Assembly (NCBI RefSeq): GCF_011440375.1
Contig: NZ_JAAOIR010000002.1
Span: 744,001-808,000 of the forward strand
Direction of reading: 5' to 3'
Source: Halorubellus sp. JP-L1
GTDB lineage: Archaea; Halobacteriota; Halobacteria; Halobacteriales; Natrialbaceae
Length of the DNA stretch: 64,000 nucleotides
The position numbers and the translations under genes were made by a program. This document shows, one piece after another, positions 1 to 64,000 of this stretch. Under the pieces are notes generated by a model. The model saw nothing but the letters and a program-made list of their open reading frames with translations. It had not been told where the DNA came from and did no database searches. How positions within the stretch are numbered: position 1 is the first letter of the stretch; every line of letters starts with the position of its first letter.

Positions 1-1208
1 AGGACGTCCCGCGAGCGTTCGCGATCGCGGTGCTCGCGGTGCTCGCGGTCGCGCCCGAGTACGCCGTCGACGCGCTCTACGCGTGGCAGGCCGGGAGCGG
101 CGGTGCGACCGAGGCCGCCTGTAGCGCGAGCAACCTCCCCTCGCAGACGCAGGCCGTGAAGGACGCGTGTCACGACGCGAACCTCGCGATCGCGAACATG
201 ACGGGCGCGAACCGCATCCTCATCGGACTGGGCTGGTCAGGCATCGCGCTGTTCACCGTCTACCGCGCCGGCAGCGAACGCGACTCGTCCGTCGAACGGA
301 GCGACGGGTTCCTCGCGAGCAAGGTCCACCTCGACCGCGACATCGGCCTCGAGATCGCGTTCCTGCTCGTCGCGACCGTGTTCGCGTTCACCGTCCCGTT
401 CCTCGGCGGCATCGACGTCATCGATACCGTCGTCCTCCTCGGACTGTACGTCGCGTACATCGCGATCATCGTGCGCGGCGACGTTGAGGAGCACGAGGAA
501 CAGGTCGGCGTGCCAGCGTACCTCCAGCGGCGACCGTTCCCGGTCCGGGCGCTGACGTCCATCACGCTGTTCGCGTACTCCGGTCTGATGATCTACACCG
601 CCGTGCATCCGTTCGCGCACGGCCTCGAAGAGGTCGGGCTCGCGTACAACATCCCCGAGTTCTTCATGATCCAGTGGGTCGCGCCGCTCGCGAGCGAGAG
701 CCCGGAGCTGATCGTCGTCGCGTACCTCGTGAACAAGGCGCGCTCGACGGCGGGGTTCAACGCGCTCATCTCCTCGAAGCTCAACCAGTGGACGCTCCTG
801 GTCGGCACGCTCGCGGTCGTCTACTCGATCGCGTCCGGGAGCATCGGCACGCTGCCGTTCGACGAGAAGCAGGCCGCCGAGATCTGGATCACGGCCGCCC
901 AGAGCCTGTTCGCGATCGCGATCATCACGAACTTCGAGATCTCGGTCCGGGAGGCGGTGATGCTCCTCGTCCTGTTCGTCTCGCAGGTGGCCATGGAGTA
1001 CGTCGTCATCATCACGACGACGTCCGTCGCGCGAGAGACGGAGCTGAGCATCGCCATCCTGTACGCGTACACGGTGCTCTACCTCGCCATCTCGCTCGGG
1101 CTGTTCTGGTACCGGCGCCGGGAGCTCGCCGCCATCTTCGTTCGGAGCGCGCGGACCGCCCGGTACGCGCTCGGCAACGGGACGGCACCCGCCGAGGGCG
1201 CCGACTGA
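1..1208 (+). CDS. Sodium/calcium exchanger family membrane protein (5' end outside window)
   Basis: Cation/calcium antiporter (CaCA) family integral membrane protein, expected to exchange Ca2+ for Na+ or H+. The frame is open to the first base (first complete codon at position 3), so the N-terminus lies upstream of the window. Near the visible start is an alpha-repeat signature around VAPEYAVD. A second alpha repeat around ASESPELIV lies near residue 225. These two inverted repeats carry the acidic ion-binding residues in the family. Between and after them are about nine hydrophobic segments, and the protein ends with a short polar tail. The family assignment rests on the paired acidic alpha repeats; substrate is not deducible. 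The next gene follows on the same strand after about 80 bases. Confidence 0.85.
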   Translation, partial: DVPRAFAIAVLAVLAVAPEYAVDALYAWQAGSGGATEAACSASNLPSQTQAVKDACHDANLAIANMTGANRILIGLGWSGIALFTVYRAGSERDSSVERSDGFLASKVHLDRDIGLEIAFLLVATVFAFTVPFLGGIDVIDTVVLLGLYVAYIAIIVRGDVEEHEEQVGVPAYLQRRPFPVRALTSITLFAYSGLMIYTAVHPFAHGLEEVGLAYNIPEFFMIQWVAPLASESPELIVVAYLVNKARSTAGFNALISSKLNQWTLLVGTLAVVYSIASGSIGTLPFDEKQAAEIWITAAQSLFAIAIITNFEISVREAVMLLVLFVSQVAMEYVVIITTTSVARETELSIAILYAYTVLYLAISLGLFWYRRRELAAIFVRSARTARYALGNGTAPAEGAD

Positions 1209-1286
1209 CGGGTCCGGGCGATACGGGACCGAAGCAGCCGACGCGGAATCGACTCATTCTTGCCGGCGAGTCCGCAACCGACTGTC

Positions 1287-2711
1287 GTGATCGCAATCGT
1301 CGTCAGTCGTGCGGACGAGGCGTCCGAGCACGTCGGCGAACGCCTGCTCGACCGCGTCGACTGGGAGCGGACGGTCGACGAGTCCCGCCCCGACGCCGCC
1401 GGCGGTGGCGACGTCTACGTCCACGACCCCTTCGAGCTGCGGACGTTCGACGACCTCCACCTGGAACTCGACGACGCGGCGGAGGCGTTCTCGACGACCC
1501 CCGGACTGCTGGCGTTCGCGTCCCGACACTCCGGCGACACGGGACCGCTCCTGACCGCGCACTTCACGGGGAACTTCGGGCCAGCGGAGTACGGCGGCGA
1601 CGACGACGCGCTCGCGACCGCCGCCCCCGGCGCGCAGGCCGCGCTCGTCGACTCGTTCGTCGAGTACGCGCCCGAAGGGTACGAGGTCGGGATGGAGTGC
1701 ACGCACCACGGCCCGAGTGCCGTCGGCTGTCCGTCGCTGTTCGTCGAACTCGGGAGCGGCGAGACCGAGTGGCGCGACCCCGACGGCGCGAGCGCGGTCG
1801 CGAAGGCGATCCTCGACCTCGCGGCGCTCGCCGAGTCGGGGAACGAGCGGTCGGACGGCGAGCGGTCGGTGATGGGCGAGCGGTCGGTGATGGGCGAGCG
1901 GTCGGGCAGCGAGCGCTCGGTGACGGGCGACCGCACCGTCGTCGGGTTCGGCGGCGGCCACTACGTGCCGCGGTTCGAGCGCGTCGTCCGGGAGACGCCG
2001 TGGACGGTCGGGCACGTCGCCGCGGACTGGGGGCTGGACGCGATGGGCGACCCCGGCGAGCACCGGGGCGTCCTCGACCGGGCGTTCGAGGCGAGCGACG
2101 CCGAGCACGCGCTCGTCGAGGGGACTCGCCCCGACCTCGAAGCAGTCGTCGAGGACCTCGGATATCGCGTGGTCAGCGAGACGTGGCTCCGCGAGGTCGC
2201 CGACCGCGACCTCGAGGCGGTCGCGGCGGTCGAGGACGAACTCGGGTCGGTCGCCGACGGCGTCCGGTTCGGCGACCGACGACGGTGGACGGCCGGCGAT
2301 GCCGACGACTGGGTGACGCGCGCGCTCCCCGACGCCCTCGTCGAGACGGCGCGGTCCGTCGACGCCGACCGGACGCGCACGGTCGTCGAGACCGAGACGG
2401 TGGCGTTCCAGACGCGCAACGGCGGGTCGCAGGTCCAGGGTCGCGCGGCGTTCCCCGACGCGGACGCGTACGACGCGCTCGTCGACGCGCTCGTCGACGT
2501 GGTCGCCGAAGACTACGACGCGGTGCGTCGCGACGGCGACCGCGTGGTCGCGTCGAAGGAGGCGTTCGACCCGCGGCGCGCGCATCAAGAGGGCGTCCCG
2601 GAAGGCCCGAAGTTCGGGCGACTCGCCGGCGGCGAAGCGGTGACGGTCGACGGCGACCGCGTCCGTCCCGAGGACGTCACGACCCACCGCGAGGACGTGT
2701 TCGAAATCTAA
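1287..2711 (+). CDS. dtdA: D-aminoacyl-tRNA deacylase, archaeal/plant GEK1 type
   Basis: Hydrolyses D-amino acids from mischarged tRNA and so protects translation from D-residues. Family hallmarks seen are an N-terminal MIAIVVSRAD start, a TGNFG motif, MECTHHGP and a GGGHY motif near residue 220. I chose GTG at 1287 because family members begin MIAIV; the longer frame from a TTG at 1260 adds residues that do not look like the family. Length is 474 aa, at the long end for the family. Part of the excess is a Gly-Glu-Arg-Ser hexapeptide repeat (about residues 187-213) inserted just before the GGGHY segment, encoded by near-identical 15-18 bp DNA units. The C-terminal half (after about residue 290) is the less conserved haloarchaeal part. 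Confidence 0.9.
   Translation: MIAIVVSRADEASEHVGERLLDRVDWERTVDESRPDAAGGGDVYVHDPFELRTFDDLHLELDDAAEAFSTTPGLLAFASRHSGDTGPLLTAHFTGNFGPAEYGGDDDALATAAPGAQAALVDSFVEYAPEGYEVGMECTHHGPSAVGCPSLFVELGSGETEWRDPDGASAVAKAILDLAALAESGNERSDGERSVMGERSVMGERSGSERSVTGDRTVVGFGGGHYVPRFERVVRETPWTVGHVAADWGLDAMGDPGEHRGVLDRAFEASDAEHALVEGTRPDLEAVVEDLGYRVVSETWLREVADRDLEAVAAVEDELGSVADGVRFGDRRRWTAGDADDWVTRALPDALVETARSVDADRTRTVVETETVAFQTRNGGSQVQGRAAFPDADAYDALVDALVDVVAEDYDAVRRDGDRVVASKEAFDPRRAHQEGVPEGPKFGRLAGGEAVTVDGDRVRPEDVTTHREDVFEI
1845..1925 (+). repeat. In-frame 15-18 bp minisatellite inside dtdA
   Basis: Five copies of GAGCGGTCGG (last one GAGCGCTCGG) start at 1845, 1860, 1878, 1896 and 1911. Spacings are 15, 18, 18 and 15 bp, all multiples of three, so each copy adds five or six residues of the type GERSVM without breaking the frame. 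Confidence 0.85.
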
Positions 2712-2740
2712 TCGATGGTCTGAAGCTCCCCATCTGGCCG

Positions 2741-2755
2741 GTAAGCGCCGCTTAC
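2741..2755 (+). terminator. Small hairpin after dtdA
   Basis: GTAAGC-GCC-GCTTAC is a perfect 6-bp stem with a 3-nt loop, 30 bp after the dtdA stop. It may be a terminator or processing site, but there is no T-run after it. Confidence 0.35.
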
Positions 2756-2819
2756 TACGCTTGGACCGACCGCGAATTTTCCGTCATGCGGACGTCTGAC
2801 AGAGAGGGGAAACGTAATT

Positions 2820-2842
2820 ACCCTCCATAGAATAAAGAGGGT
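2820..2842 (+). promoter_or_regulatory. Inverted repeat over the ftsZ1 ribosome-binding site
   Basis: ACCCTC (2820-2825) pairs with GAGGGT (2837-2842) across an AT-rich 11-nt loop. The right arm carries a GAGG Shine-Dalgarno-like sequence about 8 nt before the ATG at 2848. If this stretch is transcribed, the stem would cover the ribosome-binding site. An AT-rich TAATTA core at 2815-2820 is also about 30 nt from the start, so a leaderless transcript is an alternative. Confidence 0.4.
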
Positions 2843-2847
2843 CAAGG

Positions 2848-4029
2848 ATGGATTCGATCGTCGAAGACGCTATTGACGAGGCCGAGGGCGGGGAGGACCC
2901 CGGGCGTCGGTCGGGTGGGGACGACGCCCACTCGCCGGCGCCATCGCGCGAGTCCGGCACCATGACCGACGACCAGCTGGAGGACGTCCTGGAGGACCTC
3001 CAGACGAACATCACGGTCGTCGGGTGCGGGGGCGCGGGCGGGAACACCATCAACCGCATCCACGAGGAGGGCATCACGGGCGCGAAGCTCGTCGCCGCGA
3101 ACACGGACGTCCAGCACCTCTACGAGATCGAGGCGGACACGAAGATCCTCATGGGCGAGGACAAGACCGGCGGCCGCGGCGCCGGGTCCCTGCCCCAAGT
3201 GGGCGAGGAGGCCGCGCTCGAGTCCCAGAGCGAGATCTACGACGCCATCGAGGGCTCGGACATGGTGTTCGTCACCGCCGGCCTCGGCGGCGGCACCGGG
3301 ACCGGTTCCGCACCCGTGGTCGCGAAGGCCGCCCGCGAAGCGGGCGCGCTCACGATCAGCATCGTCACGACGCCGTTCACGGCCGAAGGCGAGGTTCGGC
3401 GGACGAACGCGGAAGCCGGCCTGGAGCGTCTGCGGGACGTCTCCGACACCGTCATCGTCGTCCCGAACGACCGCCTGCTGGACTCCGTCGGGAAGCTCCC
3501 CGTCAAGCAGGCGTTCAAGGTCAGCGACGAAGTCCTCATGCGCTCGGTGAAGGGCATTACGGAACTCATCACGAAGCCCGGGCTCGTTAACCTCGACTTC
3601 GCGGACGTCCGCACCGTCATGGAGCGCGGCGGCGTCGCGATGATCGGTCTCGGCGAGTCCGACTCGGACGCGAAGTCCAAGGACTCCGTCACGTCCGCAC
3701 TCCGCTCTCCCTTGCTCGACGTCGACATCTCCGGCGCCTCGTCCGCGCTCGTGAACGTCACGGGCGGGAACGACATGAGCATCGAGGAGGCCGAGGGCGT
3801 CGTCGAGGAGATCTACGACCGGATCGACCCGGACGCCCGCATCATCTGGGGGACGAGCGTCGACGAGTCCCTCGAGGGCCGCATGCGGACGATGATCGTC
3901 GTCACCGGCGTCGACTCCCCGCAGATATACGGGAACGGCGACGAGGGCGACGCACAGGTGTCCTCGCAGCCGGCCGCGCAGCGCGACCAGATGCAGCAGT
4001 CCGGCAACGACATCGACTTCATCGAGTGA
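2848..4029 (+). CDS. ftsZ1: Cell division protein FtsZ1
   Basis: Tubulin-family GTPase that polymerises into the cytokinetic ring. Visible are the Rossmann start [10 protein letters not shown] (about residues 58-67), the tubulin signature GGGTGTGS (147-154) and the T7-loop NLDFADV (248-254), which completes the GTPase site of the neighbouring subunit. The 50-residue acidic N-terminal extension and short tail end resemble FtsZ1 of other haloarchaea. The gene order ftsZ1-secE-spt5 is also the one I recall for haloarchaeal ftsZ1. Length 393 aa is normal. The start ATG at 2848 gives the MDSIV N-terminus usual for FtsZ1. In haloarchaea FtsZ1 works with a second paralogue, FtsZ2, which is not in this window. 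Confidence 0.95.
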
Positions 4030-4197
4030 ACTGACGCGACGCCGTCGAGCCAGCGGTCGACTGCTGACTCGTACGCGACCGTCGGCGACGGCGTTCGGAC
4101 GTCCTTCCGTCTTCCATCCACCAGTCCCGACGCGCCCGGTGGCGCGTCGACGCCCGCGGGCGGTCGGCCACGGTTCGGGCGGCCGGTGCGAATGCAA

Positions 4198-4208
4198 TAG
4201 ATAGAAAA
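4198..4208 (+). promoter_or_regulatory. Probable TATA box of secE-spt5
   Basis: The A/T-rich stretch AGATAGAAAA lies about 25-33 nt before the secE ATG in otherwise GC-rich DNA. This fits a leaderless secE-spt5 transcript separate from ftsZ1, which ends 200 bp upstream. Confidence 0.5.
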
Positions 4209-4231
4209 GCGAGCGCGTCGAATCGGCGCGC

Positions 4232-4450
4232 ATGGAATTACCGACGGAGCTCTCGTCGTACGTCCGCGTGCTCAAGTTGGCGAGCACCCCGTCCTTCACC
4301 GAGTTCTCGCAGATCGCGAAGATCGCCGGTGCCGGCATCGTGCTCGTCGGCATCCTCGGGTTCATCATCGCACAGTTCATGTCGCTGCTGGTCACGTCGT
4401 TCATCACCGATCCGGCGGCGGGCGGTGCCGCGCTCGCGCTGTGGTGGTAA
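4232..4450 (+). CDS. secE: Preprotein translocase subunit SecE (Sec61-gamma)
   Basis: Small single-span subunit of the SecYEG/Sec61 protein-conducting channel. The amphipathic N-terminal segment SSYVRVLKLASTPS and the downstream EEF/TEFSQIAKIAGAG surface helix match archaeal SecE. One transmembrane helix (about residues 34-55) follows. The 72-residue length is some 10-15 residues longer than many haloarchaeal homologues, the excess being a Gly/Ala-rich extracytoplasmic tail ending in WW. The stop is three bases before the spt5 ATG, so the two genes are almost certainly co-transcribed. This coupling of translocon and elongation factor is conserved in archaea. Confidence 0.9.
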   Translation: MELPTELSSYVRVLKLASTPSFTEFSQIAKIAGAGIVLVGILGFIIAQFMSLLVTSFITDPAAGGAALALWW

Positions 4451-4453
4451 CAG

Positions 4454-4891
4454 ATGCCGATCTACGCTGTCAAGACCACGGCCAGCCAGGAACGAACGGT
4501 CGCGGACATGATCATGAACCGCGAGATGGAGGACATCCACGCTGCGCTTGCCCCCGACTCGCTGACGAGTTACGTGATGGTCGAGGCCGACGACTCGGGC
4601 ATCCTGGAGCGCGTGCTCGAGGACATCCCGCACGCCCGGGGTACCATCCCCGGCGAGTCCGACATCAGCGAGGTCGAGCACTTCCTCTCGCCGACGCCGG
4701 ACGTCGAGGGGATCGCCGAGAGCGACATCGTGGAGCTCATCGCCGGCCCGTTCAAGGGCGAGAAGGCGCAGGTTCAACGCATCGACGAGGGCAAGGACCA
4801 GGTGACGGTCGAACTGTACGAGGCGACCGTCCCGATTCCGGTCACCGTTCGTGGCGACCAGATTCGCGTGCTGGACTCCGAAGAGCGCTGA
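4454..4891 (+). CDS. spt5: Transcription elongation factor Spt5 (NusG homologue)
   Basis: Binds the clamp of archaeal RNA polymerase, normally with Spt4, and promotes processive elongation. It has an N-terminal NGN domain (about residues 1-85, start MPIYAVKTT) and a C-terminal KOW domain (about 90-140, with the [10 protein letters not shown] core). Length 145 aa is typical for the archaeal protein. It lies three bases after secE. The last codons and the stop form a strong stem-loop (4880-4901) with the TGA in the loop. Confidence 0.95.
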
Positions 4892-4901
4892 CGCGCTCTT
4901 C
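4880..4901 (+). terminator. Stem-loop enclosing the spt5 stop codon
   Basis: GAAGAGCGC and GCGCTCTTC form a perfect 9-bp stem around the loop TGAC, whose first three bases are the spt5 stop. No T-tract follows at once. The position suggests a 3'-end structure for the secE-spt5 message. Confidence 0.5.
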
Positions 4902-4939
4902 GTGCTCCCGTTCGTTCGCGCGCTCACTCATGGGAACAG

Positions 4940-4973
4940 CGAGGAGCGGTGAAGCGAAGCGAATCGCTCCTCG
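4940..4973 (+). terminator. Second stem-loop downstream of spt5
   Basis: CGAGGAGCG (4940-4948) pairs perfectly with CGCTCCTCG (4965-4973) over a 16-nt loop. It lies in the 219-bp non-coding stretch between the convergent spt5 and zinc-finger genes and could serve either strand. Confidence 0.45.
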
Positions 4974-5110
4974 GAAAGTCGAACGGCGAATGGTAGCGAG
5001 CCGCGAGACGCCGAAGCGCGATAGGCGGTCGCTGAGGGGTTCGCGCTCGCGTTCGGCTCGATTCTCGCAGTCGAATCACTCCGAGTAGGGACGCGACTGC
5101 GGAGCCGCGC

Positions 5111-5410
5111 TCAGGCGCGCGGGTCGCCGTTGAGTCGTTCGACGACGGCGTTCAGGTCCGCTTCGCTCTCGATGGCGTCCCTGACTTCCTCGCGGTCGCG
5201 GACTTCCTGTGCGCTCGCGCCGTACGCGCGGACGTACTCGGCGCGGGTGTGTTCGGTGAACGCGTGCCGGATGGCGAGGTAGCCGTCGGGGACGACGGTC
5301 CCGCACACCTTGCACTCGCAGCGCTCGTGGTCGGTGGTCTGGTGGACGATGGCGTCCTCGGCAGTCTCGAAGATGCCGCCACAGTCCTCGATTCCACATT
5401 CCCAGGACAT
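5111..5410 (-). CDS. Small zinc-finger protein
   Basis: A 99-residue cytoplasmic protein of unknown function. The first 50 residues carry a C2H2-like pattern (CGIEDCGGIF, then HQTTDHERCECKVCG with further His residues), enough to bind one or two zinc ions. The C-terminal half is an acidic helical segment. Such small zinc-finger proteins are frequent in haloarchaea and are usually thought to mediate nucleic-acid or protein contacts. The start ATG at 5410 gives MSWECG. It is convergent with spt5 and followed upstream by a membrane protein gene on the same strand. I cannot assign a named family with confidence. Confidence 0.75.
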   Translation of the reverse strand: MSWECGIEDCGGIFETAEDAIVHQTTDHERCECKVCGTVVPDGYLAIRHAFTEHTRAEYVRAYGASAQEVRDREEVRDAIESEADLNAVVERLNGDPRA

Positions 5411-5500
5411 TCGATGTCTGCCCGTACGGCGGTCGCTGTCTTGAAGGTTGTCAGAGACGTCAGCGGATGCGGGCGACGATCGCTCTGTCGACGACCGCGG

Positions 5501-5881
<381 letters not shown>

Positions 5882-5943
5882 TGTCCGACGGGTCGTCGCT
5901 AGTACAGATAAGCACCGCGACTGCGGGCAGCGGTTTCGTCGCT

Positions 5944-5950
5944 CTTATAT
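5944..5950 (+). promoter_or_regulatory. TATA box of the PHP-domain gene
   Basis: CTTATAT lies 27-33 nt before the ATG at 5977. This spacing decides the start: the frame is open further upstream, but any earlier start would precede the promoter. Confidence 0.65.
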
Positions 5951-5976
5951 CGGCCGGCGCGATTCGATGGAGTAGT

Positions 5977-6741
5977 ATGGGGAGCGACGAGTTCCGGGTG
6001 GACGCGCACGTGAAGGTGCTGTCGGACGCGGTCGTCGAGCGCGCGAAGCGCCGCGGGGTGGACGCGCTCGTGTACGCGCCGCACTTCGAGCAGTTGCCGG
6101 ACGTCCGGGAGGCGGCGGCGCGGTACAGCGACGACGAGCTGCTCGTCGTCCCGGGCCGCGAGGTGTTCACGGGGACGTGGCGGAACCGTCGGCACGTGCT
6201 CGCGATCGGGCTCTCGGAGCCCGTGCCGGACTTCATCACGCTCGAGGGCGCGATGGCCGAGTTCGACCGGCAGGACGCGACGGTGCTCGTCCCGCACCCG
6301 ACGTTCCTGAACGTGAGTCTCGGGTACGAGGAGATCCAGCGGTACCGCGACCAGATCGCGGCCGTAGAGGCGTACAACCCGAAGCTCCTCGGTGGGTGGG
6401 CCGACCGCGCGAAGCGCCTCGTGGCGGACTTCGACGTGGCGCCGTTCGGGTCGTCGTACGCGCACGTGCCGGGGAGCGTCGGCGAGGTGTGGACGGCGTT
6501 CGACGGCGAGATCCAGACGCCCGCGGACGTCGTCGACGCGTTCGAGAGCGACGATGCGCGTCGCGTCGGGCGACGGTCGTCGCTCTCGCATCGGTTCTGG
6601 AAGGCAGTGGAGTTCTCGCACCTCGGGTTCGAGAACACGTGGGCGAAGGTCGACCGCACGTTCCTGCAGGGCACCGAGCCGACGCATCCGCGCCACCTCC
6701 TGTACGGCTCTCGGTTCGACGACGTCGCCGTCTACGAGTGA
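5977..6741 (+). CDS. PHP-domain metal-dependent phosphoesterase
   Basis: Predicted phosphoesterase of the polymerase-and-histidinol-phosphatase (PHP) superfamily, whose members bind two or three metal ions. Candidate metal ligands are the early DAHVKVLSD (His where PHP proteins usually have HxH), YAPHFEQ near residue 32, the acidic/His segments GREVFTGTWRNRRHVLAIGL and LVPHPTFLN, and a late SYAH. Length is 254 aa. The first motif has one His rather than the canonical HxH pair, so activity and substrate are uncertain. It stands alone between a divergent membrane protein and a convergent DUF457-like gene. Confidence 0.7.
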   Translation: MGSDEFRVDAHVKVLSDAVVERAKRRGVDALVYAPHFEQLPDVREAAARYSDDELLVVPGREVFTGTWRNRRHVLAIGLSEPVPDFITLEGAMAEFDRQDATVLVPHPTFLNVSLGYEEIQRYRDQIAAVEAYNPKLLGGWADRAKRLVADFDVAPFGSSYAHVPGSVGEVWTAFDGEIQTPADVVDAFESDDARRVGRRSSLSHRFWKAVEFSHLGFENTWAKVDRTFLQGTEPTHPRHLLYGSRFDDVAVYE

Positions 6742-6778
6742 GCGACCTGAGGGACCCGGGATCGTCCCCGTGGCGGTT

Positions 6779-7303
6779 CTATGGGTAGAGCGCGGTGATC
6801 GTCTGCCGGGCCGTCTCGAGCTGGAAGTCGAAGCCGCTGATCGCGACGGCGGCGACGAGCGCGCACACCGCGATCTCGAAGCCCGTGATGGCTATCGTCA
6901 TCGGGCCGGACCAGCTGCTCGACGTCCGGACGCCGATGGGGAACCCGTACTCCTTCGAGGAGAACGGGTAGAATAGCGCGATGCCGCGCTTGCTCCCGAG
7001 GACGTCGAGCACGTAGTGCGTGGCGATGCCGATCCACACGAACTCGAGGTTCCCGAAGAAGAACGGGTAGGCGACGAAGGCGGCGAGCAGCGGGAGGTTG
7101 TGGAGGGTCTTGCGGTGTTTCCCGAACGCGGTGTCGATGTCGGGAAGCAGTGCGCCGAGCACGAGCGGCGGGAGGAGCAGCGTCGCGTCGACGAGGAGCG
7201 TCTCGACGTCGGCCGCCAGCGGCTGGTCGCCGAGCGGCGACCGGATGTACGCGAGCCCCAGTGCCAGAAGTGCTCCGTTGAGGATATGTCCCTTCTTGTT
7301 CAT
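6779..7303 (-). CDS. YdjM/DUF457-like membrane-bound metal-dependent hydrolase
   Basis: Integral membrane protein of the LexA-binding/YdjM (DUF457) family. It starts MNKKGHILNG, where the early His is conserved in the family, followed by GALLPDIDT and THYVLDVLGS, the Asp/His motifs that suggest a metal site at the membrane. There are about four hydrophobic segments and 174 aa. I chose ATG 7303 over the GTG five codons upstream because family proteins begin at this MNKKGH segment and a CTTATG element lies about 30 nt before it on the minus strand. The biochemical role of the family is not established. Confidence 0.75.
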   Translation of the reverse strand: MNKKGHILNGALLALGLAYIRSPLGDQPLAADVETLLVDATLLLPPLVLGALLPDIDTAFGKHRKTLHNLPLLAAFVAYPFFFGNLEFVWIGIATHYVLDVLGSKRGIALFYPFSSKEYGFPIGVRTSSSWSGPMTIAITGFEIAVCALVAAVAISGFDFQLETARQTITALYP

Positions 7304-7433
7304 TCGCCGTATGGACACTGTCGACTACTCGAACATAAGTGTGCCACCTCGAAGCCCTCTCCGTGTCTGACGCGCGTCAGACGCTCGTCCGTAGCGGTTG
7401 TCAGGTCCCCCGTCCTGCGCCGTCGATCCTACA

Positions 7434-8027
7434 TCAGGAATCTGTCCGTTCTGCCTCCCCATCGATCGCGTCGACGAGGTCCGCTAGCGCGGCGGTCACC
7501 GTCGCGTCGCGCACGGCCGCACGGTCGCCGTCGAACGCGTAGCGCTCGACGGACGCGAACGACGCCTCGCTCCCCCAGGGCGCGGCGTAGGCGACGCCGA
7601 CGTAGACGGTGCCGACGGGGGCGTCGTCGGTACCGCCGGTCGGCCCGGCGACGCCCGTCGTCGAGACGCCCCATGTCGCGTCGGCGGTGTCGCGCACGCC
7701 CCGTGCCATCTGGCGCGCGACCGGTTCCGAGACGGCGCCGTGGGCGTCGAGCGCCTCTCGATTCACGCCGAGGCGTCGCTCCTTCGCGCCGTACGCGTAG
7801 GTCACGACGCCCTCTTCGAAGTAGTCCGACGCCCCCGGGACGGTCGTGATGCGCGCGCCGACGAGGCCGCCCGTACAGGATTCCGCGACGGCGACGGTCT
7901 CCTCGCGCTCGCGCAGCCGGTCGCCGACCGCCATCGCCAGCGTGCGTTCGTCCACGGCCTCGGCCTGGGGGTCGTCGACGCCGTCGTCCGGCGTTCGCCC
8001 CTTCTCGTGGTCTTCGACGTCGTCCAT
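7434..8027 (-). CDS. pncC: Nicotinamide-nucleotide amidase (CinA C-terminal/PncC family)
   Basis: Stand-alone CinA C-terminal domain, which in characterised members deamidates nicotinamide mononucleotide to nicotinate mononucleotide in pyridine nucleotide recycling. Motifs are AESCTGGLVGA (catalytic Ser/Thr region), YFEEGVVTYA and TGVAGPTGGT, with 197 aa in total. The acidic N-terminal 35 residues precede the domain. The start is uncertain: ATG 8027 is preferred, but an in-frame GTG 15 codons upstream is possible. The gene is divergent from the aminotransferase gene. Confidence 0.8.
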   Translation of the reverse strand: MDDVEDHEKGRTPDDGVDDPQAEAVDERTLAMAVGDRLREREETVAVAESCTGGLVGARITTVPGASDYFEEGVVTYAYGAKERRLGVNREALDAHGAVSEPVARQMARGVRDTADATWGVSTTGVAGPTGGTDDAPVGTVYVGVAYAAPWGSEASFASVERYAFDGDRAAVRDATVTAALADLVDAIDGEAERTDS

Positions 8028-8173
8028 GGTCGAACGCACTCGCGCGAGCGAGTTGAGCGCTTCGTCCGTCACCGATGCCGGACCGACTCGCTCGTCTGCC
8101 GGACGACGCCGGGTCGGCACGCCCTGGCGGGGTCGCGATAGACCTACGGGGGACGAGTGCGACGCCTTCGGGT

Positions 8174-9274
8174 ATGGAGTACGAGACGCCGCTGTTCTTC
8201 CACGTGATGTCGTACGCGGCCGACGCGGACCGGGACGTCGTCGACATGGTGAGCGGGAACCCGGACTGGGAGCCGCCGGAGGCACTCCGTGACGGCCTCC
8301 GCGAGTACGCGGACTTCGCCGGCGACCGGTTCCAGTACCCGCCGAGCGAGGGGCTGGCGCACCTCCGCGAGGAGATCGCCCAGCGTCGCGGCGTCGACCC
8401 CGAGCAGATAATCGTGACGAACGGCGGGGGGGAGGCGAACTACCTCGCGATGGCGCGCGCGCTGGAACGCCAGCCGGGTGGCGACGTGATCCTCACCGAC
8501 CCCGTCTACCCGTACTATCCGGGGAAGACGACGATGCTCGGCGGCGAGCAAGTGTTCGTGCCCGCCGAGAGCGACGGGCAACTCGACCCCGAGCGGGTCC
8601 GCGAGGCGGCGAGCGAGGACACCGCCGCGATCGTCGTGAACTCGCCGAACAACCCGACTGGCGCCGTGTACCCGCGCGAGACCGTGGAGGACCTCGTCGC
8701 CATCGCGGAGGCGAACGACGCGGTCCTGGTGAGCGACGAGGTGTACGACCATTACGACCTCTCGGGGTCGTTCGTGAGCGCGCTCTCCGTCGACAGCGAC
8801 CACCGGGTCGTCACGAACTCGTTCTCGAAGACGTTCGCCGCCACCGGCCTCCGCGTCGGGTACGCGATATTCCCCCACGACCTCGTCGAGGACGCGAAGA
8901 GCCGGCACATGCTCGTGAACGTCGCGACGACGCGCCCCGGCCAGCACGCCGCGTACCGCGCGCTCCGCGAGACCGACCCCGCGTACCACGAGGCCAACCG
9001 CGAACTGCTCCGCGAGCGCGTGGACGCGTTCACGAGCGCGCTCGACGACGCCGGCGCGGAGTACACCGTCCCCGACGGCGCGTTCTACGTCCTCGCGCGC
9101 TTCGAGGGGTTCCCGGGGACGCTCGAGAACGTCGAGAGACTGGTCGACGAGGCGGGCGTCGCGGGGATGCCCGGCGAGGCGTTCGGGGACGCGTACGACG
9201 ACTGGCTGCGCTTCGCGCTCGTCACGCCCCGCGTCGACGAGGCAGCGCAGCGGCTCGCGGCCTACTTCGACTGA
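8174..9274 (+). CDS. Class I/II pyridoxal-phosphate aminotransferase
   Basis: Fold-type I PLP enzyme, 366 aa. It contains NSPNNPTGAVY for cofactor and substrate binding, SDEVYDHY with the Asp that binds the pyridine nitrogen, and SFSKTFAATGLRVGY with the Schiff-base lysine (about residue 219). A C-terminal substrate-binding Arg lies in WLRFALV. Members act on aspartate, aromatic or branched-chain amino acids; the specificity cannot be read from the sequence. The start is ATG 8174. Its last 13 bases overlap the 3' end of the convergent Tat-protein gene. Confidence 0.88.
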   Translation: MEYETPLFFHVMSYAADADRDVVDMVSGNPDWEPPEALRDGLREYADFAGDRFQYPPSEGLAHLREEIAQRRGVDPEQIIVTNGGGEANYLAMARALERQPGGDVILTDPVYPYYPGKTTMLGGEQVFVPAESDGQLDPERVREAASEDTAAIVVNSPNNPTGAVYPRETVEDLVAIAEANDAVLVSDEVYDHYDLSGSFVSALSVDSDHRVVTNSFSKTFAATGLRVGYAIFPHDLVEDAKSRHMLVNVATTRPGQHAAYRALRETDPAYHEANRELLRERVDAFTSALDDAGAEYTVPDGAFYVLARFEGFPGTLENVERLVDEAGVAGMPGEAFGDAYDDWLRFALVTPRVDEAAQRLAAYFD

Positions 9275-10338
9275 CCGAGGTCGAACGACCGCGGGACGTT
9301 CCACGGGAGATCCCAGCCGTCGCCGTCGTCCTCGTCGTCGGCTTCGCCGTCACTGCCGCCACTGCCGTCGGTGGCGTCGCCGTCGGTGGCTTCGTCCCAG
9401 GCGTCCGCCCAGGCGTCGCCCCAGCGCGTGGCGACGTCGCCCCAGCGGTCGCGGCTGCGTTCGCGGAGCGCGTCCGGGAGGTGCTCGGGCGCGAGCGGTT
9501 CCTCGCTCGTGTCGGCGTCCGTGTCGAACCCGGCGGGTTCGGCGGGTGCGCCGCCGCGGTCGTCGGGCGCGCCGTGAGCGTACACGTGCTCGTCGGCGTA
9601 GTTCCAGACGTGCATCATCCACGGCGTCCGGCACGGCCATTCGACCGCTCCGCCGTCCGCAGCGCGGAATTTCGCCCACGCGTACCGGCCGGGGACGCCG
9701 ACGTGCGCGTGCCAGGGCGTGCACTCGCCGCCGGACTCGGCGTACACGGACGGCGGCGGATCGAGGCGGTCGCCGTCCGGCGTCGCGATGAACATCACGC
9801 CCATCGGTCGCCAGTACTCGTGGTCGACGAGCACGGACTCGGGACGGGCCGGGTCGAGGACGCCGTCGTCGCCGACGTACTCGGGATGCAGCCAGTGCGA
9901 CCACGTCGCTTCCTCGGCGAAGAAGTCGAAGTACGGGACGAAGCCGTCGTCGACGAGCGACCCGACGGTCGGGTACTGCGACTCGAGGGTCGACCGCACG
10001 CGGTACTGGAGCGCCCGCGTCTCGTAGTGGTCGTCCGCGCAGACGTCGTGAACCGAGTGATCGTAGTGCGTCATGCTCGGCTCGAGCGTCGCGTCCTGGC
10101 AGTCCCGGTCGAGGTCGGCCGCCGTGGACGTCCCGTCTGCCGTCGCCCCCGCCGTGGCACCCGCGGCGCTGGACGAACCGACGCTCAGGCCGACCGTCGC
10201 GATCGCGCCGCCGGCGACCCGGAGCAGTCGCCGCCGGGACGCGTCGTGATCGCCGTGCGAACGCCGTTCCGAGCGGTCGGCGCCGCTCGCGTCGCCGCCC
10301 TGTCCCCCGTCGTCGGCCAGTCGTGTCTGCTCGTGCAT
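9262..10338 (-). CDS. Tat-exported protein of unknown function
   Basis: Predicted exported protein, 358 aa. An Arg-rich N-terminus with the twin-arginine region SRRRLLRVAGG is followed by a hydrophobic, Ala-rich segment, a Tat signal; cleavage near the SSAAGA segment is likely. The mature part is rich in His, Trp, Tyr and Asp, with local clusters such as HYDHSVHDV, TWSHWLHPEY, DHEYW and CTPWHAHVG that could bind metal. The C-terminal third is acidic and low in complexity, with repeated RWGD/AWAD units. No known domain is recognised. ATG 10338 is chosen because it directly starts the Tat signal. It overlaps the aminotransferase gene tail-to-tail. Confidence 0.75.
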   Translation of the reverse strand: MHEQTRLADDGGQGGDASGADRSERRSHGDHDASRRRLLRVAGGAIATVGLSVGSSSAAGATAGATADGTSTAADLDRDCQDATLEPSMTHYDHSVHDVCADDHYETRALQYRVRSTLESQYPTVGSLVDDGFVPYFDFFAEEATWSHWLHPEYVGDDGVLDPARPESVLVDHEYWRPMGVMFIATPDGDRLDPPPSVYAESGGECTPWHAHVGVPGRYAWAKFRAADGGAVEWPCRTPWMMHVWNYADEHVYAHGAPDDRGGAPAEPAGFDTDADTSEEPLAPEHLPDALRERSRDRWGDVATRWGDAWADAWDEATDGDATDGSGGSDGEADDEDDGDGWDLPWNVPRSFDLGQSK

Positions 10339-10553
10339 GGGCGAAACCGCTCGGAACGCAGGGCGCGAACCCACTTGGTTAATTGCTGGCAATGCGCGTG
10401 AAGGCGAGCGTACCGGCCGGTGGCACACCGATCGGTCGAGCGTCCTCGCACGTCGACAAAGAGTGACTGCGACCGTCGAACGAAGCGAACCAGCCGGGCG
10501 ACAGCGAACCAGCCCGTCCGGGGACGCTGTTCTCAGATGCTGTCGGGTCACCC

Positions 10554-10570
10554 GGTTGTTCAAAACAACC
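10554..10570 (+). promoter_or_regulatory. Inverted repeat upstream of the response-regulator promoter
   Basis: GGTTGTT-CAA-AACAACC is a perfect 7-3-7 palindrome ending about 10 bp before the TATA-like AAAATATGG (10580-10588). This is where an operator or an activator site next to BRE would lie. Confidence 0.5.
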
Positions 10571-10621
10571 CATCAGTCCAAAATATGGTGTATTGATTTC
10601 TGAGCCGTTCGAACAGGGCGG

Positions 10622-11065
10622 ATGACAGGACGATCAATGGCGAAAAACATCACAGGTGACGCCGCCCGGGAGGACGCTCGGGACCTCGGCCGACAGCGGG
10701 ACGCAACGACCGTGCTCTTGACGGAGGACGACGACGCGTTCCGCGAGACCGAGCGACTCTGGCTGGCGCGCGAACGACACTACGACACGCGGGAGGCCGC
10801 CGACGGCGAAGAGGCACTGGCAGCGCTCGACGCCGCGGTCGACGTCCTGGTGCTCGACCTGCACATGCCGAAGGTCTCGGGTCCCGAAGTCCTCGCGCGA
10901 CTCGACGAGACGACGTTCGACGGCGACGTCGTCGTCGTCAGCGCCAGCCGACTCGAAGACCACGAGGACGGGGGGCCCCTGGGCGGTGGGGCGGTCGCCG
11001 CCAAACTCGACAAACCCGTCGATTGCGAGGAGTTCGTCGGGACCCTCGACCGGTACGCACGGTGA
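10622..11065 (+). CDS. Single-domain response regulator (receiver domain)
   Basis: CheY-like receiver protein, 147 aa, with no output domain. The acidic pocket is TEDDD (35-37 region), the phospho-acceptor is Asp79 in VLDLHMP, the switch Ser lies in VVVSAS (about 107-109) and the conserved Lys is K131 in LDKPVD. The RETERLWLA segment after the first strand resembles HalX-type haloarchaeal receivers, but the HalX domain is absent. No histidine kinase gene is adjacent, so its partner is elsewhere. TATA-like AAAATATGG lies about 38 nt upstream; an in-frame ATG at 10637 is an alternative start. Confidence 0.85.
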   Translation: MTGRSMAKNITGDAAREDARDLGRQRDATTVLLTEDDDAFRETERLWLARERHYDTREAADGEEALAALDAAVDVLVLDLHMPKVSGPEVLARLDETTFDGDVVVVSASRLEDHEDGGPLGGGAVAAKLDKPVDCEEFVGTLDRYAR

Positions 11066-11134
11066 CTCCACGGGGGCGGCGCCCCCTCTCGGGAGACCGG
11101 GAAGTACACAAGTCCGAGTCGCGAACCGCGGCGT

Positions 11135-12427
11135 ATGAGTGACATCGACGTCTCGCCGGTCGAGGAGGTCGAGGACGACGACGTCGCGGACGAGAACGCC
11201 GCAGACGACGGGTCGTCGGACATCGACGTAGACGTGGTCGACGACGCTGGCGGCGAGCCCGAGACGCGCACGACCGAGGACGTCTCGCTCGACGGCGTCG
11301 ACGCACCCGAGTACGTGCTCTACGGCGGGAAGGGCGGCGTCGGGAAGACGACGATGGCGGCGGCGACTGCGCTCGCGAGCGCGAGCGACGGCACGCGGAC
11401 GCTCGTCGTCTCGACGGACCCCGCGCACTCGCTGTCGGACACGCTCGGCGTGGACGTCCCGGCCAAACCCGGGCGCGTCCGCGAGGACGTCCCGCTCTGG
11501 GGCGCGGAGATCGACCCGGAGGTCGCCGCGGAGGAGGGCGTCGACGCGCTCGGCGTCACCGGGAACGGCGAGGGGTTCGGCGACGACGACCCGTTCGCGG
11601 ACGCCGCCGGCGGCCCTGGCAGTGGAGACCAGTCGGGCGGGCTGGGCGGTGGCGGCCAGTCGGGCGGTGGCGGTTCGGGTCCGTTCGGGGGCGCGAACGG
11701 CGGCGCCGGCCCGATGGGCGGCCTCGGCGAGATGCTCGGCGGCGACGACCCGCTCGGGTCGATGATGGGCGGTGCCGTCCCGGGCGCGGACGAGGCCGCT
11801 GCCATCCAGCTCCTCATGGAGTACATCGACGACCCGCGGTTCGACCGCGTCGTCGTCGACACCGCTCCGACCGGCCACACCCTCCGGTTGCTCGAACTCC
11901 CGGAGGTCATGGACTCGATGGTCGGCCGGATGATGTCGATCAAGGAACGCCTCAGCGGACTCATGGACGGCATGATGGGCATGTTCGGCGACGACGACGC
12001 CCAGGACGCGGGCGGCGTGGACGACCTCCGCGAGCTCGCGGACCGCATCGAGGAACTCCGTGACGTCCTCCAGGACCCCGCCCGCACGGACTTCCGGGTC
12101 GTCATGATCCCCGAGGAGATGAGCGTCCTCGAGTCCGAGCGCCTCATCCGCCAGCTCGACGACTACTCGATCCCGAACGGCACCGTCGTCGTGAACAAGG
12201 TGATGGAGGACCTCGCGGACGTCACGGACGCGGTCGACGCGACCGACTTCGTGACGCCAGACCTCGAGGACTGCGAATTCTGCCAGCAGCGCTGGAGCGT
12301 CCAGCAGGACGCCCTCGCGCGAGCGCAGGACGTCTTCCGCGGACACGACGTCAAGCGCGTGCCGCTGTTCGCCGACGAGGTCGCCGGCGACCGCATGCTC
12401 AGGGTCGTCGCTCACTGCCTGGAGTAG
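11135..12427 (+). CDS. ArsA/Get3-family ATPase
   Basis: Deviant Walker-A P-loop ATPase, either a Get3-like targeting factor for tail-anchored membrane proteins or an arsenite-pump-type ATPase. It has GGKGGVGKTT (P-loop with signature lysine, about residues 64-73), STDPAHSLSD (switch I), DTAPTGHTLRLLELP (switch II) and a CEFC pair near the C-terminus that would bind zinc at a dimer interface. A Met-rich helix (MVGRMMSIKERL... MMGMFG) resembles the hydrophobic client groove of Get3. Odd features are an acidic 60-residue N-terminal extension and a Gly/Ser/Gln-rich insertion (about residues 165-215). The absence of arsenic genes nearby favours Get3. Confidence 0.85.
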   Translation: MSDIDVSPVEEVEDDDVADENAADDGSSDIDVDVVDDAGGEPETRTTEDVSLDGVDAPEYVLYGGKGGVGKTTMAAATALASASDGTRTLVVSTDPAHSLSDTLGVDVPAKPGRVREDVPLWGAEIDPEVAAEEGVDALGVTGNGEGFGDDDPFADAAGGPGSGDQSGGLGGGGQSGGGGSGPFGGANGGAGPMGGLGEMLGGDDPLGSMMGGAVPGADEAAAIQLLMEYIDDPRFDRVVVDTAPTGHTLRLLELPEVMDSMVGRMMSIKERLSGLMDGMMGMFGDDDAQDAGGVDDLRELADRIEELRDVLQDPARTDFRVVMIPEEMSVLESERLIRQLDDYSIPNGTVVVNKVMEDLADVTDAVDATDFVTPDLEDCEFCQQRWSVQQDALARAQDVFRGHDVKRVPLFADEVAGDRMLRVVAHCLE

Positions 12428-12428
12428 C

Positions 12429-12457
12429 GCGAGGCCCGAGCGGAGCGAGGGTCTCGC
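12429..12457 (+). terminator. Stem-loop after the ArsA/Get3 gene
   Basis: GCGAGGCCC (12429-12437) pairs with GGGTCTCGC (12449-12457), nine pairs with one G-T, over an 11-nt loop. It begins two bases after the stop codon, between convergent genes. Confidence 0.5.
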
Positions 12458-12527
12458 GTCGCCCGCGACTAGTGGTTGCTGCGGTCGTTGTAGGAGCGGA
12501 GTAGCGCGCGGGTCTTGCGTCGCGGAG

Positions 12528-13112
12528 TCAGGCGATCCGGTCTTCGCGGTCCATCTTGTCGGGTGCGCGCCAGTCCGTTGTCAGTTCGAGGAACTGGACG
12601 AGGATGCGGGCGGTGGCGCCCCAGATGGTGTAGTCGTCGACGTGGAAGTAGTGGACGACGACTTCGCCGTACTCGGGGTGGTCGCGGCGTTCGACCTCGT
12701 AGTTCTCGTCGTCGAGGAGGTCGTCGACGGCGACGACGACGACCGCCGCGACCTCGCGCTCGTCCGGCTTGTACGTGCGGTCGGGGATGCGTGCGACGAC
12801 GGGGGTGACGGCGTACTCGGTGATGGTGCGGATGTCGTCGATGCGCGTGATGACTTCGACTTCCTCGGGTGCGAGCCCGATCTCCTCGAACGCTTCGCGG
12901 AGCGCGGTCGCCTCGATGTCGGCGTCGCCGGGTTCGCGGCCGCCGCCGGGGAAGCTCATCTGGCCGGGGTGCTTGCCGAGGTCGTCGCTGCGCTTCGTGA
13001 ACAGGAGGTAGTCGCCGTCTGCGCGTTCGACGATCGGGATGAGGACGCCCGCGTCCCGCGGCTGGTCGGTGACGGTGATCGGGTCGAGCGCGCGGATGCG
13101 GCCGAGGTCCAT
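12528..13112 (-). CDS. NUDIX hydrolase, CoA pyrophosphatase type
   Basis: Hydrolyses a nucleoside diphosphate linked to another moiety, probably coenzyme A or a derivative. The NUDIX box GGGREPGDADIEATALREAF continues into EEIG (about residues 59-82). It is preceded by KHPGQMSFPGG, the pattern typical of CoA pyrophosphatases. Length is 194 aa. ATG 13112 is preferred over upstream in-frame codons because it gives a normal family N-terminus (MDLGRIRALD) and has CTATACGG about 27 nt before it on the minus strand. It is divergent from the PhzF gene. Confidence 0.88.
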   Translation of the reverse strand: MDLGRIRALDPITVTDQPRDAGVLIPIVERADGDYLLFTKRSDDLGKHPGQMSFPGGGREPGDADIEATALREAFEEIGLAPEEVEVITRIDDIRTITEYAVTPVVARIPDRTYKPDEREVAAVVVVAVDDLLDDENYEVERRDHPEYGEVVVHYFHVDDYTIWGATARILVQFLELTTDWRAPDKMDREDRIA

Positions 13113-13209
13113 TCGCTTCACCGTATGGACGCGACCCGTATAGCGTTCACCCTCGCGGAGCGAGCGCGGGACCTGTGGATTCTTGGGCCGTGGCGTCGTC
13201 GCTCGTGAC

Positions 13210-14121
13210 GTGACCGACAACGACACGCGACGGGTGGCGCTCGTCGACGCGTTCACGACCGAACCGCTCGCCGGGAACGCCGCTGGCGTCGTCCCCGACG
13301 CGGACGACCTCGTGCCGGAACAGATGCAGGCGGTCGCGCGCGAACTCGCGGTCTCCGAGACGGCGTTCGTCACGGAGAGCGCGGACGCCGACCGCGCGCT
13401 CGCGTACTATTCGCCGACGCAGGAGGTCGACCTCTGCGGGCACGCGACCGTCGCGACGCACGGGTTCCTCCTCGATGACGACCGAATCGACGCTGGGTCG
13501 CACACGATCGAGACGAACGTCGGCGTGCTCGACGTCGACGTGGAGGACGACGGGACGGTGTGGATGACCCAGGACGCGCCGGTCGTCCGGCCCGTGGACG
13601 TCGACTACGAGCGCGTCGGTGAGGCGCTCGGCGTGGACCCGGCGGCGTTCCAGGACGTCGGCGCGGACCTCTCGGCGGCCGTCGCCTCCACCGGCCTGCC
13701 GTTCCTCGTCGTGCCCGTGAACTTCCTCGAGCACGTCGGCGGCGCGGACCCGGACGACGACGCGGTCGCTGCGCTCGCCGACGAGTACGACGCCGCGGGC
13801 GTCTACCTGTTCACGTTCGACGCGCTGGAGGGCGAGAGCACGCTCCACGCTCGCGCGTTCTGCCCGGGCCTCGGCATCCCCGAGGACCCCGTCACGGGCA
13901 CCGCGAGCGGCGCAGTGGGCGCGTACCTCCGGCAGTCGGGTGCGTTCACGGACTTCCCGGACGAGGTCGTCTGCGAGCAAGGGCACTTCGTCGACCGGCC
14001 CGGAATCGTCCGCGTCCGCGTCCGCGGCGAGACCGTCACGGTGGGCGGCCAGTCGACGACCGCGATGGACGGCCGGCTCCGCGTTCCGGCGCACGAAGAA
14101 GACGACATCGTCGAGGCCTGA
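13210..14121 (+). CDS. PhzF-family isomerase/epimerase
   Basis: Member of the phenazine-biosynthesis-like PhzF family (diaminopimelate-epimerase fold), 303 aa. Diagnostic features are VDAFTTEPLAGNAAGV at the N-terminus, VSETAFV with the catalytic Glu, DLCGHATVATHGF in the first half, and EDPVTGTASGAVGAYL in the second. There is no phenazine cluster here, so this is one of the many family members of unknown substrate, probably an isomerase. GTG 13210 gives the N-terminus MTDNDTRRVALVDAF; a TTG nine codons upstream is possible but less typical. It is convergent with the membrane protein gene that follows. Confidence 0.85.
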   Translation: MTDNDTRRVALVDAFTTEPLAGNAAGVVPDADDLVPEQMQAVARELAVSETAFVTESADADRALAYYSPTQEVDLCGHATVATHGFLLDDDRIDAGSHTIETNVGVLDVDVEDDGTVWMTQDAPVVRPVDVDYERVGEALGVDPAAFQDVGADLSAAVASTGLPFLVVPVNFLEHVGGADPDDDAVAALADEYDAAGVYLFTFDALEGESTLHARAFCPGLGIPEDPVTGTASGAVGAYLRQSGAFTDFPDEVVCEQGHFVDRPGIVRVRVRGETVTVGGQSTTAMDGRLRVPAHEEDDIVEA

Positions 14122-14151
14122 CCCGCGTTCGTTCGACTCGCCGCTCGCACC

Positions 14152-14787
14152 TCACTCGGACCCGTTCGAACTCGACCCGGAGCCGCTCCGGGCGTCCGCC
14201 GACGAACTCCGCGAGGACCGCCGGTTGCTCCGGCGGTTCGACTCGGCGTCGTCGCTCGAGGCGTCGGCGTCGTCGCCGGTGGCGCTCGCGGACTCGCTCG
14301 CGCGTCGCCGCGACCGACGGTTCGACGCGTCGTCCTCGCTCTCGTCACTGCGCGACGACCCCTTCGGCGATGCACTCGACGCTTGCGAGATCCGGTTCTC
14401 GTGGCGCTTCACGTCGGACTCGATGCCGGAGAGGCGGTCGTCGACGTCGCTCAGGACCTCGCGCTTCACGGCTGCGGCGTCCACATCGGCGCCACCGGCG
14501 GTGCCGGCACTGCCCTCGGCGACCTTCCCTATCGTGAACACGAGCGCGAGCGACTTCCCGACCTGCCACACGAGAACGCCGACGACCGCGAGGATACCGA
14601 ATACGGTCGGGTTCGCGGCCGCGATCGCGTCGCCCCAGTTCTGGGGGGCGTCGTTCAGTACGATCGCGATGGTCTCGCCGAACCCCATCGAGACGCCAAG
14701 GCCGACGATGCCGAGTCCCACCACTGTCGCGAGCGTCGCGAGCACCTGATAGAGCGCGACGTACTTGACGGTCTGCTTGCCATCCAT
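14152..14787 (-). CDS. Two-helix membrane protein with charged tail
   Basis: Membrane protein of unknown function, 211 aa. Two transmembrane segments lie at about residues 9-35 and 58-80. A short predicted coiled coil (VKREVLSDVDDRLSGIESDV region) and a disordered tail rich in Ser, Arg and Asp make up the C-terminal 100 residues. The architecture (membrane anchor, coiled coil, charged tail) suggests a scaffold role, but no family motif is seen. The ATG at 14787 (MDGKQTVKY) is well placed before the first helix. It is divergent from the PEP synthase gene. Confidence 0.7.
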   Translation of the reverse strand: MDGKQTVKYVALYQVLATLATVVGLGIVGLGVSMGFGETIAIVLNDAPQNWGDAIAAANPTVFGILAVVGVLVWQVGKSLALVFTIGKVAEGSAGTAGGADVDAAAVKREVLSDVDDRLSGIESDVKRHENRISQASSASPKGSSRSDESEDDASNRRSRRRASESASATGDDADASSDDAESNRRSNRRSSRSSSADARSGSGSSSNGSE

Positions 14788-14874
14788 GCAGGCACGCTCG
14801 CGCGGCGGTCGTATTAACTCTGGGGCCCCGCGAATGTCATCGAATCGACCACAGGAGCCGCCTCCCTTTCGTTT

Positions 14875-14916
14875 TCGCCCGCGGTTTTCATCCGTGGGCG
14901 AGTGAACGTACACTCG
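14875..14916 (+). promoter_or_regulatory. Two overlapping hairpins upstream of ppsA
   Basis: TCGCCCGCGG (14875-14884) pairs with CCGTGGGCGA (14892-14901), nine Watson-Crick pairs plus one G-T. Just beyond, CGAGTG (14899-14904) pairs with CACTCG (14911-14916). The two stems share bases 14899-14901, so they exclude each other. They lie 49-90 bp before the ppsA start, in the divergent promoter region or leader. Confidence 0.45.
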
Positions 14917-14964
14917 CTGGTGTCGGAACCTTCTTGGTTGTTTCCGGCGCACGACCGCACACAG

Positions 14965-17298
14965 ATGGCAGTACTGTGGCTGGACGACATCAGAGCCAGC
15001 GACCTCGAGCGCGTCGGCGGAAAAGGGGCCTCCCTCGGTGAACTGACCGCCGCCGGACTCCCGGTCCCGCCGGGGTTCGTCGTGTCCGCGGACACCTACC
15101 GGACGTTCATCGAGGAGGCCGGCATCGCCGACGAACTCTTCGAGGCCGTCGACGTCGACGTCGACGACACCGAAGCGCTCGCCGAAGCCCAGGAGCGGGC
15201 GAGCGAGCTCATCCTGAACTCGCCGTTCCCCGACGAACTCCGCGAGGAGATCCTCGGCGCGTACGCGGACCTCGGCGACGGCGAGGAGTTCGTCGCCGTG
15301 CGCTCCTCGGCGACCGCCGAAGACCTCCCCGACGCCTCCTTCGCCGGACAACAGGAGACGTTCCTCAACATCCGGGCGGACGACCTCCTGGAGCGCGTTC
15401 GCGAGTGCTGGGCGAGCCTGTTCACGCAACGCGCGATCTACTACCGGAAACAGCAGGGGTTCGCGCACAGCGACGTCAACATCGCGGTCGTCGTCCAGCA
15501 GATGGTGGACGCGGAGAAGTCCGGCGTGATGTTCACCAGTCACCCCTCGACGGGCGAACCGAAGATGATCGTCGAGTCCGCGTGGGGGCTCGGCGAAGCG
15601 GTCGTCTCCGGGTCCGTGTCGCCGGACAACTACGTCCTCGACCGCCAGACGGGGACCGTCGAGGAGGTGACGGTCGCGGACAAGAAGGTGATGATGGAGA
15701 AGGACGACGAGACCGGCGAGACCGTCGAACGCGAGGTCCCCGAGAGCGACCGGGAGCGGCGCGTCCTGACCGACGAGGAGCTCGGCGCGCTCCAGGAGCT
15801 CGGCGAGACCGTCGAGACGCACTACGATACGCCCCAGGACGTCGAGTGGGCGATCGTCGACGACGAGGTCTACATGCTGCAGTCCCGCCCCATCACGACG
15901 ATCGCGGACGACGTCGAGGACGCCGGCGACACGCGCGTCGACGCAGGGGTCGACGTGGGTGCCGAGGACGCGAACGAGACGGCGGCAGTCGACGGGGCGA
16001 GCACGACGACCGACGGCGGGAGCGGCGACGTCCTCGTCTCCGGTCTCGGGTCCAGTCCCGGCATCGCTAGTGGCGCGGCGCGGATCGTGAAGAAGCTCGA
16101 CCAGCTCGACAAGGTCGAGGAGGGCGACATCATCGTCACCGAGATGACGACGCCGGACATGGTGCCGGCGATGAAGCGCGCGGCGGGCATCGTCACGGAC
16201 GAGGGCGGGATGACGAGTCACGCCGCCATCGTCTCGCGGGAACTCGGCGTCCCAGCGGTCGTCGGCGCGGGCGACGGCACGACCGCGCTCGCCGACGGCC
16301 AGACGATCACGATCGACGGCGACAAGGGCACGATCCGCGAGGGCGCGGTCGAGACCCCCGACGAGGAGCGCGAACCCGTCGAGGAGGTCCGCCCGCAGGC
16401 GCCCGTGAAGCCGATGACCGCGACCGAAGTGAAGGTCAACGTCTCCATCCCCGAAGCCGGCGATCGTGCGGCGGCGACGGGCGCGGACGGCGTCGGGCTG
16501 CTCCGCATGGAGCACATGATCATGTCGACGAACAAGACGCCGGAGAAGTACGTCGCGGATCACGGCGTCGACGCGTACGTCGACGAGATCATCGACGGCA
16601 TCCAGCGCGTCGCCGAAGAGTTCTACCCGCGCCCCGTCAGGGTGCGGACGCTAGACGCCCCGACCGACGAGTTCCGACAGCTCCAGGGCGGCGAGGACGA
16701 ACCCGAAGAGCACAACCCGATGCTGGGGTACCGCGGCATCCGGCGGAGTCTGGACGCGCCCGAGACGTTCAAGCACGAACTCGAGGCGTTCCGTCGCATG
16801 TACTCGATGGGGTACGACAACGTCGAACTGATGCTGCCGCTCGTGAACGACGCCGAGGACGTGATTCGAGCGAAGGCGCTCATGGAGGAGGCCGGCATCG
16901 ACCCGGAGAAGCGCACGTGGGGCGTGATGATCGAGACGCCGAGTTCCGCGCTCTGCGTGGAGGAGATGGCGGCGGCCGGCATCGACTTCGCGAGCTTCGG
17001 GACGAACGACCTCACCCAGTACACGCTCGCGGTCGACCGGAACAACGGCCGGGTCGCCAATCGCTTCGACGAACTCCACCCGGCGGTCCTGGAGCTCATC
17101 GGGCGGACGATCGAGACGTGCCGCGAGCACGACGTCGACACGTCGATCTGCGGGCAAGCCGGTTCGAAGCCCGAGATGGTGCGGTACCTCGTGAACGAGG
17201 GCGTGTCCAGTATCTCCGCGAACATCGACGCGGTCCGGGACGTCCAGCACGAGGTCAAGCGCGTCGAGCAGAAGCTCCTCCTCGACGACGTCCGCTGA
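14965..17298 (+). CDS. ppsA: Phosphoenolpyruvate synthase
   Basis: Converts pyruvate, ATP and water to PEP, AMP and phosphate, the entry to gluconeogenesis. Domains in order are the ATP-grasp nucleotide-binding domain (about 1-330, with GGKGASLGEL and VRSSATAEDLP), the swivelling phospho-His domain (about 370-470, GGMTSHAA with His419) and the PEP/pyruvate TIM barrel (about 480-770, ending with the SICGQAGSKPEMV motif). The 777-residue length is normal. ATG 14965 begins MAVLWLDDI, the family start; an upstream in-frame ATG at 14902 falls inside the hairpin region. An acidic Thr/Ala linker (about 315-355) sits between the first two domains. Pyruvate kinase, the opposing enzyme, is 7 kb downstream. 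Confidence 0.95.
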   Translation: MAVLWLDDIRASDLERVGGKGASLGELTAAGLPVPPGFVVSADTYRTFIEEAGIADELFEAVDVDVDDTEALAEAQERASELILNSPFPDELREEILGAYADLGDGEEFVAVRSSATAEDLPDASFAGQQETFLNIRADDLLERVRECWASLFTQRAIYYRKQQGFAHSDVNIAVVVQQMVDAEKSGVMFTSHPSTGEPKMIVESAWGLGEAVVSGSVSPDNYVLDRQTGTVEEVTVADKKVMMEKDDETGETVEREVPESDRERRVLTDEELGALQELGETVETHYDTPQDVEWAIVDDEVYMLQSRPITTIADDVEDAGDTRVDAGVDVGAEDANETAAVDGASTTTDGGSGDVLVSGLGSSPGIASGAARIVKKLDQLDKVEEGDIIVTEMTTPDMVPAMKRAAGIVTDEGGMTSHAAIVSRELGVPAVVGAGDGTTALADGQTITIDGDKGTIREGAVETPDEEREPVEEVRPQAPVKPMTATEVKVNVSIPEAGDRAAATGADGVGLLRMEHMIMSTNKTPEKYVADHGVDAYVDEIIDGIQRVAEEFYPRPVRVRTLDAPTDEFRQLQGGEDEPEEHNPMLGYRGIRRSLDAPETFKHELEAFRRMYSMGYDNVELMLPLVNDAEDVIRAKALMEEAGIDPEKRTWGVMIETPSSALCVEEMAAAGIDFASFGTNDLTQYTLAVDRNNGRVANRFDELHPAVLELIGRTIETCREHDVDTSICGQAGSKPEMVRYLVNEGVSSISANIDAVRDVQHEVKRVEQKLLLDDVR

Positions 17299-17400
17299 CG
17301 CGACCACGGCCGCCGGAGCTGTCGTCACGCCACTTGCACACGTGGCCCGTTCGTTCGCCGAACCAAGAGATACTTACGCCCGGCCGGGACCAGTCCATAC

Positions 17401-18606
17401 ATGGATACAGGGAGAGCCCTCCTCGTCGTGGCCGTCGCGGCGATGCTCGCACTCGCTGGCTGCAACGGCGGGCAGACGACGGCGACGACGGCGACGACCG
17501 ACGGTGACACGACCGACCCCGGTACGAACGGCACCACGGACGGCGGCGCCGACACCGGATTCGACGACGTCGACACGCCGTCGTGGATGACCGCCGACGG
17601 CGTCAACGGCACGAAACTGCTCGCCGCACACCACGGCTCGCTCTCGGGGACGAGCTACCGCGTGGAGACGTTCCAGAACTCCACTGGCATCCTCTCGATG
17701 GAACGCAACGGCGTGCAGCGCGTCGGTGCGAACGGGAACACGGTCTACGAGTACGAGACGAAGACGGCGCAGGGCAACTCGACGACGCGCGCGTTCGTCA
17801 ACGACACGTGGGTACTCACCGAGAGTTCGAACGCCACTCGAACGGTCTACAGCGACTACCGCATCGACGATAGCGCGTCGTCGCTGAACTACTCGCAGCA
17901 ACTCGTCCAGTACGTTCGCCTCGGCGACTTCGCGGTGAACCGCACGTTCCAGGTCGACGGCGAGACGCGCATCGAGTACGTCGCCCGGAACGCGTCGGAC
18001 GTCCGGGGCGCGCAGGCGATCACGTCCTACGACGGCCGGTTCGTCGTGTCGCCGAACGGGCGCATCCACGAACTCTCCGTGAACGCGACCCAGGAGGCAC
18101 AGTACGGGAACGCGACGTCGTCGTTCGAGTTCCGTCTCGCGGAGGTCGGTGGCGTGGACGTCGCCACGCCGTCGTGGGTCGGGACGATCCGCGAGGAGGC
18201 GACGACCGTGGACTTCTCCTACGAGTACAACGGGAGCGTCCTGGCGATCACGCACGAGGGCGGTGACACCGTCGCGGCAGGGACGCAACTCGTCCTCACG
18301 CCGACCGAGGGCCAGGGCGTCGCGTTCACGCGACTTCCGGAGGCGTTCGAAGCCGGCGAGACGATCTACGTCGCTTCGGCCGGCGGCCGCGACCTGAACG
18401 TCACGTTCGGGTCGCCGCCGGCGTTCGACGGTGGCATCGGCGGGTCCGTGAACCTCGCGATGTACGGCGACCAGGGCGAGGTCGTCGTACGGACGGAAGT
18501 CGGTCCGACGACGAACGGGAGCGTCGGGTCGCTCGCGCCCGTCACCGAGGTCGGCGTGGTCGGGTCGGCGGACGGCGTCGGTGTGGCGGGCGCACCAGTC
18601 GCCTGA
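17401..18606 (+). CDS. Haloarchaeal secreted lipoprotein, unknown function
   Basis: Predicted surface lipoprotein, 401 aa. A signal peptide ends in a lipobox LAGC with the modified Cys at residue 21. A Thr/Asp/Gly-rich linker (about 22-60), probably O-glycosylated, is followed by a beta-rich body with many N-x-S/T sequons (for example NGT, NST, NAT, NYS, NRT). The pattern resembles a family of haloarchaeal lipoproteins with sterol-carrier or LolA-like folds, but I cannot show that from the sequence. The start ATG 17401 follows the TATA-like GATACTTAC by about 27 nt. No operon partner is evident. Confidence 0.75.
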   Translation: MDTGRALLVVAVAAMLALAGCNGGQTTATTATTDGDTTDPGTNGTTDGGADTGFDDVDTPSWMTADGVNGTKLLAAHHGSLSGTSYRVETFQNSTGILSMERNGVQRVGANGNTVYEYETKTAQGNSTTRAFVNDTWVLTESSNATRTVYSDYRIDDSASSLNYSQQLVQYVRLGDFAVNRTFQVDGETRIEYVARNASDVRGAQAITSYDGRFVVSPNGRIHELSVNATQEAQYGNATSSFEFRLAEVGGVDVATPSWVGTIREEATTVDFSYEYNGSVLAITHEGGDTVAAGTQLVLTPTEGQGVAFTRLPEAFEAGETIYVASAGGRDLNVTFGSPPAFDGGIGGSVNLAMYGDQGEVVVRTEVGPTTNGSVGSLAPVTEVGVVGSADGVGVAGAPVA

Positions 18607-18719
18607 CCGGGGCCCCGTCCAATCGGTGTACCGAGTGCGTCCGCACCGCTCGCGGCCGGTCTCGCCGCAGTGACTTCTCGAAACAAAACTGATAAACTGT
18701 GGACGACGAACGTGTCTGT

Positions 18720-19796
18720 ATGCGCGGCCAACCGCAGGACTTCGACCGGGTGCTCTCCTCGATGTGCACGGAACCGCACCCGGCGGCTCGCGAGGCCGCG
18801 GAGCGATTTCTCGCGACGAACCCGGGCGACCCCGCGACGTACCAGTCCGTCGCCGACCTCGAGACCGAGGTCGTCGAGATGCTCGGTGACGTGGTTGGCG
18901 TCGCCGACCCGTCGGGGTACGTCGCCTCCGGTGGGACGGAGGCGAACATCCAGGCGGTGCGGATGGCGCGGAACCGCGCGGTGACGCAGACGCCGAACGT
19001 CGTCGTGCCCGAGAGCGCGCACTTCTCGTTCAAGAAGGCGGCGGACGTGCTCGGCGTGGAACTTCGCGTCACGTCGCTGGAGGACGATTACACGGCGGAC
19101 GTCGGGGCCGTCGAGCGGTTCTGCGACGAGGATACGGTGCTGGTCGTCGGCGTCGCGGGGTCGACGGAGTACGGGCGCGTCGACCCGATCCCGGAGCTGG
19201 CGGCGGTCGGGCACGAGTACGGCGCGCTCGTGCACGTCGACGCGGCCTGGGGCGGGTTCGTGCTGCCGTTCACGGACCACGACTGGAGTTTCGCGGACGC
19301 ATCCATCGATACGATGACGATCGACCCGCACAAGATGGGGCAGGCCGCCATCCCGGCCGGCGGGCTGCTCGCGCGCGACGCCGAGCTGTTCGACGCGCTC
19401 GCGGTGGATACGCCGTACCTCGAGTCGGCGTCGCAGGCGACGCTCACGGGGACGCGGTCGGGCGCTGGCGTGGCGAGCGCGCACGCGGCCTTGCGGGCGC
19501 TCTGGCCGGACGGCTATCGGGAGGCGTCCCAACGCGCGCAGGCGAACGCCGAGTGGCTCGCGGACGCGCTCGCAGCCGCCGGCCTGAACGTCGTCGACCC
19601 GGAGCTCCCGCTGGTCGCGGCGAGCGTCACCGACGAGGCGTTCGAGGCGCTCCGCGAGCGCGAGTGGCGGCTCTCGCGGACGAGCGACGGCGAACTCCGC
19701 GTCGTCTGCATGCCCCACGTCACGCGGGAGATGCTGGAGTCGTTCGTCGCGGACGTCGAGTCGGTGACTGCGACGGTCGCGCGCGGCGGTCGGTGA
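18720..19796 (+). CDS. mfnA: PLP-dependent L-tyrosine/L-aspartate decarboxylase (MfnA family)
   Basis: Group II PLP decarboxylase, 358 aa. The cofactor lysine is K205 in TIDPHKMGQ, and HVDAAWGGF carries the Asp and Ala that contact the pyridine ring. SGGTEAN near residue 73 binds the phosphate. Archaeal MfnA makes tyramine for methanofuran in methanogens, but haloarchaea lack methanofuran. Aspartate decarboxylation to beta-alanine for coenzyme A is the likelier role here (inference from known archaeal homologues). The ATG at 18720 (MRGQPQDFD) is preferred over GTG 18699. Its last codons and stop are tandemly duplicated. Confidence 0.85.
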
Positions 19797-19819
19797 CTGC
19801 GACGGTCGCGCGCGGCGGT
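19762..19819 (+). repeat. 29-bp tandem duplication across the stop codon of the decarboxylase gene
   Basis: The 29-bp unit at 19762-19790 (last coding bases) is repeated without change at 19791-19819, which holds the last codon, the TGA and non-coding bases. 29 is not a multiple of three, so the second copy is read out of frame. Confidence 0.9.
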
Positions 19820-19929
19820 CTGTGACCGGTGCTTCTCGCGACCTGTGCGTCCACGAGACGGCGAGCGGTCGCGTCGCGAGTGCAGAAGACAAGGCTTAGG
19901 TTTCGTGCCGCGTCACGGTCGAGCAAACC

Positions 19930-20679
19930 GTGGTAGATGCCGCCCTCGCACTCGCGCCCGCTGGCGTCGACGCCCTCTTCGACGCCGCCGCTGCCCTCCA
20001 GGCGAGTGCCCCCCCGGTCGGCGGCGTCGACGTCGACGCTGCCGCGACATTGCTCTCCCAGGAGGCGACCACGACGACGCAGTGTGCGACGCCGAACGAG
20101 ACCGCTTCGACGAACGGGACGACGACCGTCCCGGCGAGACCCGAGTGCACGGACGGCCCCTGGTGGGAGTTCAAGTGGCTGGAGGGGCTGGTGCGGACCG
20201 CGACCGGCTGGGTGGGTCTCGGCATCGTCGCCCTCTACTCGTTCCTCATCGCGTTCGTCCTCCCGCTCCCGAGCGAGGTCGTATTGCTCGCCCCGATCAA
20301 CGTCGGGTTGCCGGCGTGGATGGAACTCGGCATCATCGTCCTCGTGAGTGGCGCGGGGAAGGCCGCCGGGAGCGTGTTCGCGTTCCACCTCGGACAGGAA
20401 GCCAAGGAGTCCGGCCCCGTCATCTCGTTCCTCCGCCGGTCGCGGTTCGACGTCGTCGAGTGGAGCGAGAAACAGACCGTCGAAATCGCACGCAAGTACG
20501 GCTACGTCGGGCTCGCACTGGCGCTCTGCGTTCCCGGGTTCCCGGACACCCTCTCGATCTACGCGTTCTCGGTGCTCGAGGAGGACTACGTGAAGTTCGC
20601 GCTCGCGACGTTCGCGGGCAGCGTCGGCCGCCTGGTGCTCTGGGCGGCGGGCGCGGAGGCGGTGCTCGCGATCATCTGA
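19930..20679 (+). CDS. VTT/DedA-like (YqaA) membrane protein
   Basis: Membrane protein with a VTT (SNARE-associated/DedA-type) domain, 249 aa. Seen are the re-entrant-loop motif SFLIAFVLPLPSEVVLLAP, the GAGKAAGSVFAFHLG second loop and the C-terminal GRLVLWAAG helix. The YqaA subgroup is favoured by length and by the region after the first loop. DedA-type proteins flip or recycle polyprenyl phosphate and other lipids (family knowledge). The first 85 residues are an unusual Ala/Thr-rich, cysteine-containing extension, perhaps extracellular. The GTG start at 19930 is the first in frame after the upstream promoter-like AAGGCTTA. Confidence 0.75.
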   Translation: MVDAALALAPAGVDALFDAAAALQASAPPVGGVDVDAAATLLSQEATTTTQCATPNETASTNGTTTVPARPECTDGPWWEFKWLEGLVRTATGWVGLGIVALYSFLIAFVLPLPSEVVLLAPINVGLPAWMELGIIVLVSGAGKAAGSVFAFHLGQEAKESGPVISFLRRSRFDVVEWSEKQTVEIARKYGYVGLALALCVPGFPDTLSIYAFSVLEEDYVKFALATFAGSVGRLVLWAAGAEAVLAII

Positions 20680-20734
20680 CGGGGCCGCGAACGCCGTTCC
20701 GTCGTGCTCTCGCATCGCTCGCGCGGACCACCCA

Positions 20735-20778
20735 CCAGTACGGTCTCGACGAGCGACCAGTACGGTCCCGACGAGCAC
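20735..20778 (+). repeat. 22-bp imperfect tandem repeat before metG
   Basis: Two copies of a 22-bp block starting CCAGTACGGT lie at 20735-20756 and 20757-20778, differing at two positions. They are 60-100 bp before the metG start, upstream of its probable TATA (GTTTTAGG, about 20805). Confidence 0.7.
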
Positions 20779-20836
20779 GCTCGGTATCGGGCACGAACCG
20801 GCGGGTTTTAGGCCCGCACCGACCGGAGGAATAGCC

Positions 20837-23053
20837 ATGAGCAGCGACGAGTACCCGACCGACGAGCCCGCGGTGGTGACGTGCGGGTTGCCGTACGCGA
20901 ACGGCGACCTCCACGTCGGTCACCTGCGGTCGTACACGGCAGGCGACGCGTACAGCCGCGCACTTCGAAAACTCGGCCAGCAGACGGCGTTCGTCAGCGG
21001 GTCGGACATGCACGGCACGCCGATCGCGGTCGGCGCGGAACAGGACGGCGTCGACCCGGAGACGTTCGCGATGGCGTACCACGAGCAGTACGAGGCGACG
21101 TTCCCGAAGTTCAACGTCGAGTTCGACAACTACGGGCACACGCACGACGAGACGAACATCGAGCTGACCCGGGAGATCGTCTCGACGCTCGAAGACGAGG
21201 GGTACGTGTACGAGAAGGAGATCAAGGTGGCGTGGGACCCCGAGGAGGACCAGCCGCTCCCCGACCGTTACGTTCGCGGGACGTGCCCGTACTGTGGGGA
21301 GACTGCACGTGGCGACGAGTGCGACGAGGGCTGCGGCCGTCACCTCGAACCGGGCGAGATCGAGGACCCCGTGAGTACGATAACGGGCAACAGCGCGGAG
21401 TACCGCGACCGCGAGCACAAGTTCTTCGCGGTGAGCGACCTCAGCGACTACCTCACGGAGTTCCTCGACGGCCTGGAGGGGACGAGCAACGCCCGGAACC
21501 AGCCCCGGGAGTGGATCGAGAGCGGCCTCCAGGACTGGTGCATCACGCGAGACATGGACTGGGGAATCGACTACCCCGGCGCGGAGGACGACCTCGTGCT
21601 GTACGTGTGGGTGGACGCGCCGATCGAGTACGTCTCGTCGACGAAGCAGTACAGCGAACGCGTCGGCGCGGAAACCTACGACTGGGAGGCGGTCTGGAAG
21701 CCGCAGGCGACGGACGGCGACGGCGAGGTCGACGCCGCCGCGGGTGCGCCCGGCGCGACCGACGCGACCGACGCGGATGCGGCTGGGAGTCGAAACGGCG
21801 AGATAATCCACGTCATCGGACGGGACATCATCCAGCACCACACGATCTTCTGGCCCGCGATGCTGCACGTCGCCGGCTACACAGCCCCGCGCGCCGTCTG
21901 TGCGACCGGGTTCGTGACGATCAACGGGAAGGGCCTCTCCACCAGCCGGAATCGTGCGATCTGGGCGCAGGAGTACCTCGACGAGGGGTTCCACCCGGAC
22001 CTGCTGCGGTACTACCTGACGACGATGGGCGGGTTCCAGCAGGACCTCGACTTCTCCTGGGAGCGGTTCGCCGAGCGCGTGAACGGCGAACTCGTCGGGA
22101 CCGTCGGGAACTTCTTCTACCGGAGCCTGCTGTTCGCGGCGCGGAACTTCGACGGAACCCCCGAGGTCGACGTGAGCGAGGACGTCGCCGAGCGAATCGA
22201 GGCGGCAATCGACGAGTTCCGGGACGCGGTCAACGAGTACGACCTCCGCGAGGGGAGCGAGGCGGGCGTGCGGCTCGCGCGCTTCGGGAACGAGTACATC
22301 CAGGGCCACGAGCCTTGGAAGCTCGAGGACGGCGGTGCGGAGCAAGCGCAGGTGATCCGGGACTGCGTGCAGGTCGCGAAGGCCGTCGCGGTCCTCGTCG
22401 AGCCGTTCATGCCGGAGAAGGCCGACCGCGCGTTCGCGCAGCTCGGCGAGGACGTCGACGCCAGCGAGGTCACGCTCGAGGCGGCGACCGAGGCGCCGGG
22501 CGCGTTCGGCGAGCCCGACGAGCTGTTCGAGCAGGTCGAGGACGAGCGCGTCGACGAACTCGAGGCGGCGCTCGCGGAGAAGATCGCGGCCGCCGAAGAC
22601 GACGCGGACGACGGCGACGCGGACGCGGACGACGGCGACGCGGACGACGGCGACGCGGACGCGGCCGAGACCGAAAGCGACGACTCGACGGCGAGCGAAG
22701 ATGCGAGCATGACGGACGTCGAACCTCTCAGCGAGGACCGCATCAGTTTCGACGAGTTCCAGGCGATGGACCTCCGCGTCGGCCGCGTCGAGGCCGCCGA
22801 GCCAATTGAGGGCGCGGACAAGCTCGCGAAACTCGACGTCGACCTCGGCGCCGAGACGCGGACCGTCGTCGCAGGCATCAAGCAACTCCACGACCTCGAC
22901 GACCTCCCGGGGACGAAGGTCGTCGTCGTGGCGAACATGGAGCAGAACGAGCTGTTCGGCGTGGAGTCCAACGGGATGGTGCTCGCCGCGGGCGAGGACG
23001 CCGACCTCCTGACGACGCACGGCGACTCGGAGCCGGGCACGAAGGTCCGCTAG
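20837..23053 (+). CDS. metG: Methionyl-tRNA synthetase
   Basis: Class I synthetase that charges tRNA-Met, 738 aa. The HIGH-type motif is HVGH in LPYANGDLHVGHLRSYTAGD (about residues 15-34). The zinc knuckle CPYCGETARGDECDEGC lies near 150-170, and the KMSKS-equivalent is LSTSR in GLSTSRNRAIW (about 367), the usual archaeal variant. An anticodon-binding helical domain follows. The last 105 residues form a tRNA-binding OB domain (Trbp111/EMAPII type) joined by an acidic linker. That linker (about 588-615) is built from GDADADD repeats, and a second Asp/Ala-rich insertion lies inside the catalytic domain (about 293-323). Start is ATG 20837, preceded by GGAGGA. Confidence 0.95.
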   Translation: MSSDEYPTDEPAVVTCGLPYANGDLHVGHLRSYTAGDAYSRALRKLGQQTAFVSGSDMHGTPIAVGAEQDGVDPETFAMAYHEQYEATFPKFNVEFDNYGHTHDETNIELTREIVSTLEDEGYVYEKEIKVAWDPEEDQPLPDRYVRGTCPYCGETARGDECDEGCGRHLEPGEIEDPVSTITGNSAEYRDREHKFFAVSDLSDYLTEFLDGLEGTSNARNQPREWIESGLQDWCITRDMDWGIDYPGAEDDLVLYVWVDAPIEYVSSTKQYSERVGAETYDWEAVWKPQATDGDGEVDAAAGAPGATDATDADAAGSRNGEIIHVIGRDIIQHHTIFWPAMLHVAGYTAPRAVCATGFVTINGKGLSTSRNRAIWAQEYLDEGFHPDLLRYYLTTMGGFQQDLDFSWERFAERVNGELVGTVGNFFYRSLLFAARNFDGTPEVDVSEDVAERIEAAIDEFRDAVNEYDLREGSEAGVRLARFGNEYIQGHEPWKLEDGGAEQAQVIRDCVQVAKAVAVLVEPFMPEKADRAFAQLGEDVDASEVTLEAATEAPGAFGEPDELFEQVEDERVDELEAALAEKIAAAEDDADDGDADADDGDADDGDADAAETESDDSTASEDASMTDVEPLSEDRISFDEFQAMDLRVGRVEAAEPIEGADKLAKLDVDLGAETRTVVAGIKQLHDLDDLPGTKVVVVANMEQNELFGVESNGMVLAAGEDADLLTTHGDSEPGTKVR

Positions 23054-23145
23054 CCTGATTTCCCGGCTCGATTCGAACGGACGGCGTCGCGGACGCCGGG
23101 CATGTCGGGGTGGCGTTCTCGCGGCGGTCCGGTACTAGTCCTCTT

Positions 23146-23163
23146 GTACTTACTTTCAAGTAC
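23146..23163 (+). promoter_or_regulatory. Inverted repeat in the promoter of the CNNM gene
   Basis: GTACTT-ACTTTC-AAGTAC is a perfect 6-6-6 inverted repeat centred about 35 bp before the ATG at 23189, where TATA/BRE would be expected. It could be an operator, or the AT-rich core could itself be the TATA box. Confidence 0.45.
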
Positions 23164-23188
23164 CAGGTGGTTCGACGGTCCTGATGTG

Positions 23189-24250
23189 ATGAACACAGTC
23201 GAGGTAGCGGTGCGTCTGCTCGCTGGGGTGGGACTGATCCTCGCGAACGGGTTCTTCGTCGCGATCGAGTTCGCGTTGACGCGCGCTCGCCAGTTCTCCG
23301 AGCGCGAGTTCGTCGGCGACGGCGCCGGCGGGGCGCTCGAGCGCGCGTGGGAGATGACGCAGGAACTAGAGCTCTACCTGACGACGTGCCAGGTCGGGAT
23401 CACGGCGTCGAGCATCGCGGTGGGGATCGTCGCCGAGCCGGCGCTCGCGGCGATCTTCGAGCCGGTGTTTGCGAACACGGCGTTCGCGTCCGTCGGCGCC
23501 GGCGCGGTGATCGCGTTCCTCATCATCAACCTCGTGCACCTCACGCACGGCGAGCAGACGCCGACGTACCTCGGCGTCGAGCGCTCGCGGTTCGTCTGCC
23601 GGTACGGCGCGACGCCGCTGTACTGGTTCCATCGCGCGATCTCGCCGATCATCGCGCTCGGCGACTACGTGGCGAAGCTGACGCTGAAGCTGTTCGGCGT
23701 CGAGATGACGGGCGCGTGGCTGGAGACGGAGGAGGACGTGATCGAGTCCCGCGCGGACCTCCGGAACCGACTCGGGTCGGTGCTCGACGAGGGCGACCTG
23801 TCCGAGGAACGCCAGGAGGAGGTGATGAACGCGCTCGCGATAGGCGAGCAGCCGGTCCGGGACGTGATGGTGCCCGCCGACGACGTCGTCGCGCTGTCGA
23901 CGGCCGTCGACGCCGAGGAGAACCGGCGGCGGATGGCCGAGCAGCCCCAGACGCGGTACCCGCTCGTCGGCGAGGACCTCACCGAGTTCGAGGGGATCGT
24001 CTACCTGCCGGCGTTCGCCGAGCATCCTGGGGCGTTCGATGGCGGGGACGTGGACCTCGAATCGCTCGCGGCGCCACCGATGACGCTCTCGCCGGACGTG
24101 GACGTCAGCGACGCGATCGACCAGTTCCAGGCGGAGGGCCAGGAGCTGGCGCTCGTGTTCGAGGACGGCGAGGTCGTCGGTCTGGTCACGGTGACGGACC
24201 TCCTCGAGTCCGTGACCGGTGACGTCGAGGATCCGCTGGACGCGCACTGA
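23189..24250 (+). CDS. CNNM/CBS-domain membrane protein (CorB-like)
   Basis: DUF21/CNNM transporter-type protein, 353 aa. The N-terminal membrane domain (about 1-175) includes NGFFVAIEFALTRAR, the polar LYLTTCQVGITASSIAVGI helix pair and HLTHGEQTPTYLGV, signatures of the family. Two CBS domains follow (about 220-350), ending with LVTVTDLLE; these usually bind ATP or AMP. Family members export Mg2+ in characterised cases. I chose ATG 23189 because the first helix starts there and an inverted repeat/TATA region lies just before; a longer frame begins at 23102. Convergent or co-directional neighbours do not suggest an operon. Confidence 0.85.
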   Translation: MNTVEVAVRLLAGVGLILANGFFVAIEFALTRARQFSEREFVGDGAGGALERAWEMTQELELYLTTCQVGITASSIAVGIVAEPALAAIFEPVFANTAFASVGAGAVIAFLIINLVHLTHGEQTPTYLGVERSRFVCRYGATPLYWFHRAISPIIALGDYVAKLTLKLFGVEMTGAWLETEEDVIESRADLRNRLGSVLDEGDLSEERQEEVMNALAIGEQPVRDVMVPADDVVALSTAVDAEENRRRMAEQPQTRYPLVGEDLTEFEGIVYLPAFAEHPGAFDGGDVDLESLAAPPMTLSPDVDVSDAIDQFQAEGQELALVFEDGEVVGLVTVTDLLESVTGDVEDPLDAH

Positions 24251-24293
24251 GACGGCGTCAGGCGGGCGTCGGCGAGACGGCGACGGGAGCGGG

Positions 24294-24341
24294 TGCCGAC
24301 TGCGATATCGCGGACGGCAACGTGAGTACTCGGAGACGAGT
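24294..24341 (+). promoter_or_regulatory. Large palindrome and TrmB-like site upstream of pyk
   Basis: A 26-bp palindrome at 24294-24319 (22 of 26 positions symmetric, core GCGATATCGC) is followed at 24327-24341 by TACT-N7-GAGT. The latter resembles the TACT-N7/8-GAGTA site reported for the sugar regulator TrmB of Halobacterium. The TATA-like GGCTTTTGG is at 24352-24360 and the start at 24384. Confidence 0.5.
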
Positions 24342-24383
24342 CAACCGAGAAGGCTTTTGGACGGCGGCAGTGTAACGACTGGC

Positions 24384-26144
24384 ATGCGAAGAGCCAAGAT
24401 CGTCTGCACGCTCGGTCCCGCCTCGAGCGACCGCAGGACGATACGCGACCTCGCCGACGCCGGCATGTCGGTCGCGCGCGTCAACTCCAGTCACGGTACG
24501 CTGGAGAGTCGCGCGAGCATCGTCGAGACGGTCCGGTCGGTCGACGAGGAGACGGAGTTCCCGCTCGCCACGATGGTCGACATGCAGGGCCCCGAGGTCA
24601 GGACGGCGCCGCTCGACGAACCCATCCACGTCGAGACGGGGAGCACCGTCACGTTCGTCGCGGGCGACACCGCCACGCCGGAAGTCGTCGGGCTGTCCTG
24701 CGACATCGCGGGCGTCGGACCCGGCGACAAGGTCCTGCTCGACGACGGCCGCATCGAGACCACTGTCGAACGCGTCGACGACGACGGCGTCCACGCTCGC
24801 GTCGACGACGGCGGCGAACTCGCCAGTCGCAAGGGCGTGAACACGCCCGGCGTCGACCTCGACCTCGAGGTCGTCACCGAGTCGGACCGCCGCGACCTGG
24901 AACTCGCCGCCGAGCACGACGTGGACTTCGTCGCGGCGTCGTTCGTCCGCGACGCCGCGGACGTCTTCGAGGTCTCGGAGGTCCTCGAGGACCTCGGCGC
25001 GGACGTCCCCGTCGTGGCGAAGATCGAGCGCGCCGGCGCGGTCGAGAACCTGGAGGAGATCATCGACGCCGCCTACGGCGTCATGGTCGCGCGCGGCGAC
25101 CTCGGCGTCGAGCTCCCGATGGAGCAGGTGCCGATGATCCAGAAGCGCATCATCCGTCGCTGCCAGCAGACGGGGACGCCCGTCATCACGGCGACGGAGA
25201 TGCTGGACTCGATGGTCCACGAGCGCCGGCCGACGCGCGCGGAGGCGAGCGACGTCGCGAACGCAGTCCTCGACGGCACGGACGCCGTGATGCTCTCCGG
25301 GGAGACCGCAATCGGCGACCACCCCGTCGAGGTCGTGAAGGCGATGGACCGCATCGTCAGCCAGGTCGAGGGCGACCAGGAGTACGACGAGGCGAACGAG
25401 CGCCGCGTCCCGGGCGCGGACGACTCCCGGACGGACGCGCTGGCGCGGTCCGCGCGCTACCTCGCTCGCGACCTCGGGGCGAGCGCGATCGTCGCCGGGA
25501 CCGAGTCCGGCTACACGGCGCTGAAGACCGCGAAGTACCGACCGAACGTCCCGATCGTCGCGGCGACGAACGCGGACCGCGTGCGCCGCCAGCTCGCACT
25601 CTCGTGGGGCGTGAACGCGCAGTACGCGCCGCTCGGCGTCTCGGGCGCTGACGACGTCATCGAGCACGCGGTGCAGGCCGCGCTCGACGCCGACGTCGCG
25701 GAGAGCGGCGACACCGTCGTCGTCCTCTCGGGGATGATGACCGACCTCGAGGGAGCCGGGACGACGAACATGCTGAAGGTCCACATCGCCGCGGAGACGC
25801 TCGCCGCCGGGCGCGGCGTCGTCTCGGGATACGTCTCGGGACCGCTCCATCACGTTCCCGACGGCGACATCACTGACCTCCCGGCGGGCGCGATCGTCGC
25901 GCTCGACGCGGACTTCGACGACGAGTTCCACGGCGACGTCTCCCGGATCGGCGGCATCGTCGACGCCCGGTCGGGGATGACGGGCTACCCCGCGCTGGTC
26001 GCGCGCGAGGTCGGCATCCCGATGGTGAGCGGCGCGGACGTCGTCGGCGGCCGAGCGGGCGAGGTCGTGACGCTGGACGCGGAACGCGGCGTCGTCTACG
26101 AGGGCGAGATCCGTCGGCCCGGAACCGAGCGCGCCGAGTACTGA
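24384..26144 (+). CDS. pyk: Pyruvate kinase
   Basis: Transfers phosphate from PEP to ADP in the last step of glycolysis, 586 aa. The barrel starts with TKIVCTLGPASS-type sequence (AKIVCTLGPASSDRR) and SVARVNSSHG. The catalytic Lys is in VAKIERAGAVEN, with metal ligands in VMVARGDLGVELP. DSMVHERRPTRAEASDVANA is the signature for the active-site lid region. A C-terminal PEP-synthase-like swivel domain (about 480-586) is present, as in some Bacillus enzymes; it lacks the His of the GGMTSHAA motif, having SGMTGYPA instead. ATG 24384 gives the family N-terminus and sits about 25 nt from the TATA box; the longer frame starting 24219 is discarded. Confidence 0.95.
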   Translation: MRRAKIVCTLGPASSDRRTIRDLADAGMSVARVNSSHGTLESRASIVETVRSVDEETEFPLATMVDMQGPEVRTAPLDEPIHVETGSTVTFVAGDTATPEVVGLSCDIAGVGPGDKVLLDDGRIETTVERVDDDGVHARVDDGGELASRKGVNTPGVDLDLEVVTESDRRDLELAAEHDVDFVAASFVRDAADVFEVSEVLEDLGADVPVVAKIERAGAVENLEEIIDAAYGVMVARGDLGVELPMEQVPMIQKRIIRRCQQTGTPVITATEMLDSMVHERRPTRAEASDVANAVLDGTDAVMLSGETAIGDHPVEVVKAMDRIVSQVEGDQEYDEANERRVPGADDSRTDALARSARYLARDLGASAIVAGTESGYTALKTAKYRPNVPIVAATNADRVRRQLALSWGVNAQYAPLGVSGADDVIEHAVQAALDADVAESGDTVVVLSGMMTDLEGAGTTNMLKVHIAAETLAAGRGVVSGYVSGPLHHVPDGDITDLPAGAIVALDADFDDEFHGDVSRIGGIVDARSGMTGYPALVAREVGIPMVSGADVVGGRAGEVVTLDAERGVVYEGEIRRPGTERAEY

Positions 26145-26153
26145 CGGCGCGCC

Positions 26154-26235
26154 CGACGCCGACCCGGTCGGTCGTGACCGTGCGACGCCACTCCGACGCC
26201 GACCCGGTCTGCCGGGACGGTTCGACGCCACCCCG
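26154..26235 (+). repeat. 41-bp imperfect tandem repeat after pyk
   Basis: GACGCCGACCCGGTC occurs at 26154-26168 and 26195-26209, each followed by a similar GCGACGCCA/TCGACGCCA block, giving two diverged 41-bp units. It starts 10 bp after the pyk stop. Confidence 0.7.
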
Positions 26236-26315
26236 ACGCCGGCGGCGCGTTCGATTCGAATGCTGCGACGGCGCGGACCCGGCGGTTTTTCACGTTGCGT
26301 CCGCTATCACGGTGC

Positions 26316-26612
26316 ATGAACGAGGACACGTCCGTGGACGACGCGGACGGCGCAGACGACGTTCGCGAAGACGGCTTCGAGTGGGGCGTCGGGCGCGACG
26401 ACACCGGCTCCGGGACCGAATCGGTCGACGACGACGTCCGCGAGACCGTCGAGCGCGACCTCGCCGAACTCGCAGAGGACGACGAGCCCGAGTATCCGTC
26501 GGGCGACGACCCGGTGACGCCCCAGTCGATCGACGCGGAGAACGCCGCGTTCGTCGTGCTCGGCGTCCTCGCGACCGTCGGCCTCGTCGCGTTCCTCGTG
26601 CTGAGCGTCTGA
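26316..26612 (+). CDS. Small acidic single-span membrane protein
   Basis: A 98-residue haloarchaeal protein of unknown function. The first 70 residues are strongly acidic and polar, ending PVTPQSIDAENAAF; one transmembrane helix (about 75-96) reaches almost the C-terminus. This layout (cytoplasmic acidic domain, C-terminal anchor) makes it a tail-anchored protein in form. It matches a small conserved haloarchaeal DUF family as far as I recall. The ATG at 26316 lies 28 nt after the TATA-like GGTTTTTCAC. It precedes the nfeD-stomatin genes on the same strand. Confidence 0.7.
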   Translation: MNEDTSVDDADGADDVREDGFEWGVGRDDTGSGTESVDDDVRETVERDLAELAEDDEPEYPSGDDPVTPQSIDAENAAFVVLGVLATVGLVAFLVLSV

Positions 26613-26679
26613 CGTCGCGCCGGATTCTCGTTCGCGTCGCCGCACAAGGTTTAATCGGACCGCCCACCAAGCGTCGCGC

Positions 26680-27366
26680 ATGGTCGACCCTCTCGGCGTG
26701 GGATTGCCGCTATTGCTGGTCCTCGCGGGGACTGCGTTGATGCTCGCGGAGGCGGTGATTCCCGGTGCGCAGTTCGTCGTCGTCGGCGTCGCGCTGTTCC
26801 TCTCCGGAGTCGTCGGCATCCTGCTCGGGGGAGCGTTCTCGTCGGTCGTCGCGCTGGCGCTCATGACCGTCGTGTTCGGCGTGTTCGCGTACTTCGCGTT
26901 CCGCGAGATGGACCTGTACAACGGCCCGGACCGCGGGCAGACGACCGACTCGGACGACCTGTCCGGGGTGACGGCGGTGGTCACGGAGACCATCACGTCC
27001 CGCGGCGGTGCGGTCCGACTCCAGAAGGGTGGTGGCTTCGATCCGAACTATCGCGCGCGCTCCGAGCACGGCGACATCGAGGAGGGCGAGGAGGTCATCG
27101 TCACGGACCCCGGTGGCGGGAACGTCCTGACGGTCGCGTCCCTGGACAGGATCCGCGAGGACAGCATCGACCGGGAACTCGCGCGCGGCAGGACCGCGGA
27201 CGATTCGACTGCGAGCACGGACGAGGGCGATTCGGACGACACGGCGACGACGAGGTCGAGGGCGTCCTCGAGCGACTCGTCCACAAGAGCGGGTGAGACG
27301 GCCGCGAACGATGAGGAGGCGCGGTCGGAGGACGGCGAAGAGGAGACCGAGACGGAACGGGCCTGA
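26680..27366 (+). CDS. NfeD-family membrane protein
   Basis: NfeD-like protein that partners a stomatin, 228 aa. Three to four hydrophobic segments (about residues 8-75) are followed by a small OB-fold domain (about 95-160), with the DLSGVTAVVTETI beginning typical of the family. The tail (165-228) is acidic and Thr/Ser-rich. In prokaryotes nfeD and stomatin genes are adjacent, and their products are thought to act together at membrane microdomains. Here the stomatin gene starts 69 bp downstream with its own TATA-like element. Own TATA-like AAGGTTTAATC lies about 27 nt before ATG 26680. Confidence 0.85.
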   Translation: MVDPLGVGLPLLLVLAGTALMLAEAVIPGAQFVVVGVALFLSGVVGILLGGAFSSVVALALMTVVFGVFAYFAFREMDLYNGPDRGQTTDSDDLSGVTAVVTETITSRGGAVRLQKGGGFDPNYRARSEHGDIEEGEEVIVTDPGGGNVLTVASLDRIREDSIDRELARGRTADDSTASTDEGDSDDTATTRSRASSSDSSTRAGETAANDEEARSEDGEEETETERA

Positions 27367-27435
27367 TTGGTATCAGTTCCGTTTAGTTAGTAGAGAAACA
27401 AGAAGGCTTTTTAGTCGTCCATCAAAGGTCGAACT

Positions 27436-28593
27436 ATGGTATTGCTACCACTGCAGGGTGCCGGCGGCACGATAGTGCTGCTGCTCGTCGTCATCGTGTT
27501 GGTCCTCGCGATCGCCGCTCTCGCCAGTTCCGTCCAGATAGTCAACGCGTACGAGAAGCGAGCGTACACCCGGTTTGGGAAGTACCAGAAGCTCCTGGAC
27601 CCGGGCGTGAACTTCGTGACGCCGTTCGTGTCGAAGACGTACACGTTCGACATGCGCACGGAGACGCTCGACGTCCCGCGCCAGGAAGCGATCACGCGCG
27701 ACAACTCGCCCGTGACCGCCGACGCCGTCGTCTACATCAAGGTCATGGACGCCAAGAAGGCGTTCCTCGAGGTCGACGACTACAAGCGCGCCGTCTCGAA
27801 CCTCGCACAGACCACGCTACGGGCCGTCATCGGCGACATGGAGCTCGACGACACGCTCAACAAGCGCCAGGAGATCAACGCGCGCATCCGCAAGGAGCTC
27901 GACGAACCCACCGACGAGTGGGGGGTTCGCGTCGAGTCCGTCGAGGTCCGCGAGGTCAACCCCTCGAAGGACGTCCAGCAGGCGATGGAGCAGCAAACGT
28001 CCGCCGAGCGCCGGCGGCGTGCGATGATCCTCGAAGCGCAGGGTGAACGGCGCTCCGCGATCGAGGAAGCGCAGGGTGAGAAGCAGTCCAACATCATCCG
28101 CGCGCAGGGTGAGAAGCAGAGCCAGATCCTCGAGGCGCAGGGTGACGCAATCTCGACCGTGCTCCGCGCGAAGTCCGCGGAGGCGATGGGCGAGCGCGCC
28201 ATCATCGACAAGGGCCTCGAGAGCCTGGAGAACATCGGGCAGAGCGAGTCGACGACGTTCATCCTCCCCCAGGAGCTCTCGAGCATGCTCGGCCGGTACG
28301 GGAAGCACCTCACGGGGAGCGACGTGAAGACCGGCGACGGCGAACTGGAGACGAAGGACTTCGACGAGGAGACCCGCGAGATCCTCGGGCTCGACGACAT
28401 CGACGAGATCCTCGGTCAGATCGAGGAGGAGAGCGAGCCCGACGTCGAGGCCATGGAGGAGCAAGCGCAGGCGATCAAGGAGGGCGAGGACCCCGCGGAC
28501 ATCCAGGACCCGGACGACGTCATCGCGGAGATGGAGGACGAGTTCAATCCCGCGACCGACGAGATGGACGGCGAGGAGTCCCAGTCGAACTGA
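27436..28593 (+). CDS. SPFH-domain protein (stomatin/prohibitin family)
   Basis: Membrane-anchored scaffold protein, 385 aa. An N-terminal transmembrane helix (about 10-33) is followed by the SPFH domain (about 35-190; ENRAYTRFGKY-like start, QEAITRDNSPVTADAVVYI, KRAVSNLAQTTLRAVIGDMELDD core). A coiled-coil region (190-265) contains four AQGE/AQGD-centred heptad-like repeats of about 10-11 residues. The acidic tail (290-385) is haloarchaea-specific. Stomatins form large cage-like oligomers and recruit proteases or the NfeD partner encoded just upstream. Start ATG 27436 is about 27 nt after GGCTTTTTAG. Confidence 0.92.
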   Translation: MVLLPLQGAGGTIVLLLVVIVLVLAIAALASSVQIVNAYEKRAYTRFGKYQKLLDPGVNFVTPFVSKTYTFDMRTETLDVPRQEAITRDNSPVTADAVVYIKVMDAKKAFLEVDDYKRAVSNLAQTTLRAVIGDMELDDTLNKRQEINARIRKELDEPTDEWGVRVESVEVREVNPSKDVQQAMEQQTSAERRRRAMILEAQGERRSAIEEAQGEKQSNIIRAQGEKQSQILEAQGDAISTVLRAKSAEAMGERAIIDKGLESLENIGQSESTTFILPQELSSMLGRYGKHLTGSDVKTGDGELETKDFDEETREILGLDDIDEILGQIEEESEPDVEAMEEQAQAIKEGEDPADIQDPDDVIAEMEDEFNPATDEMDGEESQSN

Positions 28594-28622
28594 GCGCGAC
28601 AGGCGAAGCGGTTTTATTTCTC

Positions 28623-28635
28623 CGCGTGCAACGCG
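28623..28635 (+). promoter_or_regulatory. Palindrome between TATA box and HTH gene start
   Basis: CGCGT-GCA-ACGCG is a perfect 5-3-5 palindrome between TATA-like GTTTTATTT (28611-28619) and the ATG at 28646. A bound dimer there would block polymerase, as expected for autorepression by the HTH protein encoded. Confidence 0.5.
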
Positions 28636-28645
28636 TATTTGATAG

Positions 28646-29266
28646 ATGACCGAACAGGACGGCGTCGACGAACAGAAGCGAGCGACGCTCCGGCGGTTCG
28701 CTGCGCTCGGCGCGGCGAGCCCGCTCGCGACGTTCTCGGACGCCGATTCGAGGGCGGACGCGAGCGAGAGCGACGTCCGCGACGCCATCACGGGGTACCT
28801 GTCGACGACGCCGGGCGCGCACTTCTCGAAGGTGCGCGACGACCTCCAGCTCGGGACGGGCGAGACCCAGCATCACGTCCGGCAGCTCGTCGAGGAGGGG
28901 CGGGTGTCGGTGTACCGGGACGGCGACTACAAGCGCCTGTATCCGGCCGGGGAGTTCTCGGAGTTCGAGATGCGCGCGCTCGGCTACCTGCGTCGGGAGA
29001 CGCCGCGCGGGATGCTCGTGACGCTCCTGCGAGACTCGTCGGCGACGCCGTCGGACCTGGCCACCGAACTGGGCGTGTCGCGGCCGACGGTGAGCAAGTA
29101 CGCGGGCGAACTGGAGGCCGCGGGGTTGCTGTCGCGCGAGGACGGGTACGCGGTGGCGGCGCCGGAGACGGTGTTGCTGCTCGTCGTCGGTTACGCGGAC
29201 AGCTTCGACGAGCGCGCGGTCGCGCTCTCGCGCGAGGCGGCGGACCTCGTGACGTTCGACGCGTAG
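28646..29266 (+). CDS. Winged-helix transcriptional regulator with two HTH units
   Basis: Predicted DNA-binding protein, 206 aa. The first winged helix spans about residues 45-100 (GAHFSKVRDDLQLGTGETQHHV). The second spans about 115-170 and has a clear helix-turn-helix SATPSDLATELGVSRPTVSK followed by the wing. This double-wHTH layout is common among haloarchaeal regulators. The N-terminus RRFAALGAASPLA resembles a Tat motif but lacks a proper hydrophobic stretch, so the protein is probably cytoplasmic. A palindrome lies between its TATA box and start. Its targets are unknown; the nearest co-directional genes are nfeD-stomatin. Confidence 0.82.
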   Translation: MTEQDGVDEQKRATLRRFAALGAASPLATFSDADSRADASESDVRDAITGYLSTTPGAHFSKVRDDLQLGTGETQHHVRQLVEEGRVSVYRDGDYKRLYPAGEFSEFEMRALGYLRRETPRGMLVTLLRDSSATPSDLATELGVSRPTVSKYAGELEAAGLLSREDGYAVAAPETVLLLVVGYADSFDERAVALSREAADLVTFDA

Positions 29267-29364
29267 CTGGCTGGTTCTGGGAGAATCGGTTCGATTCGAT
29301 CGTTATGATGCGGTCAGCGCACGGCGAAGAAAGAGGGCTGGCGTGACCGTGCTCCCTGGCGTGG

Positions 29365-29814
29365 TCAGGCGACGAGTGCGCCGGTGGCCAGTGCGCGGTA
29401 CGGGTCGCGTTCGTCCTGGAGGGCGTCGAGGAACGCCTTCGCGGTGACGTGCGTGCCGTCGGGAAGCGTGCAGGGGGCGACGCCGGCGAGGTCGCCGTCG
29501 TATTCGAGCGTGAGGTAGACGACTGGCGTGTGGAGGACGCTCTCTCTGTCGTCCGTCATCGGGTTGGTCCGGGTGTGGAGCCGGAACGGGGTGCTGACGT
29601 CGACGTCGTTCGCGTCGCCCCACGCGGTGACGGTCTCGTAGACGTCGACGGCTTCGACGTCGCGGTCGAGGGAGACGGTCGCGGGCCATTCGGTGAACTC
29701 GCAGTCGTCGACGCGGTCGGTGGCGTCGAGCGTGCGTGCCGCGGCGACGACCTCGTCCTGGGACTTCGAGATCGGCGTGTACGCCCTGAGGTAGACGTTG
29801 AGTGTCGCGGTCAT
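29365..29814 (-). CDS. Conserved haloarchaeal hypothetical protein
   Basis: A 149-residue soluble protein that I do not recognise. It begins MTATLNVYLRAYTP and alternates predicted strands and helices, with no cysteine pair except a lone Cys near 118 and no catalytic motif. The composition is acidic. The N-terminal half (RAYTPISKSQDEVVAAARTLDATDRV) could form an alpha-beta fold like a ferredoxin-type domain, but this is a guess. On the minus strand GGTTTATGAT lies about 30 nt before the ATG, supporting the start and expression. Confidence 0.65.
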   Translation of the reverse strand: MTATLNVYLRAYTPISKSQDEVVAAARTLDATDRVDDCEFTEWPATVSLDRDVEAVDVYETVTAWGDANDVDVSTPFRLHTRTNPMTDDRESVLHTPVVYLTLEYDGDLAGVAPCTLPDGTHVTAKAFLDALQDERDPYRALATGALVA

Positions 29815-30022
29815 GACGCCTAGTCCTTAATCAACGTTCATCATAAACCGTTCGGTGAGTGTCGGTCCTCGATACCGAACGCGGGGGTACACGGTGCGAC
29901 GGAGCGAAACGGACCGCGAAAAGCGTGGCCCTCGCTGGGGTCCGGTCCGGGTCGGGGTGTCGGGGCCCGACTGGGGCGTGGTGGATGACAGGCGGCGGGA
30001 GTCGACGAGTTCGCGGTTCGGC

Positions 30023-30262
30023 CTACGTGGTCACCTTCCAGGTCGTCGAAGACGAGTAGCCCCACTTCTCGACGTCGACCTCGAAGTCGCCGGCCGCGAT
30101 GGCCGTCATGTTCGTCCCGACCTCCTTCGCGGTCATGTCGAGGTCCTGCCCGATGAGGCGGGACTTGAAGTACGTCTTCGCGTCGGCCTCGCCCCGGAGG
30201 TACTCGAGGATGCGTCGCTGCTTCTCGGAGAGGTCCGTCGTCGCCGCGGCACTCGTGCTCAT
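30023..30262 (-). CDS. Small helical haloarchaeal protein (DUF7123-like)
   Basis: A 79-residue protein of a small family widespread in haloarchaea. It carries the segments LSEKQRRILEYLRGE, TYFKSRLIG, AKEVGTNMTAI and EKWGYSSSTTWKV. The first part reads like a winged-helix unit (helix, helix, then beta wing ending in WKVT), so DNA binding is plausible though unproven. The start ATG 30262 is the only good candidate. It stands between a hypothetical gene and the divergent AglD-like gene. Confidence 0.75.
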   Translation of the reverse strand: MSTSAAATTDLSEKQRRILEYLRGEADAKTYFKSRLIGQDLDMTAKEVGTNMTAIAAGDFEVDVEKWGYSSSTTWKVTT

Positions 30263-30497
30263 ACACGAGACGACGGGAGCGGCTCCCTTAGGGGGTTTGG
30301 TACGGGTGGTTAATCCGCCGCTTGCTTGCGGTTCTCCGACGACAGATGGTGCCTGGGTCCCCCTGGCTGTCCACCGTTGGTACGGCCGGTTAACGCGAAC
30401 GTACCGTCTGGTCCCTCGAACGCAGGGAGTCGCTTCCGTCCGTCGCTTCCAGAACGGTTCAGAAACTTCTTACCGGCGGATGACGCAGTCCGACCCA

Positions 30498-32342
30498 ATG
30501 AGTCGCGAGTTCGTCGAGGTGAGTGTCGTCCTCCCCGCGTACAACGAGGCGGCCACCATCAGGACCACGGTGGAGACGACCCTCGACGCGCTCGCCGCGT
30601 TCCTCCCGCCCGACGCGTTCGAGGTGATCGTCGCCGAGGACGGCTGCGAGGACGAGACGCCGGAGATCGCCGACGAGATGGCGGCGGCCGACGACCGCGT
30701 CCGGCACTTCCACGCCGACGAGCGACTCGGTCGCGGCGGCGCGCTCGAGCGCGCGTTCGAGGCGTCGGCGGGCGAGACGCTCGTGTACTTCGACACGGAC
30801 ATGGCGACCGACATGCGTCACCTGGAGGAACTCGTCGAGTCCGTCCGCACGGAGGGATACGACGTCGCGACCGGCTCCCGGTGGATCGCGGGCCGCGAAG
30901 CCGACCGTCCCGCCAAGCGCGGCGTCCCGAGTCGCGTCTTCAACGGCCTGACGCGACTGTTCCTCCGCTCCGACCTCCAGGACCACCAGTGCGGGTTCAA
31001 GGCGTTCGACAGGGCCGCCCTCCTGGAACTGATGCCGGTCGTGCAGGACCAGCACTGGTTCTGGGACACCGAGGTCCTCGTGAAGGCCCAGCGTCGCGGC
31101 ATGCGCGTCAAGGAGTTCCCCGTCGACTGGGAGCCCAAGGGCGACACGAAGGTCGACCTCGTCCGGGACGTGTTCGGGATGGGGAGCCAGATCGTCCGGA
31201 CCTGGTGGGAGCTGTCGGTGTCGCCGCGCGTGAACCGCCGCGTCGGCATCGTCGCCGGGACGCTCCTGACGCTCGTCGCTATCGGACTGATGCCGCTGTA
31301 CCTCGACCCTGGAGAGGTGCTCGACAAGATGGCGGGCGCCGACCCGGCGCTCGTCGCGGCGTCGGCGGTCGTCTACCTGCTGTCCTGGCCGCTGCGTGGC
31401 GTCCGCTACCGCGACATCCTCTCGGAGATCGGGTACGACAGCGACGTCGGGTTCCTCACGGGCGCGATATTCATCTCCCAGACCGGGAACCTCGTGTTCC
31501 CCGCGCGCGCCGGCGACGCGGTCCGCGCGTACGTCGTCAAGGCCCGACGCGGCATTCCCTATCCGTCCGGGTTCGCGTCGCTCGCCGTCGAGCGCGTGTT
31601 CGACCTCCTCACCATCACGATGCTCGCGGGGTCGGTCCTGATTGCGCTCGTCGCGACGGGGAACGCGGCGGACCTCCAGGCGGCACTCGCGGGCGAGGCC
31701 GCGAGCGGCGACGTCGGACAGAGCGGACAGACCGCGGTCTACCTCGCGGCAGTCGTCGGCATCCTCGCGATCGGGTCGGTCGTCGCCATCGTCGCGTCGG
31801 CGCGGACGGACGGGAACCGCATCGAGGCGGCGCTCCAGTCGATCTCCTCGGACTCCTACGTCGGCTACGTCGCCGGCGTCCTCGAGCAGTTCGTCGGGGA
31901 CATCCAGCGCGTCGCGAGCGACGGGCGGGCGTTCTCGGTGATCGCCGGGTCGAGCGTCGTCATCTGGACGCTGGACGTCCTCACCGCGGTGGTCGTGATG
32001 CGCGCGTTCGGCGGGTTCGACGTGCTCGCGCTCCCGTGGCTGCTCGCGGTCGCGTTCTTCGCGGTGAGCGTCGGGAACCTCGCGAAGGTACTCCCGCTCA
32101 CGCCCGGTGGCGTCGGGCTCTACGAGGGCGCGTTCACGCTCCTCGTCGTCGCGCTGACGCCAGCGAGCGTCGGTGCGGAGGTGGCACTCGCCGTCGCGGT
32201 CGTCGACCACTTCGTGAAGAACGTCGTGACGGTCGTCGGCGGCCTCGGGTCGATGCTCGTCCTGAACGTCTCGCTGACGGAAGCGGTCGCGGAGAGCGCG
32301 GACGAGGTCGACCCCGCCGAGTCCGAACCCGCGAAACAGTAG
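30498..32342 (+). CDS. AglD-like family 2 glycosyltransferase fused to a flippase-like membrane domain
   Basis: N-terminal GT2 domain (about 1-240) joined to a multi-span UPF0104/lysylphosphatidylglycerol-synthase-like membrane domain (about 250-590), 614 aa. The GT part shows VSVVLPAYNEAATI, the DTD motif at 99-101 (nucleotide-metal site) and the HQCGFKAFDR and QDQHWFWDTEVL acceptor motifs of dolichol-phosphate mannosyltransferases. The same fusion, with a DxD motif in the GT domain, is found in Haloferax AglD, which charges dolichol phosphate with the last mannose of the N-glycan. Function is inferred from that architecture. ATG 30498 fits a promoter-like ACTTCTTA about 30 nt upstream; ATG 30480 is possible. 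The 3' end is tandemly duplicated. Confidence 0.85.
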   Translation: MSREFVEVSVVLPAYNEAATIRTTVETTLDALAAFLPPDAFEVIVAEDGCEDETPEIADEMAAADDRVRHFHADERLGRGGALERAFEASAGETLVYFDTDMATDMRHLEELVESVRTEGYDVATGSRWIAGREADRPAKRGVPSRVFNGLTRLFLRSDLQDHQCGFKAFDRAALLELMPVVQDQHWFWDTEVLVKAQRRGMRVKEFPVDWEPKGDTKVDLVRDVFGMGSQIVRTWWELSVSPRVNRRVGIVAGTLLTLVAIGLMPLYLDPGEVLDKMAGADPALVAASAVVYLLSWPLRGVRYRDILSEIGYDSDVGFLTGAIFISQTGNLVFPARAGDAVRAYVVKARRGIPYPSGFASLAVERVFDLLTITMLAGSVLIALVATGNAADLQAALAGEAASGDVGQSGQTAVYLAAVVGILAIGSVVAIVASARTDGNRIEAALQSISSDSYVGYVAGVLEQFVGDIQRVASDGRAFSVIAGSSVVIWTLDVLTAVVVMRAFGGFDVLALPWLLAVAFFAVSVGNLAKVLPLTPGGVGLYEGAFTLLVVALTPASVGAEVALAVAVVDHFVKNVVTVVGGLGSMLVLNVSLTEAVAESADEVDPAESEPAKQ

Positions 32343-32379
32343 CTCGACCCCGCCGAGTCCGACCCCGCGAAACAGTAGT
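32308..32379 (+). repeat. 36-bp tandem duplication across the stop codon of the AglD-like gene
   Basis: The unit at 32308-32343 (last codons and TAG) is repeated at 32344-32379 with one change. The offset of 36 keeps frame, so the second copy would encode the same last residues if the stop were read through. Confidence 0.9.
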
Positions 32380-32408
32380 CGCGGCCGACGGCGCGTGGTC
32401 TCCAGGAG

Positions 32409-32924
32409 TCAGTAGGCGTCGGTGACGAACGGCCCGAGCGCACCGGCGACGGCGGTCTCGAGCGCGTCGGTGCGCGAGACGACGTTCCCGGTGAGGATGC
32501 CGGCGGCGCCCTCCTGGGTGGCGACGCTCTCGCGACCGTACGCGTCGTCCATGACCGGGCCGAGTTCCTCGCCGGCGTCGACGCGCTCGGCGACCGCGTC
32601 CGGGAGGCGAAGGGCGGGGCCGCTCGCGGTCTCGACGCGGTCGCCGTCGGTGACGGCCGCCCACATGACGAGGAAGCGGCCGTCGACACCGTCGAACTCG
32701 GCGATCCCGCCTTCGATGCCGACGCCGAGGTCGAACTCGCCGGCGTCGTACGCTCGACGAGCGCGCGAGATGGCACCCTCGACGGTCTGAGCGTGGCCGC
32801 GGGGTTGCTCGGGGACGCCGCTGTCGACGTCGACGGCGTCGACGGACAGCCCCGGCATCTCGCCGATGGCGGCTTTGGTGGCTGAACGCTTCACGGGATT
32901 GGTCGAGCCGACGCCGACGAACAT
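32409..32924 (-). CDS. DUF84-family inosine/xanthosine triphosphatase
   Basis: House-cleaning phosphatase of the YjjX (DUF84) family that hydrolyses non-canonical purine triphosphates, 171 aa. Family features are VGVGSTNPVKRSAT at the N-terminus, VDSGVPEQPRG, GVGIEGGI and MWAAVTDG, ending with QEGAAGILTGNVVSRTDAL. The ATG at 32924 gives MFVGVGSTNP; the 14 codons upstream in the same frame do not resemble the family. It is convergent with the AglD-like gene and divergent from tfb. Confidence 0.85.
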   Translation of the reverse strand: MFVGVGSTNPVKRSATKAAIGEMPGLSVDAVDVDSGVPEQPRGHAQTVEGAISRARRAYDAGEFDLGVGIEGGIAEFDGVDGRFLVMWAAVTDGDRVETASGPALRLPDAVAERVDAGEELGPVMDDAYGRESVATQEGAAGILTGNVVSRTDALETAVAGALGPFVTDAY

Positions 32925-33242
32925 ACGAGATGCTTTGGGGGCGAGGGTGGTATAGGCGTTGCTCACTGCGCCGCCCGGTATTCGACCGTCGACGCGGGGA
33001 CTCCGTGGAGGCGTTCGGGTGCCTCCGGAGCAGTTCGCCGACGGCTGCCGACCACGTGGTGGTACTTAGATGTTTTGTCGTTCGTTCACATGCACCGCTC
33101 TAGCGGGCGATTACTCCGGTTCTGGAAGAAAATTCCGGAACCCTTATGTAGTGGCGTGCGTCATCAAGGTGTTACGGAACTGCGGGCGTCCGGGTTCTCA
33201 CGTTCGGCCGCTCCCCCGGTAGCCCCCGCCTTCGCACCAACC
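32925..33242. other. Non-coding 318-bp region between DUF84 and tfb
   Basis: It holds a hairpin (GGAGGC 33007-33012 with GCCTCC 33021-33026), the inverted repeat and TATA box of tfb, and a predicted tfb leader of about 70 nt. Most of it is gene-free; the frame of tfb is open back to 33075 but these codons do not look like protein. Confidence 0.6.
33118..33150 (+). promoter_or_regulatory. Inverted repeat and TATA box of tfb
   Basis: GGTTCTGGAA (33118-33127) and TTCCGGAACC (33133-33142) form a 10-bp inverted repeat with one G-T and a 5-bp AT spacer. It abuts CTTATGTA (33143-33150), the likely TATA box, and so covers the BRE to which TFB itself binds. Confidence 0.55.
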
Positions 33243-34205
33243 ATGACAGACGCACGAACACGAACCAGAACGAGAGTCGCGAGCACGGAAGAGGAATCGG
33301 AGAAGGGCGAGCAGGTCACCTGCCCGGAGTGCAACGGTGACGTCGTCACAGAGGGTCAGGAGACGGTCTGCAACATGTGCGGACTCGTCGTCGACACCGA
33401 CGAGGTCGACCGCGGCCCCGAGTGGCGCGCGTTCGACGCCCAGGAGAAGAACGAGAAGTCCCGCGTCGGCGCGCCCACGACGAACACGATGCACGACAAG
33501 GGGCTGTCGACGAACATCGACTGGCGGGACAAGGACGCCTACGGCAACTCGCTGGACTCCCGCCAGCGCGAGAAGATGCAGCGCCTCCGCAAGTGGAACG
33601 AGCGCTTCCGCACGCGCGACAGCAAGGAACGCAACCTCAAGCAGGCGCTCGGCGAGATCGACCGCATGGCGAGCGCGGTCGGCCTCCCGGACAACGTCCG
33701 CGAGACCGCCAGCGTCATCTACCGGCGCGCGCTCGACGAGGACCTCCTCCCGGGTCGCAGCATCGAGGGCGTCGCGACCTCCGCGGTGTACGCCGCCGCG
33801 CGCCAGGCCGGCGTCCCGCGCAGCCTCGACGAGATCGGCGACGTCTCGCGCGTCGAGAAGAACGAGGTCGCGCGCACGTACCGTTACGTCGTCCGCGAAC
33901 TCGGCCTCCAGGTCGCGCCCGCGGACCCCGAGAGCTACGTGCCGCGGTTCGCGAGCGGTCTCGAACTCAGCGACGAGGCCGAGCACCGCGCGCGCTCGCT
34001 CCTCAAGACCGCCAAGGAGAAGGGCGTTCACTCCGGGAAGTCGCCGGTCGGCCTCGCCGCCGCCGCCGTCTACGCCGCGAGCCTCCTGACCAACGAGAAG
34101 ACGACGCAGGCCGCCGTATCCGACGTCGCCGACATCTCCGAGGTCACCATCCGGAACCGCTACCACGAGCTCCTCGAAGCCGAGGACACGCTCGGACTCG
34201 CCTGA
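33243..34205 (+). CDS. tfb: Transcription initiation factor TFB
   Basis: Archaeal TFIIB homologue that bridges TBP-TATA-BRE and RNA polymerase, 320 aa. The zinc ribbon CPECNGDVVTEGQETVCNMC (about 25-45) is followed by the B-reader/linker region (GPEWRAFDAQEKNEKSRVGAP) and two cyclin-like core repeats (about 115-205 and 215-310). ATG 33243 is the first start whose N-terminus looks right. Haloarchaea usually have several TFB paralogues; which one this is cannot be read here. Its promoter carries a palindrome over the BRE, and hairpin repeats follow the stop within a few bases. Confidence 0.93.
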   Translation: MTDARTRTRTRVASTEEESEKGEQVTCPECNGDVVTEGQETVCNMCGLVVDTDEVDRGPEWRAFDAQEKNEKSRVGAPTTNTMHDKGLSTNIDWRDKDAYGNSLDSRQREKMQRLRKWNERFRTRDSKERNLKQALGEIDRMASAVGLPDNVRETASVIYRRALDEDLLPGRSIEGVATSAVYAAARQAGVPRSLDEIGDVSRVEKNEVARTYRYVVRELGLQVAPADPESYVPRFASGLELSDEAEHRARSLLKTAKEKGVHSGKSPVGLAAAAVYAASLLTNEKTTQAAVSDVADISEVTIRNRYHELLEAEDTLGLA

Positions 34206-34310
34206 CTGCACGAGCGTAAACCGGCTGCACGAGCGTACGGCGGCCGTCAGGCCGCCGTTTCGAGCTGATTGACCGCACGAGCATCCGGCGGCTGGCAGGC
34301 CGCCGTTTTC
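34206..34310 (+). repeat. Covarying hairpin repeats after tfb (two full copies)
   Basis: Copy 1: ACGGCGGCC (34237-34245), loop GTCA, GGCCGCCGT (34250-34258), followed by TTC. Copy 2, 48 bp on: CCGGCGGCT (34285-34293), loop GGCA, GGCCGCCGT (34298-34306), followed by TTTC. Each is preceded by a GCACGAGC segment, and that left flank occurs one more time at 34206-34218. The T-run after the stem gives a terminator-like look downstream of tfb. Confidence 0.85.
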
Positions 34311-34393
34311 ACGACCGAGGGTTCCAGCGGACGACGGCCGCGAGTGCCGTCGCGACCGGAACTTTCTCCCGCGCTGTCGACGGATAGCCGGGC

Positions 34394-35140
34394 ATGGACT
34401 TCGAGTCGTTCGTGCTGTGTGCGGCGACCGACGATCTCGCGGACGCCGCGTCGGCGGTGGCGCGCGAGCACGCGGACGCGATCGAGTACCGCATGGACGC
34501 GGTGGACGCGGCGGCGGACGCGGGAGCGGTGTCGCCGTCGGTGACGGCGCTCGCCGAGTACGACGGCGACCTGCCGGTGGTGGCGACGAACCGCGCGGCG
34601 TGGGAGGGCGGCGAAGCGGCGCCGGACGTGCCGCCGAGCGAGCAGGACGCGGTCGACGAGACGCGAGCGCGGAATCGCCTGGAGTCGCTCGCGGCGGCGG
34701 CGAGCGTCGACGCGGTCGCGGCGGTGGACGTCGAACTCGCGAGCCTCGCCGCCGGATCGCCCGGCGTCGACACCGTGCTCGCGGAAGCACGAGCGAACGA
34801 CGTCGCGGTGATCGCGTCGAGTCACGACTTCGAGCGCACGCCGTCCCGAGCGGCGATGCGCGAGACGCTCGCCACCGGCCTCGAGCACGCGGACGTGGCG
34901 AAGCTCGCGGTGACCGCCGAATCCACGCGCGACGCCCTGGACGTGCTCGCGGTGACGAGCGAGCTCGCGGACGAACCAGTGGCGACGATGGCGATGGGCG
35001 CGGTCGGCCGGCACACGCGCGCCGTCGCACCCGTCTACGGGTCGAAAATCGGGTACGCGCCCGTCGACCCGGAGCGCGCGACCGCACCCGGCCAGTACGA
35101 CCTCGCGACGCTCGCCGGCCTCGTCGCCGACCTCCGGTGA
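34394..35140 (+). CDS. aroD: 3-dehydroquinate dehydratase, type I
   Basis: Dehydrates 3-dehydroquinate to 3-dehydroshikimate in aromatic amino acid synthesis, 248 aa. Type I features are EYRMDAVD near residue 31, the catalytic His144 in SSHDF and the Schiff-base Lys170 in DVAKLAV, then MAMGAVGRHTR. It is shorter than bacterial enzymes only in loops. The type II dehydroquinate synthase gene, the previous step, lies 740 bp downstream on the other strand. The last four codons (through the stop) are part of a 35-bp unit present four times. Confidence 0.93.
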   Translation: MDFESFVLCAATDDLADAASAVAREHADAIEYRMDAVDAAADAGAVSPSVTALAEYDGDLPVVATNRAAWEGGEAAPDVPPSEQDAVDETRARNRLESLAAAASVDAVAAVDVELASLAAGSPGVDTVLAEARANDVAVIASSHDFERTPSRAAMRETLATGLEHADVAKLAVTAESTRDALDVLAVTSELADEPVATMAMGAVGRHTRAVAPVYGSKIGYAPVDPERATAPGQYDLATLAGLVADLR

Positions 35141-35268
35141 GTCTAGCTGGCAGGAACGTCCACGACCTCCGGTGAGTCTAGCTGGCAGGAACGTCCACGA
35201 CCTCCGGTGAGTCTAGCTGGCAGGAACGTCCACGACCTCCGGTGAGCCTAGCTGCCAGGAACGTCGAC
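35129..35268 (+). repeat. Four 35-bp tandem repeats spanning the aroD stop codon
   Basis: Units start at 35129, 35164, 35199 and 35234. The first three are identical and the fourth differs at three bases. Unit 1 contains the aroD TGA (35138-35140). There are no spacers between units, so it is a tandem array and not a CRISPR. Confidence 0.95.
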
Positions 35269-35341
35269 GCCACACGTCCACTCCGAACGCGGCGTCCGAC
35301 GAAACCGAACGGTAAAGACCCCGGCGAGAAAACGCCGCCCC

Positions 35342-35737
35342 ATGCTCGGTACTCGGGTGCGCGCCGTCGCCGTCGGCATCTGCTCGCTGCTGTTCCCAGG
35401 CCTCGGCCAGGCACTCCTCCGCCGCTGGGTGCGCGCCCTCCTCTTCGCCGGCCTGTTCATCTCCACGCTCGCCATCTTCCTCCCCGAATCCGCGTACGTG
35501 GCCGACCCCACGTTCGAGTCCGTCATGCGCGCCACCGAAAGCATGTCCGACTGGGGCACCATCGCCGTCACCGTCGTCCAGTTCGCCGCCATGATGGACG
35601 CCTACGTCCAGGCCCTCCAGACCCACCAGCAACCCACCGACGGCCCCACCTGCCCCCGATGCGGCCGCGAGATCGACCCCACGCACGGCTTCTGTCACTG
35701 GTGCACCTACGAGTTCGAAGAACCAACGACAGAATAA
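35342..35737 (+). CDS. Membrane protein with C-terminal zinc ribbon
   Basis: A 131-residue protein of unknown function. Two hydrophobic stretches near the N-terminus (about 8-26, SLLFPGLGQALLR, and 30-47) are followed by a third hydrophobic segment (about 72-90). A zinc ribbon at the C-terminus carries CPRCGREIDPTHGFCHWC (about 106-123), presumably cytoplasmic. The PGLGQ motif in the first helix pair recalls TM2-type small membrane proteins. TATA-like GGTAAAGACC lies about 30 nt upstream of ATG 35342. Confidence 0.75.
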   Translation: MLGTRVRAVAVGICSLLFPGLGQALLRRWVRALLFAGLFISTLAIFLPESAYVADPTFESVMRATESMSDWGTIAVTVVQFAAMMDAYVQALQTHQQPTDGPTCPRCGREIDPTHGFCHWCTYEFEEPTTE

Positions 35738-35880
35738 GCGACCGCCGGCTCGGCGTACGTCGCTCCGTAGAAGCGACGTGCTCGACGGCTTCGCCGTCTC
35801 GCTTCCTCGAGGCGCGTAGCGCCACTCGCCCTCACCGGCGCTGACGCGCCGGCTCGGCGTTCGTCGCTCCGTGAGAGCGA
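35738..35880. terminator. Convergent intergenic region rich in stem-loops
   Basis: Between the zinc-ribbon gene and DHQ synthase. GTCGCT...AGCGAC hairpins occur twice (about 35758 and 35862) in two copies of a GCCGGCTCGGCGT block. GACGGC-TTC-GCCGTC and GGCGC-GTA-GCGCC lie between them, and CCGGCGC-TGAC-GCGCCGG is at 35835-35852. It probably acts as a two-way terminator. Confidence 0.55.
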
Positions 35881-37107
35881 CTACTTCTCTATTATCCGTT
35901 CATCAACTGCTTCGCCGAAGTGCCGCGCGGTGTCCTCGTAGTACACGAGGAGCTCGTCGCCGGGCTCGAGGTCCGTGACCGCCGTCCGGCCCTCGCGCGT
36001 CTGGACCTTGATCGTCTCCGCGTTCTGGAGGAGGGTCTCGAACCGGTCGCCGTCGCGCTCCAGTTCCACGCGGAACATCGGCCGGCGCTCGATCTTCGCG
36101 CGGCCTACGACGGCCTCTCGGGTCCCGCCGTCGACGTCGACGAGCTGGACCTCGTCGCCCGACCCGAGTTCGCTCAAGTACTTCGTGCCGCCGTCGGGCG
36201 TCCGCACGTACGCGTGCACCGCGCCCGCGTTCACGCGGAACGGCCGGCTCGCGACGTACGGCGACTCCGCGGTCTCCGCGTGCACGAACACGAGCCCGCG
36301 ACTCATCGACCCGACGAGCATCCCCTCGTCGTCGTCCATCAGCGACGCCGTATCCACGCAGACGCGGTCCGCACTCCCGGTCTGTTCGATACTCGTTACC
36401 TCTGCCCACGTCAGGTCCAGTTGCTCGCGCTCGGTCGCGTCCCGTTCCGCGACCGTCTCCCGGACGACGTCCGGGTCGTCCGAGTCCAGGAGGACCGCGT
36501 CCGCGCCGAGTTCCAGCGTCTCGAACGCCGTCCGCGCCTCCTCCGCGGTCGTCACGCCAGCGACCAGCGTCGTCTCGTCGCCGATGCGCGCGATGAGGTT
36601 CTCCAGGGGGATGATCGTCCAGTCCTCGCCGACGACGATCGTGTACTCGCCAGCGTCCGCGGCCGCCTCCGCGAACGCCTCGTACTCCTGTCCGCGGATC
36701 TCGACGTACGAGCCGTCCGCGGCACCGCGCCGTACCGTCGACAGGTCCGCCGACCCGGAGAGGTCCGGCGGGAGCGACACCGTCCCGTCGCCCTCGCCGC
36801 CCTTCCCGACGAGGTACGCGTCCGCGGGCTCGACGTCGATCGCGTCGCCGCCCTCCTCGTCGTCGTCGCCCTCTGCGTCCTCGATGCGGTCGACGCCGGA
36901 TTCGTCGGCGTCGTCGACGAGCGTGCTGTCGCCGTCCGCGCTGAACGCCGCGACGTTCACCTCGCCGAGTTCGCGGACGCGCCCGACGTCGGCCTCGTCG
37001 ACCACCACCCAGTCCACGCCGGCCTCGAGACCGGCGGTGATGCGACGCCGTCGAGCGTCCCAGTCGCCGACCTCGTCGTCGGCCTTCAGCCAGACTTCGC
37101 GTGTCAT
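35881..37107 (-). CDS. aroB': 3-dehydroquinate synthase II
   Basis: Archaeal type II enzyme that forms 3-dehydroquinate from the ADTH intermediate, replacing classical AroB, 408 aa. The N-terminal MTREVWLKADDEVGDWD and the C-terminal half (VHAYVRTPDGGTKYLSELGSGDEV, RPMFRVELERDG and ENAETIKV-like LQNAETIKV) are the conserved blocks. An acidic Asp/Glu insertion (about residues 60-92) is a haloarchaeal elaboration. With aroD nearby it covers two consecutive steps of the pathway. The start ATG is at 37107. Confidence 0.92.
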   Translation of the reverse strand: MTREVWLKADDEVGDWDARRRRITAGLEAGVDWVVVDEADVGRVRELGEVNVAAFSADGDSTLVDDADESGVDRIEDAEGDDDEEGGDAIDVEPADAYLVGKGGEGDGTVSLPPDLSGSADLSTVRRGAADGSYVEIRGQEYEAFAEAAADAGEYTIVVGEDWTIIPLENLIARIGDETTLVAGVTTAEEARTAFETLELGADAVLLDSDDPDVVRETVAERDATEREQLDLTWAEVTSIEQTGSADRVCVDTASLMDDDEGMLVGSMSRGLVFVHAETAESPYVASRPFRVNAGAVHAYVRTPDGGTKYLSELGSGDEVQLVDVDGGTREAVVGRAKIERRPMFRVELERDGDRFETLLQNAETIKVQTREGRTAVTDLEPGDELLVYYEDTARHFGEAVDERIIEK

Positions 37108-37184
37108 GCCGCTATCTCCTCGTGGCGGTCGCTTGAACGTGGCGGATGCGACACCGACGCGAAAGCGCGGGCAACGAGCCCGGG

Positions 37185-38015
37185 TCAGGAGGAGTCCTCG
37201 CCGGTGCCGTCCCAGTTCCGGCCGTCGGGGTCGTACGTCGGCGTGTGCGAGCCGTGCTGGCCGCCGACGTCACGGGAATCGTTCGCCGGGGCGTCGTCGA
37301 CGTTGGCCGGGCGTTCGGTCGAGCCGTCCGTCTCGCTTGCCGCGTCGACGACGTCCTCGTCGCTCCCTACCGTCTCGTCGCCGTCGACCGCTTCGTCGAC
37401 CGGTCGCGTCGGAACGCCCGCGCTACCCGGTTCGGGTTCGACGAGCGTCCCGGCGACGCCCGCGAGCGCGCTCCCGACGGCGGTGACCGCGGCGAGCGCG
37501 AGCGCGTTCACCGCGATCGCGCCGAACGCGAGCGACACCGAGGACTCCTCGACGATGTAGCCCTCTCCGGCCTGGCCGTACGCGAGGTGGGCGACGGCGA
37601 CGAACGCGACGAACCCGACCGCGACGCCGACGAACGCACCGAGGGCGACGCCGCCGACGCGAGTGCGCCGCGACCCGCGGGCGCGGAGCGCTCCGGCGAA
37701 CGCCACGCCGACCGCGACGACCGGGAGCAGTATCGGCGCGAACAGGAACGTGATGTTCGTCAGATAGTTCTGGTAGCGCTGGCGCGCTCCGTCCCCGGAC
37801 TCCGCGGGGTTCGGGTTCGGGCCACTGCCGGTGTCGACGGTATCCGCACCCACCGCACCCAGCGCGTGCGGCACCACTCCGAGCGCGAGCGCCGTCGCGA
37901 CCACCGCCAGCGCCACCCCCAGCACGACCGGCTGGCCACCGACCGCCCGCCACGCACCACCGACCGAACGCCGGAGGTCGTCGACGTCGAACACGTCGTC
38001 GTCGCGTCCGCTCAT
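37185..38015 (-). CDS. Multi-span membrane protein with acidic tail, unknown function
   Basis: Integral membrane protein of 276 aa with four hydrophobic segments (about residues 28-50, 85-108, 118-142 and 162-190). The extracellular loop after the first helix is rich in Asp, Gly, Asn and Pro. The C-terminal 80 residues are acidic and polar with no motif. I chose ATG 38015 (MSGRDDDVF) over a TTG nine codons earlier because an AAAGCTTTT element lies about 30 nt upstream on the minus strand. It lies upstream of, and may be transcribed apart from, the aroB' gene; the hairpin repeats sit just before its promoter. Confidence 0.65.
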   Translation of the reverse strand: MSGRDDDVFDVDDLRRSVGGAWRAVGGQPVVLGVALAVVATALALGVVPHALGAVGADTVDTGSGPNPNPAESGDGARQRYQNYLTNITFLFAPILLPVVAVGVAFAGALRARGSRRTRVGGVALGAFVGVAVGFVAFVAVAHLAYGQAGEGYIVEESSVSLAFGAIAVNALALAAVTAVGSALAGVAGTLVEPEPGSAGVPTRPVDEAVDGDETVGSDEDVVDAASETDGSTERPANVDDAPANDSRDVGGQHGSHTPTYDPDGRNWDGTGEDSS

Positions 38016-38090
38016 ACCCGACTCTGATGCGGGCGACGACAAAAGCTTTCTCCGGCGCCGCGGCCGCCGTACGCTTGGAGAATTAGCGCG

Positions 38091-38236
38091 TGGAAACGGC
38101 GGCCTGGCGGCCGCCGTATGCTCGTGCGGGCAGTAGGCCGCCGTATGCTGGTGGAGTCAGGGAGGAGCGGAAACGGCGTCCTGGCGGACGCCGTATGCTG
38201 GTGCGGGCAGTAGGCCGCCGTATGCTCGCGGAGTCA
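38091..38236 (-). repeat. 77-bp tandem unit with covarying hairpins
   Basis: Two 77-bp units. Unit 1 has stem ACGGCGGCC (38096-38104)/GGCCGCCGT (38109-38117); unit 2 has ACGGCGTCC (38173-38181)/GGACGCCGT (38186-38194), loop TGGC in both. Each unit also has a right-half-only copy (GGCCGCCGTATGC at about 38136 and 38213) and ends with GAGTCAG, which in unit 2 contains the stop codon of the minus-strand gene. A degenerate half copy lies at 38051-38074. Confidence 0.9.
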
Positions 38237-39289
38237 GTCGTCGATTCGCTCGACGCCGTCGACCTCGAGCACGAGGTCCTTCCCGTACGCGGTCGACGGC
38301 GTCTGGTAGCCGGTGGGGGCGTCGCCGTCGAGGACGCGACGCACGCACAGCAGGGCGGTGTCGCGAGTGAGCGCGTACGCGTTCGGGGTCTCGAGGTGCG
38401 AGACGACGCGCTCGCCGGCTGCGTTCTCGGCTTCGCCGTAGATCTCGCCGCTACCCTCGCGGAGTTGCTCGTCGTCCGGGCCGTCGATTCGGCGGTCGAC
38501 GAGCCACTTCAGGAGCGACTGCACCGGCCCCGTCTGCACGAGCGGTGCGAGCTTGCGGAACGTCCGGAGGCGAGAGATCGTGTCCGGGTGCGTCTCCGAG
38601 TACACGCGGACGTTCCCCACGCCCGTCGAGTGGTAGGCCGTCACCACGTCCCCCCAGGGGATCGTCATCGCGCTCCGGGTGCCGTGCGAGAACTCGAACT
38701 CGCGGTCGTCGAACGCCTGCGGGACGCGCTTCAACTCGCCGTTCTCGCGGACGACGCCGTCGTCGCCGAACCCCTCGACCATCGTCATCGCCGTCCCCCG
38801 CGACAGGCCGCCCATCCCGCCGAGCGCGAGCGTGATCGACTCGGCGTCCGGCAGCCGGTCGACGAGGTGCGCCGCCAGGCAGTCCGACGGCACCACGTCG
38901 AATCCCGTCCCCGGCAGGAGCATGACGCCCGCGTCCGCGGCTTCCTCGCTCCGTTGCGCGAGCGCGTCGAAGACCTGCCACTCGCCCGTGATGTCGAGGT
39001 AGTGCGTGCCCGTCTCGATGCACGCGTCCACCATCGGCTCTGCCGTCCGCGAGAACGGGCCCGCGCAGTTCAGGACCACGTCGAAGTCCCCGATCTCGCT
39101 CGCGACGTCGTCGCCGCCCGAAAGCGAGAACACCGCGCCCTCCAGCCCCAATCGGCTCGCCTGCGACCGAACCTTCTCGGCGTTCCGACCGGCCACGGTC
39201 GGGTCGAGGTCGCTCGACGCCGCCGCCTGCTTCGCTATCAACTCGCCCGTGTACCCGTAAGATCCGTAGATGAGGACGTCGTCGGCCAT
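38234..39289 (-). CDS. Saccharopine dehydrogenase-like NAD(P)-binding oxidoreductase
   Basis: Rossmann-fold oxidoreductase of the saccharopine-dehydrogenase/trans-acting enoyl reductase group, 351 aa. The N-terminal LIYGSYGYTGELIAK is the dinucleotide-binding loop (an atypical GxYGYTG form), followed by VLNCAGPFSRTAEPMVDACI and YLDITGEW, characteristic of the group. Substrate is unknown; relatives act on lipid or polyketide chains. The C-terminus ends in LEVDGVERIDD. The stop codon is part of a tandem hairpin-bearing repeat. The gene lies downstream of, and co-directional with, the M32 carboxypeptidase gene. Confidence 0.85.
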   Translation of the reverse strand: MADDVLIYGSYGYTGELIAKQAAASSDLDPTVAGRNAEKVRSQASRLGLEGAVFSLSGGDDVASEIGDFDVVLNCAGPFSRTAEPMVDACIETGTHYLDITGEWQVFDALAQRSEEAADAGVMLLPGTGFDVVPSDCLAAHLVDRLPDAESITLALGGMGGLSRGTAMTMVEGFGDDGVVRENGELKRVPQAFDDREFEFSHGTRSAMTIPWGDVVTAYHSTGVGNVRVYSETHPDTISRLRTFRKLAPLVQTGPVQSLLKWLVDRRIDGPDDEQLREGSGEIYGEAENAAGERVVSHLETPNAYALTRDTALLCVRRVLDGDAPTGYQTPSTAYGKDLVLEVDGVERIDD

Positions 39290-39397
39290 GTCACTCCCCT
39301 GTGCTCTCCGGTCGGATAAGGCTACGTGTACGTGCGAACAACCCGCGACGCTTGCCAGCGGAAGCGTTCCCGTGCGAAGCCAGGGAGCGCAGCGGGC

Positions 39398-40921
39398 CTA
39401 CGCGAGGTCGTACAGGTCCTCGTACTTCTCGGTGACGTAGTCGAGGAAGTAGTCGGCCGTGTAGGGTTCGCCGGTCGCGTGTTCGACGAGGTCGTCGGTC
39501 TCGTAGCGCTTCCCGTGCCGGTGGACGTGCTCGTTCAGCCACTCCATGAGGGGGTCGAACTCGCCCTCGCGGAGCTTCGCGTCGAGGTCGTCGAGGTCGT
39601 CCTCGGCGGCGGCGTACAGCTGCGCGGCGAGGACGCTCCCCAGGGAGTACGTCGAGAAGTACCCGAAGCTCCCGTGACTCCAGTGGATGTCCTGCAGGCA
39701 GCCCTCGGCGTCCGTCTCCGGACGAATCCCGAGGTACTGTTCGTACTTGTCGTTCCAGGCCTCCGGGACGTCCTCGACGTCGAGGTCGCCCGAGATCAGG
39801 TCGCGTTCGATCTCGAAGCGCACCACGACGTGCATGTGGTACGTGAGCTCGTCCGCTTCGACGCGAATGAGGTTGTCCTCGTACACCTGGTTCGCGGCCT
39901 CGTAGGCGTCCTCGACGGTGACGTCGTCCAGCCCGTCGAAGTGCGCCTTGAGTTCCGGGAGGAAGTACTGCCAGAACGCCTTCGAGCGGCCGACGTGGTT
40001 CTCCCAGAGGCGACTCTGGGACTCGTGGACGGTCAGGTCGCGGGCTTCGCCCAGCGGCGTCCCGTAGTGCTCGTCGGGGAGTCCCTGCGTGTACGACGCG
40101 TGCCCGAACTCGTGGACCGTCGAGTACGTCGCGCCGAGCGGGTCCTCCTCGTCGAATCGCGTCGTGACGCGCGCGTCGTACTGCGTGCCCGACGAGAACG
40201 GATGCGGGGCCTCGTCGAGCCGTCCGCGGTCCCAGTCGTAGCCGAGTTCGTCCAGGACCGCACGCACGAACGCCATCTGGTCGTCGGTGTCGTAGGTGTC
40301 GTCGAACGAATCGACCGCCAGGTCGGCGTCGCTGTCGCGGACCGCGTCGACGAGCGGCGGGAGCTCCTCCTTGAGGCGGTCGAGTACGCGCTCGGCCGTC
40401 TCGAGTCCGAGGTACGGTTCGTACTCCTCGAACAGCGTCTCGTAGGGGTCCTTCTCGGGCGCGATGTGATTCGCGTACTCGCGCTTCAGTTCGACGAGCT
40501 CCGCCAGCGCGGGCGCGAACGTCGAGAAGTCGTCCTCGGCCCTCGCCTCCTTCCACGTCGGGTGCGCCTCGCTCGTCTTCTGACTGATCTCCTCGACGAG
40601 CTCGGTCGGGACGCTCGTCGCTCGCTCGCGCTCGCGGGACACCTCGCGGACGACCGCCGCCTGCTCGTCGGTCAGGTCCGCGTCCGCGAGCGCGTCGAGC
40701 TGCTCGCCGAGCTCGTCGCTCGTCAGCAGTTCGTGACTCACGGCCGACAGCGCGGCGGTCTGCCGGGACCGCGCCGGCGTCCCCGCCTCGGGCATCATGA
40801 CCTCCTGGTCCCACGACAGCACTCCCCTCGCGTACCCGAGGTTCTTGTATCGCGTGACCGTCTCGAGGAACTCCTCGTACGCGGCCGGCGTCTCCGTCGC
40901 CACAGAAGCGTCCGTATCCAT
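39398..40921 (-). CDS. M32-family carboxypeptidase
   Basis: Cytosolic zinc metallocarboxypeptidase (thermostable carboxypeptidase 1/Taq type), 507 aa. The zinc motif HEFGHA lies near residue 270, with the downstream Glu in LTVHESQSRLWEN about 28 residues later; the combination HExxH...ESQSR defines M32. The signature near the C-terminus IHWSHGSFGYFSTYSLG is also present. Length is typical. The start is ATG 40921, and 186 bp of non-coding DNA with one hairpin repeat separates it from the divergent CruF-like gene. Confidence 0.93.
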   Translation of the reverse strand: MDTDASVATETPAAYEEFLETVTRYKNLGYARGVLSWDQEVMMPEAGTPARSRQTAALSAVSHELLTSDELGEQLDALADADLTDEQAAVVREVSRERERATSVPTELVEEISQKTSEAHPTWKEARAEDDFSTFAPALAELVELKREYANHIAPEKDPYETLFEEYEPYLGLETAERVLDRLKEELPPLVDAVRDSDADLAVDSFDDTYDTDDQMAFVRAVLDELGYDWDRGRLDEAPHPFSSGTQYDARVTTRFDEEDPLGATYSTVHEFGHASYTQGLPDEHYGTPLGEARDLTVHESQSRLWENHVGRSKAFWQYFLPELKAHFDGLDDVTVEDAYEAANQVYEDNLIRVEADELTYHMHVVVRFEIERDLISGDLDVEDVPEAWNDKYEQYLGIRPETDAEGCLQDIHWSHGSFGYFSTYSLGSVLAAQLYAAAEDDLDDLDAKLREGEFDPLMEWLNEHVHRHGKRYETDDLVEHATGEPYTADYFLDYVTEKYEDLYDLA

Positions 40922-41021
40922 CGCGCAATACTTTCCGCTACCTGCTCATGAAAGCATGGATTCTCACCGGCCCACCGCTCGACGATCTCGCCAGCGCCAC
41001 CCGCGACACCACTGCAACTCC

Positions 41022-41050
41022 AGAAACGGCGTCCTGGCGGACGCCGTATG
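41022..41050 (-). repeat. Single copy of the covarying hairpin repeat
   Basis: ACGGCGTCC (41026-41034), loop TGGC, GGACGCCGT (41039-41047), identical to unit 2 at 38173. It lies between divergent genes; the ATG at 41048 inside its right flank is a false start for the next gene. Confidence 0.85.
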
Positions 41051-41107
41051 CTACAGGAGGCAGTTTCGACCCGATGGTTTATGAACCACTCCGGCGAGGT
41101 TCCCGGT

Positions 41108-42004
41108 ATGCTCTCGCCGTACGCGAGCTTCGAGCTCCTGACGGTCGTCGTCGCGGGTCTCTGTGGCGTGCACGCGTACCGGACTCGCGACCTGCCGTTC
41201 TTCGGAACGGCCGTCGTCTACGGGGTCGTGCTGGAGAAGCTCGTCGTCCTCGGGTTCGAGGACTACACGTACCCGGCCGCGCGGTTCGTCGACGTCGCCG
41301 GCATTCCGCTCGCGATCGGGCTCGGGTGGAGCGTCGTCCTGTACGCGGGCTACGAGACCGCGCGCCGCTGGGAGATCGACCCGCCTGCTCGCGCGGCGTT
41401 CGTCGCGCTGTTCGTGCTGCACGTCGACCTCGCGCTCGACGCCGTCGCCATCCGCGTCCAGCCCGTCGGGTTCTGGACGTGGACGCCCGCCGGCGAGTAC
41501 TTCGGCGTGCCGCTCGGGAACTTCTTCGGGTGGTTCGCGGTCGGCTTCCTGTTCGTCGCCGTCTACGACGTCGCGCTCGGTCGCGCAGCGACCGCGGCGT
41601 GGTCCGACGGGGTGGACGAGGTCAGGGCCCGAGCAGTGGCTGCCGCGGTGACGCTCGTCGCCGCGTCCGCGCTCCTCTACGTCGCGATGTTCGCGTGGGA
41701 CGTCGTGACGCTCGAGTCGACGCTCCGGAAGGCGATCGTCCTCGGGTCCTGCATGGTCGCCGCTGGTATCGCCGTCGCGCGCTCGAACGCGTCGCTCCGC
41801 CAGCCCGCGACGCTCCCGTCGCTCGCGGTGTTCCTCACGCACGGCTACTTCCTCGCCGCGCTCCTCTGGCTCGGCGTCCACCGCACGGAGCCGTTCCTCC
41901 TCGCGATGAGTCTCGCGATGCTCGGCGTCGCCGCCGCCCTCCACGTCGCCCCCGTCGTCCTCGCCCGCGGGCGCTCGCCGGAGGCGACGCCCGAGACGCC
42001 CTGA
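41108..42004 (+). CDS. CruF-like carotenoid-biosynthesis membrane protein (DUF422 type)
   Basis: Integral membrane protein of 298 aa with about eight hydrophobic segments. The central block GVPLGNFFGWF, with nearby AGYETARRW and YTYP, resembles the CruF/DUF422 family, which hydrates the terminal double bonds of C50 carotenoids (bacterioruberin) in haloarchaea. Divergence is large enough that this could be a paralogue with another role, and no other carotenoid gene is near. I chose ATG 41108 because GTTTATG (about 41078-41084) sits about 27 nt before it as a TATA box; the longer frame would start inside the hairpin repeat. Confidence 0.65.
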   Translation: MLSPYASFELLTVVVAGLCGVHAYRTRDLPFFGTAVVYGVVLEKLVVLGFEDYTYPAARFVDVAGIPLAIGLGWSVVLYAGYETARRWEIDPPARAAFVALFVLHVDLALDAVAIRVQPVGFWTWTPAGEYFGVPLGNFFGWFAVGFLFVAVYDVALGRAATAAWSDGVDEVRARAVAAAVTLVAASALLYVAMFAWDVVTLESTLRKAIVLGSCMVAAGIAVARSNASLRQPATLPSLAVFLTHGYFLAALLWLGVHRTEPFLLAMSLAMLGVAAALHVAPVVLARGRSPEATPETP

Positions 42005-42046
42005 GCGATCGAGCGCACCCGGTCGACTCGAACGACCGACGAGCGG

Positions 42047-43300
42047 TCAGGCGAACGGTCGCTCGGCGATCGCGCGGTAGATTCGCGCACAGCGGTCGAG
42101 GACGGCGACGCTCGCGCTCTCCCCGGCGGTGTGGGCTTCGCCCGGTTCGGCGACGCCGCAGACGACGCAGGCGACGCCGGCGCGGTCGTCGAGCCACCCC
42201 GCGTCGGTCGCGTGCGGCTTGCTCACCAGTTCGGGCGTCGCGTCCTGCGAGTCGGCCGCCGCCGCGAGCACGGCGTCCGCGAACGCGTCGTCGCGACAGC
42301 GCATCGGCGGGAGGTCCTGGTCGACCGTCCACGTGACGCCGTCGACGGCCTCGACGCGCGAGACGGGCGCGCGCTCCCCGGGCACCGTCCGCTCGTCCAC
42401 CGTCACCGAACAGGAGTCGGGGACGACGTTCCACGCGCTCCCGCCGTCGATCTCCGTGACGACGACGCTCCCCGAGATCGTCTCGCCGGCGACGTCGACG
42501 CTCGGCCACTCGAGTTCGCGTAGGACGTCGACCGCATCCGTCGCGCGGTAGATGGCGTTCGCGCCGTCCTCGGGGACGCTCGCGTGCACCGAGGTTCCGT
42601 CGGCGGTGACGGTGACCGCTCGCCGGCCCTTGTGCGCGACCGCGACGTCGGTCGCGTCCGGCGTCGAGTACCCAGTCGACCCCTCGCCGACCACTGCCCA
42701 CTCGGGCGCGAACCCGTCCGCGATCGCCGCGCGAGCGCCGACGCCGCCCGCTTCCTCGCCGACGAACGACGCGAACGCGAGATCGCGCTCGGGTGCAGTG
42801 GAGTCAGTAAGGTCGGCGTCCCGGAACGCGAGCATCGTCGCCGCGACCGCGCCCTTCATGTCCGCCGTCCCGCGACCCCTGACGCGCTCGCCGTCCGCGC
42901 TCGATTCGAACGCGATGGTCCCGTCGGCCGCGACCTGCGAGTCGTCCGGCGGCACCACGTCGTGGTGGCCGACGAGCGCGAGCGTCGGCCGGTCGCGCGC
43001 GGTCACGTCCCCCGCGTCCGCGAGCTCGCGGTCGGTCTCCGCAGGTTCGCTCCCGGGCGTCCGACGCGCGAACACGTTCCCGTGATCGTCCCGCAGGACG
43101 TCGCCGGGGGCGTGCTCGCGGAGCCACGCCTCGATGCGGTCGCCCGCGACGGCCTCGGCGTCGTCGACGGGAACGGCGACGAGTTCGCGCGTCAACGCCA
43201 CGACCTCCGGGACCGCGTCGCGTTCGGGTGGCTCGTCGCGTTCGGGTGGCTCGTCGCGCCCGTCGCCGTCAGCGCCCACGTTCGAACTCGGATTCGTCAT
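42047..43300 (-). CDS. M20-family metallopeptidase/deacylase (ArgE/DapE type)
   Basis: Zinc-dependent aminoacylase or peptidase, 417 aa. Metal ligands and catalytic residues are recognised in LVGHHDVVPP (His), RGRGTADMKGAVAA (Asp), FVGEEAGGVG (catalytic and metal Glu) and a late GEAHTAGES (His). HKGRRAVTV starts the dimerisation domain. DapE, ArgE and carboxypeptidase G2 roles cannot be told apart here. The N-terminal 35 residues are acidic, with an in-frame 18-bp duplication encoding DEPPER twice. It is divergent from the DUF368 gene with a 60-bp shared promoter. Confidence 0.88.
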   Translation of the reverse strand: MTNPSSNVGADGDGRDEPPERDEPPERDAVPEVVALTRELVAVPVDDAEAVAGDRIEAWLREHAPGDVLRDDHGNVFARRTPGSEPAETDRELADAGDVTARDRPTLALVGHHDVVPPDDSQVAADGTIAFESSADGERVRGRGTADMKGAVAATMLAFRDADLTDSTAPERDLAFASFVGEEAGGVGARAAIADGFAPEWAVVGEGSTGYSTPDATDVAVAHKGRRAVTVTADGTSVHASVPEDGANAIYRATDAVDVLRELEWPSVDVAGETISGSVVVTEIDGGSAWNVVPDSCSVTVDERTVPGERAPVSRVEAVDGVTWTVDQDLPPMRCRDDAFADAVLAAAADSQDATPELVSKPHATDAGWLDDRAGVACVVCGVAEPGEAHTAGESASVAVLDRCARIYRAIAERPFA

Positions 43301-43360
43301 GGGCGAGACTGTGAGGCGACTCCACAAGAGGTTTCTCCGCGCTTTTCGAACCCGTGTGCA

Positions 43361-44356
43361 ATGACGGACGACGCCAACGGACTCTCTCTCCGCATGTTCC
43401 TCGTCGGACTCTGCATGGGGACCGCCGACGCCGTCCCCGGCGTCTCCGGCGGCACCATCGCACTCCTGGCCGGCATCTACGACCGTCTCATCGACGCCAT
43501 CACCGACCTGACGCCGGACGCCGCCGTTCGCGCGCTCCGCGCGGTCGCGAGCCTCGACGCGGGCGGCCTCTGGGCGGTCGTCGAGGACACCGACGCGCTC
43601 TTCTTGGGGACGCTCGCCGTCGGCATCTCCCTCGCGATCGTCGTCATCTCCCGCATCGTCCACTACGCCGAGGTCACCCACCCCGTCGCGCTGTTCGGGT
43701 TCTTCTTCGGGCTCATCTTCGCGAGCGCGCTCGTGCTCTCCCGCCAGATCAGTCTCGACACGCGCCGGCACGCGATCGCGGCCGTCGCCGGGTTCCTCGT
43801 CGCGTTCACGCTCTCGGGCGACGTCGAACTGCTCGCCGGTCACAACCTCGCACTCACGTTCTTCGCCGGCACGGTCGCCATCAGCGCCACCATCCTCCCC
43901 GGCATCTCGGGCGCGCTCATCCTCGTCGTCCTCGGACAGTACACGTACCTCACCGAGGCACTCTCCGGGTTCGTCGACGCCGCGCTCGCGCTCGCGACCG
44001 GCGGCGCGGTCGACCGCGTCCTCGACCCCGCCGCGACCGTCGTCGCGTTCCTCGCCGGCGCCGCCGTCGGCCTCCTCACGGTCGCGCGCCTCGTCGACCG
44101 CGCGCTCGAGGCCGACCGCCGGACCACCATGGCCTTCCTCGTCGCACTCGTCGCCGGCGCCCTCCGCGCGCCCGTCACCGAAGTCTCGCGGCGCGAGGGC
44201 CTCGCGTGGACGACCGACGTCCTCGCGCAGTTCGTCGCCGTCGCCGTCGTCGGCGCCGTCATCCTGTTCGCGCTCGACCGCTACGCCGTCGACATCGACG
44301 TCGACACCGGCGACCTCGACGACGTCGACGCGGACGTCGCCGGCCACGACCGCTGA
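43361..44356 (+). CDS. DUF368 polyprenyl-phosphate transporter-like protein
   Basis: Integral membrane protein of 331 aa and about nine to ten helices. It begins with the family signature GLCMGTADAVPGVSGGTIALLAGIYD and repeats a related motif in the second half, TILPGISGALILVVLGQY, the inverted-repeat glycine/proline loops of DUF368. Bacterial DUF368 (PopT) proteins recycle undecaprenyl phosphate across the membrane; an equivalent role with dolichol phosphate is inferred. Start ATG 43361 leaves the usual short N-terminus. The stop codon is inside a 31-bp tandem duplication. Confidence 0.85.
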   Translation: MTDDANGLSLRMFLVGLCMGTADAVPGVSGGTIALLAGIYDRLIDAITDLTPDAAVRALRAVASLDAGGLWAVVEDTDALFLGTLAVGISLAIVVISRIVHYAEVTHPVALFGFFFGLIFASALVLSRQISLDTRRHAIAAVAGFLVAFTLSGDVELLAGHNLALTFFAGTVAISATILPGISGALILVVLGQYTYLTEALSGFVDAALALATGGAVDRVLDPAATVVAFLAGAAVGLLTVARLVDRALEADRRTTMAFLVALVAGALRAPVTEVSRREGLAWTTDVLAQFVAVAVVGAVILFALDRYAVDIDVDTGDLDDVDADVAGHDR

Positions 44357-44398
44357 GCGCGCGACGGCAGCCGTCGACGACCACTGAACGCGCGACGC
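44347..44398 (+). repeat. 31-bp tandem duplication across the DUF368 stop codon
   Basis: ACGACCGCTGAGCGCGCGAC (from 44347) recurs as ACGACCACTGAACGCGCGAC (from 44378), 31 bp on, with two changes. Both copies contain a TGA; the first is the gene's stop codon. Confidence 0.8.
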
Positions 44399-44470
44399 CG
44401 GGGTGCTCGCCGGGCGCTCGCGCCCGCTCCCGGCCGCCGCGTCGGTCGTGGGAGCGACCAACAAACCACC

Positions 44471-44480
44471 CTTTTAAACG
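44471..44480 (+). promoter_or_regulatory. TATA box of the PINA-type ATPase gene
   Basis: CTTTTAAACG lies 22-31 nt before the ATG at 44502, in line with a leaderless transcript. Confidence 0.65.
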
Positions 44481-44501
44481 GCGAGGCCCGTAGAGTCGTG
44501 C

Positions 44502-46394
44502 ATGAACGTAGTCCCGGACACGAGCGTGGTCGTCGACGGCCGCGTGTCCGCGAAGGTCGACGACGGCACGTACGAGGGCGCGACCGTCATGGTCCCCGAG
44601 GCCGTCGTCGCCGAGCTCGAAGCGCAGGCCAACGCCGGCCACGACACCGGCTGGGCGGGCCTGGAGGAACTGCAGCGACTCGCCGAGCGCGCCGACGACG
44701 ACGTCATCAATCTGAAGTACGTCGGGGAGCGTCCCGACGACGTCGCCATCGACGCGGCGAGCGAGGGCGAGATCGACGCGCTCATCCGCGAGATCGCGGA
44801 GGACCGCGGCGCGACGTTCCTGACGAGCGACGTCGTCCAGGGCCAGGTCGCGACGGCCAAGGGCATCGACGTCGACGTCGTCTCCCCGGAGGTCGAGGAA
44901 CTCGGGACGCTCGCCATCGAGAACTACTTCGACGACGACACGATGAGCGTCCACCTCAAGGCGGGCGCGGTCCCGAAGGCAAAGCGCGGCGAGATCGGCG
45001 ACATGCACTACGTCCCGGTCGCGGACGACCCGCTCGACGAGGCGACGATGGACGAGTACGCGAACGAGGTCGTCAACGCCGCCAAGGAGGAGTCGGACGG
45101 GTTCCTCGAGCTCTCGAAGACGGGGATGGACATCGTGCAGTTCCGCGACTACCGGATCGCGGTCGCGCGCCCGCCGTTCGCGGACGGCATCGAGATCACG
45201 GCCGTCCGCCCGATCGCGCTCACGACCATCGAGGACTACGAGTTCGCGGACGAACTCACCGACCGCCTCCTCGAGCGCCAGCGCGGCGTCCTCATCTCCG
45301 GGAGCCCCGGTGCGGGGAAGTCGACGTTCGCGCAAGCCGTCGCGAACTACCTCGCAGAGCACGACTTCTCCGTGAAGACGATGGAGAAACCCCGCGACCT
45401 CCAGGTCGGGCCGGACATCACGCAGTACACGGAACTCGACGGGTCGATGGCGAACACCGCCGACTCGCTCCTGATGGTGCGGCCGGACTACACGATCTAC
45501 GACGAGGTCCGGAAGACCGACGACTTCGAGGTGTTCGCGGACATGCGACTCGCGGGCGTCGGCATGGTCGGCGTCGTGCACGCGACGCGCGCGATCGACG
45601 CGCTCCAGCGCCTCGTCGGCCGCGTCGAACTCGGGATGATCCCGCAGGTCGTCGACACGGTCGTCTACATCGAAGCCGGCGAAGTCGACACCGTGTACGA
45701 CGTCAAGACCGAGGTGAAGGTCCCGCACGGCCTCACCGAGGAGGACCTCGCGCGCCCCGTCATCACGATCAACGAGTTCGAGAGCGGCGAACCCAAGTAC
45801 GAGATCTACACGTTCAACCGGCAGGTCGTCACGGTCCCGCTGGAGGACGCCGGCGAGAGCAGCGACTCCGGCGTCGACCGCATCGCGAAGCAAGAGATCG
45901 AGCGCGAGATCCGCTCGATCGCTCGCGGCCACGTCAGCGTCCAGCTGAAGGGCCAGAACACGGCAGTCGTCTACGTCGACGACGACGACATCTCGAGCGT
46001 CATCGGGAAGGGCGGCGGCCGCATCCAGGACGTCGAGAACCGCCTCGGGATCGACATCGACGTCCGCACGCACGACGAGAACCCCCACTACGAGACTGGC
46101 GGGTCGAGCGGGTCGGCGAACGCGTCGAGCGGCTCCGCGAGCGCGTCGGGCGGGTCCGGCGGCGCCGAGGAGACCGGCCAGCTCGTCCAGCCGGAGATCA
46201 CGAGCCGACACGTCGTCATCCCGGTCGAGGGTCACACGGGCGAGACCGTCGAGGTGCGCGCTGGCAACGAGTACCTGTTCACGGCGACCGTCGGCCGCGG
46301 CGGCGAGGTCCAGGTGTCTCGGGGGAGCGGCATCGCGGAGGAGTTAGAGCGCGCCGTCGACCGGAAGGCGACCATCGCCGTCCACACGGCCTGA
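44502..46394 (+). CDS. PIN-ATPase-KH protein (PINA family)
   Basis: Three-part protein of 630 aa: N-terminal PIN nuclease-like domain (about 1-130, MNVVPDTSVVVDGR with the first acidic residue), a central PilT/VirB11-type secretion ATPase core (about 230-420, Walker A GSPGAGKST near 267-277), and a KH RNA/DNA-binding domain (VIGKGGGRIQDVENRLGIDI, about 505-530). A Gly/Ser-rich linker (535-560) leads to a small C-terminal beta domain. The Sulfolobus homologue PINA is a hexameric motor that drives Holliday-junction branch migration. Start is fixed by the TATA box at 44471. Confidence 0.9.
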   Translation: MNVVPDTSVVVDGRVSAKVDDGTYEGATVMVPEAVVAELEAQANAGHDTGWAGLEELQRLAERADDDVINLKYVGERPDDVAIDAASEGEIDALIREIAEDRGATFLTSDVVQGQVATAKGIDVDVVSPEVEELGTLAIENYFDDDTMSVHLKAGAVPKAKRGEIGDMHYVPVADDPLDEATMDEYANEVVNAAKEESDGFLELSKTGMDIVQFRDYRIAVARPPFADGIEITAVRPIALTTIEDYEFADELTDRLLERQRGVLISGSPGAGKSTFAQAVANYLAEHDFSVKTMEKPRDLQVGPDITQYTELDGSMANTADSLLMVRPDYTIYDEVRKTDDFEVFADMRLAGVGMVGVVHATRAIDALQRLVGRVELGMIPQVVDTVVYIEAGEVDTVYDVKTEVKVPHGLTEEDLARPVITINEFESGEPKYEIYTFNRQVVTVPLEDAGESSDSGVDRIAKQEIEREIRSIARGHVSVQLKGQNTAVVYVDDDDISSVIGKGGGRIQDVENRLGIDIDVRTHDENPHYETGGSSGSANASSGSASASGGSGGAEETGQLVQPEITSRHVVIPVEGHTGETVEVRAGNEYLFTATVGRGGEVQVSRGSGIAEELERAVDRKATIAVHTA

Positions 46395-46688
46395 CGCCGG
46401 TCGCAGGTGCGAGAACCGACCGGCTCGCTGGAGTGCTCCGTCCGGTTCGCTGGAACGGGTCGTTCGGTTCGCTGGACGGGTGCCCGGTCGACTCGCCGGG
46501 CCACTGGGCGTACTGTCGCCAGTAGGCGACGGCTTGGCCGCTCCTTCCAGTCGGGTACGGGGGGTCCGGGCCCCGACTGCTGACGGGTTTATCGAACTGC
46601 GAATCCGCGTGAATCCCGACCCGTTTTATCGACGTGCGAGCCGTAGGTCCCGGTCGGTCTCTCGAACCGAGGGGCCGACCGAATACCC

Positions 46689-47360
46689 ATGACTCGTCCA
46701 TCCACTTCCGCCGACGCGAGCGACGACGACGCGCGTATCGACGAAGCGACTGGCGACGACGCGACTGCCGACGAAACCAGTCCACGCCCGACGACCGCCG
46801 CCCTGTCGAGAGTGAGTCGCCGGTCGTTCGCGAAGGCGACCGGCGGCCTCGTCGGACTCGCGGCCGTCTCCGGACTCGGCGCGAGCCAGGAGGGGACCGA
46901 GACGGGTGGCGATCAGTCGGCCGGGATACGGATCGGGATGGTCTCGGCGACGAACGGGCCGAACTTCTACAGCGACCCCGTCCAGTGGGTCGAGGCCGGG
47001 AGCACCGTGACGTGGGAGCTCGTCCAGGGCGCGCACACCGCGACCGCGTACGCCGAGGCGAACGACCGCCCGCAGCGCGTGCCCGCGGACGCGACCGGCT
47101 GGGACAGCGGCCTCCTCGACGAGCGGGGCGCGACGTTCGAACGGACGTTCGAGGCCCCCGGCGTCTACGACTACTTCTGTCGTCCCCACGAGAGCCTCGG
47201 GATGGTCGGCAGGGTCGTGGTCGGAACGCCGGACCTCGCGAACGAACCGGCGCTCGCGGAGCCACAGGACTCGCTCCCGGACGCCGCCGCGGAGATGCTC
47301 GCGGCACTGAACGCGGTCACGACCGCGACGTTCGGGCGAGGCCAGGGCGCGGGCCAATAG
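46689..47360 (+). CDS. Halocyanin-like blue copper protein with Tat signal
   Basis: Exported cupredoxin, 223 aa. An unusually long, acidic N-terminal region (about 1-38) precedes the twin-arginine motif SRRSFAKATGG. The copper site is formed by the His in QGAHTATAY and by Cys, His and Met in YFCRPHESLGMVG, the C-x3-H-x4-M pattern of plastocyanin/halocyanin. It probably carries electrons at the membrane surface. The C-terminal 45 residues after the domain are Ala-rich with no motif. No lipobox is seen, unlike several halocyanins. A TATA-like GTTTTATCG lies about 60 nt before the ATG. Confidence 0.88.
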   Translation: MTRPSTSADASDDDARIDEATGDDATADETSPRPTTAALSRVSRRSFAKATGGLVGLAAVSGLGASQEGTETGGDQSAGIRIGMVSATNGPNFYSDPVQWVEAGSTVTWELVQGAHTATAYAEANDRPQRVPADATGWDSGLLDERGATFERTFEAPGVYDYFCRPHESLGMVGRVVVGTPDLANEPALAEPQDSLPDAAAEMLAALNAVTTATFGRGQGAGQ

Positions 47361-47527
47361 CGTCTCGCAGACTCTCCACACTGAACAGAGAACGCACTCG
47401 AACAGCCGTCGAGAGACGCGTCGCCAAGAGGACGAATGGACGAAGAACGGAGCGAACCGCGACGAGACCTCGCCGAAACCCGGCCCGAACCGACCCGGTT
47501 CGACTGAAGGCCGTCGACTATCGGTCG

Positions 47528-47815
47528 TTACTCCGCGCAGCAGGTCTCGACGTCGCCCTCGGCCTCGCCGCCGTCCGCGGCGATGGGTTCGCCCGTCAAC
47601 TCGTACAGGCTCTGGCGGGCGTCCGCGAAGTAGACGTCCTGACTGACGAGGTCGATGTCCTGCAGTCGCTCCAGGGCGTACCGGACCGTGCGCGCCGACA
47701 GCATCGACTCCTCGACTATCTGTTTCTGGGTGAGCGGGCCGTCGTATTCGAGTACCTTGTAGACGAGTTTCGCGCTCGGCGGTAGCTCGTCGAGGTCCTC
47801 CCCTGAGTCACTCAT
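47528..47815 (-). CDS. Winged-helix transcriptional regulator (TrmB/MarR-like, small)
   Basis: A 95-residue DNA-binding protein. A winged helix (about 10-75) includes GPLTQKQIVEESMLSARTVRYALERL as helix-turn-helix and DLVSQDVYFADARQSLYEL as wing. The short C-terminal tail is acidic and ends with a CC pair. Small regulators of this kind are abundant in haloarchaea. A near-perfect palindrome sits directly before the start codon, with TATA-like ATCTTTAAGA about 28 nt upstream on the minus strand, so autoregulation is likely. The divergent neighbour is the EMC6-like/ABCE1 pair. Confidence 0.82.
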   Translation of the reverse strand: MSDSGEDLDELPPSAKLVYKVLEYDGPLTQKQIVEESMLSARTVRYALERLQDIDLVSQDVYFADARQSLYELTGEPIAADGGEAEGDVETCCAE

Positions 47816-47832
47816 CGTTACGAATCGAAACG
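47816..47832 (-). promoter_or_regulatory. Palindromic operator candidate of the small HTH gene
   Basis: CGTT-N-CGA-N-TCG-N-AACG is symmetric at all 14 defined positions. It begins one base before the start codon of the minus-strand HTH gene and ends about 10 bp from its TATA element, over the expected transcription start. Confidence 0.6.
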
Positions 47833-47992
47833 CCCCTCGGTCTTAAAGATTGACCCGAACCGCGCCCGGGTCGCCCAACCGTCGAAGGCATCGCGCGCGA
47901 GTCGTCCGTCCGTCGAACGCGTCGTCGACGCGAGCCCGCACGTCGCGGTGGAGAGCGAACGCCTTTTGGGGCGACGACTCGGACCTACACGC

Positions 47993-48376
47993 ATGGCGAC
48001 AGAGACGCAGAGCCAACGACAAGCACACGTCCTCGCCGTGACGCGAACCGGCATCGCCGCGTTCCTCGGCGTCGCCGCTGCCTTCGGCTCGTGGTACGTG
48101 ACCCAGGACCTCCCGATGACGGAGGCCGCCATGGACCAGACGGCCCAGGTCATGGTCGCGGTCGCGATCCTCGTCCAGTACCCACTTCAGAAGGTATTGG
48201 GCATCCTGAAGGACGACTTCGGCGCGAAGGACTTCCTGTTCATCCTCTTCATCACGTTCGCGATGTGGTTCGTGACGTGGACCATCATCCTCACCTCCGG
48301 CGCGCACGCCGCCACCGAGGCGAACGAGGCGTTCGCGGTCGGAGCGAAGCACGCACTCGCGGCACTGGCGTACTGA
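47993..48376 (+). CDS. EMC6-like membrane protein
   Basis: A 127-residue three-helix membrane protein (about residues 20-42, 50-70 and 80-103) of the archaeal EMC6-like group. These are proposed relatives of the eukaryotic ER membrane complex subunit 6, which with EMC3/Oxa1-type insertases inserts membrane proteins. The segment DDFGAKDFLFILFITFAMWF is the most conserved. It ends one base before the ABCE1 start, so the two are translationally linked in one message. ATG 47993 is chosen over an upstream in-frame ATG because the family begins MATET. Confidence 0.8.
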   Translation: MATETQSQRQAHVLAVTRTGIAAFLGVAAAFGSWYVTQDLPMTEAAMDQTAQVMVAVAILVQYPLQKVLGILKDDFGAKDFLFILFITFAMWFVTWTIILTSGAHAATEANEAFAVGAKHALAALAY

Positions 48377-48377
48377 C

Positions 48378-50192
48378 ATGGCCGACGACAGCATCGCGGT
48401 CGTGGACCTGGAGCGCTGCCAGCCCGACCGCTGTAACTACGAGTGCAAGAACTTCTGTCCGCCCAATCGCACCGGGAAGGACTGCATCACGGTCCGCGGG
48501 GAGGACACCGTCGACGGGAAGCCCGACCAGGTCCGGATCAGCGAGGAGATCTGTCTCGGTGAGACCTGCGGGATCTGTGTCGAGAAGTGTCCGTTCGACG
48601 CGATCGAGATCATCAACCTCCCGAGCGAGCTCGACGATCGACCCGCGCACCGCTACGGCGAGAACGCGTTCTCGCTGTACGGACTACCGGCGCCCAACCA
48701 GGGACAGGTGACGGGCGTCCTCGGCCCGAACGGGATCGGGAAGACGACCGCGGTCCGCATCCTCGCCGGCGAGATGATGCCGAACCTCGGCGAGCACGCG
48801 GACCCGCCGTCGTTCGAAGCCGTGATGGAGGAGTACCGCGGGACCGAACAGCAGACGTACCTCCGGCGGCTCGACGAGGGCGACCTGACGGTCGCACGCA
48901 AGCCCCAGTACGTCGACGAGATCCCGTCGCGCTTCGACGGGAACACGCGCGAGCTCCTCGCGGCGACGGACGAACGCGGCGTCCTCGACGACCTCGTGGA
49001 ACGCATGGAGATCGGGCCCGTGATGGACCAGTCCATCGACTCGCTCTCCGGTGGCGAACTCCAGCGCGTCGCGATCATCGCGTGTCTCGCTCGCGACGCG
49101 GACTTCTACTTCCTCGACGAGATCACGCCGTACCTCGACATCGGGCAGCGCGTCACCGCGGCGCGCATCATCCGCGAACTCGCCGAAGACGAGGAGAAGT
49201 CGATGCTCGTCGTCGAGCACGACCTCGCCATCCTCGACCTGCTCGCCGACACCCTGAACGTCGCGTACGGCGAACCCGGCGCGTACGGCGTCGTCACGGA
49301 CCCCAAGAGCGTGCGGAACGGCATCAACGAGTACCTCAAGGGGTACCTCGAGAACGAGAACATGCGCATCCGCCCGAACCCCATCCAGTTCGAAGAGCAC
49401 GCCCCGCGGCCCGTCGAGAGCGGGCAGGTGCTCGCGGAGTACCCGGACATGGAGATGAGCTACGGCGAGGGCGAGTTCGGTCTCGAGGTCGAGGGCGGTG
49501 CGATCCGCGAGAACGAAGTGCTCGGTATCGTCGGCCCGAACGGCATCGGGAAGTCGACGTTCGCGAAGATGCTCGCGGGCGAGATCGAGCCGACGAGCGG
49601 CGCGATCGACGTCGACCTCGACATCTCGTACAAGCCCCAGTACATCGACATCGCGCAACCGATGCGCGTCGACGTGTTCCTGCAGTCGATCACGGACCAG
49701 TTCGGGTCGAGCTACTGGGACACCGAGATCGCGCAGCCGCTCCAGCTAGAGCGCATCATGGAGCAGAACCTCGAGGACCTCTCGGGCGGGGAACGCCAGC
49801 GCGTCGCGATCGCGGCGTGCCTGAGCGAGGAAGCCGACCTCTACCTGCTCGACGAGCCGAGCGCGCACCTCGACGTCGAGCAGCGCGTGCAGGCGACCCG
49901 GGCGATCCGCCGGTACGCGGAACGCCAGGACGCGACCGTGATGGTCATCGACCACGACATCTACATGATCGACCTGCTCGCGGACCGCCTGCAAGTGTTC
50001 GAGGGCGAGCCCGCCGCGCACGGACACGCGACGCCGCCCCAGGAGATGCGGTCGGGGATGAACGAGTTCCTCTCGAACCTCGGCGTCACGTTCCGCCGCG
50101 ACGAACGCACGAAGCGCCCACGCGTCAACAAGCCCGGCAGCCAGAAGGACAAGCAGCAGCGCAAGGACGGCGAGTACTACTACGCGAACTAG
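48378..50192 (+). CDS. abcE1: Ribosome recycling factor ABCE1 (Rli1)
   Basis: Iron-sulfur twin-ATPase that splits post-termination ribosomes together with aRF1/Pelota, 604 aa. The N-terminal domain has eight cysteines for two [4Fe-4S] clusters (CQPDRCNYECKNFC and CLGETCGICVEKC). NBD1 has GPNGIGKTT and LSGGELQRVAI; a hinge follows; NBD2 has GPNGIGKST and LSGGERQRVAIAAC. The end is a basic tail. All ATPase signature motifs are intact. It follows the EMC6-like gene with a one-base gap, and its last four bases overlap the convergent gene at 50189. Confidence 0.96.
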   Translation: MADDSIAVVDLERCQPDRCNYECKNFCPPNRTGKDCITVRGEDTVDGKPDQVRISEEICLGETCGICVEKCPFDAIEIINLPSELDDRPAHRYGENAFSLYGLPAPNQGQVTGVLGPNGIGKTTAVRILAGEMMPNLGEHADPPSFEAVMEEYRGTEQQTYLRRLDEGDLTVARKPQYVDEIPSRFDGNTRELLAATDERGVLDDLVERMEIGPVMDQSIDSLSGGELQRVAIIACLARDADFYFLDEITPYLDIGQRVTAARIIRELAEDEEKSMLVVEHDLAILDLLADTLNVAYGEPGAYGVVTDPKSVRNGINEYLKGYLENENMRIRPNPIQFEEHAPRPVESGQVLAEYPDMEMSYGEGEFGLEVEGGAIRENEVLGIVGPNGIGKSTFAKMLAGEIEPTSGAIDVDLDISYKPQYIDIAQPMRVDVFLQSITDQFGSSYWDTEIAQPLQLERIMEQNLEDLSGGERQRVAIAACLSEEADLYLLDEPSAHLDVEQRVQATRAIRRYAERQDATVMVIDHDIYMIDLLADRLQVFEGEPAAHGHATPPQEMRSGMNEFLSNLGVTFRRDERTKRPRVNKPGSQKDKQQRKDGEYYYAN

Positions 50193-50854
50193 CCGTCCTC
50201 GTCTCGTCGCTTTACGAACGTCGCAATCTCTTCGAGGAAGCTGCTGACGTCGTCGTGGCCGGACGCGAACTCGACGAGCGTGCCGGCGTCGGGGCCGCGC
50301 GGGAACCACGCGAGGTCGCCGCCGTCGGTCGCGACGTACACCGCCTCGTCGGACGGCATCGTCAAGCCGGCGAGCGCACGCAGTCGATCACCGAGTCGTT
50401 CGCGGACCGCCGCGGCCGACTCGTCGGTCTCGTGTGCCACCGCCACTTCGTCGTCGTCGACGTGCACGACCGTGCGGACGGCCGAGCCCGCGATCGACCG
50501 GCACAGCGCCCTGAGGACGTCGTCGTCGTACGTCGCCACGCCCGCGAACGCCGCGAGCAGGTCGTCGTCCGCGGCCCGGAGACGCACCGAGTCGACGCGC
50601 GTCATGTACTTCCGCGCCAGGGCGTTCGCGTCCGCGAACGTCTCGCGCTCCCCGAGCGTCAACGGGACGCTCGGCCCCGGCGACAGCAACCGGTGGACGC
50701 GCACGACGTACCGCGACGGCTCCTTCTGGCTCGCTCGCCCCTGCGCGCGCTCGTACCTGGGGAGCACGCTCACCGTGAGGTTCCGTCGTTCGTAGAAGTA
50801 CTCCGCGCCGTGGCGTCCCTCGTACTCGCGATGCCATCCCGGCGGCAGCGCCAT
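50189..50854 (-). CDS. Conserved hypothetical protein cotranscribed with archaemetzincin
   Basis: A 221-residue soluble protein I do not recognise. It begins MALPPGWHREYEGRHGAEY, where a WH-x-E pattern recalls WW-like or surface-binding segments, then alternates charged helices and strands, with no Cys motif except a single Cys. The start ATG overlaps the archaemetzincin stop by one base (TGATG), so it is the second gene of a translationally coupled pair. Conservation of the pair in haloarchaea would be the best guide to role. Its 3' end overlaps abcE1 by four bases. Confidence 0.7.
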   Translation of the reverse strand: MALPPGWHREYEGRHGAEYFYERRNLTVSVLPRYERAQGRASQKEPSRYVVRVHRLLSPGPSVPLTLGERETFADANALARKYMTRVDSVRLRAADDDLLAAFAGVATYDDDVLRALCRSIAGSAVRTVVHVDDDEVAVAHETDESAAAVRERLGDRLRALAGLTMPSDEAVYVATDGGDLAWFPRGPDAGTLVEFASGHDDVSSFLEEIATFVKRRDEDG

Positions 50855-51375
50855 CAGAGGACCTGTCGCTGGCACGTGCCACAGAGCGTCTCCTCTTTGA
50901 CGTCCACCTCGCGGACGGTCGGGGAGAAGTTCATCACGCAGCGCTTGTTGTCGCAGTGCTCGAGCCCGAGCGTGTGCCCGATCTCGTGCACGATCTCCTT
51001 CCGGATGCGGTCCTGGTAGACGTCCTCGGAGTCTGACTCGGCGAGCCCGCCGTCGCTCGACGTCTGGAGGCGGTACGTCGAGACGACGCTCCCGCTCCCG
51101 TCGAGGTACGCGAGCCCGAACACGTAGTTCCGGCGGCGATAGAAGAGGTCCTTGGTCGTGACCGCGATGTTCTTCGAGCCCGAGCCGACGCGCTCGGCGA
51201 GCTGGATGAACTCTTCGGCTGCGTACTGGCTGCGCTGCGTGTCGAAGGCGTCCCGGGGGAGGGACTGGGGGTCGTGGACGGTGACGTCGCACCCATAGAC
51301 AGATCGAAGTCCCTCGGAGGCGGCGCGCTTGACGTGCGCCGGCACCTCCCCGACAGGGACGATGTCGACGAGCAT
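50854..51375 (-). CDS. amzA: Archaemetzincin metalloprotease
   Basis: Zinc metallopeptidase of the archaelysin/archaemetzincin (M54) family, 173 aa. The active site is HEIGHTLGLEHC (zinc ligands His130, His134 and His140 with catalytic Glu131). Downstream cysteines C141, C146, C165 and C168 form the second, structural zinc site typical of the family, with the Met-turn at VMNF. Physiological substrates are unknown. A TATA box (TTTATA on the minus strand at 51400-51406) lies about 28 nt before the ATG at 51375, and it starts the pair with the hypothetical gene. Confidence 0.93.
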   Translation of the reverse strand: MLVDIVPVGEVPAHVKRAASEGLRSVYGCDVTVHDPQSLPRDAFDTQRSQYAAEEFIQLAERVGSGSKNIAVTTKDLFYRRRNYVFGLAYLDGSGSVVSTYRLQTSSDGGLAESDSEDVYQDRIRKEIVHEIGHTLGLEHCDNKRCVMNFSPTVREVDVKEETLCGTCQRQVL

Positions 51376-51399
51376 GCGCTACGGTTAGGTACGTCCACC

Positions 51400-51406
51400 T
51401 ATAAAC
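51400..51406 (-). promoter_or_regulatory. TATA box of amzA
   Basis: The sequence GTTTATA on the minus strand lies 25-31 nt before the amzA start codon. It is too close to the plus-strand GTG at 51415 to serve the UPF0146 gene. Confidence 0.65.
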
Positions 51407-51414
51407 ATCCCGGC

Positions 51415-51834
51415 GTGGGACCACGAGACGCACGCCACCTGGCGCTCGCCGACCGCCTCGACGACTACGACGTCCTCGTCGAGGTCGGGGTCGGGTGCCG
51501 CCACGCCGTCGCTGCCGCACTCGCGGACCGCGGGCGGACCGTGACGGCGACGGACGTCCGCCCCCGGAGCGTCCCCGAGGGCGTCGCGTTCGTCGTCGAC
51601 GACGTGACGACACCGGACCATTCGGTGTACGCCGACGCCGACGTCGTGTACGCCCTGAACTGCCCGCCGGAACTCCAGCGCGCGCTCGTCGACGTCGCCC
51701 GGAGCGTCGGCGCCGACGCCGCGTTCACGACCCTCGGCGCCGACCCGGCGGTCGTCCCCGCGACCCCGGAGGCGCTCGACGGCGTCCGCGAGACGCTGTA
51801 CGTCGCGAGTAGTCGCAGAACGGCACGCAGGTGA
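51415..51834 (+). CDS. UPF0146 family protein
   Basis: A 139-residue protein with a Rossmann-like fold resembling a minimal methyltransferase. VEVGVGCRHAVAAALADRG is the nucleotide-loop-like start, followed by VTATDVRP (acidic residue after strand 2) and YALNCPPELQRAL. The UPF0146 family is archaeal and uncharacterised; whether it binds S-adenosylmethionine is unknown. The GTG start at 51415 gives MGPRDARHL; TTAGG-like sequence at about 51385 may be its TATA. It is divergent from amzA. Confidence 0.8.
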   Translation: MGPRDARHLALADRLDDYDVLVEVGVGCRHAVAAALADRGRTVTATDVRPRSVPEGVAFVVDDVTTPDHSVYADADVVYALNCPPELQRALVDVARSVGADAAFTTLGADPAVVPATPEALDGVRETLYVASSRRTARR

Positions 51835-51843
51835 GCGCTCGCG

Positions 51844-52260
51844 TCACCACTCGACGTTCGAGTCGGACGTACTGGCGCCGTCGTCGGTCTCGATCGGGCC
51901 GTCGCCGACGTACTCGTAGTCGTCGTCGACGAGGAAGACGCCCCCGTCGCGAGTCGTCGTCTCGACGACGTCGAGGACGGCGCCCTCGCAGGGCCCGTAC
52001 GTGCAGACGCCGGAGTCGGCGTCGAACATCGCGGCGTGGTTCTCGCAGACGAGTTCGCCGTCGCGCATCGACGCGCCATCGCCCTTGTCGATGCGGACGT
52101 GCCGGAAGTGCATGCAGCGGTTCAGGTACGCGACCACGCCGTCCTCGAGTCGCGTGAGCAGCGCCTCGTCGATCTCGCCGTCGGCGTCCCGCACCCTGAA
52201 CAGGTGCGTCGACCCGACGGGTGCGTCCTCGACCGCCGCCACCCGCGTCCCCTCGGTCAT
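51844..52260 (-). CDS. Rieske [2Fe-2S] protein
   Basis: Soluble Rieske-type ferredoxin, 138 aa. The cluster ligands are C49-x-H51 (NRCMHFRH) and C72-x2-H75 (LVCENHAAMF), with the second loop ending in the TYGPCEGA motif that replaces the usual CxxxGPAP stretch. There is no signal peptide. Such small Rieske proteins supply electrons to oxygenases or act in nitrite-reductase-like complexes; no partner gene is nearby. The start ATG 52260 gives MTEGTRVAAV. The C-terminal tail is acidic. Confidence 0.88.
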   Translation of the reverse strand: MTEGTRVAAVEDAPVGSTHLFRVRDADGEIDEALLTRLEDGVVAYLNRCMHFRHVRIDKGDGASMRDGELVCENHAAMFDADSGVCTYGPCEGAVLDVVETTTRDGGVFLVDDDYEYVGDGPIETDDGASTSDSNVEW

Positions 52261-52356
52261 CGAGGGGACGTACGAGCCAGCGACGGTATTGGACTTGCGG
52301 TCGCGGGCGAGACCGCGCTGTCGAGCGAGATACCCGGTCGCAATCGACGCCCCCGG

Positions 52357-52662
52357 TCAGGATCGCGTCTCGATGACGAACGCGGGTTCCTCGACGCCCT
52401 CGTGCTTGCACTCGGGGCACCGAGACGGGCGGTTCAGGAGGTCGTCGAACTCGCTGAACCCGCACTCCACGCACTCCGGCGGGGCGACGAGCAGCTCCTC
52501 GTCGCCGTCGCTCCCCTCGACCGTGTGCGAGATGTGTTCGACGTGCCGGAGGGCCGCGCCGGCGGTCACTTCGAACTCCGTCGCGAGCGCGCTCGGGGTG
52601 GCGGGTTCGGCGCGGAGTCGATCGGTCATGCGCTGCCGGGTGGTCGCGTCGGCCTCGCGCAT
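52357..52662 (-). CDS. HTH-zinc ribbon transcriptional regulator (COG3357 type)
   Basis: A 101-residue predicted regulator. An N-terminal helix-turn-helix (ATPSALATEFEVTAGAALRHVEHI, about 20-45) is joined to a C-terminal zinc ribbon (CVECGFSEFDDLLNRPSRC plus PEC, about 63-86). This fusion is a conserved archaeal type of unknown targets. ATG 52662 is preferred because the plus-strand GATAAACG (minus-strand CGTTTATC) lies about 25 nt upstream as a TATA box. The frame stays open for another 62 codons and includes a hydrophobic helix; see findings. Confidence 0.8.
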   Translation of the reverse strand: MREADATTRQRMTDRLRAEPATPSALATEFEVTAGAALRHVEHISHTVEGSDGDEELLVAPPECVECGFSEFDDLLNRPSRCPECKHEGVEEPAFVIETRS

Positions 52663-52907
52663 ACGTCGGGTTTTGGGACCGACCGATAAACGTCTTGCTG
52701 CGACCCCCGGCAGAGAAACGCCCTGCTGCGGCCCCGGCCGCGTCCACCCCGGCAGCATCAGGGCGACCCCGGCGACCGCGATCGTCGACGCGGCGACGAG
52801 CGTCGTGGCGACGACCGAGTCGCCGCGTTTCGTCTGGCTACGTACCACAGCACGCGGCGGAACGACCGAGTCGTCCTTCCATTTCGACGACAGGGAAGGA
52901 CAAAGGT

Positions 52908-52914
52908 CTTAAAA
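52908..52914 (+). promoter_or_regulatory. TATA box of the sugar nucleotidyltransferase gene
   Basis: CTTAAAA lies 22-28 nt before the ATG at 52936, an almost ideal leaderless promoter. Confidence 0.65.
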
Positions 52915-52935
52915 TGACGGAGAGAACCCGGGGGT

Positions 52936-53904
52936 ATGAAAGCTGTCGTGCTCGCGGGGGGTTACGCCACCCGCATGTGGCCGATCACGAAGCACCGACC
53001 GAAGATGTTCCTCCCGGTCGGTGACTCGACGGTCATCGACCAGATTTTCTCCGAGCTGGAATCCGACGACCGCATCACGGACGTCTACGTCTCGACGAAC
53101 GAGCGGTTCGCGGACGACTTCGAGGCGTACCTCGCCGACAGCGAGTTCCGGAAACCGACGCTCTCCGTCGAGGACACGACGGGCGAGGACGAGAAGTTCG
53201 GCGTCATCGGCGCGCTCGCCCAGCTCGTCGACCGCGAGGGCATCGAGGAGGACCTCGTCGTCGTCGCCGGCGACAACCTCATTAGCTTCGACGTCTCCGA
53301 GTTCGTCGACTTCTTCGAGGCGAAGGGCGCGCCGTCGCTCGCGGCGTACGACGTCGGGTCGAAGGAACGCGCGAAATCCTACGGGCTCGTCGAGCTCGAC
53401 GGCGACCGCGTCGTCGACTTTCAGGAGAAACCCGACGACCCCAAGAGTACGCTCGTCTCCATCGCGTGCTACGCGTTCACCGCGGACACCGTCGGGATGC
53501 TCGAGACGTACCTCGACGGCGACAACAACCCGGACGAACCCGGGTGGTTCGTGCAGTGGCTGCAGTCCCGCGAGGACACGTACGCGTTCACGTTCGACGG
53601 CGCGTGGTTCGACATCGGGACGCCGGACTCCTATCTCGAAGCGGTCGCCTGGTACCTCAACGGCGACAATCACGTCGCCGAGAGCGCGACCCTCTCGAAC
53701 ACGACCCTCGGCGAGAACGTGCACGTGATGGGCGACGCAGAGATCTCGGACAGCCACCTCGACCACTCCGTGGTGTTCTCGGACGCCACCATCGCGGACT
53801 GCGACCTGCGGGACTCCATCATCGACGAACACACGCACCTGGACAACCTCGACCTCGCGGGCGCACTCATCGGCGCGCACAGCCAGATCACGAACGGCTC
53901 GTAG
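52936..53904 (+). CDS. NDP-sugar pyrophosphorylase/nucleotidyltransferase
   Basis: Activates a sugar-1-phosphate with a nucleoside triphosphate, 322 aa. The nucleotide-binding start LAGGYATRMWPITKHRPKMFLPVG is the pyrophosphorylase signature (LAGGxxTRxxPxTxxxPK), followed by VVVAGDNLISFD for metal and WFDIGTPDSYLEA for sugar binding. The C-terminal 70 residues form a short left-handed beta helix. The tyrosine-for-Gly change in GGYAT and the length place it near glucose-1-phosphate thymidylyl/uridylyltransferases; the sugar is not deducible. It may feed cell-surface glycan synthesis. Confidence 0.88.
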   Translation: MKAVVLAGGYATRMWPITKHRPKMFLPVGDSTVIDQIFSELESDDRITDVYVSTNERFADDFEAYLADSEFRKPTLSVEDTTGEDEKFGVIGALAQLVDREGIEEDLVVVAGDNLISFDVSEFVDFFEAKGAPSLAAYDVGSKERAKSYGLVELDGDRVVDFQEKPDDPKSTLVSIACYAFTADTVGMLETYLDGDNNPDEPGWFVQWLQSREDTYAFTFDGAWFDIGTPDSYLEAVAWYLNGDNHVAESATLSNTTLGENVHVMGDAEISDSHLDHSVVFSDATIADCDLRDSIIDEHTHLDNLDLAGALIGAHSQITNGS

Positions 53905-53941
53905 CGCCCGTCAGCTCTCTTCCACGTCGCGTCCTCCTGGC

Positions 53942-54664
53942 TCACTCGAGCGTCGCGTCCGTTATCTCGACGTGCCCGCGCGTGCCCTCCCAGACGGTGT
54001 CGTATTCGAGGTCGATCCGTCGCTCCATGTGCGGGCCGTCGACGACGAACGTCTCGAACTCGCCGCCTTCGCCGAGGACGTGTACCCCGTACTCGTCGTT
54101 GAGCGCTTCGAGTTCGTCGAACGCCGCGGCGTCGAGTGTGCGACCGAGCCAGGACTCGTCGAGGCCGCCGGCGGCGACCTGGAGGACGACGATCTCGAAC
54201 CCGGCGTCGAGCATCGCGGCCGCGAGCTCGCGGGGGTCCTCCTGCCAGAGCGGCGCGAACAGGTCGCAGTCGAGACGTTCGCACATCGCCTCGATCCGCG
54301 AGGTCTGGTACTCGCTCTCGACCGCGCCAGCGGTGACGCCCGCGACGCCACCGGGGAGGTCCGCGTCGAGCGCCTCGAGCGCGGCCTCCAGGGGTTCGAG
54401 TTCGGTGTCCCCCTGCTCGCCGGAGTCCGTCGCAGTCTCGGCCTCGAAGTCCTCGGGATGGACGTCGACGAGGTCGATACCGATGCTCTCCGCGGCGAGC
54501 GCGGTCAGGTGCGTCGCCGGCACGTGGTACATGTACGAGTCGTTCTCGGGATGCACCGTCACCAGCCGAGAGACGTCCAGGCCGCGCTCCATCGCACGGT
54601 ATATCGCCCACGAGGAGTCCTTCCCGCCGGAGAACAGGCCGACCCACGAACCGTCTGCTGTCAT
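53942..54664 (-). CDS. dph6: Diphthine--ammonia ligase
   Basis: ATP-dependent amidation of diphthine on elongation factor aEF-2, the last step of diphthamide synthesis, 240 aa. The ATP-pyrophosphatase loop VGLFSGGKDSSWA lies at the N-terminus, followed by TVHPENDSYMYHVPATHL, AGAVESEYQTSRIE and GEGGEFETFVVDGP near the C-terminus, all typical of the family. It has only the catalytic domain, as usual in archaea. It is convergent with the nucleotidyltransferase gene. The start is ATG 54664. Confidence 0.92.
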   Translation of the reverse strand: MTADGSWVGLFSGGKDSSWAIYRAMERGLDVSRLVTVHPENDSYMYHVPATHLTALAAESIGIDLVDVHPEDFEAETATDSGEQGDTELEPLEAALEALDADLPGGVAGVTAGAVESEYQTSRIEAMCERLDCDLFAPLWQEDPRELAAAMLDAGFEIVVLQVAAGGLDESWLGRTLDAAAFDELEALNDEYGVHVLGEGGEFETFVVDGPHMERRIDLEYDTVWEGTRGHVEITDATLE

Positions 54665-54763
54665 ACGAGCGAGGACGCGCTACGAGCGGAAACCTCCCGC
54701 GGTTTCGGCCTCACTCGGACACGTCGCGGCGACCGGGCCCGTTGGTGGCGGCTTCGCCCGCGT

Positions 54764-55930
54764 TCAGGACCCGGTCTCGAGTTCGTCGTCGTCGATGGCG
54801 TCGTCCTCGATGGAGGTCTCGGTGACGAACGCGGCGATGCGGACGCCGACGATCGCGAGCAGGACGGCGGCGACGACGAACACGGCGAGGCGTTCGCCGG
54901 TGCCGAGCGTGAACGACTCGATGCGGACCGCGCCCAGGCGCGTCGTCGGGACCGTGAACCGATCGAAGATCCCGGCGCGTTCGAGGAAGTACCCGCTGAA
55001 TCCGCGGACGACGAGTGCGACGGACGCGAGCACGAACGGGATGTTGAGGCTCGACGAGGACAGCGATCGGTCGTCGGTGAGTGATTCGTCGAGGATGCGG
55101 CCGACGCTCGCGGTGACGCCCGCGGTCGTCAGCCACGGTATCGAGTCGTACGCGAACCGCATCGCTGGGACGACGACGCCCTCGACGTTCTCGACGTTCG
55201 ACGCGCCGAGCGCGCCGACGAACACGCCGACGAGCGTCAGCCCGACGGCGACGACGTACGTGACGACGGAGACGTTCCCCGAGTAGAGGGCGTCCCGCGT
55301 CTGGCTCGCGACGTCGGTGATGACGTCGTCGATACTGAATCCCTTGTAGAGGAGGAACACGCCGATGACGGCGGTGATCGTCGCCGCGCCGACGGCGGGA
55401 CTGTACATCAACGCGAGCGCGGGGAACGCGACGAACGCGAGCCCGATGGGGACGAGGACGGTCTGACGGAGTTCTTCGTCGGCGAGGAACTGCTTGAGGA
55501 GGTAGTACGTCGACTCGATGTCCCTCGCTTGCCGGACGACGACGCGGTCGACGCTGTCGACGTTCAGGCGACTTTCGACGACGGGGACGAGCCGTTCGTC
55601 TTCCGCGCTGTCGATGACGACGACCGCGCGATCCAGATCGTATTCGGCGATGAGGTCGTCGAGCTGGAGTGCGACGGCGCGGTCCGCGCCGACGACGCTG
55701 TCGCTCGCGCCGGACACCACCGCCACGACGCTCTCTTCGTCGCCGTCGCGGAGGTCCCGAGCGACCCGGAGGGTCTCGAGGAGGCTGTTCACGCTCGAAT
55801 CTTCGGGGTCCGCGAGTCCGACGTCCGTCACGAGCGACCGCACGGCCTCCCAGCCGACGATCGGCGTCTCCAGCCCGGTCTTCCGGCCGATGTCGTCCGC
55901 CCGGTCCACGCACACGACCAGCGTAGCCAC
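54764..55930 (-). CDS. DUF373 family membrane protein
   Basis: Conserved archaeal membrane protein of 388 aa. The soluble N-terminal part (about 1-170) begins with LVVCVDRADDIGRKTGLETP, continues with LADPEDSSVNSL and ASDSVVGADRAVALQLD, and includes RDIESTYYLLKQFL; these blocks define DUF373. The C-terminal half has about seven transmembrane helices. Function is unknown; the aspartates of the N-terminal blocks could bind a nucleotide or metal. The GTG start at 55930 fits the family start. Hairpin repeats lie just upstream. Confidence 0.85.
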   Translation of the reverse strand: MATLVVCVDRADDIGRKTGLETPIVGWEAVRSLVTDVGLADPEDSSVNSLLETLRVARDLRDGDEESVVAVVSGASDSVVGADRAVALQLDDLIAEYDLDRAVVVIDSAEDERLVPVVESRLNVDSVDRVVVRQARDIESTYYLLKQFLADEELRQTVLVPIGLAFVAFPALALMYSPAVGAATITAVIGVFLLYKGFSIDDVITDVASQTRDALYSGNVSVVTYVVAVGLTLVGVFVGALGASNVENVEGVVVPAMRFAYDSIPWLTTAGVTASVGRILDESLTDDRSLSSSSLNIPFVLASVALVVRGFSGYFLERAGIFDRFTVPTTRLGAVRIESFTLGTGERLAVFVVAAVLLAIVGVRIAAFVTETSIEDDAIDDDELETGS

Positions 55931-55975
55931 TGACGTAATCGAACAGGACCGGCCGTATAAATCTGCCGTGGACCG

Positions 55976-56111
55976 ACTGCACGAGCATACGGCGACCGCG
56001 AGGTCGCCGTTTCTGTGGTGGCTGTGCTGTGCGGTGTTTTGGTGTGGAGGGGATTGACTGCACGAGCATACGGCGACCGCCAGGTCGCCGTTTCTGTGGT
56101 GGCTGTTTTGG
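55976..56111 (+). repeat. 81-bp tandem unit with covarying hairpins
   Basis: Two copies of the left flank GACTGCACGAGCAT and of the stem ACGGCGACC/GGTCGCCGT (55989-55997/56002-56010 and 56070-56078/56083-56091), loops GCGA and GCCA, followed by TTTCTGTGGTGGCTGT. The stem differs from the other loci at one pair (A-T instead of G-C), matched on both arms. Confidence 0.9.
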
Positions 56112-56116
56112 GCTCG

Positions 56117-57106
56117 TTACCGGAGTTCGAAGTCGGGGCCGTCGTCGTTCGCGACGACGCTCCCGACGCCGGCGCCGGCGGCGTACGCGACTGCCTGGGC
56201 GCTGCCGCGGAGGCGTTCGCCGAGGCCGTGCTGTGGGCGGAACGCTTCGACGGTGACGTCGGTGCCGAGTCGGCGTTCGAGTTCGTCTTCGACGTCGTCG
56301 CGCGCGCCGAGTGCGTCGACGAGCCCGATCTCGTGAGCGGTCTCGCCGAGGTACACCTTCGCTTCGGTGTCGCGGACGGCGTCGGGGTCCATGTCGCGGC
56401 CGTCGGCGACGCGTTCGACGAAGTCGTCGTACCACTCGTCGACGAGGCCCTGGAGGTACTCGCGGTCGTCGTCCGTGAACTCCTTGAGCGGCGACCCGGC
56501 GTCCTTGTACTCGCCGGCGGTCAGCGCCTCGTACTGGACCCCGACTTTGTCCGCGAGCTCCTTCGCGTTCACCTGGCCGAGGATCACCCCGATGCTCCCG
56601 ACGAGGCTGGCGTCGCGCGCCCAGAGTTCGTCGCAGCCGGAGGCGATCCAGTAGCCGCCGCTCGCGCAGAGGTCGTTCGTGTACGCGATCGTGGGGCCGT
56701 CGAATCGCTTCGCGGCGGTCCGGATGTCGTCGCTCGGCACGACTTCGCCACCGGGCGTGTTCAGTTTCACGAGGAGCGCGTCGACGCTGCCGTCGTCGTC
56801 GGCGCGCTCGATCTGCTCGACGATCTCGTCCGCGCCCGGCGACGTCGGCGACGACGGCAGCCGACCGCCACCGCCGTCGCGCGTGATCGGGCCCTTCACT
56901 TCCACCTCCGCGACGTTGTATCCGGGGAGCACGCTGCTGGCGATGCTTCCAGTGACGCGAACGAGGACGGCCGCGGTCGCGAGCACCAGGAGGACCGCGA
57001 GCGGATCCGGTCCCCAGCCGACGAACAACCACCAGCCGACGACCACGCCCACGAGGGCGCCGAGCAGGACGATACCGAGACGGAGCACGCTCCGAGCGTC
57101 AACCAT
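56117..57106 (-). CDS. sppA: Signal peptide peptidase SppA (S49 family)
   Basis: Membrane-bound serine protease that degrades cleaved signal peptides, 329 aa. Two hydrophobic helices (about 8-30 and 36-58) anchor the protein. The catalytic dyad is Ser149 in CASGGYW and Lys201 in AGEYKDAG; the KLNTPGGEV segment lines the substrate site. The archaeal short form (half the length of E. coli SppA) is seen. The start is ATG 57106. It lies after the coiled-coil gene on the same strand and may share its message only through read-through (about 100 bp gap). Confidence 0.92.
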   Translation of the reverse strand: MVDARSVLRLGIVLLGALVGVVVGWWLFVGWGPDPLAVLLVLATAAVLVRVTGSIASSVLPGYNVAEVEVKGPITRDGGGGRLPSSPTSPGADEIVEQIERADDDGSVDALLVKLNTPGGEVVPSDDIRTAAKRFDGPTIAYTNDLCASGGYWIASGCDELWARDASLVGSIGVILGQVNAKELADKVGVQYEALTAGEYKDAGSPLKEFTDDDREYLQGLVDEWYDDFVERVADGRDMDPDAVRDTEAKVYLGETAHEIGLVDALGARDDVEDELERRLGTDVTVEAFRPQHGLGERLRGSAQAVAYAAGAGVGSVVANDDGPDFELR

Positions 57107-57203
57107 ACCCCCGCTTTAGAGCGCCCCCTACAAAAACGACCGCGACCGCGAACGCCGTCGCTCGCGGACCTCGGTCGAAACAGAACGGAAAGAGAACCCG
57201 CGT

Positions 57204-58094
57204 CTAGAGGCGTCCGGCCTTCTGCAGCTTCATGAGGTCCTCGGTGTCGAGGGTCTCGCCGTCCTTGAAGCGCTCGTAGATCTCCTCGGCTTCCTCCTGG
57301 ACCTCCTCCTTCTTCTTCTCGCGCTCGGCCTGCTCCTCCTCCTCTTCCTGCTTGTCCAGTTCGCGCAGGCGCTTCTGGACGCGTACGAAGTCCTCGTGGT
57401 GGCGGTCGGCCGCCTCCTGAGCCTGCACGAACTTCTCGTGCATCTCGTCGGCCTCGTCGCGGATGTCGTCGGCCTCGCGGTAGGCCTCGATCATCTGGTT
57501 GTGGTGCTCCTGAGCCTTGTCAGCGAGCTCCGTCACCTTCTGGTGGTGCTTGGACGCTTCGGAGCGGACTTCCTCGGCCTCCTCGACGAGCTCGTCGAGG
57601 TCCTCGGTGTTGCCCATCTTCTCCTCGCGTTCCTGGTACTCTTCGCGCTTGCTCTCGATCTTCTCGATGAGCTCCTTCTCCTCCTCGCTGGAGAGCACCT
57701 CGGTCTGCTGCTTGAACTCGAGGTCCTCGATCTCGGACTCGAGCTTCTCGAGGTCCGTGCCCTCGTCGAGGTCGAGGTCGGACTTCATCCGCTCGACCTT
57801 GTCGAAGAGTTCGTTCGCGTCGGCGTTCAGTTCGTTGCGCTTCTCCTTGTGCTCCTGGACGAGCTCGTTGAGTTCGTCGCGCTTCTCGCGGTGCTCCTGG
57901 GCCTCGTCGACCTTCTCGCGAGTCTTCGCGTTCAGGTCGTCGCGGGAGGAGGCGCGTTCCGACGCCATCTGGTTGAGATCGTTCCGTCGATCTCGGAGCT
58001 GGCCAGCGACTTTGATGAGCTGACCTTTGCTCTTGTTCTCGAGGTCGTCTTCTGTGAGCTCTACGTTCTTGGATGTGTCTATCGAATCTACCAT
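57204..58094 (-). CDS. Long coiled-coil protein (COG1340 type)
   Basis: Cytoplasmic coiled-coil protein of 296 aa, almost wholly helical and rich in Glu, Lys, Arg and Gln, with repeated EKRDELNE/EKRNELNA-type heptads (about 65-100) and two further coiled segments. It matches the archaeal COG1340 group of uncharacterised coiled-coil proteins, sometimes labelled phosphoserine-phosphatase-like without catalytic support. Its lysine and AAG/GAG use makes this the least GC-rich gene in the window. A small perfect hairpin lies directly before the ATG on the minus strand. A structural or chromosome-related role is plausible but unproven. Confidence 0.8.
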   Translation of the reverse strand: MVDSIDTSKNVELTEDDLENKSKGQLIKVAGQLRDRRNDLNQMASERASSRDDLNAKTREKVDEAQEHREKRDELNELVQEHKEKRNELNADANELFDKVERMKSDLDLDEGTDLEKLESEIEDLEFKQQTEVLSSEEEKELIEKIESKREEYQEREEKMGNTEDLDELVEEAEEVRSEASKHHQKVTELADKAQEHHNQMIEAYREADDIRDEADEMHEKFVQAQEAADRHHEDFVRVQKRLRELDKQEEEEEQAEREKKKEEVQEEAEEIYERFKDGETLDTEDLMKLQKAGRL

Positions 58095-58108
58095 GGGTTA
58101 GTCAACCC
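58095..58108 (-). promoter_or_regulatory. Hairpin directly before the coiled-coil gene
   Basis: GGGTT-GACT-AACCC (minus strand) ends at the base before the ATG. It includes GAGGG of a possible Shine-Dalgarno just upstream, so it could affect translation. Confidence 0.4.
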
Positions 58109-58345
58109 TCTATTCCGTCCCGCGCCGGGGCGATAGCGGATGCTCGAGACCTGGGTGAACGCTACTGCGATAAGATTCCGTGTCATTCTGGTCTGCGAGC
58201 GATGCTACCCGAACACCCGGCGGCGTTCTGGTACCCGTACATACCGCATCCTGTAATTTAAATCTGCCGGTCCCTCGAACCGGCGAAACCGTGCGAGGGC
58301 GTGCCCACGACGGGAGTGAACGGTTCCCACACGGGTCGTCCGTGG

Positions 58346-60367
58346 TTATAAACGAATGGTGCGGTCGACCGCGCCGGCGCCGGTCTCGAACGACAGTGAC
58401 ACCGCTGTCGCAGACGAGGGGACCGTGACGCTGCCGGCGGTCGCGACGCCGAGGGCGGGTGCCTCCACGTCGAAGCGCTCGTCGACGCCGTCGCCGCCGT
58501 CGGATCGGACGGCGAGCGTGCCGGAGACGGTCGCGGGCGCGTCGTTGACGAGCACGACGTCGACCGTGCCGGGTGGGTCTTCCGCGAGGAACGCCTGGAC
58601 GGGTGCGAGCGCATCGGCGAGCGCGCCCGCGGCGGGCTTGGCGGTGCCTTCGCGAGCGTAGACGCCCATCCCGCCGCCGTCGTCGACGTCGCGGAGGCAG
58701 AACGCGGCGAGGACCGCCGTCCCGTGCCGCCGGAAGCCGCTTGCCACCCGAGCGAGCACCCGCGCCTGCGTGCCCTGCGAGCGAGCGACGACGCCGTCGC
58801 CGGCAGCACCGCCCCATTGCTCCCCGGCGCCGTCGCCGGTGGGGTCGCCCCACGGGCCGGCGTCGACGTCGTCGAGGACGGCGTCGAGGGTGTCTCGGTC
58901 CAATCCAACCGGAGTCGAGTCGCCGGTCGCCGCTCCATCGGCGGTCTCGGCGCCGCCGGTCACCGCTCCATCGGCGGTCTCGGCGCCGTCAGCGAGCGAT
59001 CCGGCGCCGAACTCGGTGACGACGCGGGCGGCGTCGGGGTAGGTGTCGGTGAGCCAGTCGACGTCGGCGGCGCGGCCGTACTGCCAGCCCGGGTAGAGGT
59101 GGGCGGCGTCCGGGCTGGTCCCGAGCGCGCCGCAGACGGGGAACGCGACGGCGTCCGGCGGGAGGGCGTCGGCGACGGCGTCGGCGAGGTCGCGGTCGAC
59201 GCTGATGCGGGCCGCCCGGGTTCGGAGCCGGTAGCGCGCGGTGCGCCCGCTCGGGATGCGGTCGGCGAACGGGTCGACGGGGTCGTCGTGGACGCCGTAG
59301 CACGCGACGCTCGGGTGGTGGTCGACGTGCGTCGCGAGCGCGCGAGCGAGCGAACGACCGCGCTCGACGCTCCGGTCGACGTCGCGGGGTCCGGGTCCGG
59401 TGAGCGGGAGGTCCTGGGCGACGAAGACGCCGGCGGCGTCGGCGGCGTCGTAGAACGACTCCGGGAGGACGTGCCCGTGCAGGCGGACGAGCGTCGCGTT
59501 CAGGTCGCGAGCGCGTTCCAGGTCGGCCTCGGGCTCCGTCGTCGGGAGGACGTTCACGCCGCGGGCGCGGACGCGCTCGCCGTTCACGCGGAGACCGTCG
59601 TCGCGGTCGAACGCGACCGTACAGAACCCCGTGGCGACGCTACGTTCCTGATCGCCGAACGTCGCGCGAACGGTGTAGCGGTTCGGGTCGCCGCGGTCCG
59701 CGGGCCACCACGCTGCGGGGTCGCGGACCTCGACGGAGTGCGTGACCGTCACTCTGGAGCCGGCGTCGGCGTCGACGGGGACGCGCTCCATCGACCCGCC
59801 GCTCCCCCGGAAGTTCTCCGGGCGAACCGAGAGCGTCACGGCGTCGTCGACGGCCTCTCCGGCGTCGACGGTCGCGGCGACGTCGACGACGCCGCGGTCG
59901 GGTTCGGGACGTCGGGCGTTCACGGCGAGGTCCGCGAGGAACGATCGCGGTCGGAGTCGGAGGTGGACGCCCCACCAGATGCCCGGTACTGCGAGCCGAT
60001 CCGGGACGTCGTCGGTGCCGTACGCGCCGGCGTATCCGTCGGTCGGGCGACGGCAGACGACGACGAGGTCGTTCTCGTCGGCGGGCTCGAACTCGAAGCG
60101 CGCCGGCCGAAAGTACGTGTCGTGCGTGCCGAGGACGTCCCCGTTCAGGTAGACTGTCGCCGTCCCGAACAGTCCGCGGAAGTCGAGGAGGGCGCGCTGG
60201 CTCGCGGTCTGTCTCGGGTCCGGGAACCGCTTTCGGTACGCGACGGCGTCCGCGCCCGCGAACCGTTCCGGTCGTCCGGGCACCGTCACCGGCTCCCACG
60301 AGTCCACCGTCGGCGACCCCGAGCCGTCGTCTTCGTCGACCGCGCCAGCGCGCCACTCACCAGCCAT
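58346..60367 (-). CDS. Glycoside hydrolase family 2-like protein with altered acid/base motif
   Basis: Large secretion-signal-less protein of 673 aa with GH2 architecture: sugar-binding jelly roll (about 20-150, DFRGLFGTATVYLNGDVLGTH), immunoglobulin-like domain (150-260) and TIM barrel (260-590) starting VNGERVRARGVNVLP. The nucleophile motif TEFG is present (Glu452). The usual acid/base segment HPS-x-x-x-W-x-x-x-NE is replaced by HPSVACYGVHDDP (351-363), with Asp where Glu is expected. An in-frame duplication of GAETADGA-type residues lies at about 460-485. Activity is doubtful or changed. ATG 60367 follows the TATA-like CCTATGG by about 26 nt. No sugar transporter is adjacent. Confidence 0.7.
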   Translation of the reverse strand: MAGEWRAGAVDEDDGSGSPTVDSWEPVTVPGRPERFAGADAVAYRKRFPDPRQTASQRALLDFRGLFGTATVYLNGDVLGTHDTYFRPARFEFEPADENDLVVVCRRPTDGYAGAYGTDDVPDRLAVPGIWWGVHLRLRPRSFLADLAVNARRPEPDRGVVDVAATVDAGEAVDDAVTLSVRPENFRGSGGSMERVPVDADAGSRVTVTHSVEVRDPAAWWPADRGDPNRYTVRATFGDQERSVATGFCTVAFDRDDGLRVNGERVRARGVNVLPTTEPEADLERARDLNATLVRLHGHVLPESFYDAADAAGVFVAQDLPLTGPGPRDVDRSVERGRSLARALATHVDHHPSVACYGVHDDPVDPFADRIPSGRTARYRLRTRAARISVDRDLADAVADALPPDAVAFPVCGALGTSPDAAHLYPGWQYGRAADVDWLTDTYPDAARVVTEFGAGSLADGAETADGAVTGGAETADGAATGDSTPVGLDRDTLDAVLDDVDAGPWGDPTGDGAGEQWGGAAGDGVVARSQGTQARVLARVASGFRRHGTAVLAAFCLRDVDDGGGMGVYAREGTAKPAAGALADALAPVQAFLAEDPPGTVDVVLVNDAPATVSGTLAVRSDGGDGVDERFDVEAPALGVATAGSVTVPSSATAVSLSFETGAGAVDRTIRL

Positions 60368-60370
60368 TCG

Positions 60371-60424
60371 GTGAAAGTGGCGCGGGCCGAACCCATAGGC
60401 GTTGTGTCCGCCGACCACTTTCAC
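60371..60424. promoter_or_regulatory. Inverted repeat between divergent GH2-like and small zinc-protein genes
   Basis: GTGAAAGTGG (60371-60380) and CCACTTTCAC (60415-60424) are perfect 10-bp arms 34 bp apart, flanking the TATA element of the GH2-like gene; a second CTTTCACC follows at 60425. The layout suits a looped or paired operator controlling the GH2-like gene. Confidence 0.5.
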
Positions 60425-60477
60425 TTTCACCGCGCGGACGGCTCACCCTGATATGGGAGTAGGTCGACAGACGGTGT

Positions 60478-60630
60478 ATGCTCGAAGAACTGACGGCGAC
60501 CTGCGAGGGCTGCGACGCGGCGCTCGACGACGCGGCGTTCGGCCTCGCGATGGACCTCGGCGACGGCGAACGCCGCATGTACGAGTGCGACTGCGGGACT
60601 GTCACGGTCACCGTGGTCCGCGAGCGCTAA
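60478..60630 (+). CDS. 50-residue zinc-finger microprotein
   Basis: Short protein with two CxxC-type pairs: CEGC at residues 9-12 and CDCG near 38-41, separated by an acidic helix. This is the layout of the small CPxCG-related zinc proteins frequent in haloarchaea. The reading frame is supported by the TATA-like GATATGG (60450-60456), 22-28 nt before the ATG, by codon use and by a clean TAA. It lies 25 bp before the DUF371 gene on the same strand, so the two may be cotranscribed. Function is unknown. Confidence 0.7.
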   Translation: MLEELTATCEGCDAALDDAAFGLAMDLGDGERRMYECDCGTVTVTVVRER

Positions 60631-60655
60631 GTACGCCCACGAGGAACTCGCGGCC

Positions 60656-61126
60656 ATGACCGCAGACGAGAGAGCTGCAACCGAGGACGAGGCAGCCGAG
60701 ACGCGTCGCGAGGTCGTGCACGCGACCGGCCACGAGAACGTCACCGCCGAGCACGCGAGCACGTTCGAGGTGACGACCGACGACTGGCTCACGCCCGCGG
60801 GCGACTGCATCCTCGCCGTCGACGCCGACCGCGCCCCTGCCGACTTCTCCGAGGACTTCAGGACCGCGCTCCAGGACGTCGACGCGACGGTCCGCGTCAC
60901 GCTCGAGGTCGACGACGCGTCGGTGACGTTCGAGGGACGAGGCCACCCCGACCTGGCGCTCACCGACGACCGGAGCATGGTCGGGCGGACGTCGACGCAC
61001 GTCGACGACCGCACGATCATGCACGCGGCCGACGGCGCAGCCGAGTCCGTCGACCGAGACGTCGTCGACGCGCTCGCCGCCGGCGCCGACGTCCGCGTCG
61101 TTCTCGAGGTCGAACCGGCGACGTAA
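60656..61126 (+). CDS. DUF371 family protein
   Basis: Small archaeal protein of 156 aa, family DUF371. Conserved blocks are VVHATGHENVTAEHASTFEVT, TDDWLTPAGDCILAVDAD, and late FEGRGHPDLALTDDRSMVGRTS, in which several His and Asp could bind metal. It is soluble with no signal. Function is not known. The first 20 residues are an acidic leader. It follows the zinc microprotein and precedes a methyltransferase gene. Confidence 0.85.
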   Translation: MTADERAATEDEAAETRREVVHATGHENVTAEHASTFEVTTDDWLTPAGDCILAVDADRAPADFSEDFRTALQDVDATVRVTLEVDDASVTFEGRGHPDLALTDDRSMVGRTSTHVDDRTIMHAADGAAESVDRDVVDALAAGADVRVVLEVEPAT

Positions 61127-61227
61127 CGCTCGATACAGATGCAGCCGAGGCAACCGGCGCCGTCGATACCTGCGACCGATTCGTCGAGGCACCCCGACTT
61201 TTGACTTCCGCCCACCGACGTGGAGGC

Positions 61228-62028
61228 ATGGACGACGACCGAGCCGATTCGAAGGCCGCCGCTCGCCACGCCTGGTCGACCGGCCGGTACCCGTCGCTCG
61301 CACCGAACCTCCTTCCGGCGATCGCTCGACTCGTGAACGCCGCTGGCGTCGACCCCGGCGACGACGTGCTCGACGTCGGCTGCGGCACGGGGAACGTCGC
61401 GCTCACGGCGTCGCAGGCGGGCGCTCGCGTCGTGGGCGTCGACCTCTCCCGCCGGATGCTGGAGCTGGCGCGCGCGAGCGCTGACGTCGAGGGTGCCGTC
61501 GACGTCTCGTTCCTGGAGGGCGACGCCGAACACCTGCCGTTCCGCGACGACGCGTTCGAGGCGACGCTCTCGAACTTCGGGCACGTGTTCGCGCCGAACC
61601 CCGCGGCGGCGGGCCGCCAGCTCGCCAGGGTCACGCAGTCCGGTGGTCGGGTCGCGTTCACGGCGTGGTCGCCGGACGGCGTCGTCGGCGACCTCACGGA
61701 CGTCCTGACGGGGTACGTCGACGGACGCGAGGCGGACGCGACCTCGCACCTCCAGTGGGGCGACCCCGACTTCGTCCGCGAGCACGTCCCCGGGGTCGCG
61801 GACTTCTCGTTCGCGCGGCGGTTCGCGCGCTTCCGGTACGTCTCCCCCGAGCACTTCTGGCGCGAGTTCGCCGAGGAGTCCGGGCCGCTCTCGCCCGTCC
61901 TCGGGGGGCTGGCGGACGACGACGCGCGCGAGCGACTCCGCGAGGAGGCGGTCGGCGTCCTCGAGGACTGGTTCGCGGACAACGTCGTTCGCGTCGAGTA
62001 CCTCCAGGTGCGCGCCGTCGTCGAGTGA
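61228..62028 (+). CDS. Class I SAM-dependent methyltransferase
   Basis: Methyltransferase of 266 aa. Motif I is VLDVGCGTGNVAL (about 49-61), motif II VVGVDLSRRML, and motif IV-like LPFRDDAFEATLSNFGHVF. The UbiE/COQ5-type Methyltransf_11 fold and the C-terminal helical cap (FARFRYVSPEHFW...) place it among small-molecule methyltransferases; the substrate is unknown. The ATG at 61228 is the first good start. It lies downstream of DUF371 with a 100-bp gap. Confidence 0.85.
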   Translation: MDDDRADSKAAARHAWSTGRYPSLAPNLLPAIARLVNAAGVDPGDDVLDVGCGTGNVALTASQAGARVVGVDLSRRMLELARASADVEGAVDVSFLEGDAEHLPFRDDAFEATLSNFGHVFAPNPAAAGRQLARVTQSGGRVAFTAWSPDGVVGDLTDVLTGYVDGREADATSHLQWGDPDFVREHVPGVADFSFARRFARFRYVSPEHFWREFAEESGPLSPVLGGLADDDARERLREEAVGVLEDWFADNVVRVEYLQVRAVVE

Positions 62029-62070
62029 CCCCCACCCGCCGGCAACCGGTGTCCCGGGCGATGCTCGTGG

Positions 62071-62661
62071 TCAGGTCCCGGGGAGGATGTCGCCGAGCGC
62101 CGCGCCGATCGCCATCGGCACCCACGCGACGGAGACCGAAGCGGCCGCGGAGAGCGGCGTCGCCCACTCGACGCGGCCCCACGCCGTCATCGAGACGATT
62201 GCGAACGCGAGCGAGATTCCGAGGACGCCCGCGAGTCGCCGCGGAACGACCCCGAAGATGCGGTGCGTGACGCGGACGTCCTGGAAGTCGCTGACGTAGA
62301 GGATGCCGACGATCGCGGCGACCGTGAACGCGAGCGTCCCGACGACGGAGACGGGGTGCGTCGCGAGGAACGCGCCGACCTCGCCGGTGCCGCCCTCGAC
62401 GAGCATCGGGATGCCGAACAGCGCGCTCCCGAGGAGCGCCTCCGCGACGTCCCCGCGGTCGAAGCCCTTGATGACGCGCCCGAACAGCCCACCGGGTTCG
62501 ACCGCGGCCGCCGTCCGCATCGCGCGCTCGACGCGCTCGCGCTCGTCGGGGTCGTCCACGGCGTCCGCGAGCGCCTCCAGTTCGTCGTAGAGGTCGCCCA
62601 TGTCCGGCGACTCCCCCTCGTCGTCGTCCATCGGTCCTTCGTACATCGCGGCGTCGCTCAT
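62071..62661 (-). CDS. DUF2391-like integral membrane protein
   Basis: Membrane protein of 196 aa with an acidic N-terminal third (about 1-60, short coiled segment EALADAVDDPDERERVERAMR) and about five hydrophobic segments afterwards, including GVVPRRLAGVLGISLAF. The layout matches the DUF2391 family of uncharacterised membrane proteins. The start is ATG 62661. It is divergent from nth across a 109-bp region with a duplicated block. Confidence 0.7.
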   Translation of the reverse strand: MSDAAMYEGPMDDDEGESPDMGDLYDELEALADAVDDPDERERVERAMRTAAAVEPGGLFGRVIKGFDRGDVAEALLGSALFGIPMLVEGGTGEVGAFLATHPVSVVGTLAFTVAAIVGILYVSDFQDVRVTHRIFGVVPRRLAGVLGISLAFAIVSMTAWGRVEWATPLSAAASVSVAWVPMAIGAALGDILPGT

Positions 62662-62692
62662 GCCCGTGGCGTCACGGTCCGACGTACTAACA

Positions 62693-62739
62693 TCTTCGTC
62701 GGGCGAACCGGACGTCGTCTCGTCTTCGTCGGGCGAACC
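62693..62739. repeat. 30-bp offset repeat in the divergent nth promoter region
   Basis: TCTTCGTCGGGCGAACC occurs at 62693-62709 and again at 62723-62739. It lies between the DUF2391 and nth starts. Confidence 0.75.
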
Positions 62740-62770
62740 CTACTTGGCGCTGTCGCCCCAGTGTGCGAGT

Positions 62771-63583
62771 ATGAGCGACGACGACGCGGAACCGGACGTG
62801 AACATCTCCGGGGGAAGCGCCGGTGGCGGCGTCGAGGCCACCTTCGACCCGGCGACTGCGGGAACGCGCGCCGAAGCGGTCGTCGACCGCCTCGGCGAAC
62901 TGTACTGGCAGAAGGCCTACGGCGGCCGGGACGGCTTCGAGTGCCTCGTCCGCACCATCCTCAGCCAGAACACGAGCGACGTCGCGAGCCAGCCCGCTCA
63001 CGACGCGCTCGTCGAACGATTCGGACCCGTCGAGGAACTGGCCGCGAACCTCGTCGACGCGCCCCGCGACGAGCTTGCGGAGACCATCTCGTCGGCCGGG
63101 CTCTACAACCAGAAGGCAGAGAGCATCCAGCGCGCTGCCGAGTGGGTGCTCGACGCGTTCGGGTCGACGACCGACTTCGACGCGTTCGTCCGCGACGGCG
63201 ACCCCGGCGAGGTCCGCGAGACGCTCCTCGAACTGAAGGGCGTCGGCCCGAAGACCGCGGACTGCGTGCTCCTGTTCGCGGGCGGCCAGGGCGGCGTGTT
63301 CCCCGTGGACACGCACGTGCACCGGATCTACCGCCGGATGGGCATCGCGCCCCCGGACGCGGACCACGAGGCCGTCCGCGCCGTCCTCGAACGCGAGGTA
63401 CCGGCCGAGAAGTGCGGGTTCGGGCACACCGCGACCATCCAGTTCGGTCGCGAGTACTGCACGGCCCGGAAGCCCGCGTGTCTCGACGACCCCGACGCGT
63501 GCCCGCTCGCGGACGCCTGCGACCAGGTCGGCGTCTACCCGGTCACCGGCGAGGTCGAGGACCCGAGCGAGGCCGCGGACTGA
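62771..63583 (+). CDS. nth: Endonuclease III (DNA glycosylase/AP lyase)
   Basis: Base-excision repair enzyme that removes oxidised pyrimidines and nicks abasic sites, 270 aa. The helix-hairpin-helix LKGVGPKTADCV holds the catalytic Lys and is followed by FPVDTHVHRI with the catalytic Asp. The C-terminal [4Fe-4S] cluster cysteines are CTARKPAC...DAC...DAC with spacing C-x6-C-x6-C-x5-C; the canonical middle spacing is two, so a four-residue insertion is present. The acidic N-terminal 30 residues are haloarchaeal. ATG 62771 is chosen because the longer frame lacks family similarity. Confidence 0.92.
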   Translation: MSDDDAEPDVNISGGSAGGGVEATFDPATAGTRAEAVVDRLGELYWQKAYGGRDGFECLVRTILSQNTSDVASQPAHDALVERFGPVEELAANLVDAPRDELAETISSAGLYNQKAESIQRAAEWVLDAFGSTTDFDAFVRDGDPGEVRETLLELKGVGPKTADCVLLFAGGQGGVFPVDTHVHRIYRRMGIAPPDADHEAVRAVLEREVPAEKCGFGHTATIQFGREYCTARKPACLDDPDACPLADACDQVGVYPVTGEVEDPSEAAD

Positions 63584-63613
63584 ACGCCGAGGCCTCTCGC
63601 CGATTCTCAGCCG

Positions 63614-64000
63614 TCAGTCGCGAGCGCCCTCGACCGCGCGGACCAGCTCCTCGGCTCGCGCCGTGATCGCCGCCCAGTCCTCGCGCTCGAGTGCGTCGTC
63701 GGGGACGAGCGAGCTGCCAGCGCCGACCAGCTCCGCGCCCGCCTCGACGTACGCCGCGGCGTTGTCGGGGCCGATGCCGCCGGTCGGCATCAGCGGGATC
63801 TGGGGGAGCGGGCCACGGAGGCTCGACAGGTAGCCGGGGCCGTACGTCGACGCCGGGAACACCTTGCAGACGTCCGCGCCCGCCTCGAACGCGTCGAGGG
63901 CCTCCGTCGGCGTCGCCACGCCGGGCGCGACCGCGACCCCGTAGCGGTTGCACGCCTCGACGACGCCGCGGTCGAACGTCGGACTCACCACGAACGCCGC
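63614..64000 (-). CDS. KDPG aldolase, C-terminal part (start outside window)
   Basis: 2-keto-3-deoxy-6-phosphogluconate aldolase family (bifunctional with 4-hydroxy-2-oxoglutarate aldolase), cleaving KDPG to pyruvate and glyceraldehyde-3-phosphate in the Entner-Doudoroff route. The visible C-terminal 128 residues contain VSPTFDRGVVEAC, the Schiff-base Lys in DVCKVFPAST and the phosphate-binding LMPTGGIGPDNAAAYVEAG. The frame is open to the last base, so the N-terminal third lies beyond the window. It is convergent with nth, 30 bp apart. Confidence 0.9.
   Translation of the reverse strand, partial: AAFVVSPTFDRGVVEACNRYGVAVAPGVATPTEALDAFEAGADVCKVFPASTYGPGYLSSLRGPLPQIPLMPTGGIGPDNAAAYVEAGAELVGAGSSLVPDDALEREDWAAITARAEELVRAVEGARD

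What the first reader, a model, noticed from the sequence alone, without database searches (positions are those of the whole stretch)
38091..38236. Intergenic hairpin family with compensatory stem changes
Seen directly: seven full copies of a 9-bp stem with 4-nt loop lie in four intergenic regions (34237, 34285, 38096, 38173, 41026, 55989, 56070), with conserved flanks (GCACGAGCAT on one side, TTTC on the other). The stem is ACGGCGGCC, ACGGCGTCC or ACGGCGACC, and the opposite arm always changes to match (GGCC, GGAC, GGTC). Within the 77-bp tandem pair here, the two copies differ at one stem base pair and both arms changed. Selection for pairing, in RNA or as DNA cruciform, is the simplest explanation. 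I know no named haloarchaeal element of this description.
Basis: partly seen in the sequence, partly recalled or inferred. Interest (0 to 1): 0.75.

Follow-up and report, generated by a model that had tools for sequence, protein, structure and literature searches.

The report
Repeated hairpin marking haloarchaeal gene ends
A 45-letter hairpin sequence is repeated about ninety times in the chromosome of this salt-loving archaeon, nearly always pressed against the stop codon of a gene or the back of a promoter, and its two stem arms change together, so it is probably a functional boundary or RNA-end signal rather than debris.

Summary
The unit is 45 nt: ACTGnCT, about 5 free bases, AGCRT, a 9-bp stem, a 4-nt loop, then TTTC. 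The own genome holds about 92 full copies in 45 arrays, and Halorubellus salinus about 95 in 55. One pattern scan of 84,980 species hit only H. salinus. Stems covary: 98% of cells are paired, 5 of 9 pairs change on both sides, and 14 of 25 comparable orthologous site pairs differ by compensatory changes. At 45 of 61 collinear sites the sister species also has an element, although other intergenic DNA is unalignable. Array edges are polar: the ACTGnCT side abuts the stop codon of the preceding gene (64 of 100 arrays) or, in the other 36, mostly lies about 40 nt upstream of an oppositely oriented start codon. The other edge is loose, and the DNA beyond it is G+T rich. The own genome has no RAYT-type transposase. 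A related hairpin occurs in terminator-like composites in other haloarchaeal families. Best reading: a lineage-amplified, structure-selected extragenic hairpin acting, probably as RNA, at exits of transcription units. Function is inferred, not shown; REP-like selfish repeats and DNA-level boundary sites remain rivals.

The parts
34219..34263 (+). full element copy 1 (stem ACGGCGGCC, loop GTCA), after the TFB gene stop
   Evidence: CM R1 61.9 bits
34267..34311 (+). full element copy 2 (stem CCGGCGGCT, imperfect)
   Evidence: CM R1 50.9 bits; pair 1 C-T mismatch seen in sequence
34202..34218 (+). truncated 5'-half copy that overlaps the TGA stop (34203-34205) of the TFIIB-family gene
38168..38212 (-). 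full element copy (stem ACGGCGTCC)
   Evidence: CM R1 66.0 bits
38091..38135 (-). full element copy (stem ACGGCGGCC); best-scoring copy of the genome with R1
   Evidence: CM R1 66.9 bits
38213..38239 (-). truncated 5'-half copy that contains the TGA stop (38236-38234) of the minus-strand gene 38234-39289; breaks off at the end of the 5' stem arm
38136..38162 (-). truncated 5'-half copy between the two full copies
41021..41065 (-). full element copy (stem ACGGCGTCC); its 5' edge lies 42 nt from the start codon of the plus-strand gene at 41108
   Evidence: CM R1 59.0 bits; gene context
55971..56015 (+). full element copy (stem ACGGCGACC); its 5' edge lies 40 nt from the GTG start (55930) of the minus-strand DUF373 gene
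   Evidence: CM R1 63.9 bits; ORF list
56052..56096 (+). full element copy (stem ACGGCGACC)
   Evidence: CM R1 65.9 bits
33240..34205 (+). TFIIB-family gene whose stop codon abuts the first array (start codon not determined)
   Evidence: PF00382, PF08271
38234..39289 (-). saccharopine-dehydrogenase-like gene followed by the second array
   Evidence: PF03435

Best explanation
The element is a chromosomal, lineage-amplified extragenic hairpin of Halorubellus that is kept for its structure. It sits where transcription leaves a functional unit: directly behind a stop codon, or directly behind a promoter facing away from it. It most likely works in the transcript read from the ACTGnCT side. The stem-loop forms 4-21 nt after the stop codon, followed by TTTC and a G/U-rich tail, and favours pausing, release or 3'-end processing, or protects the 3' end. 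In the promoter-back position it would do the same for upstream antisense transcripts. Shown: copy number, structure conservation, polar placement, retention at orthologous sites, a related hairpin in terminator-like composites. Inferred: that it is transcribed, and the termination or 3'-end role.
For: Covariation with 98% of cells paired and compensatory changes at 14 of 25 comparable orthologous site pairs. Element also present at 24/31 and 21/30 collinear sister sites while the rest of the intergenic DNA is unalignable. Hairpin starts 4-21 nt after the stop in 61 of the 64 stop-type arrays. Convergent regions make up 34% of arrays but 9-13% of control intergenics; divergent 17% against 29-38%. 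G/T-rich tail on the element strand in all four contexts, 85% of right flanks positive. Among imperfect pairs 35 are G.T and 6 A.C, which fits RNA of this strand. In other haloarchaeal families a related AGCAT hairpin with TTTC is followed by a second hairpin and TTTTT tracts. The H. volcanii 3'-end study reports hairpins upstream of 503 termini, one tested with 59% termination in vivo (PMC7237163).
Against: No expression data were available. 36 of 100 arrays follow no gene, and 17 are in divergent regions, where a role in RNA needs upstream antisense transcription. TTTC is a weak T tract, and T4 runs are about as rare near elements as elsewhere. The G.T excess may partly reflect the G/T mutational skew of the region. 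The tandem growth and the single-genus spread look like a repeat family with its own dynamics.
Confidence: 0.42

Rival explanations
1. A REP-like selfish repeat without a cellular role: the hairpin is the recognition or replication structure of a mobile short repeat that spread in the ancestor of Halorubellus and grows in place by tandem duplication.
For: High copy number in one genus only; head-to-tail arrays with near-identical neighbours (mean 5.3 differences, against 15.6 between arrays); truncated copies ending at the stem arm; REPs of bacteria look similar (PMC3733652).
Against: No Y1/RAYT transposase in the own genome; contigs C3 and C4 of the own genome (0.71 Mb together) carry at most one weak hit against about 17 expected; orthologous copies resemble each other more than permuted ones (11.9 against 14.6 differences, none of 5000 permutations as low), so most sites are old; stem pairing kept where other intergenic DNA has been scrambled.
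Confidence: 0.27
2. A DNA-level boundary or binding site: an invariant AGCRT + CG..C..CC hairpin recognised by a protein as duplex or cruciform, insulating promoters and gene ends (supercoil sink, nucleoid or roadblock site).
For: Found regardless of gene orientation, including divergent regions and promoter backs; several stem positions and AGCRT hardly vary, as expected for sequence-specific recognition; edges 29-44 nt from the start codon in 21 of the 36 promoter-type arrays.
Against: A strand-symmetric DNA role does not predict G.T (35) over A.C (6) mismatches, nor the one-sided G/T-rich tail; a duplex protein site alone would not need compensatory changes in the variable pairs.
Confidence: 0.21
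3. The covariation is mechanical: replication templating on the hairpin copies one arm onto the other, so pairs change together without selection.
For: Short loop and GC-rich stem; truncated copies that end exactly at the stem arm suggest template switching at the hairpin.
Against: Does not explain retention at 45 of 61 collinear sites, the conserved AGCRT outside the stem, the placement, or the same hairpin core in other families.
Confidence: 0.07

Closest known systems
REP / BIME elements of bacteria (GTAG- and CGTC-tagged palindromic repeats)
   Same: Short extragenic palindromes with a tag on one side, many copies, arrays; CGTC REPs also lack a dedicated transposase (PMC3733652).
   Different: Tag is ACTGnCT...AGCRT, not GTAG or CGTC; arrays are head-to-tail; edge abuts stop codon or promoter exactly; archaeal; no RAYT in the own genome.
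Haloarchaeal transposase-free repeats of Haloquadratum (MITE, PATE, SMR)
   Same: Short non-coding repeats without their own transposase in a haloarchaeon (PMC3119063).
   Different: Those described are 80 bp or longer, or carry IS605-like near-terminal palindromes or terminal inverted repeats, and are counted as mobile; here one 9-bp hairpin per 45-nt unit and no sign of recent transposition.
Haloarchaeal / archaeal transcription terminators (T stretch, hairpin before 3' end)
   Same: Hairpin behind the stop codon followed by a short T run; relatives in other families are followed by TTTTT tracts; Haloferax hairpins precede some 3' ends (PMC7237163).
   Different: Sequence-conserved stem and 5' tag, tandem copies, T run only three bases, also behind promoters with no gene reading in.

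Membership tests
REP (repetitive extragenic palindrome) | short palindromic repeat, high copy number, extragenic | tested here: met
   about 92 copies in 45 arrays in the own genome; 98 of 100 arrays (both genomes) not inside a called gene
REP (repetitive extragenic palindrome) | GTAG or CGTC tetranucleotide at one end | tested here: not met
   consensus flanks are ACTGnCT..AGCRT and TTTC
REP (repetitive extragenic palindrome) | RAYT-type tyrosine transposase in the genome | tested here: not met
   no PF01797 match in the own genome; one in the sister species
REP (repetitive extragenic palindrome) | head-to-head / tail-to-tail pairs (REPIN, BIME) | tested here: not met
   full-length copies lying within 250 nt of each other are all on one strand in the coordinate lists
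IS200/IS605-derived PATE | near-terminal palindromes related to an IS605-type element | not tested
   no comparison with IS605 ends was made
Archaeal T-stretch terminator | run of T at the 3' end site | tested here: inconclusive
   TTTC after the hairpin; T4 in 14/64 stop-type regions against 24/220 and 52/304 controls
Archaeal T-stretch terminator | transcript 3' ends map to it | not testable with these tools
   no RNA data for Halorubellus
Rfam RNA family | match above gathering score | tested here: not met
   no match in the whole window
CRISPR repeat array | identical repeats with unique spacers of even length | tested here: not met
   units are near-contiguous (linkers mostly 0-8 nt, the rest up to 67 nt) with 1-5 full copies

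The most novel reading that the evidence does not exclude
A previously undescribed class of archaeal boundary element: a structure-selected hairpin that marks the outgoing edge of transcription units, gene ends and promoter backs alike, derived from the first hairpin of a widespread haloarchaeal terminator-like composite and amplified into tandem arrays in one lineage. If so, this lineage marks the back of promoters to stop upstream antisense transcription.
Probability: 0.27. Interest if true: 0.78.

Novelty: new variant of a known kind. Interest (0 to 1): 0.57.

Why it matters
Archaeal 3'-end formation and the limits of transcription units in GC-rich haloarchaea, where T tracts are scarce, are poorly understood. 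A hairpin family present at about fifty sites (about a hundred copies) per genome, with exact placement at stop codons and promoter backs, natural compensatory variants and natural empty sites in a sister species, gives a ready-made test set. It also offers an archaeal counterpart to REP elements without a transposase in the own genome.

Tried and rejected
RAYT/Y1 transposase as mobiliser: absent from the own genome. Outer second stem between the locus-specific bases and the right flank, suggested by single folds: not supported for the sense strand (first copies p 0.44, last copies p 0.20). On the antisense strand the observed pairing was slightly stronger than permuted (p 0.07 and 0 of 100); not pursued. 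Replacement of T-tract terminators by the element: T4 runs about equally rare with and without it. Rfam on the window: nothing; on relatives: only tRNAs and weak unrelated matches. Naming the relative families by plasmid BLAST: no match. Papers on haloarchaeal palindromic repeats: no described element of this kind.

Full report
Observation. Six of seven match the exact stem-loop pattern; the 34285 copy has one mismatch and one wobble. The 77-bp pair at 38092/38169 is real. The reversed-pattern control has no hit in the genome.

Anatomy. Aligning 44 copies from the first 30 loci gave a fixed 45-nt unit. It reads ACTGnCT, four to five free bases, AGCRT, a 9-bp stem with consensus ACGGCGnCC/GGnCGCCGT, a 4-nt loop (mostly GCCA) and TTTC. 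A covariance model of 36 sequences (R1) finds 92 full-length copies at E<0.004 in the own genome and 95 at E<0.002 in the sister genome G006. An exact-pattern scan of genome-contig hit only H. salinus GX3; records very near the own genome may have been left out of that scan. Among 59 genomes of 28 other genera of the same family there were only one or two borderline hits per genome.

Structure. In the first alignment 97.2% of stem cells pair (shuffled 89.1%) and four pairs change on both sides. With 140 distinct copies it is 98.2% against 84.8%, five pairs change on both sides, and there are 135 double-changed cells against 32.7 (that alignment is fitted to the model). Partners slid by one to three columns pair in 19-64% of cells. 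Pairs 2 and 5 never vary and pairs 3, 8 and 9 hardly do, so the sequence is constrained as well as the pairing. Among imperfect pairs 35 are G.T and 6 A.C. This is what selection on RNA of this strand predicts. However, the region right of the arrays is G/T rich, so a mutational bias towards G and T may explain part of it.

Placement. I grouped 187 copies into 100 arrays (45 in the own genome, 55 in the sister) and called genes by codon usage with a simple script of my own. The ACTGnCT edge faces a same-strand stop codon in 64 arrays, and in 61 of these the hairpin starts 4-21 nt after the stop. The element often supplies the stop itself (TAACTGACTGA holds stops in three frames). In the other 36 arrays the edge faces the start codon of an oppositely oriented gene; 21 lie 29-44 nt from it, some just outside a visible TATA-like box. 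The opposite edge is loose. Convergent regions are over-represented (34 of 100 arrays; 60 of 657 control regions of 100 nt or more, 118 of 927 of 60 nt or more) and divergent ones under-represented (17 of 100; 247 of 657 and 268 of 927). I have no mechanism that explains why one edge is exact and the other is not.

Right flank. The intergenic DNA right of the arrays is G/T rich on the element strand (A 0.105, C 0.267, G 0.398, T 0.231) in all four gene contexts, while control intergenics show no such bias. 85% of 75 flanks have the same sign.

Evolution. For 61 array-to-sister comparisons with both flanks collinear, 45 have an element in the sister at the same place (the two directions partly count the same sites). 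In the 16 pairs printed, where the sister lacks a model hit, the intergenic DNA is mostly unalignable, and a few hold degenerate copies. Twenty-six arrays have left-flank orthologues. Their first copies differ at 11.9 positions on average against 14.6 when partners are permuted (0 of 5000 as low). One of the 26 pairs is misframed by two bases; in the other 25, 14 show at least one compensatory stem change. Adjacent copies in an array differ by 5.3 positions on average. Truncated copies that keep the 5' half occur in and beside arrays, in the window breaking at the end of the stem arm. So the sites are mostly old and arrays grow by local duplication. Contigs C3 and C4 of the own genome (about 0.71 Mb) carry at most one weak hit; that they are plasmids is inference.

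Relatives. A second model from 150 copies (R2) finds matches at E<=1e-4 in 34 genomes outside the genus among 293 of the order, mostly of one other family (f4) and some of three or four more, with only 21 candidates scored per genome. In the loci read, the AGCAT hairpin with TTTC is followed by a second, freely varying hairpin, TTTTT tracts, a third hairpin and AAAAAG before a gene or tRNA. A model of this composite (R3) finds 11-32 matches per genome in eight such genomes, from some of which its training sequences came, and four in the own genome; three of these four lack AGCAT and one is an element array. These composites look like bidirectional terminators. That Halorubellus amplified the first hairpin of such a composite is inference from the shared core.

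Mobility. The own genome has no Y1 transposase, which removes the RAYT model in its usual form.

Mechanism. I favour an RNA-level signal at the exit of transcription units (0.42). A selfish REP-like repeat (0.27) and a DNA-level boundary site (0.21) are serious rivals. No RNA data exist here, so the functional step is not shown.

Known systems. It resembles REP elements but lacks their tags, their paired orientation and, in the own genome, their transposase (PMC3733652). It differs from the MITEs, PATEs and SMRs of Haloquadratum (PMC3119063). The H. volcanii 3'-end study supports hairpins as terminators in haloarchaea in general (PMC7237163).

Noticed in passing
L164-L193 (other haloarchaeal families); own genome L202, L213, L223: A composite of three hairpins with T tracts in both directions between genes or tRNAs, 11-32 matches per genome in eight genomes of two other families and three non-array matches in the own genome; looks like a bidirectional terminator family with no Rfam match in the loci scanned.
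   Followed up: partly
intergenic DNA right of the arrays, e.g. window 56016-56051: Strong G+T richness on the element strand irrespective of gene orientation; cause unknown (transcription-linked mutation or a functional G/U-rich tail).
   Followed up: partly
G000 contigs C3 and C4; G006 contig C7: These large contigs have almost no element copies, although the rest of each genome has many.
   Followed up: no
L165, L172, L176, L182, L189, L193, upstream of the AGCAT hairpin: A second conserved intergenic motif, around CGGGGAAGGGCAGGC, precedes the composite in several genomes.
   Followed up: no
L202, L206, L213, L223, left of the composite: G/T-rich tandem repeats such as GCGGTTGCTGTGGCGGT on the strand that reads into the composite.
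   Followed up: no
G006:C6:748470-748808 (L163): A single IS200-like Y1 transposase gene in the sister species, about 0.9 kb from an element copy at 749674; absent from the own genome.
   Followed up: no
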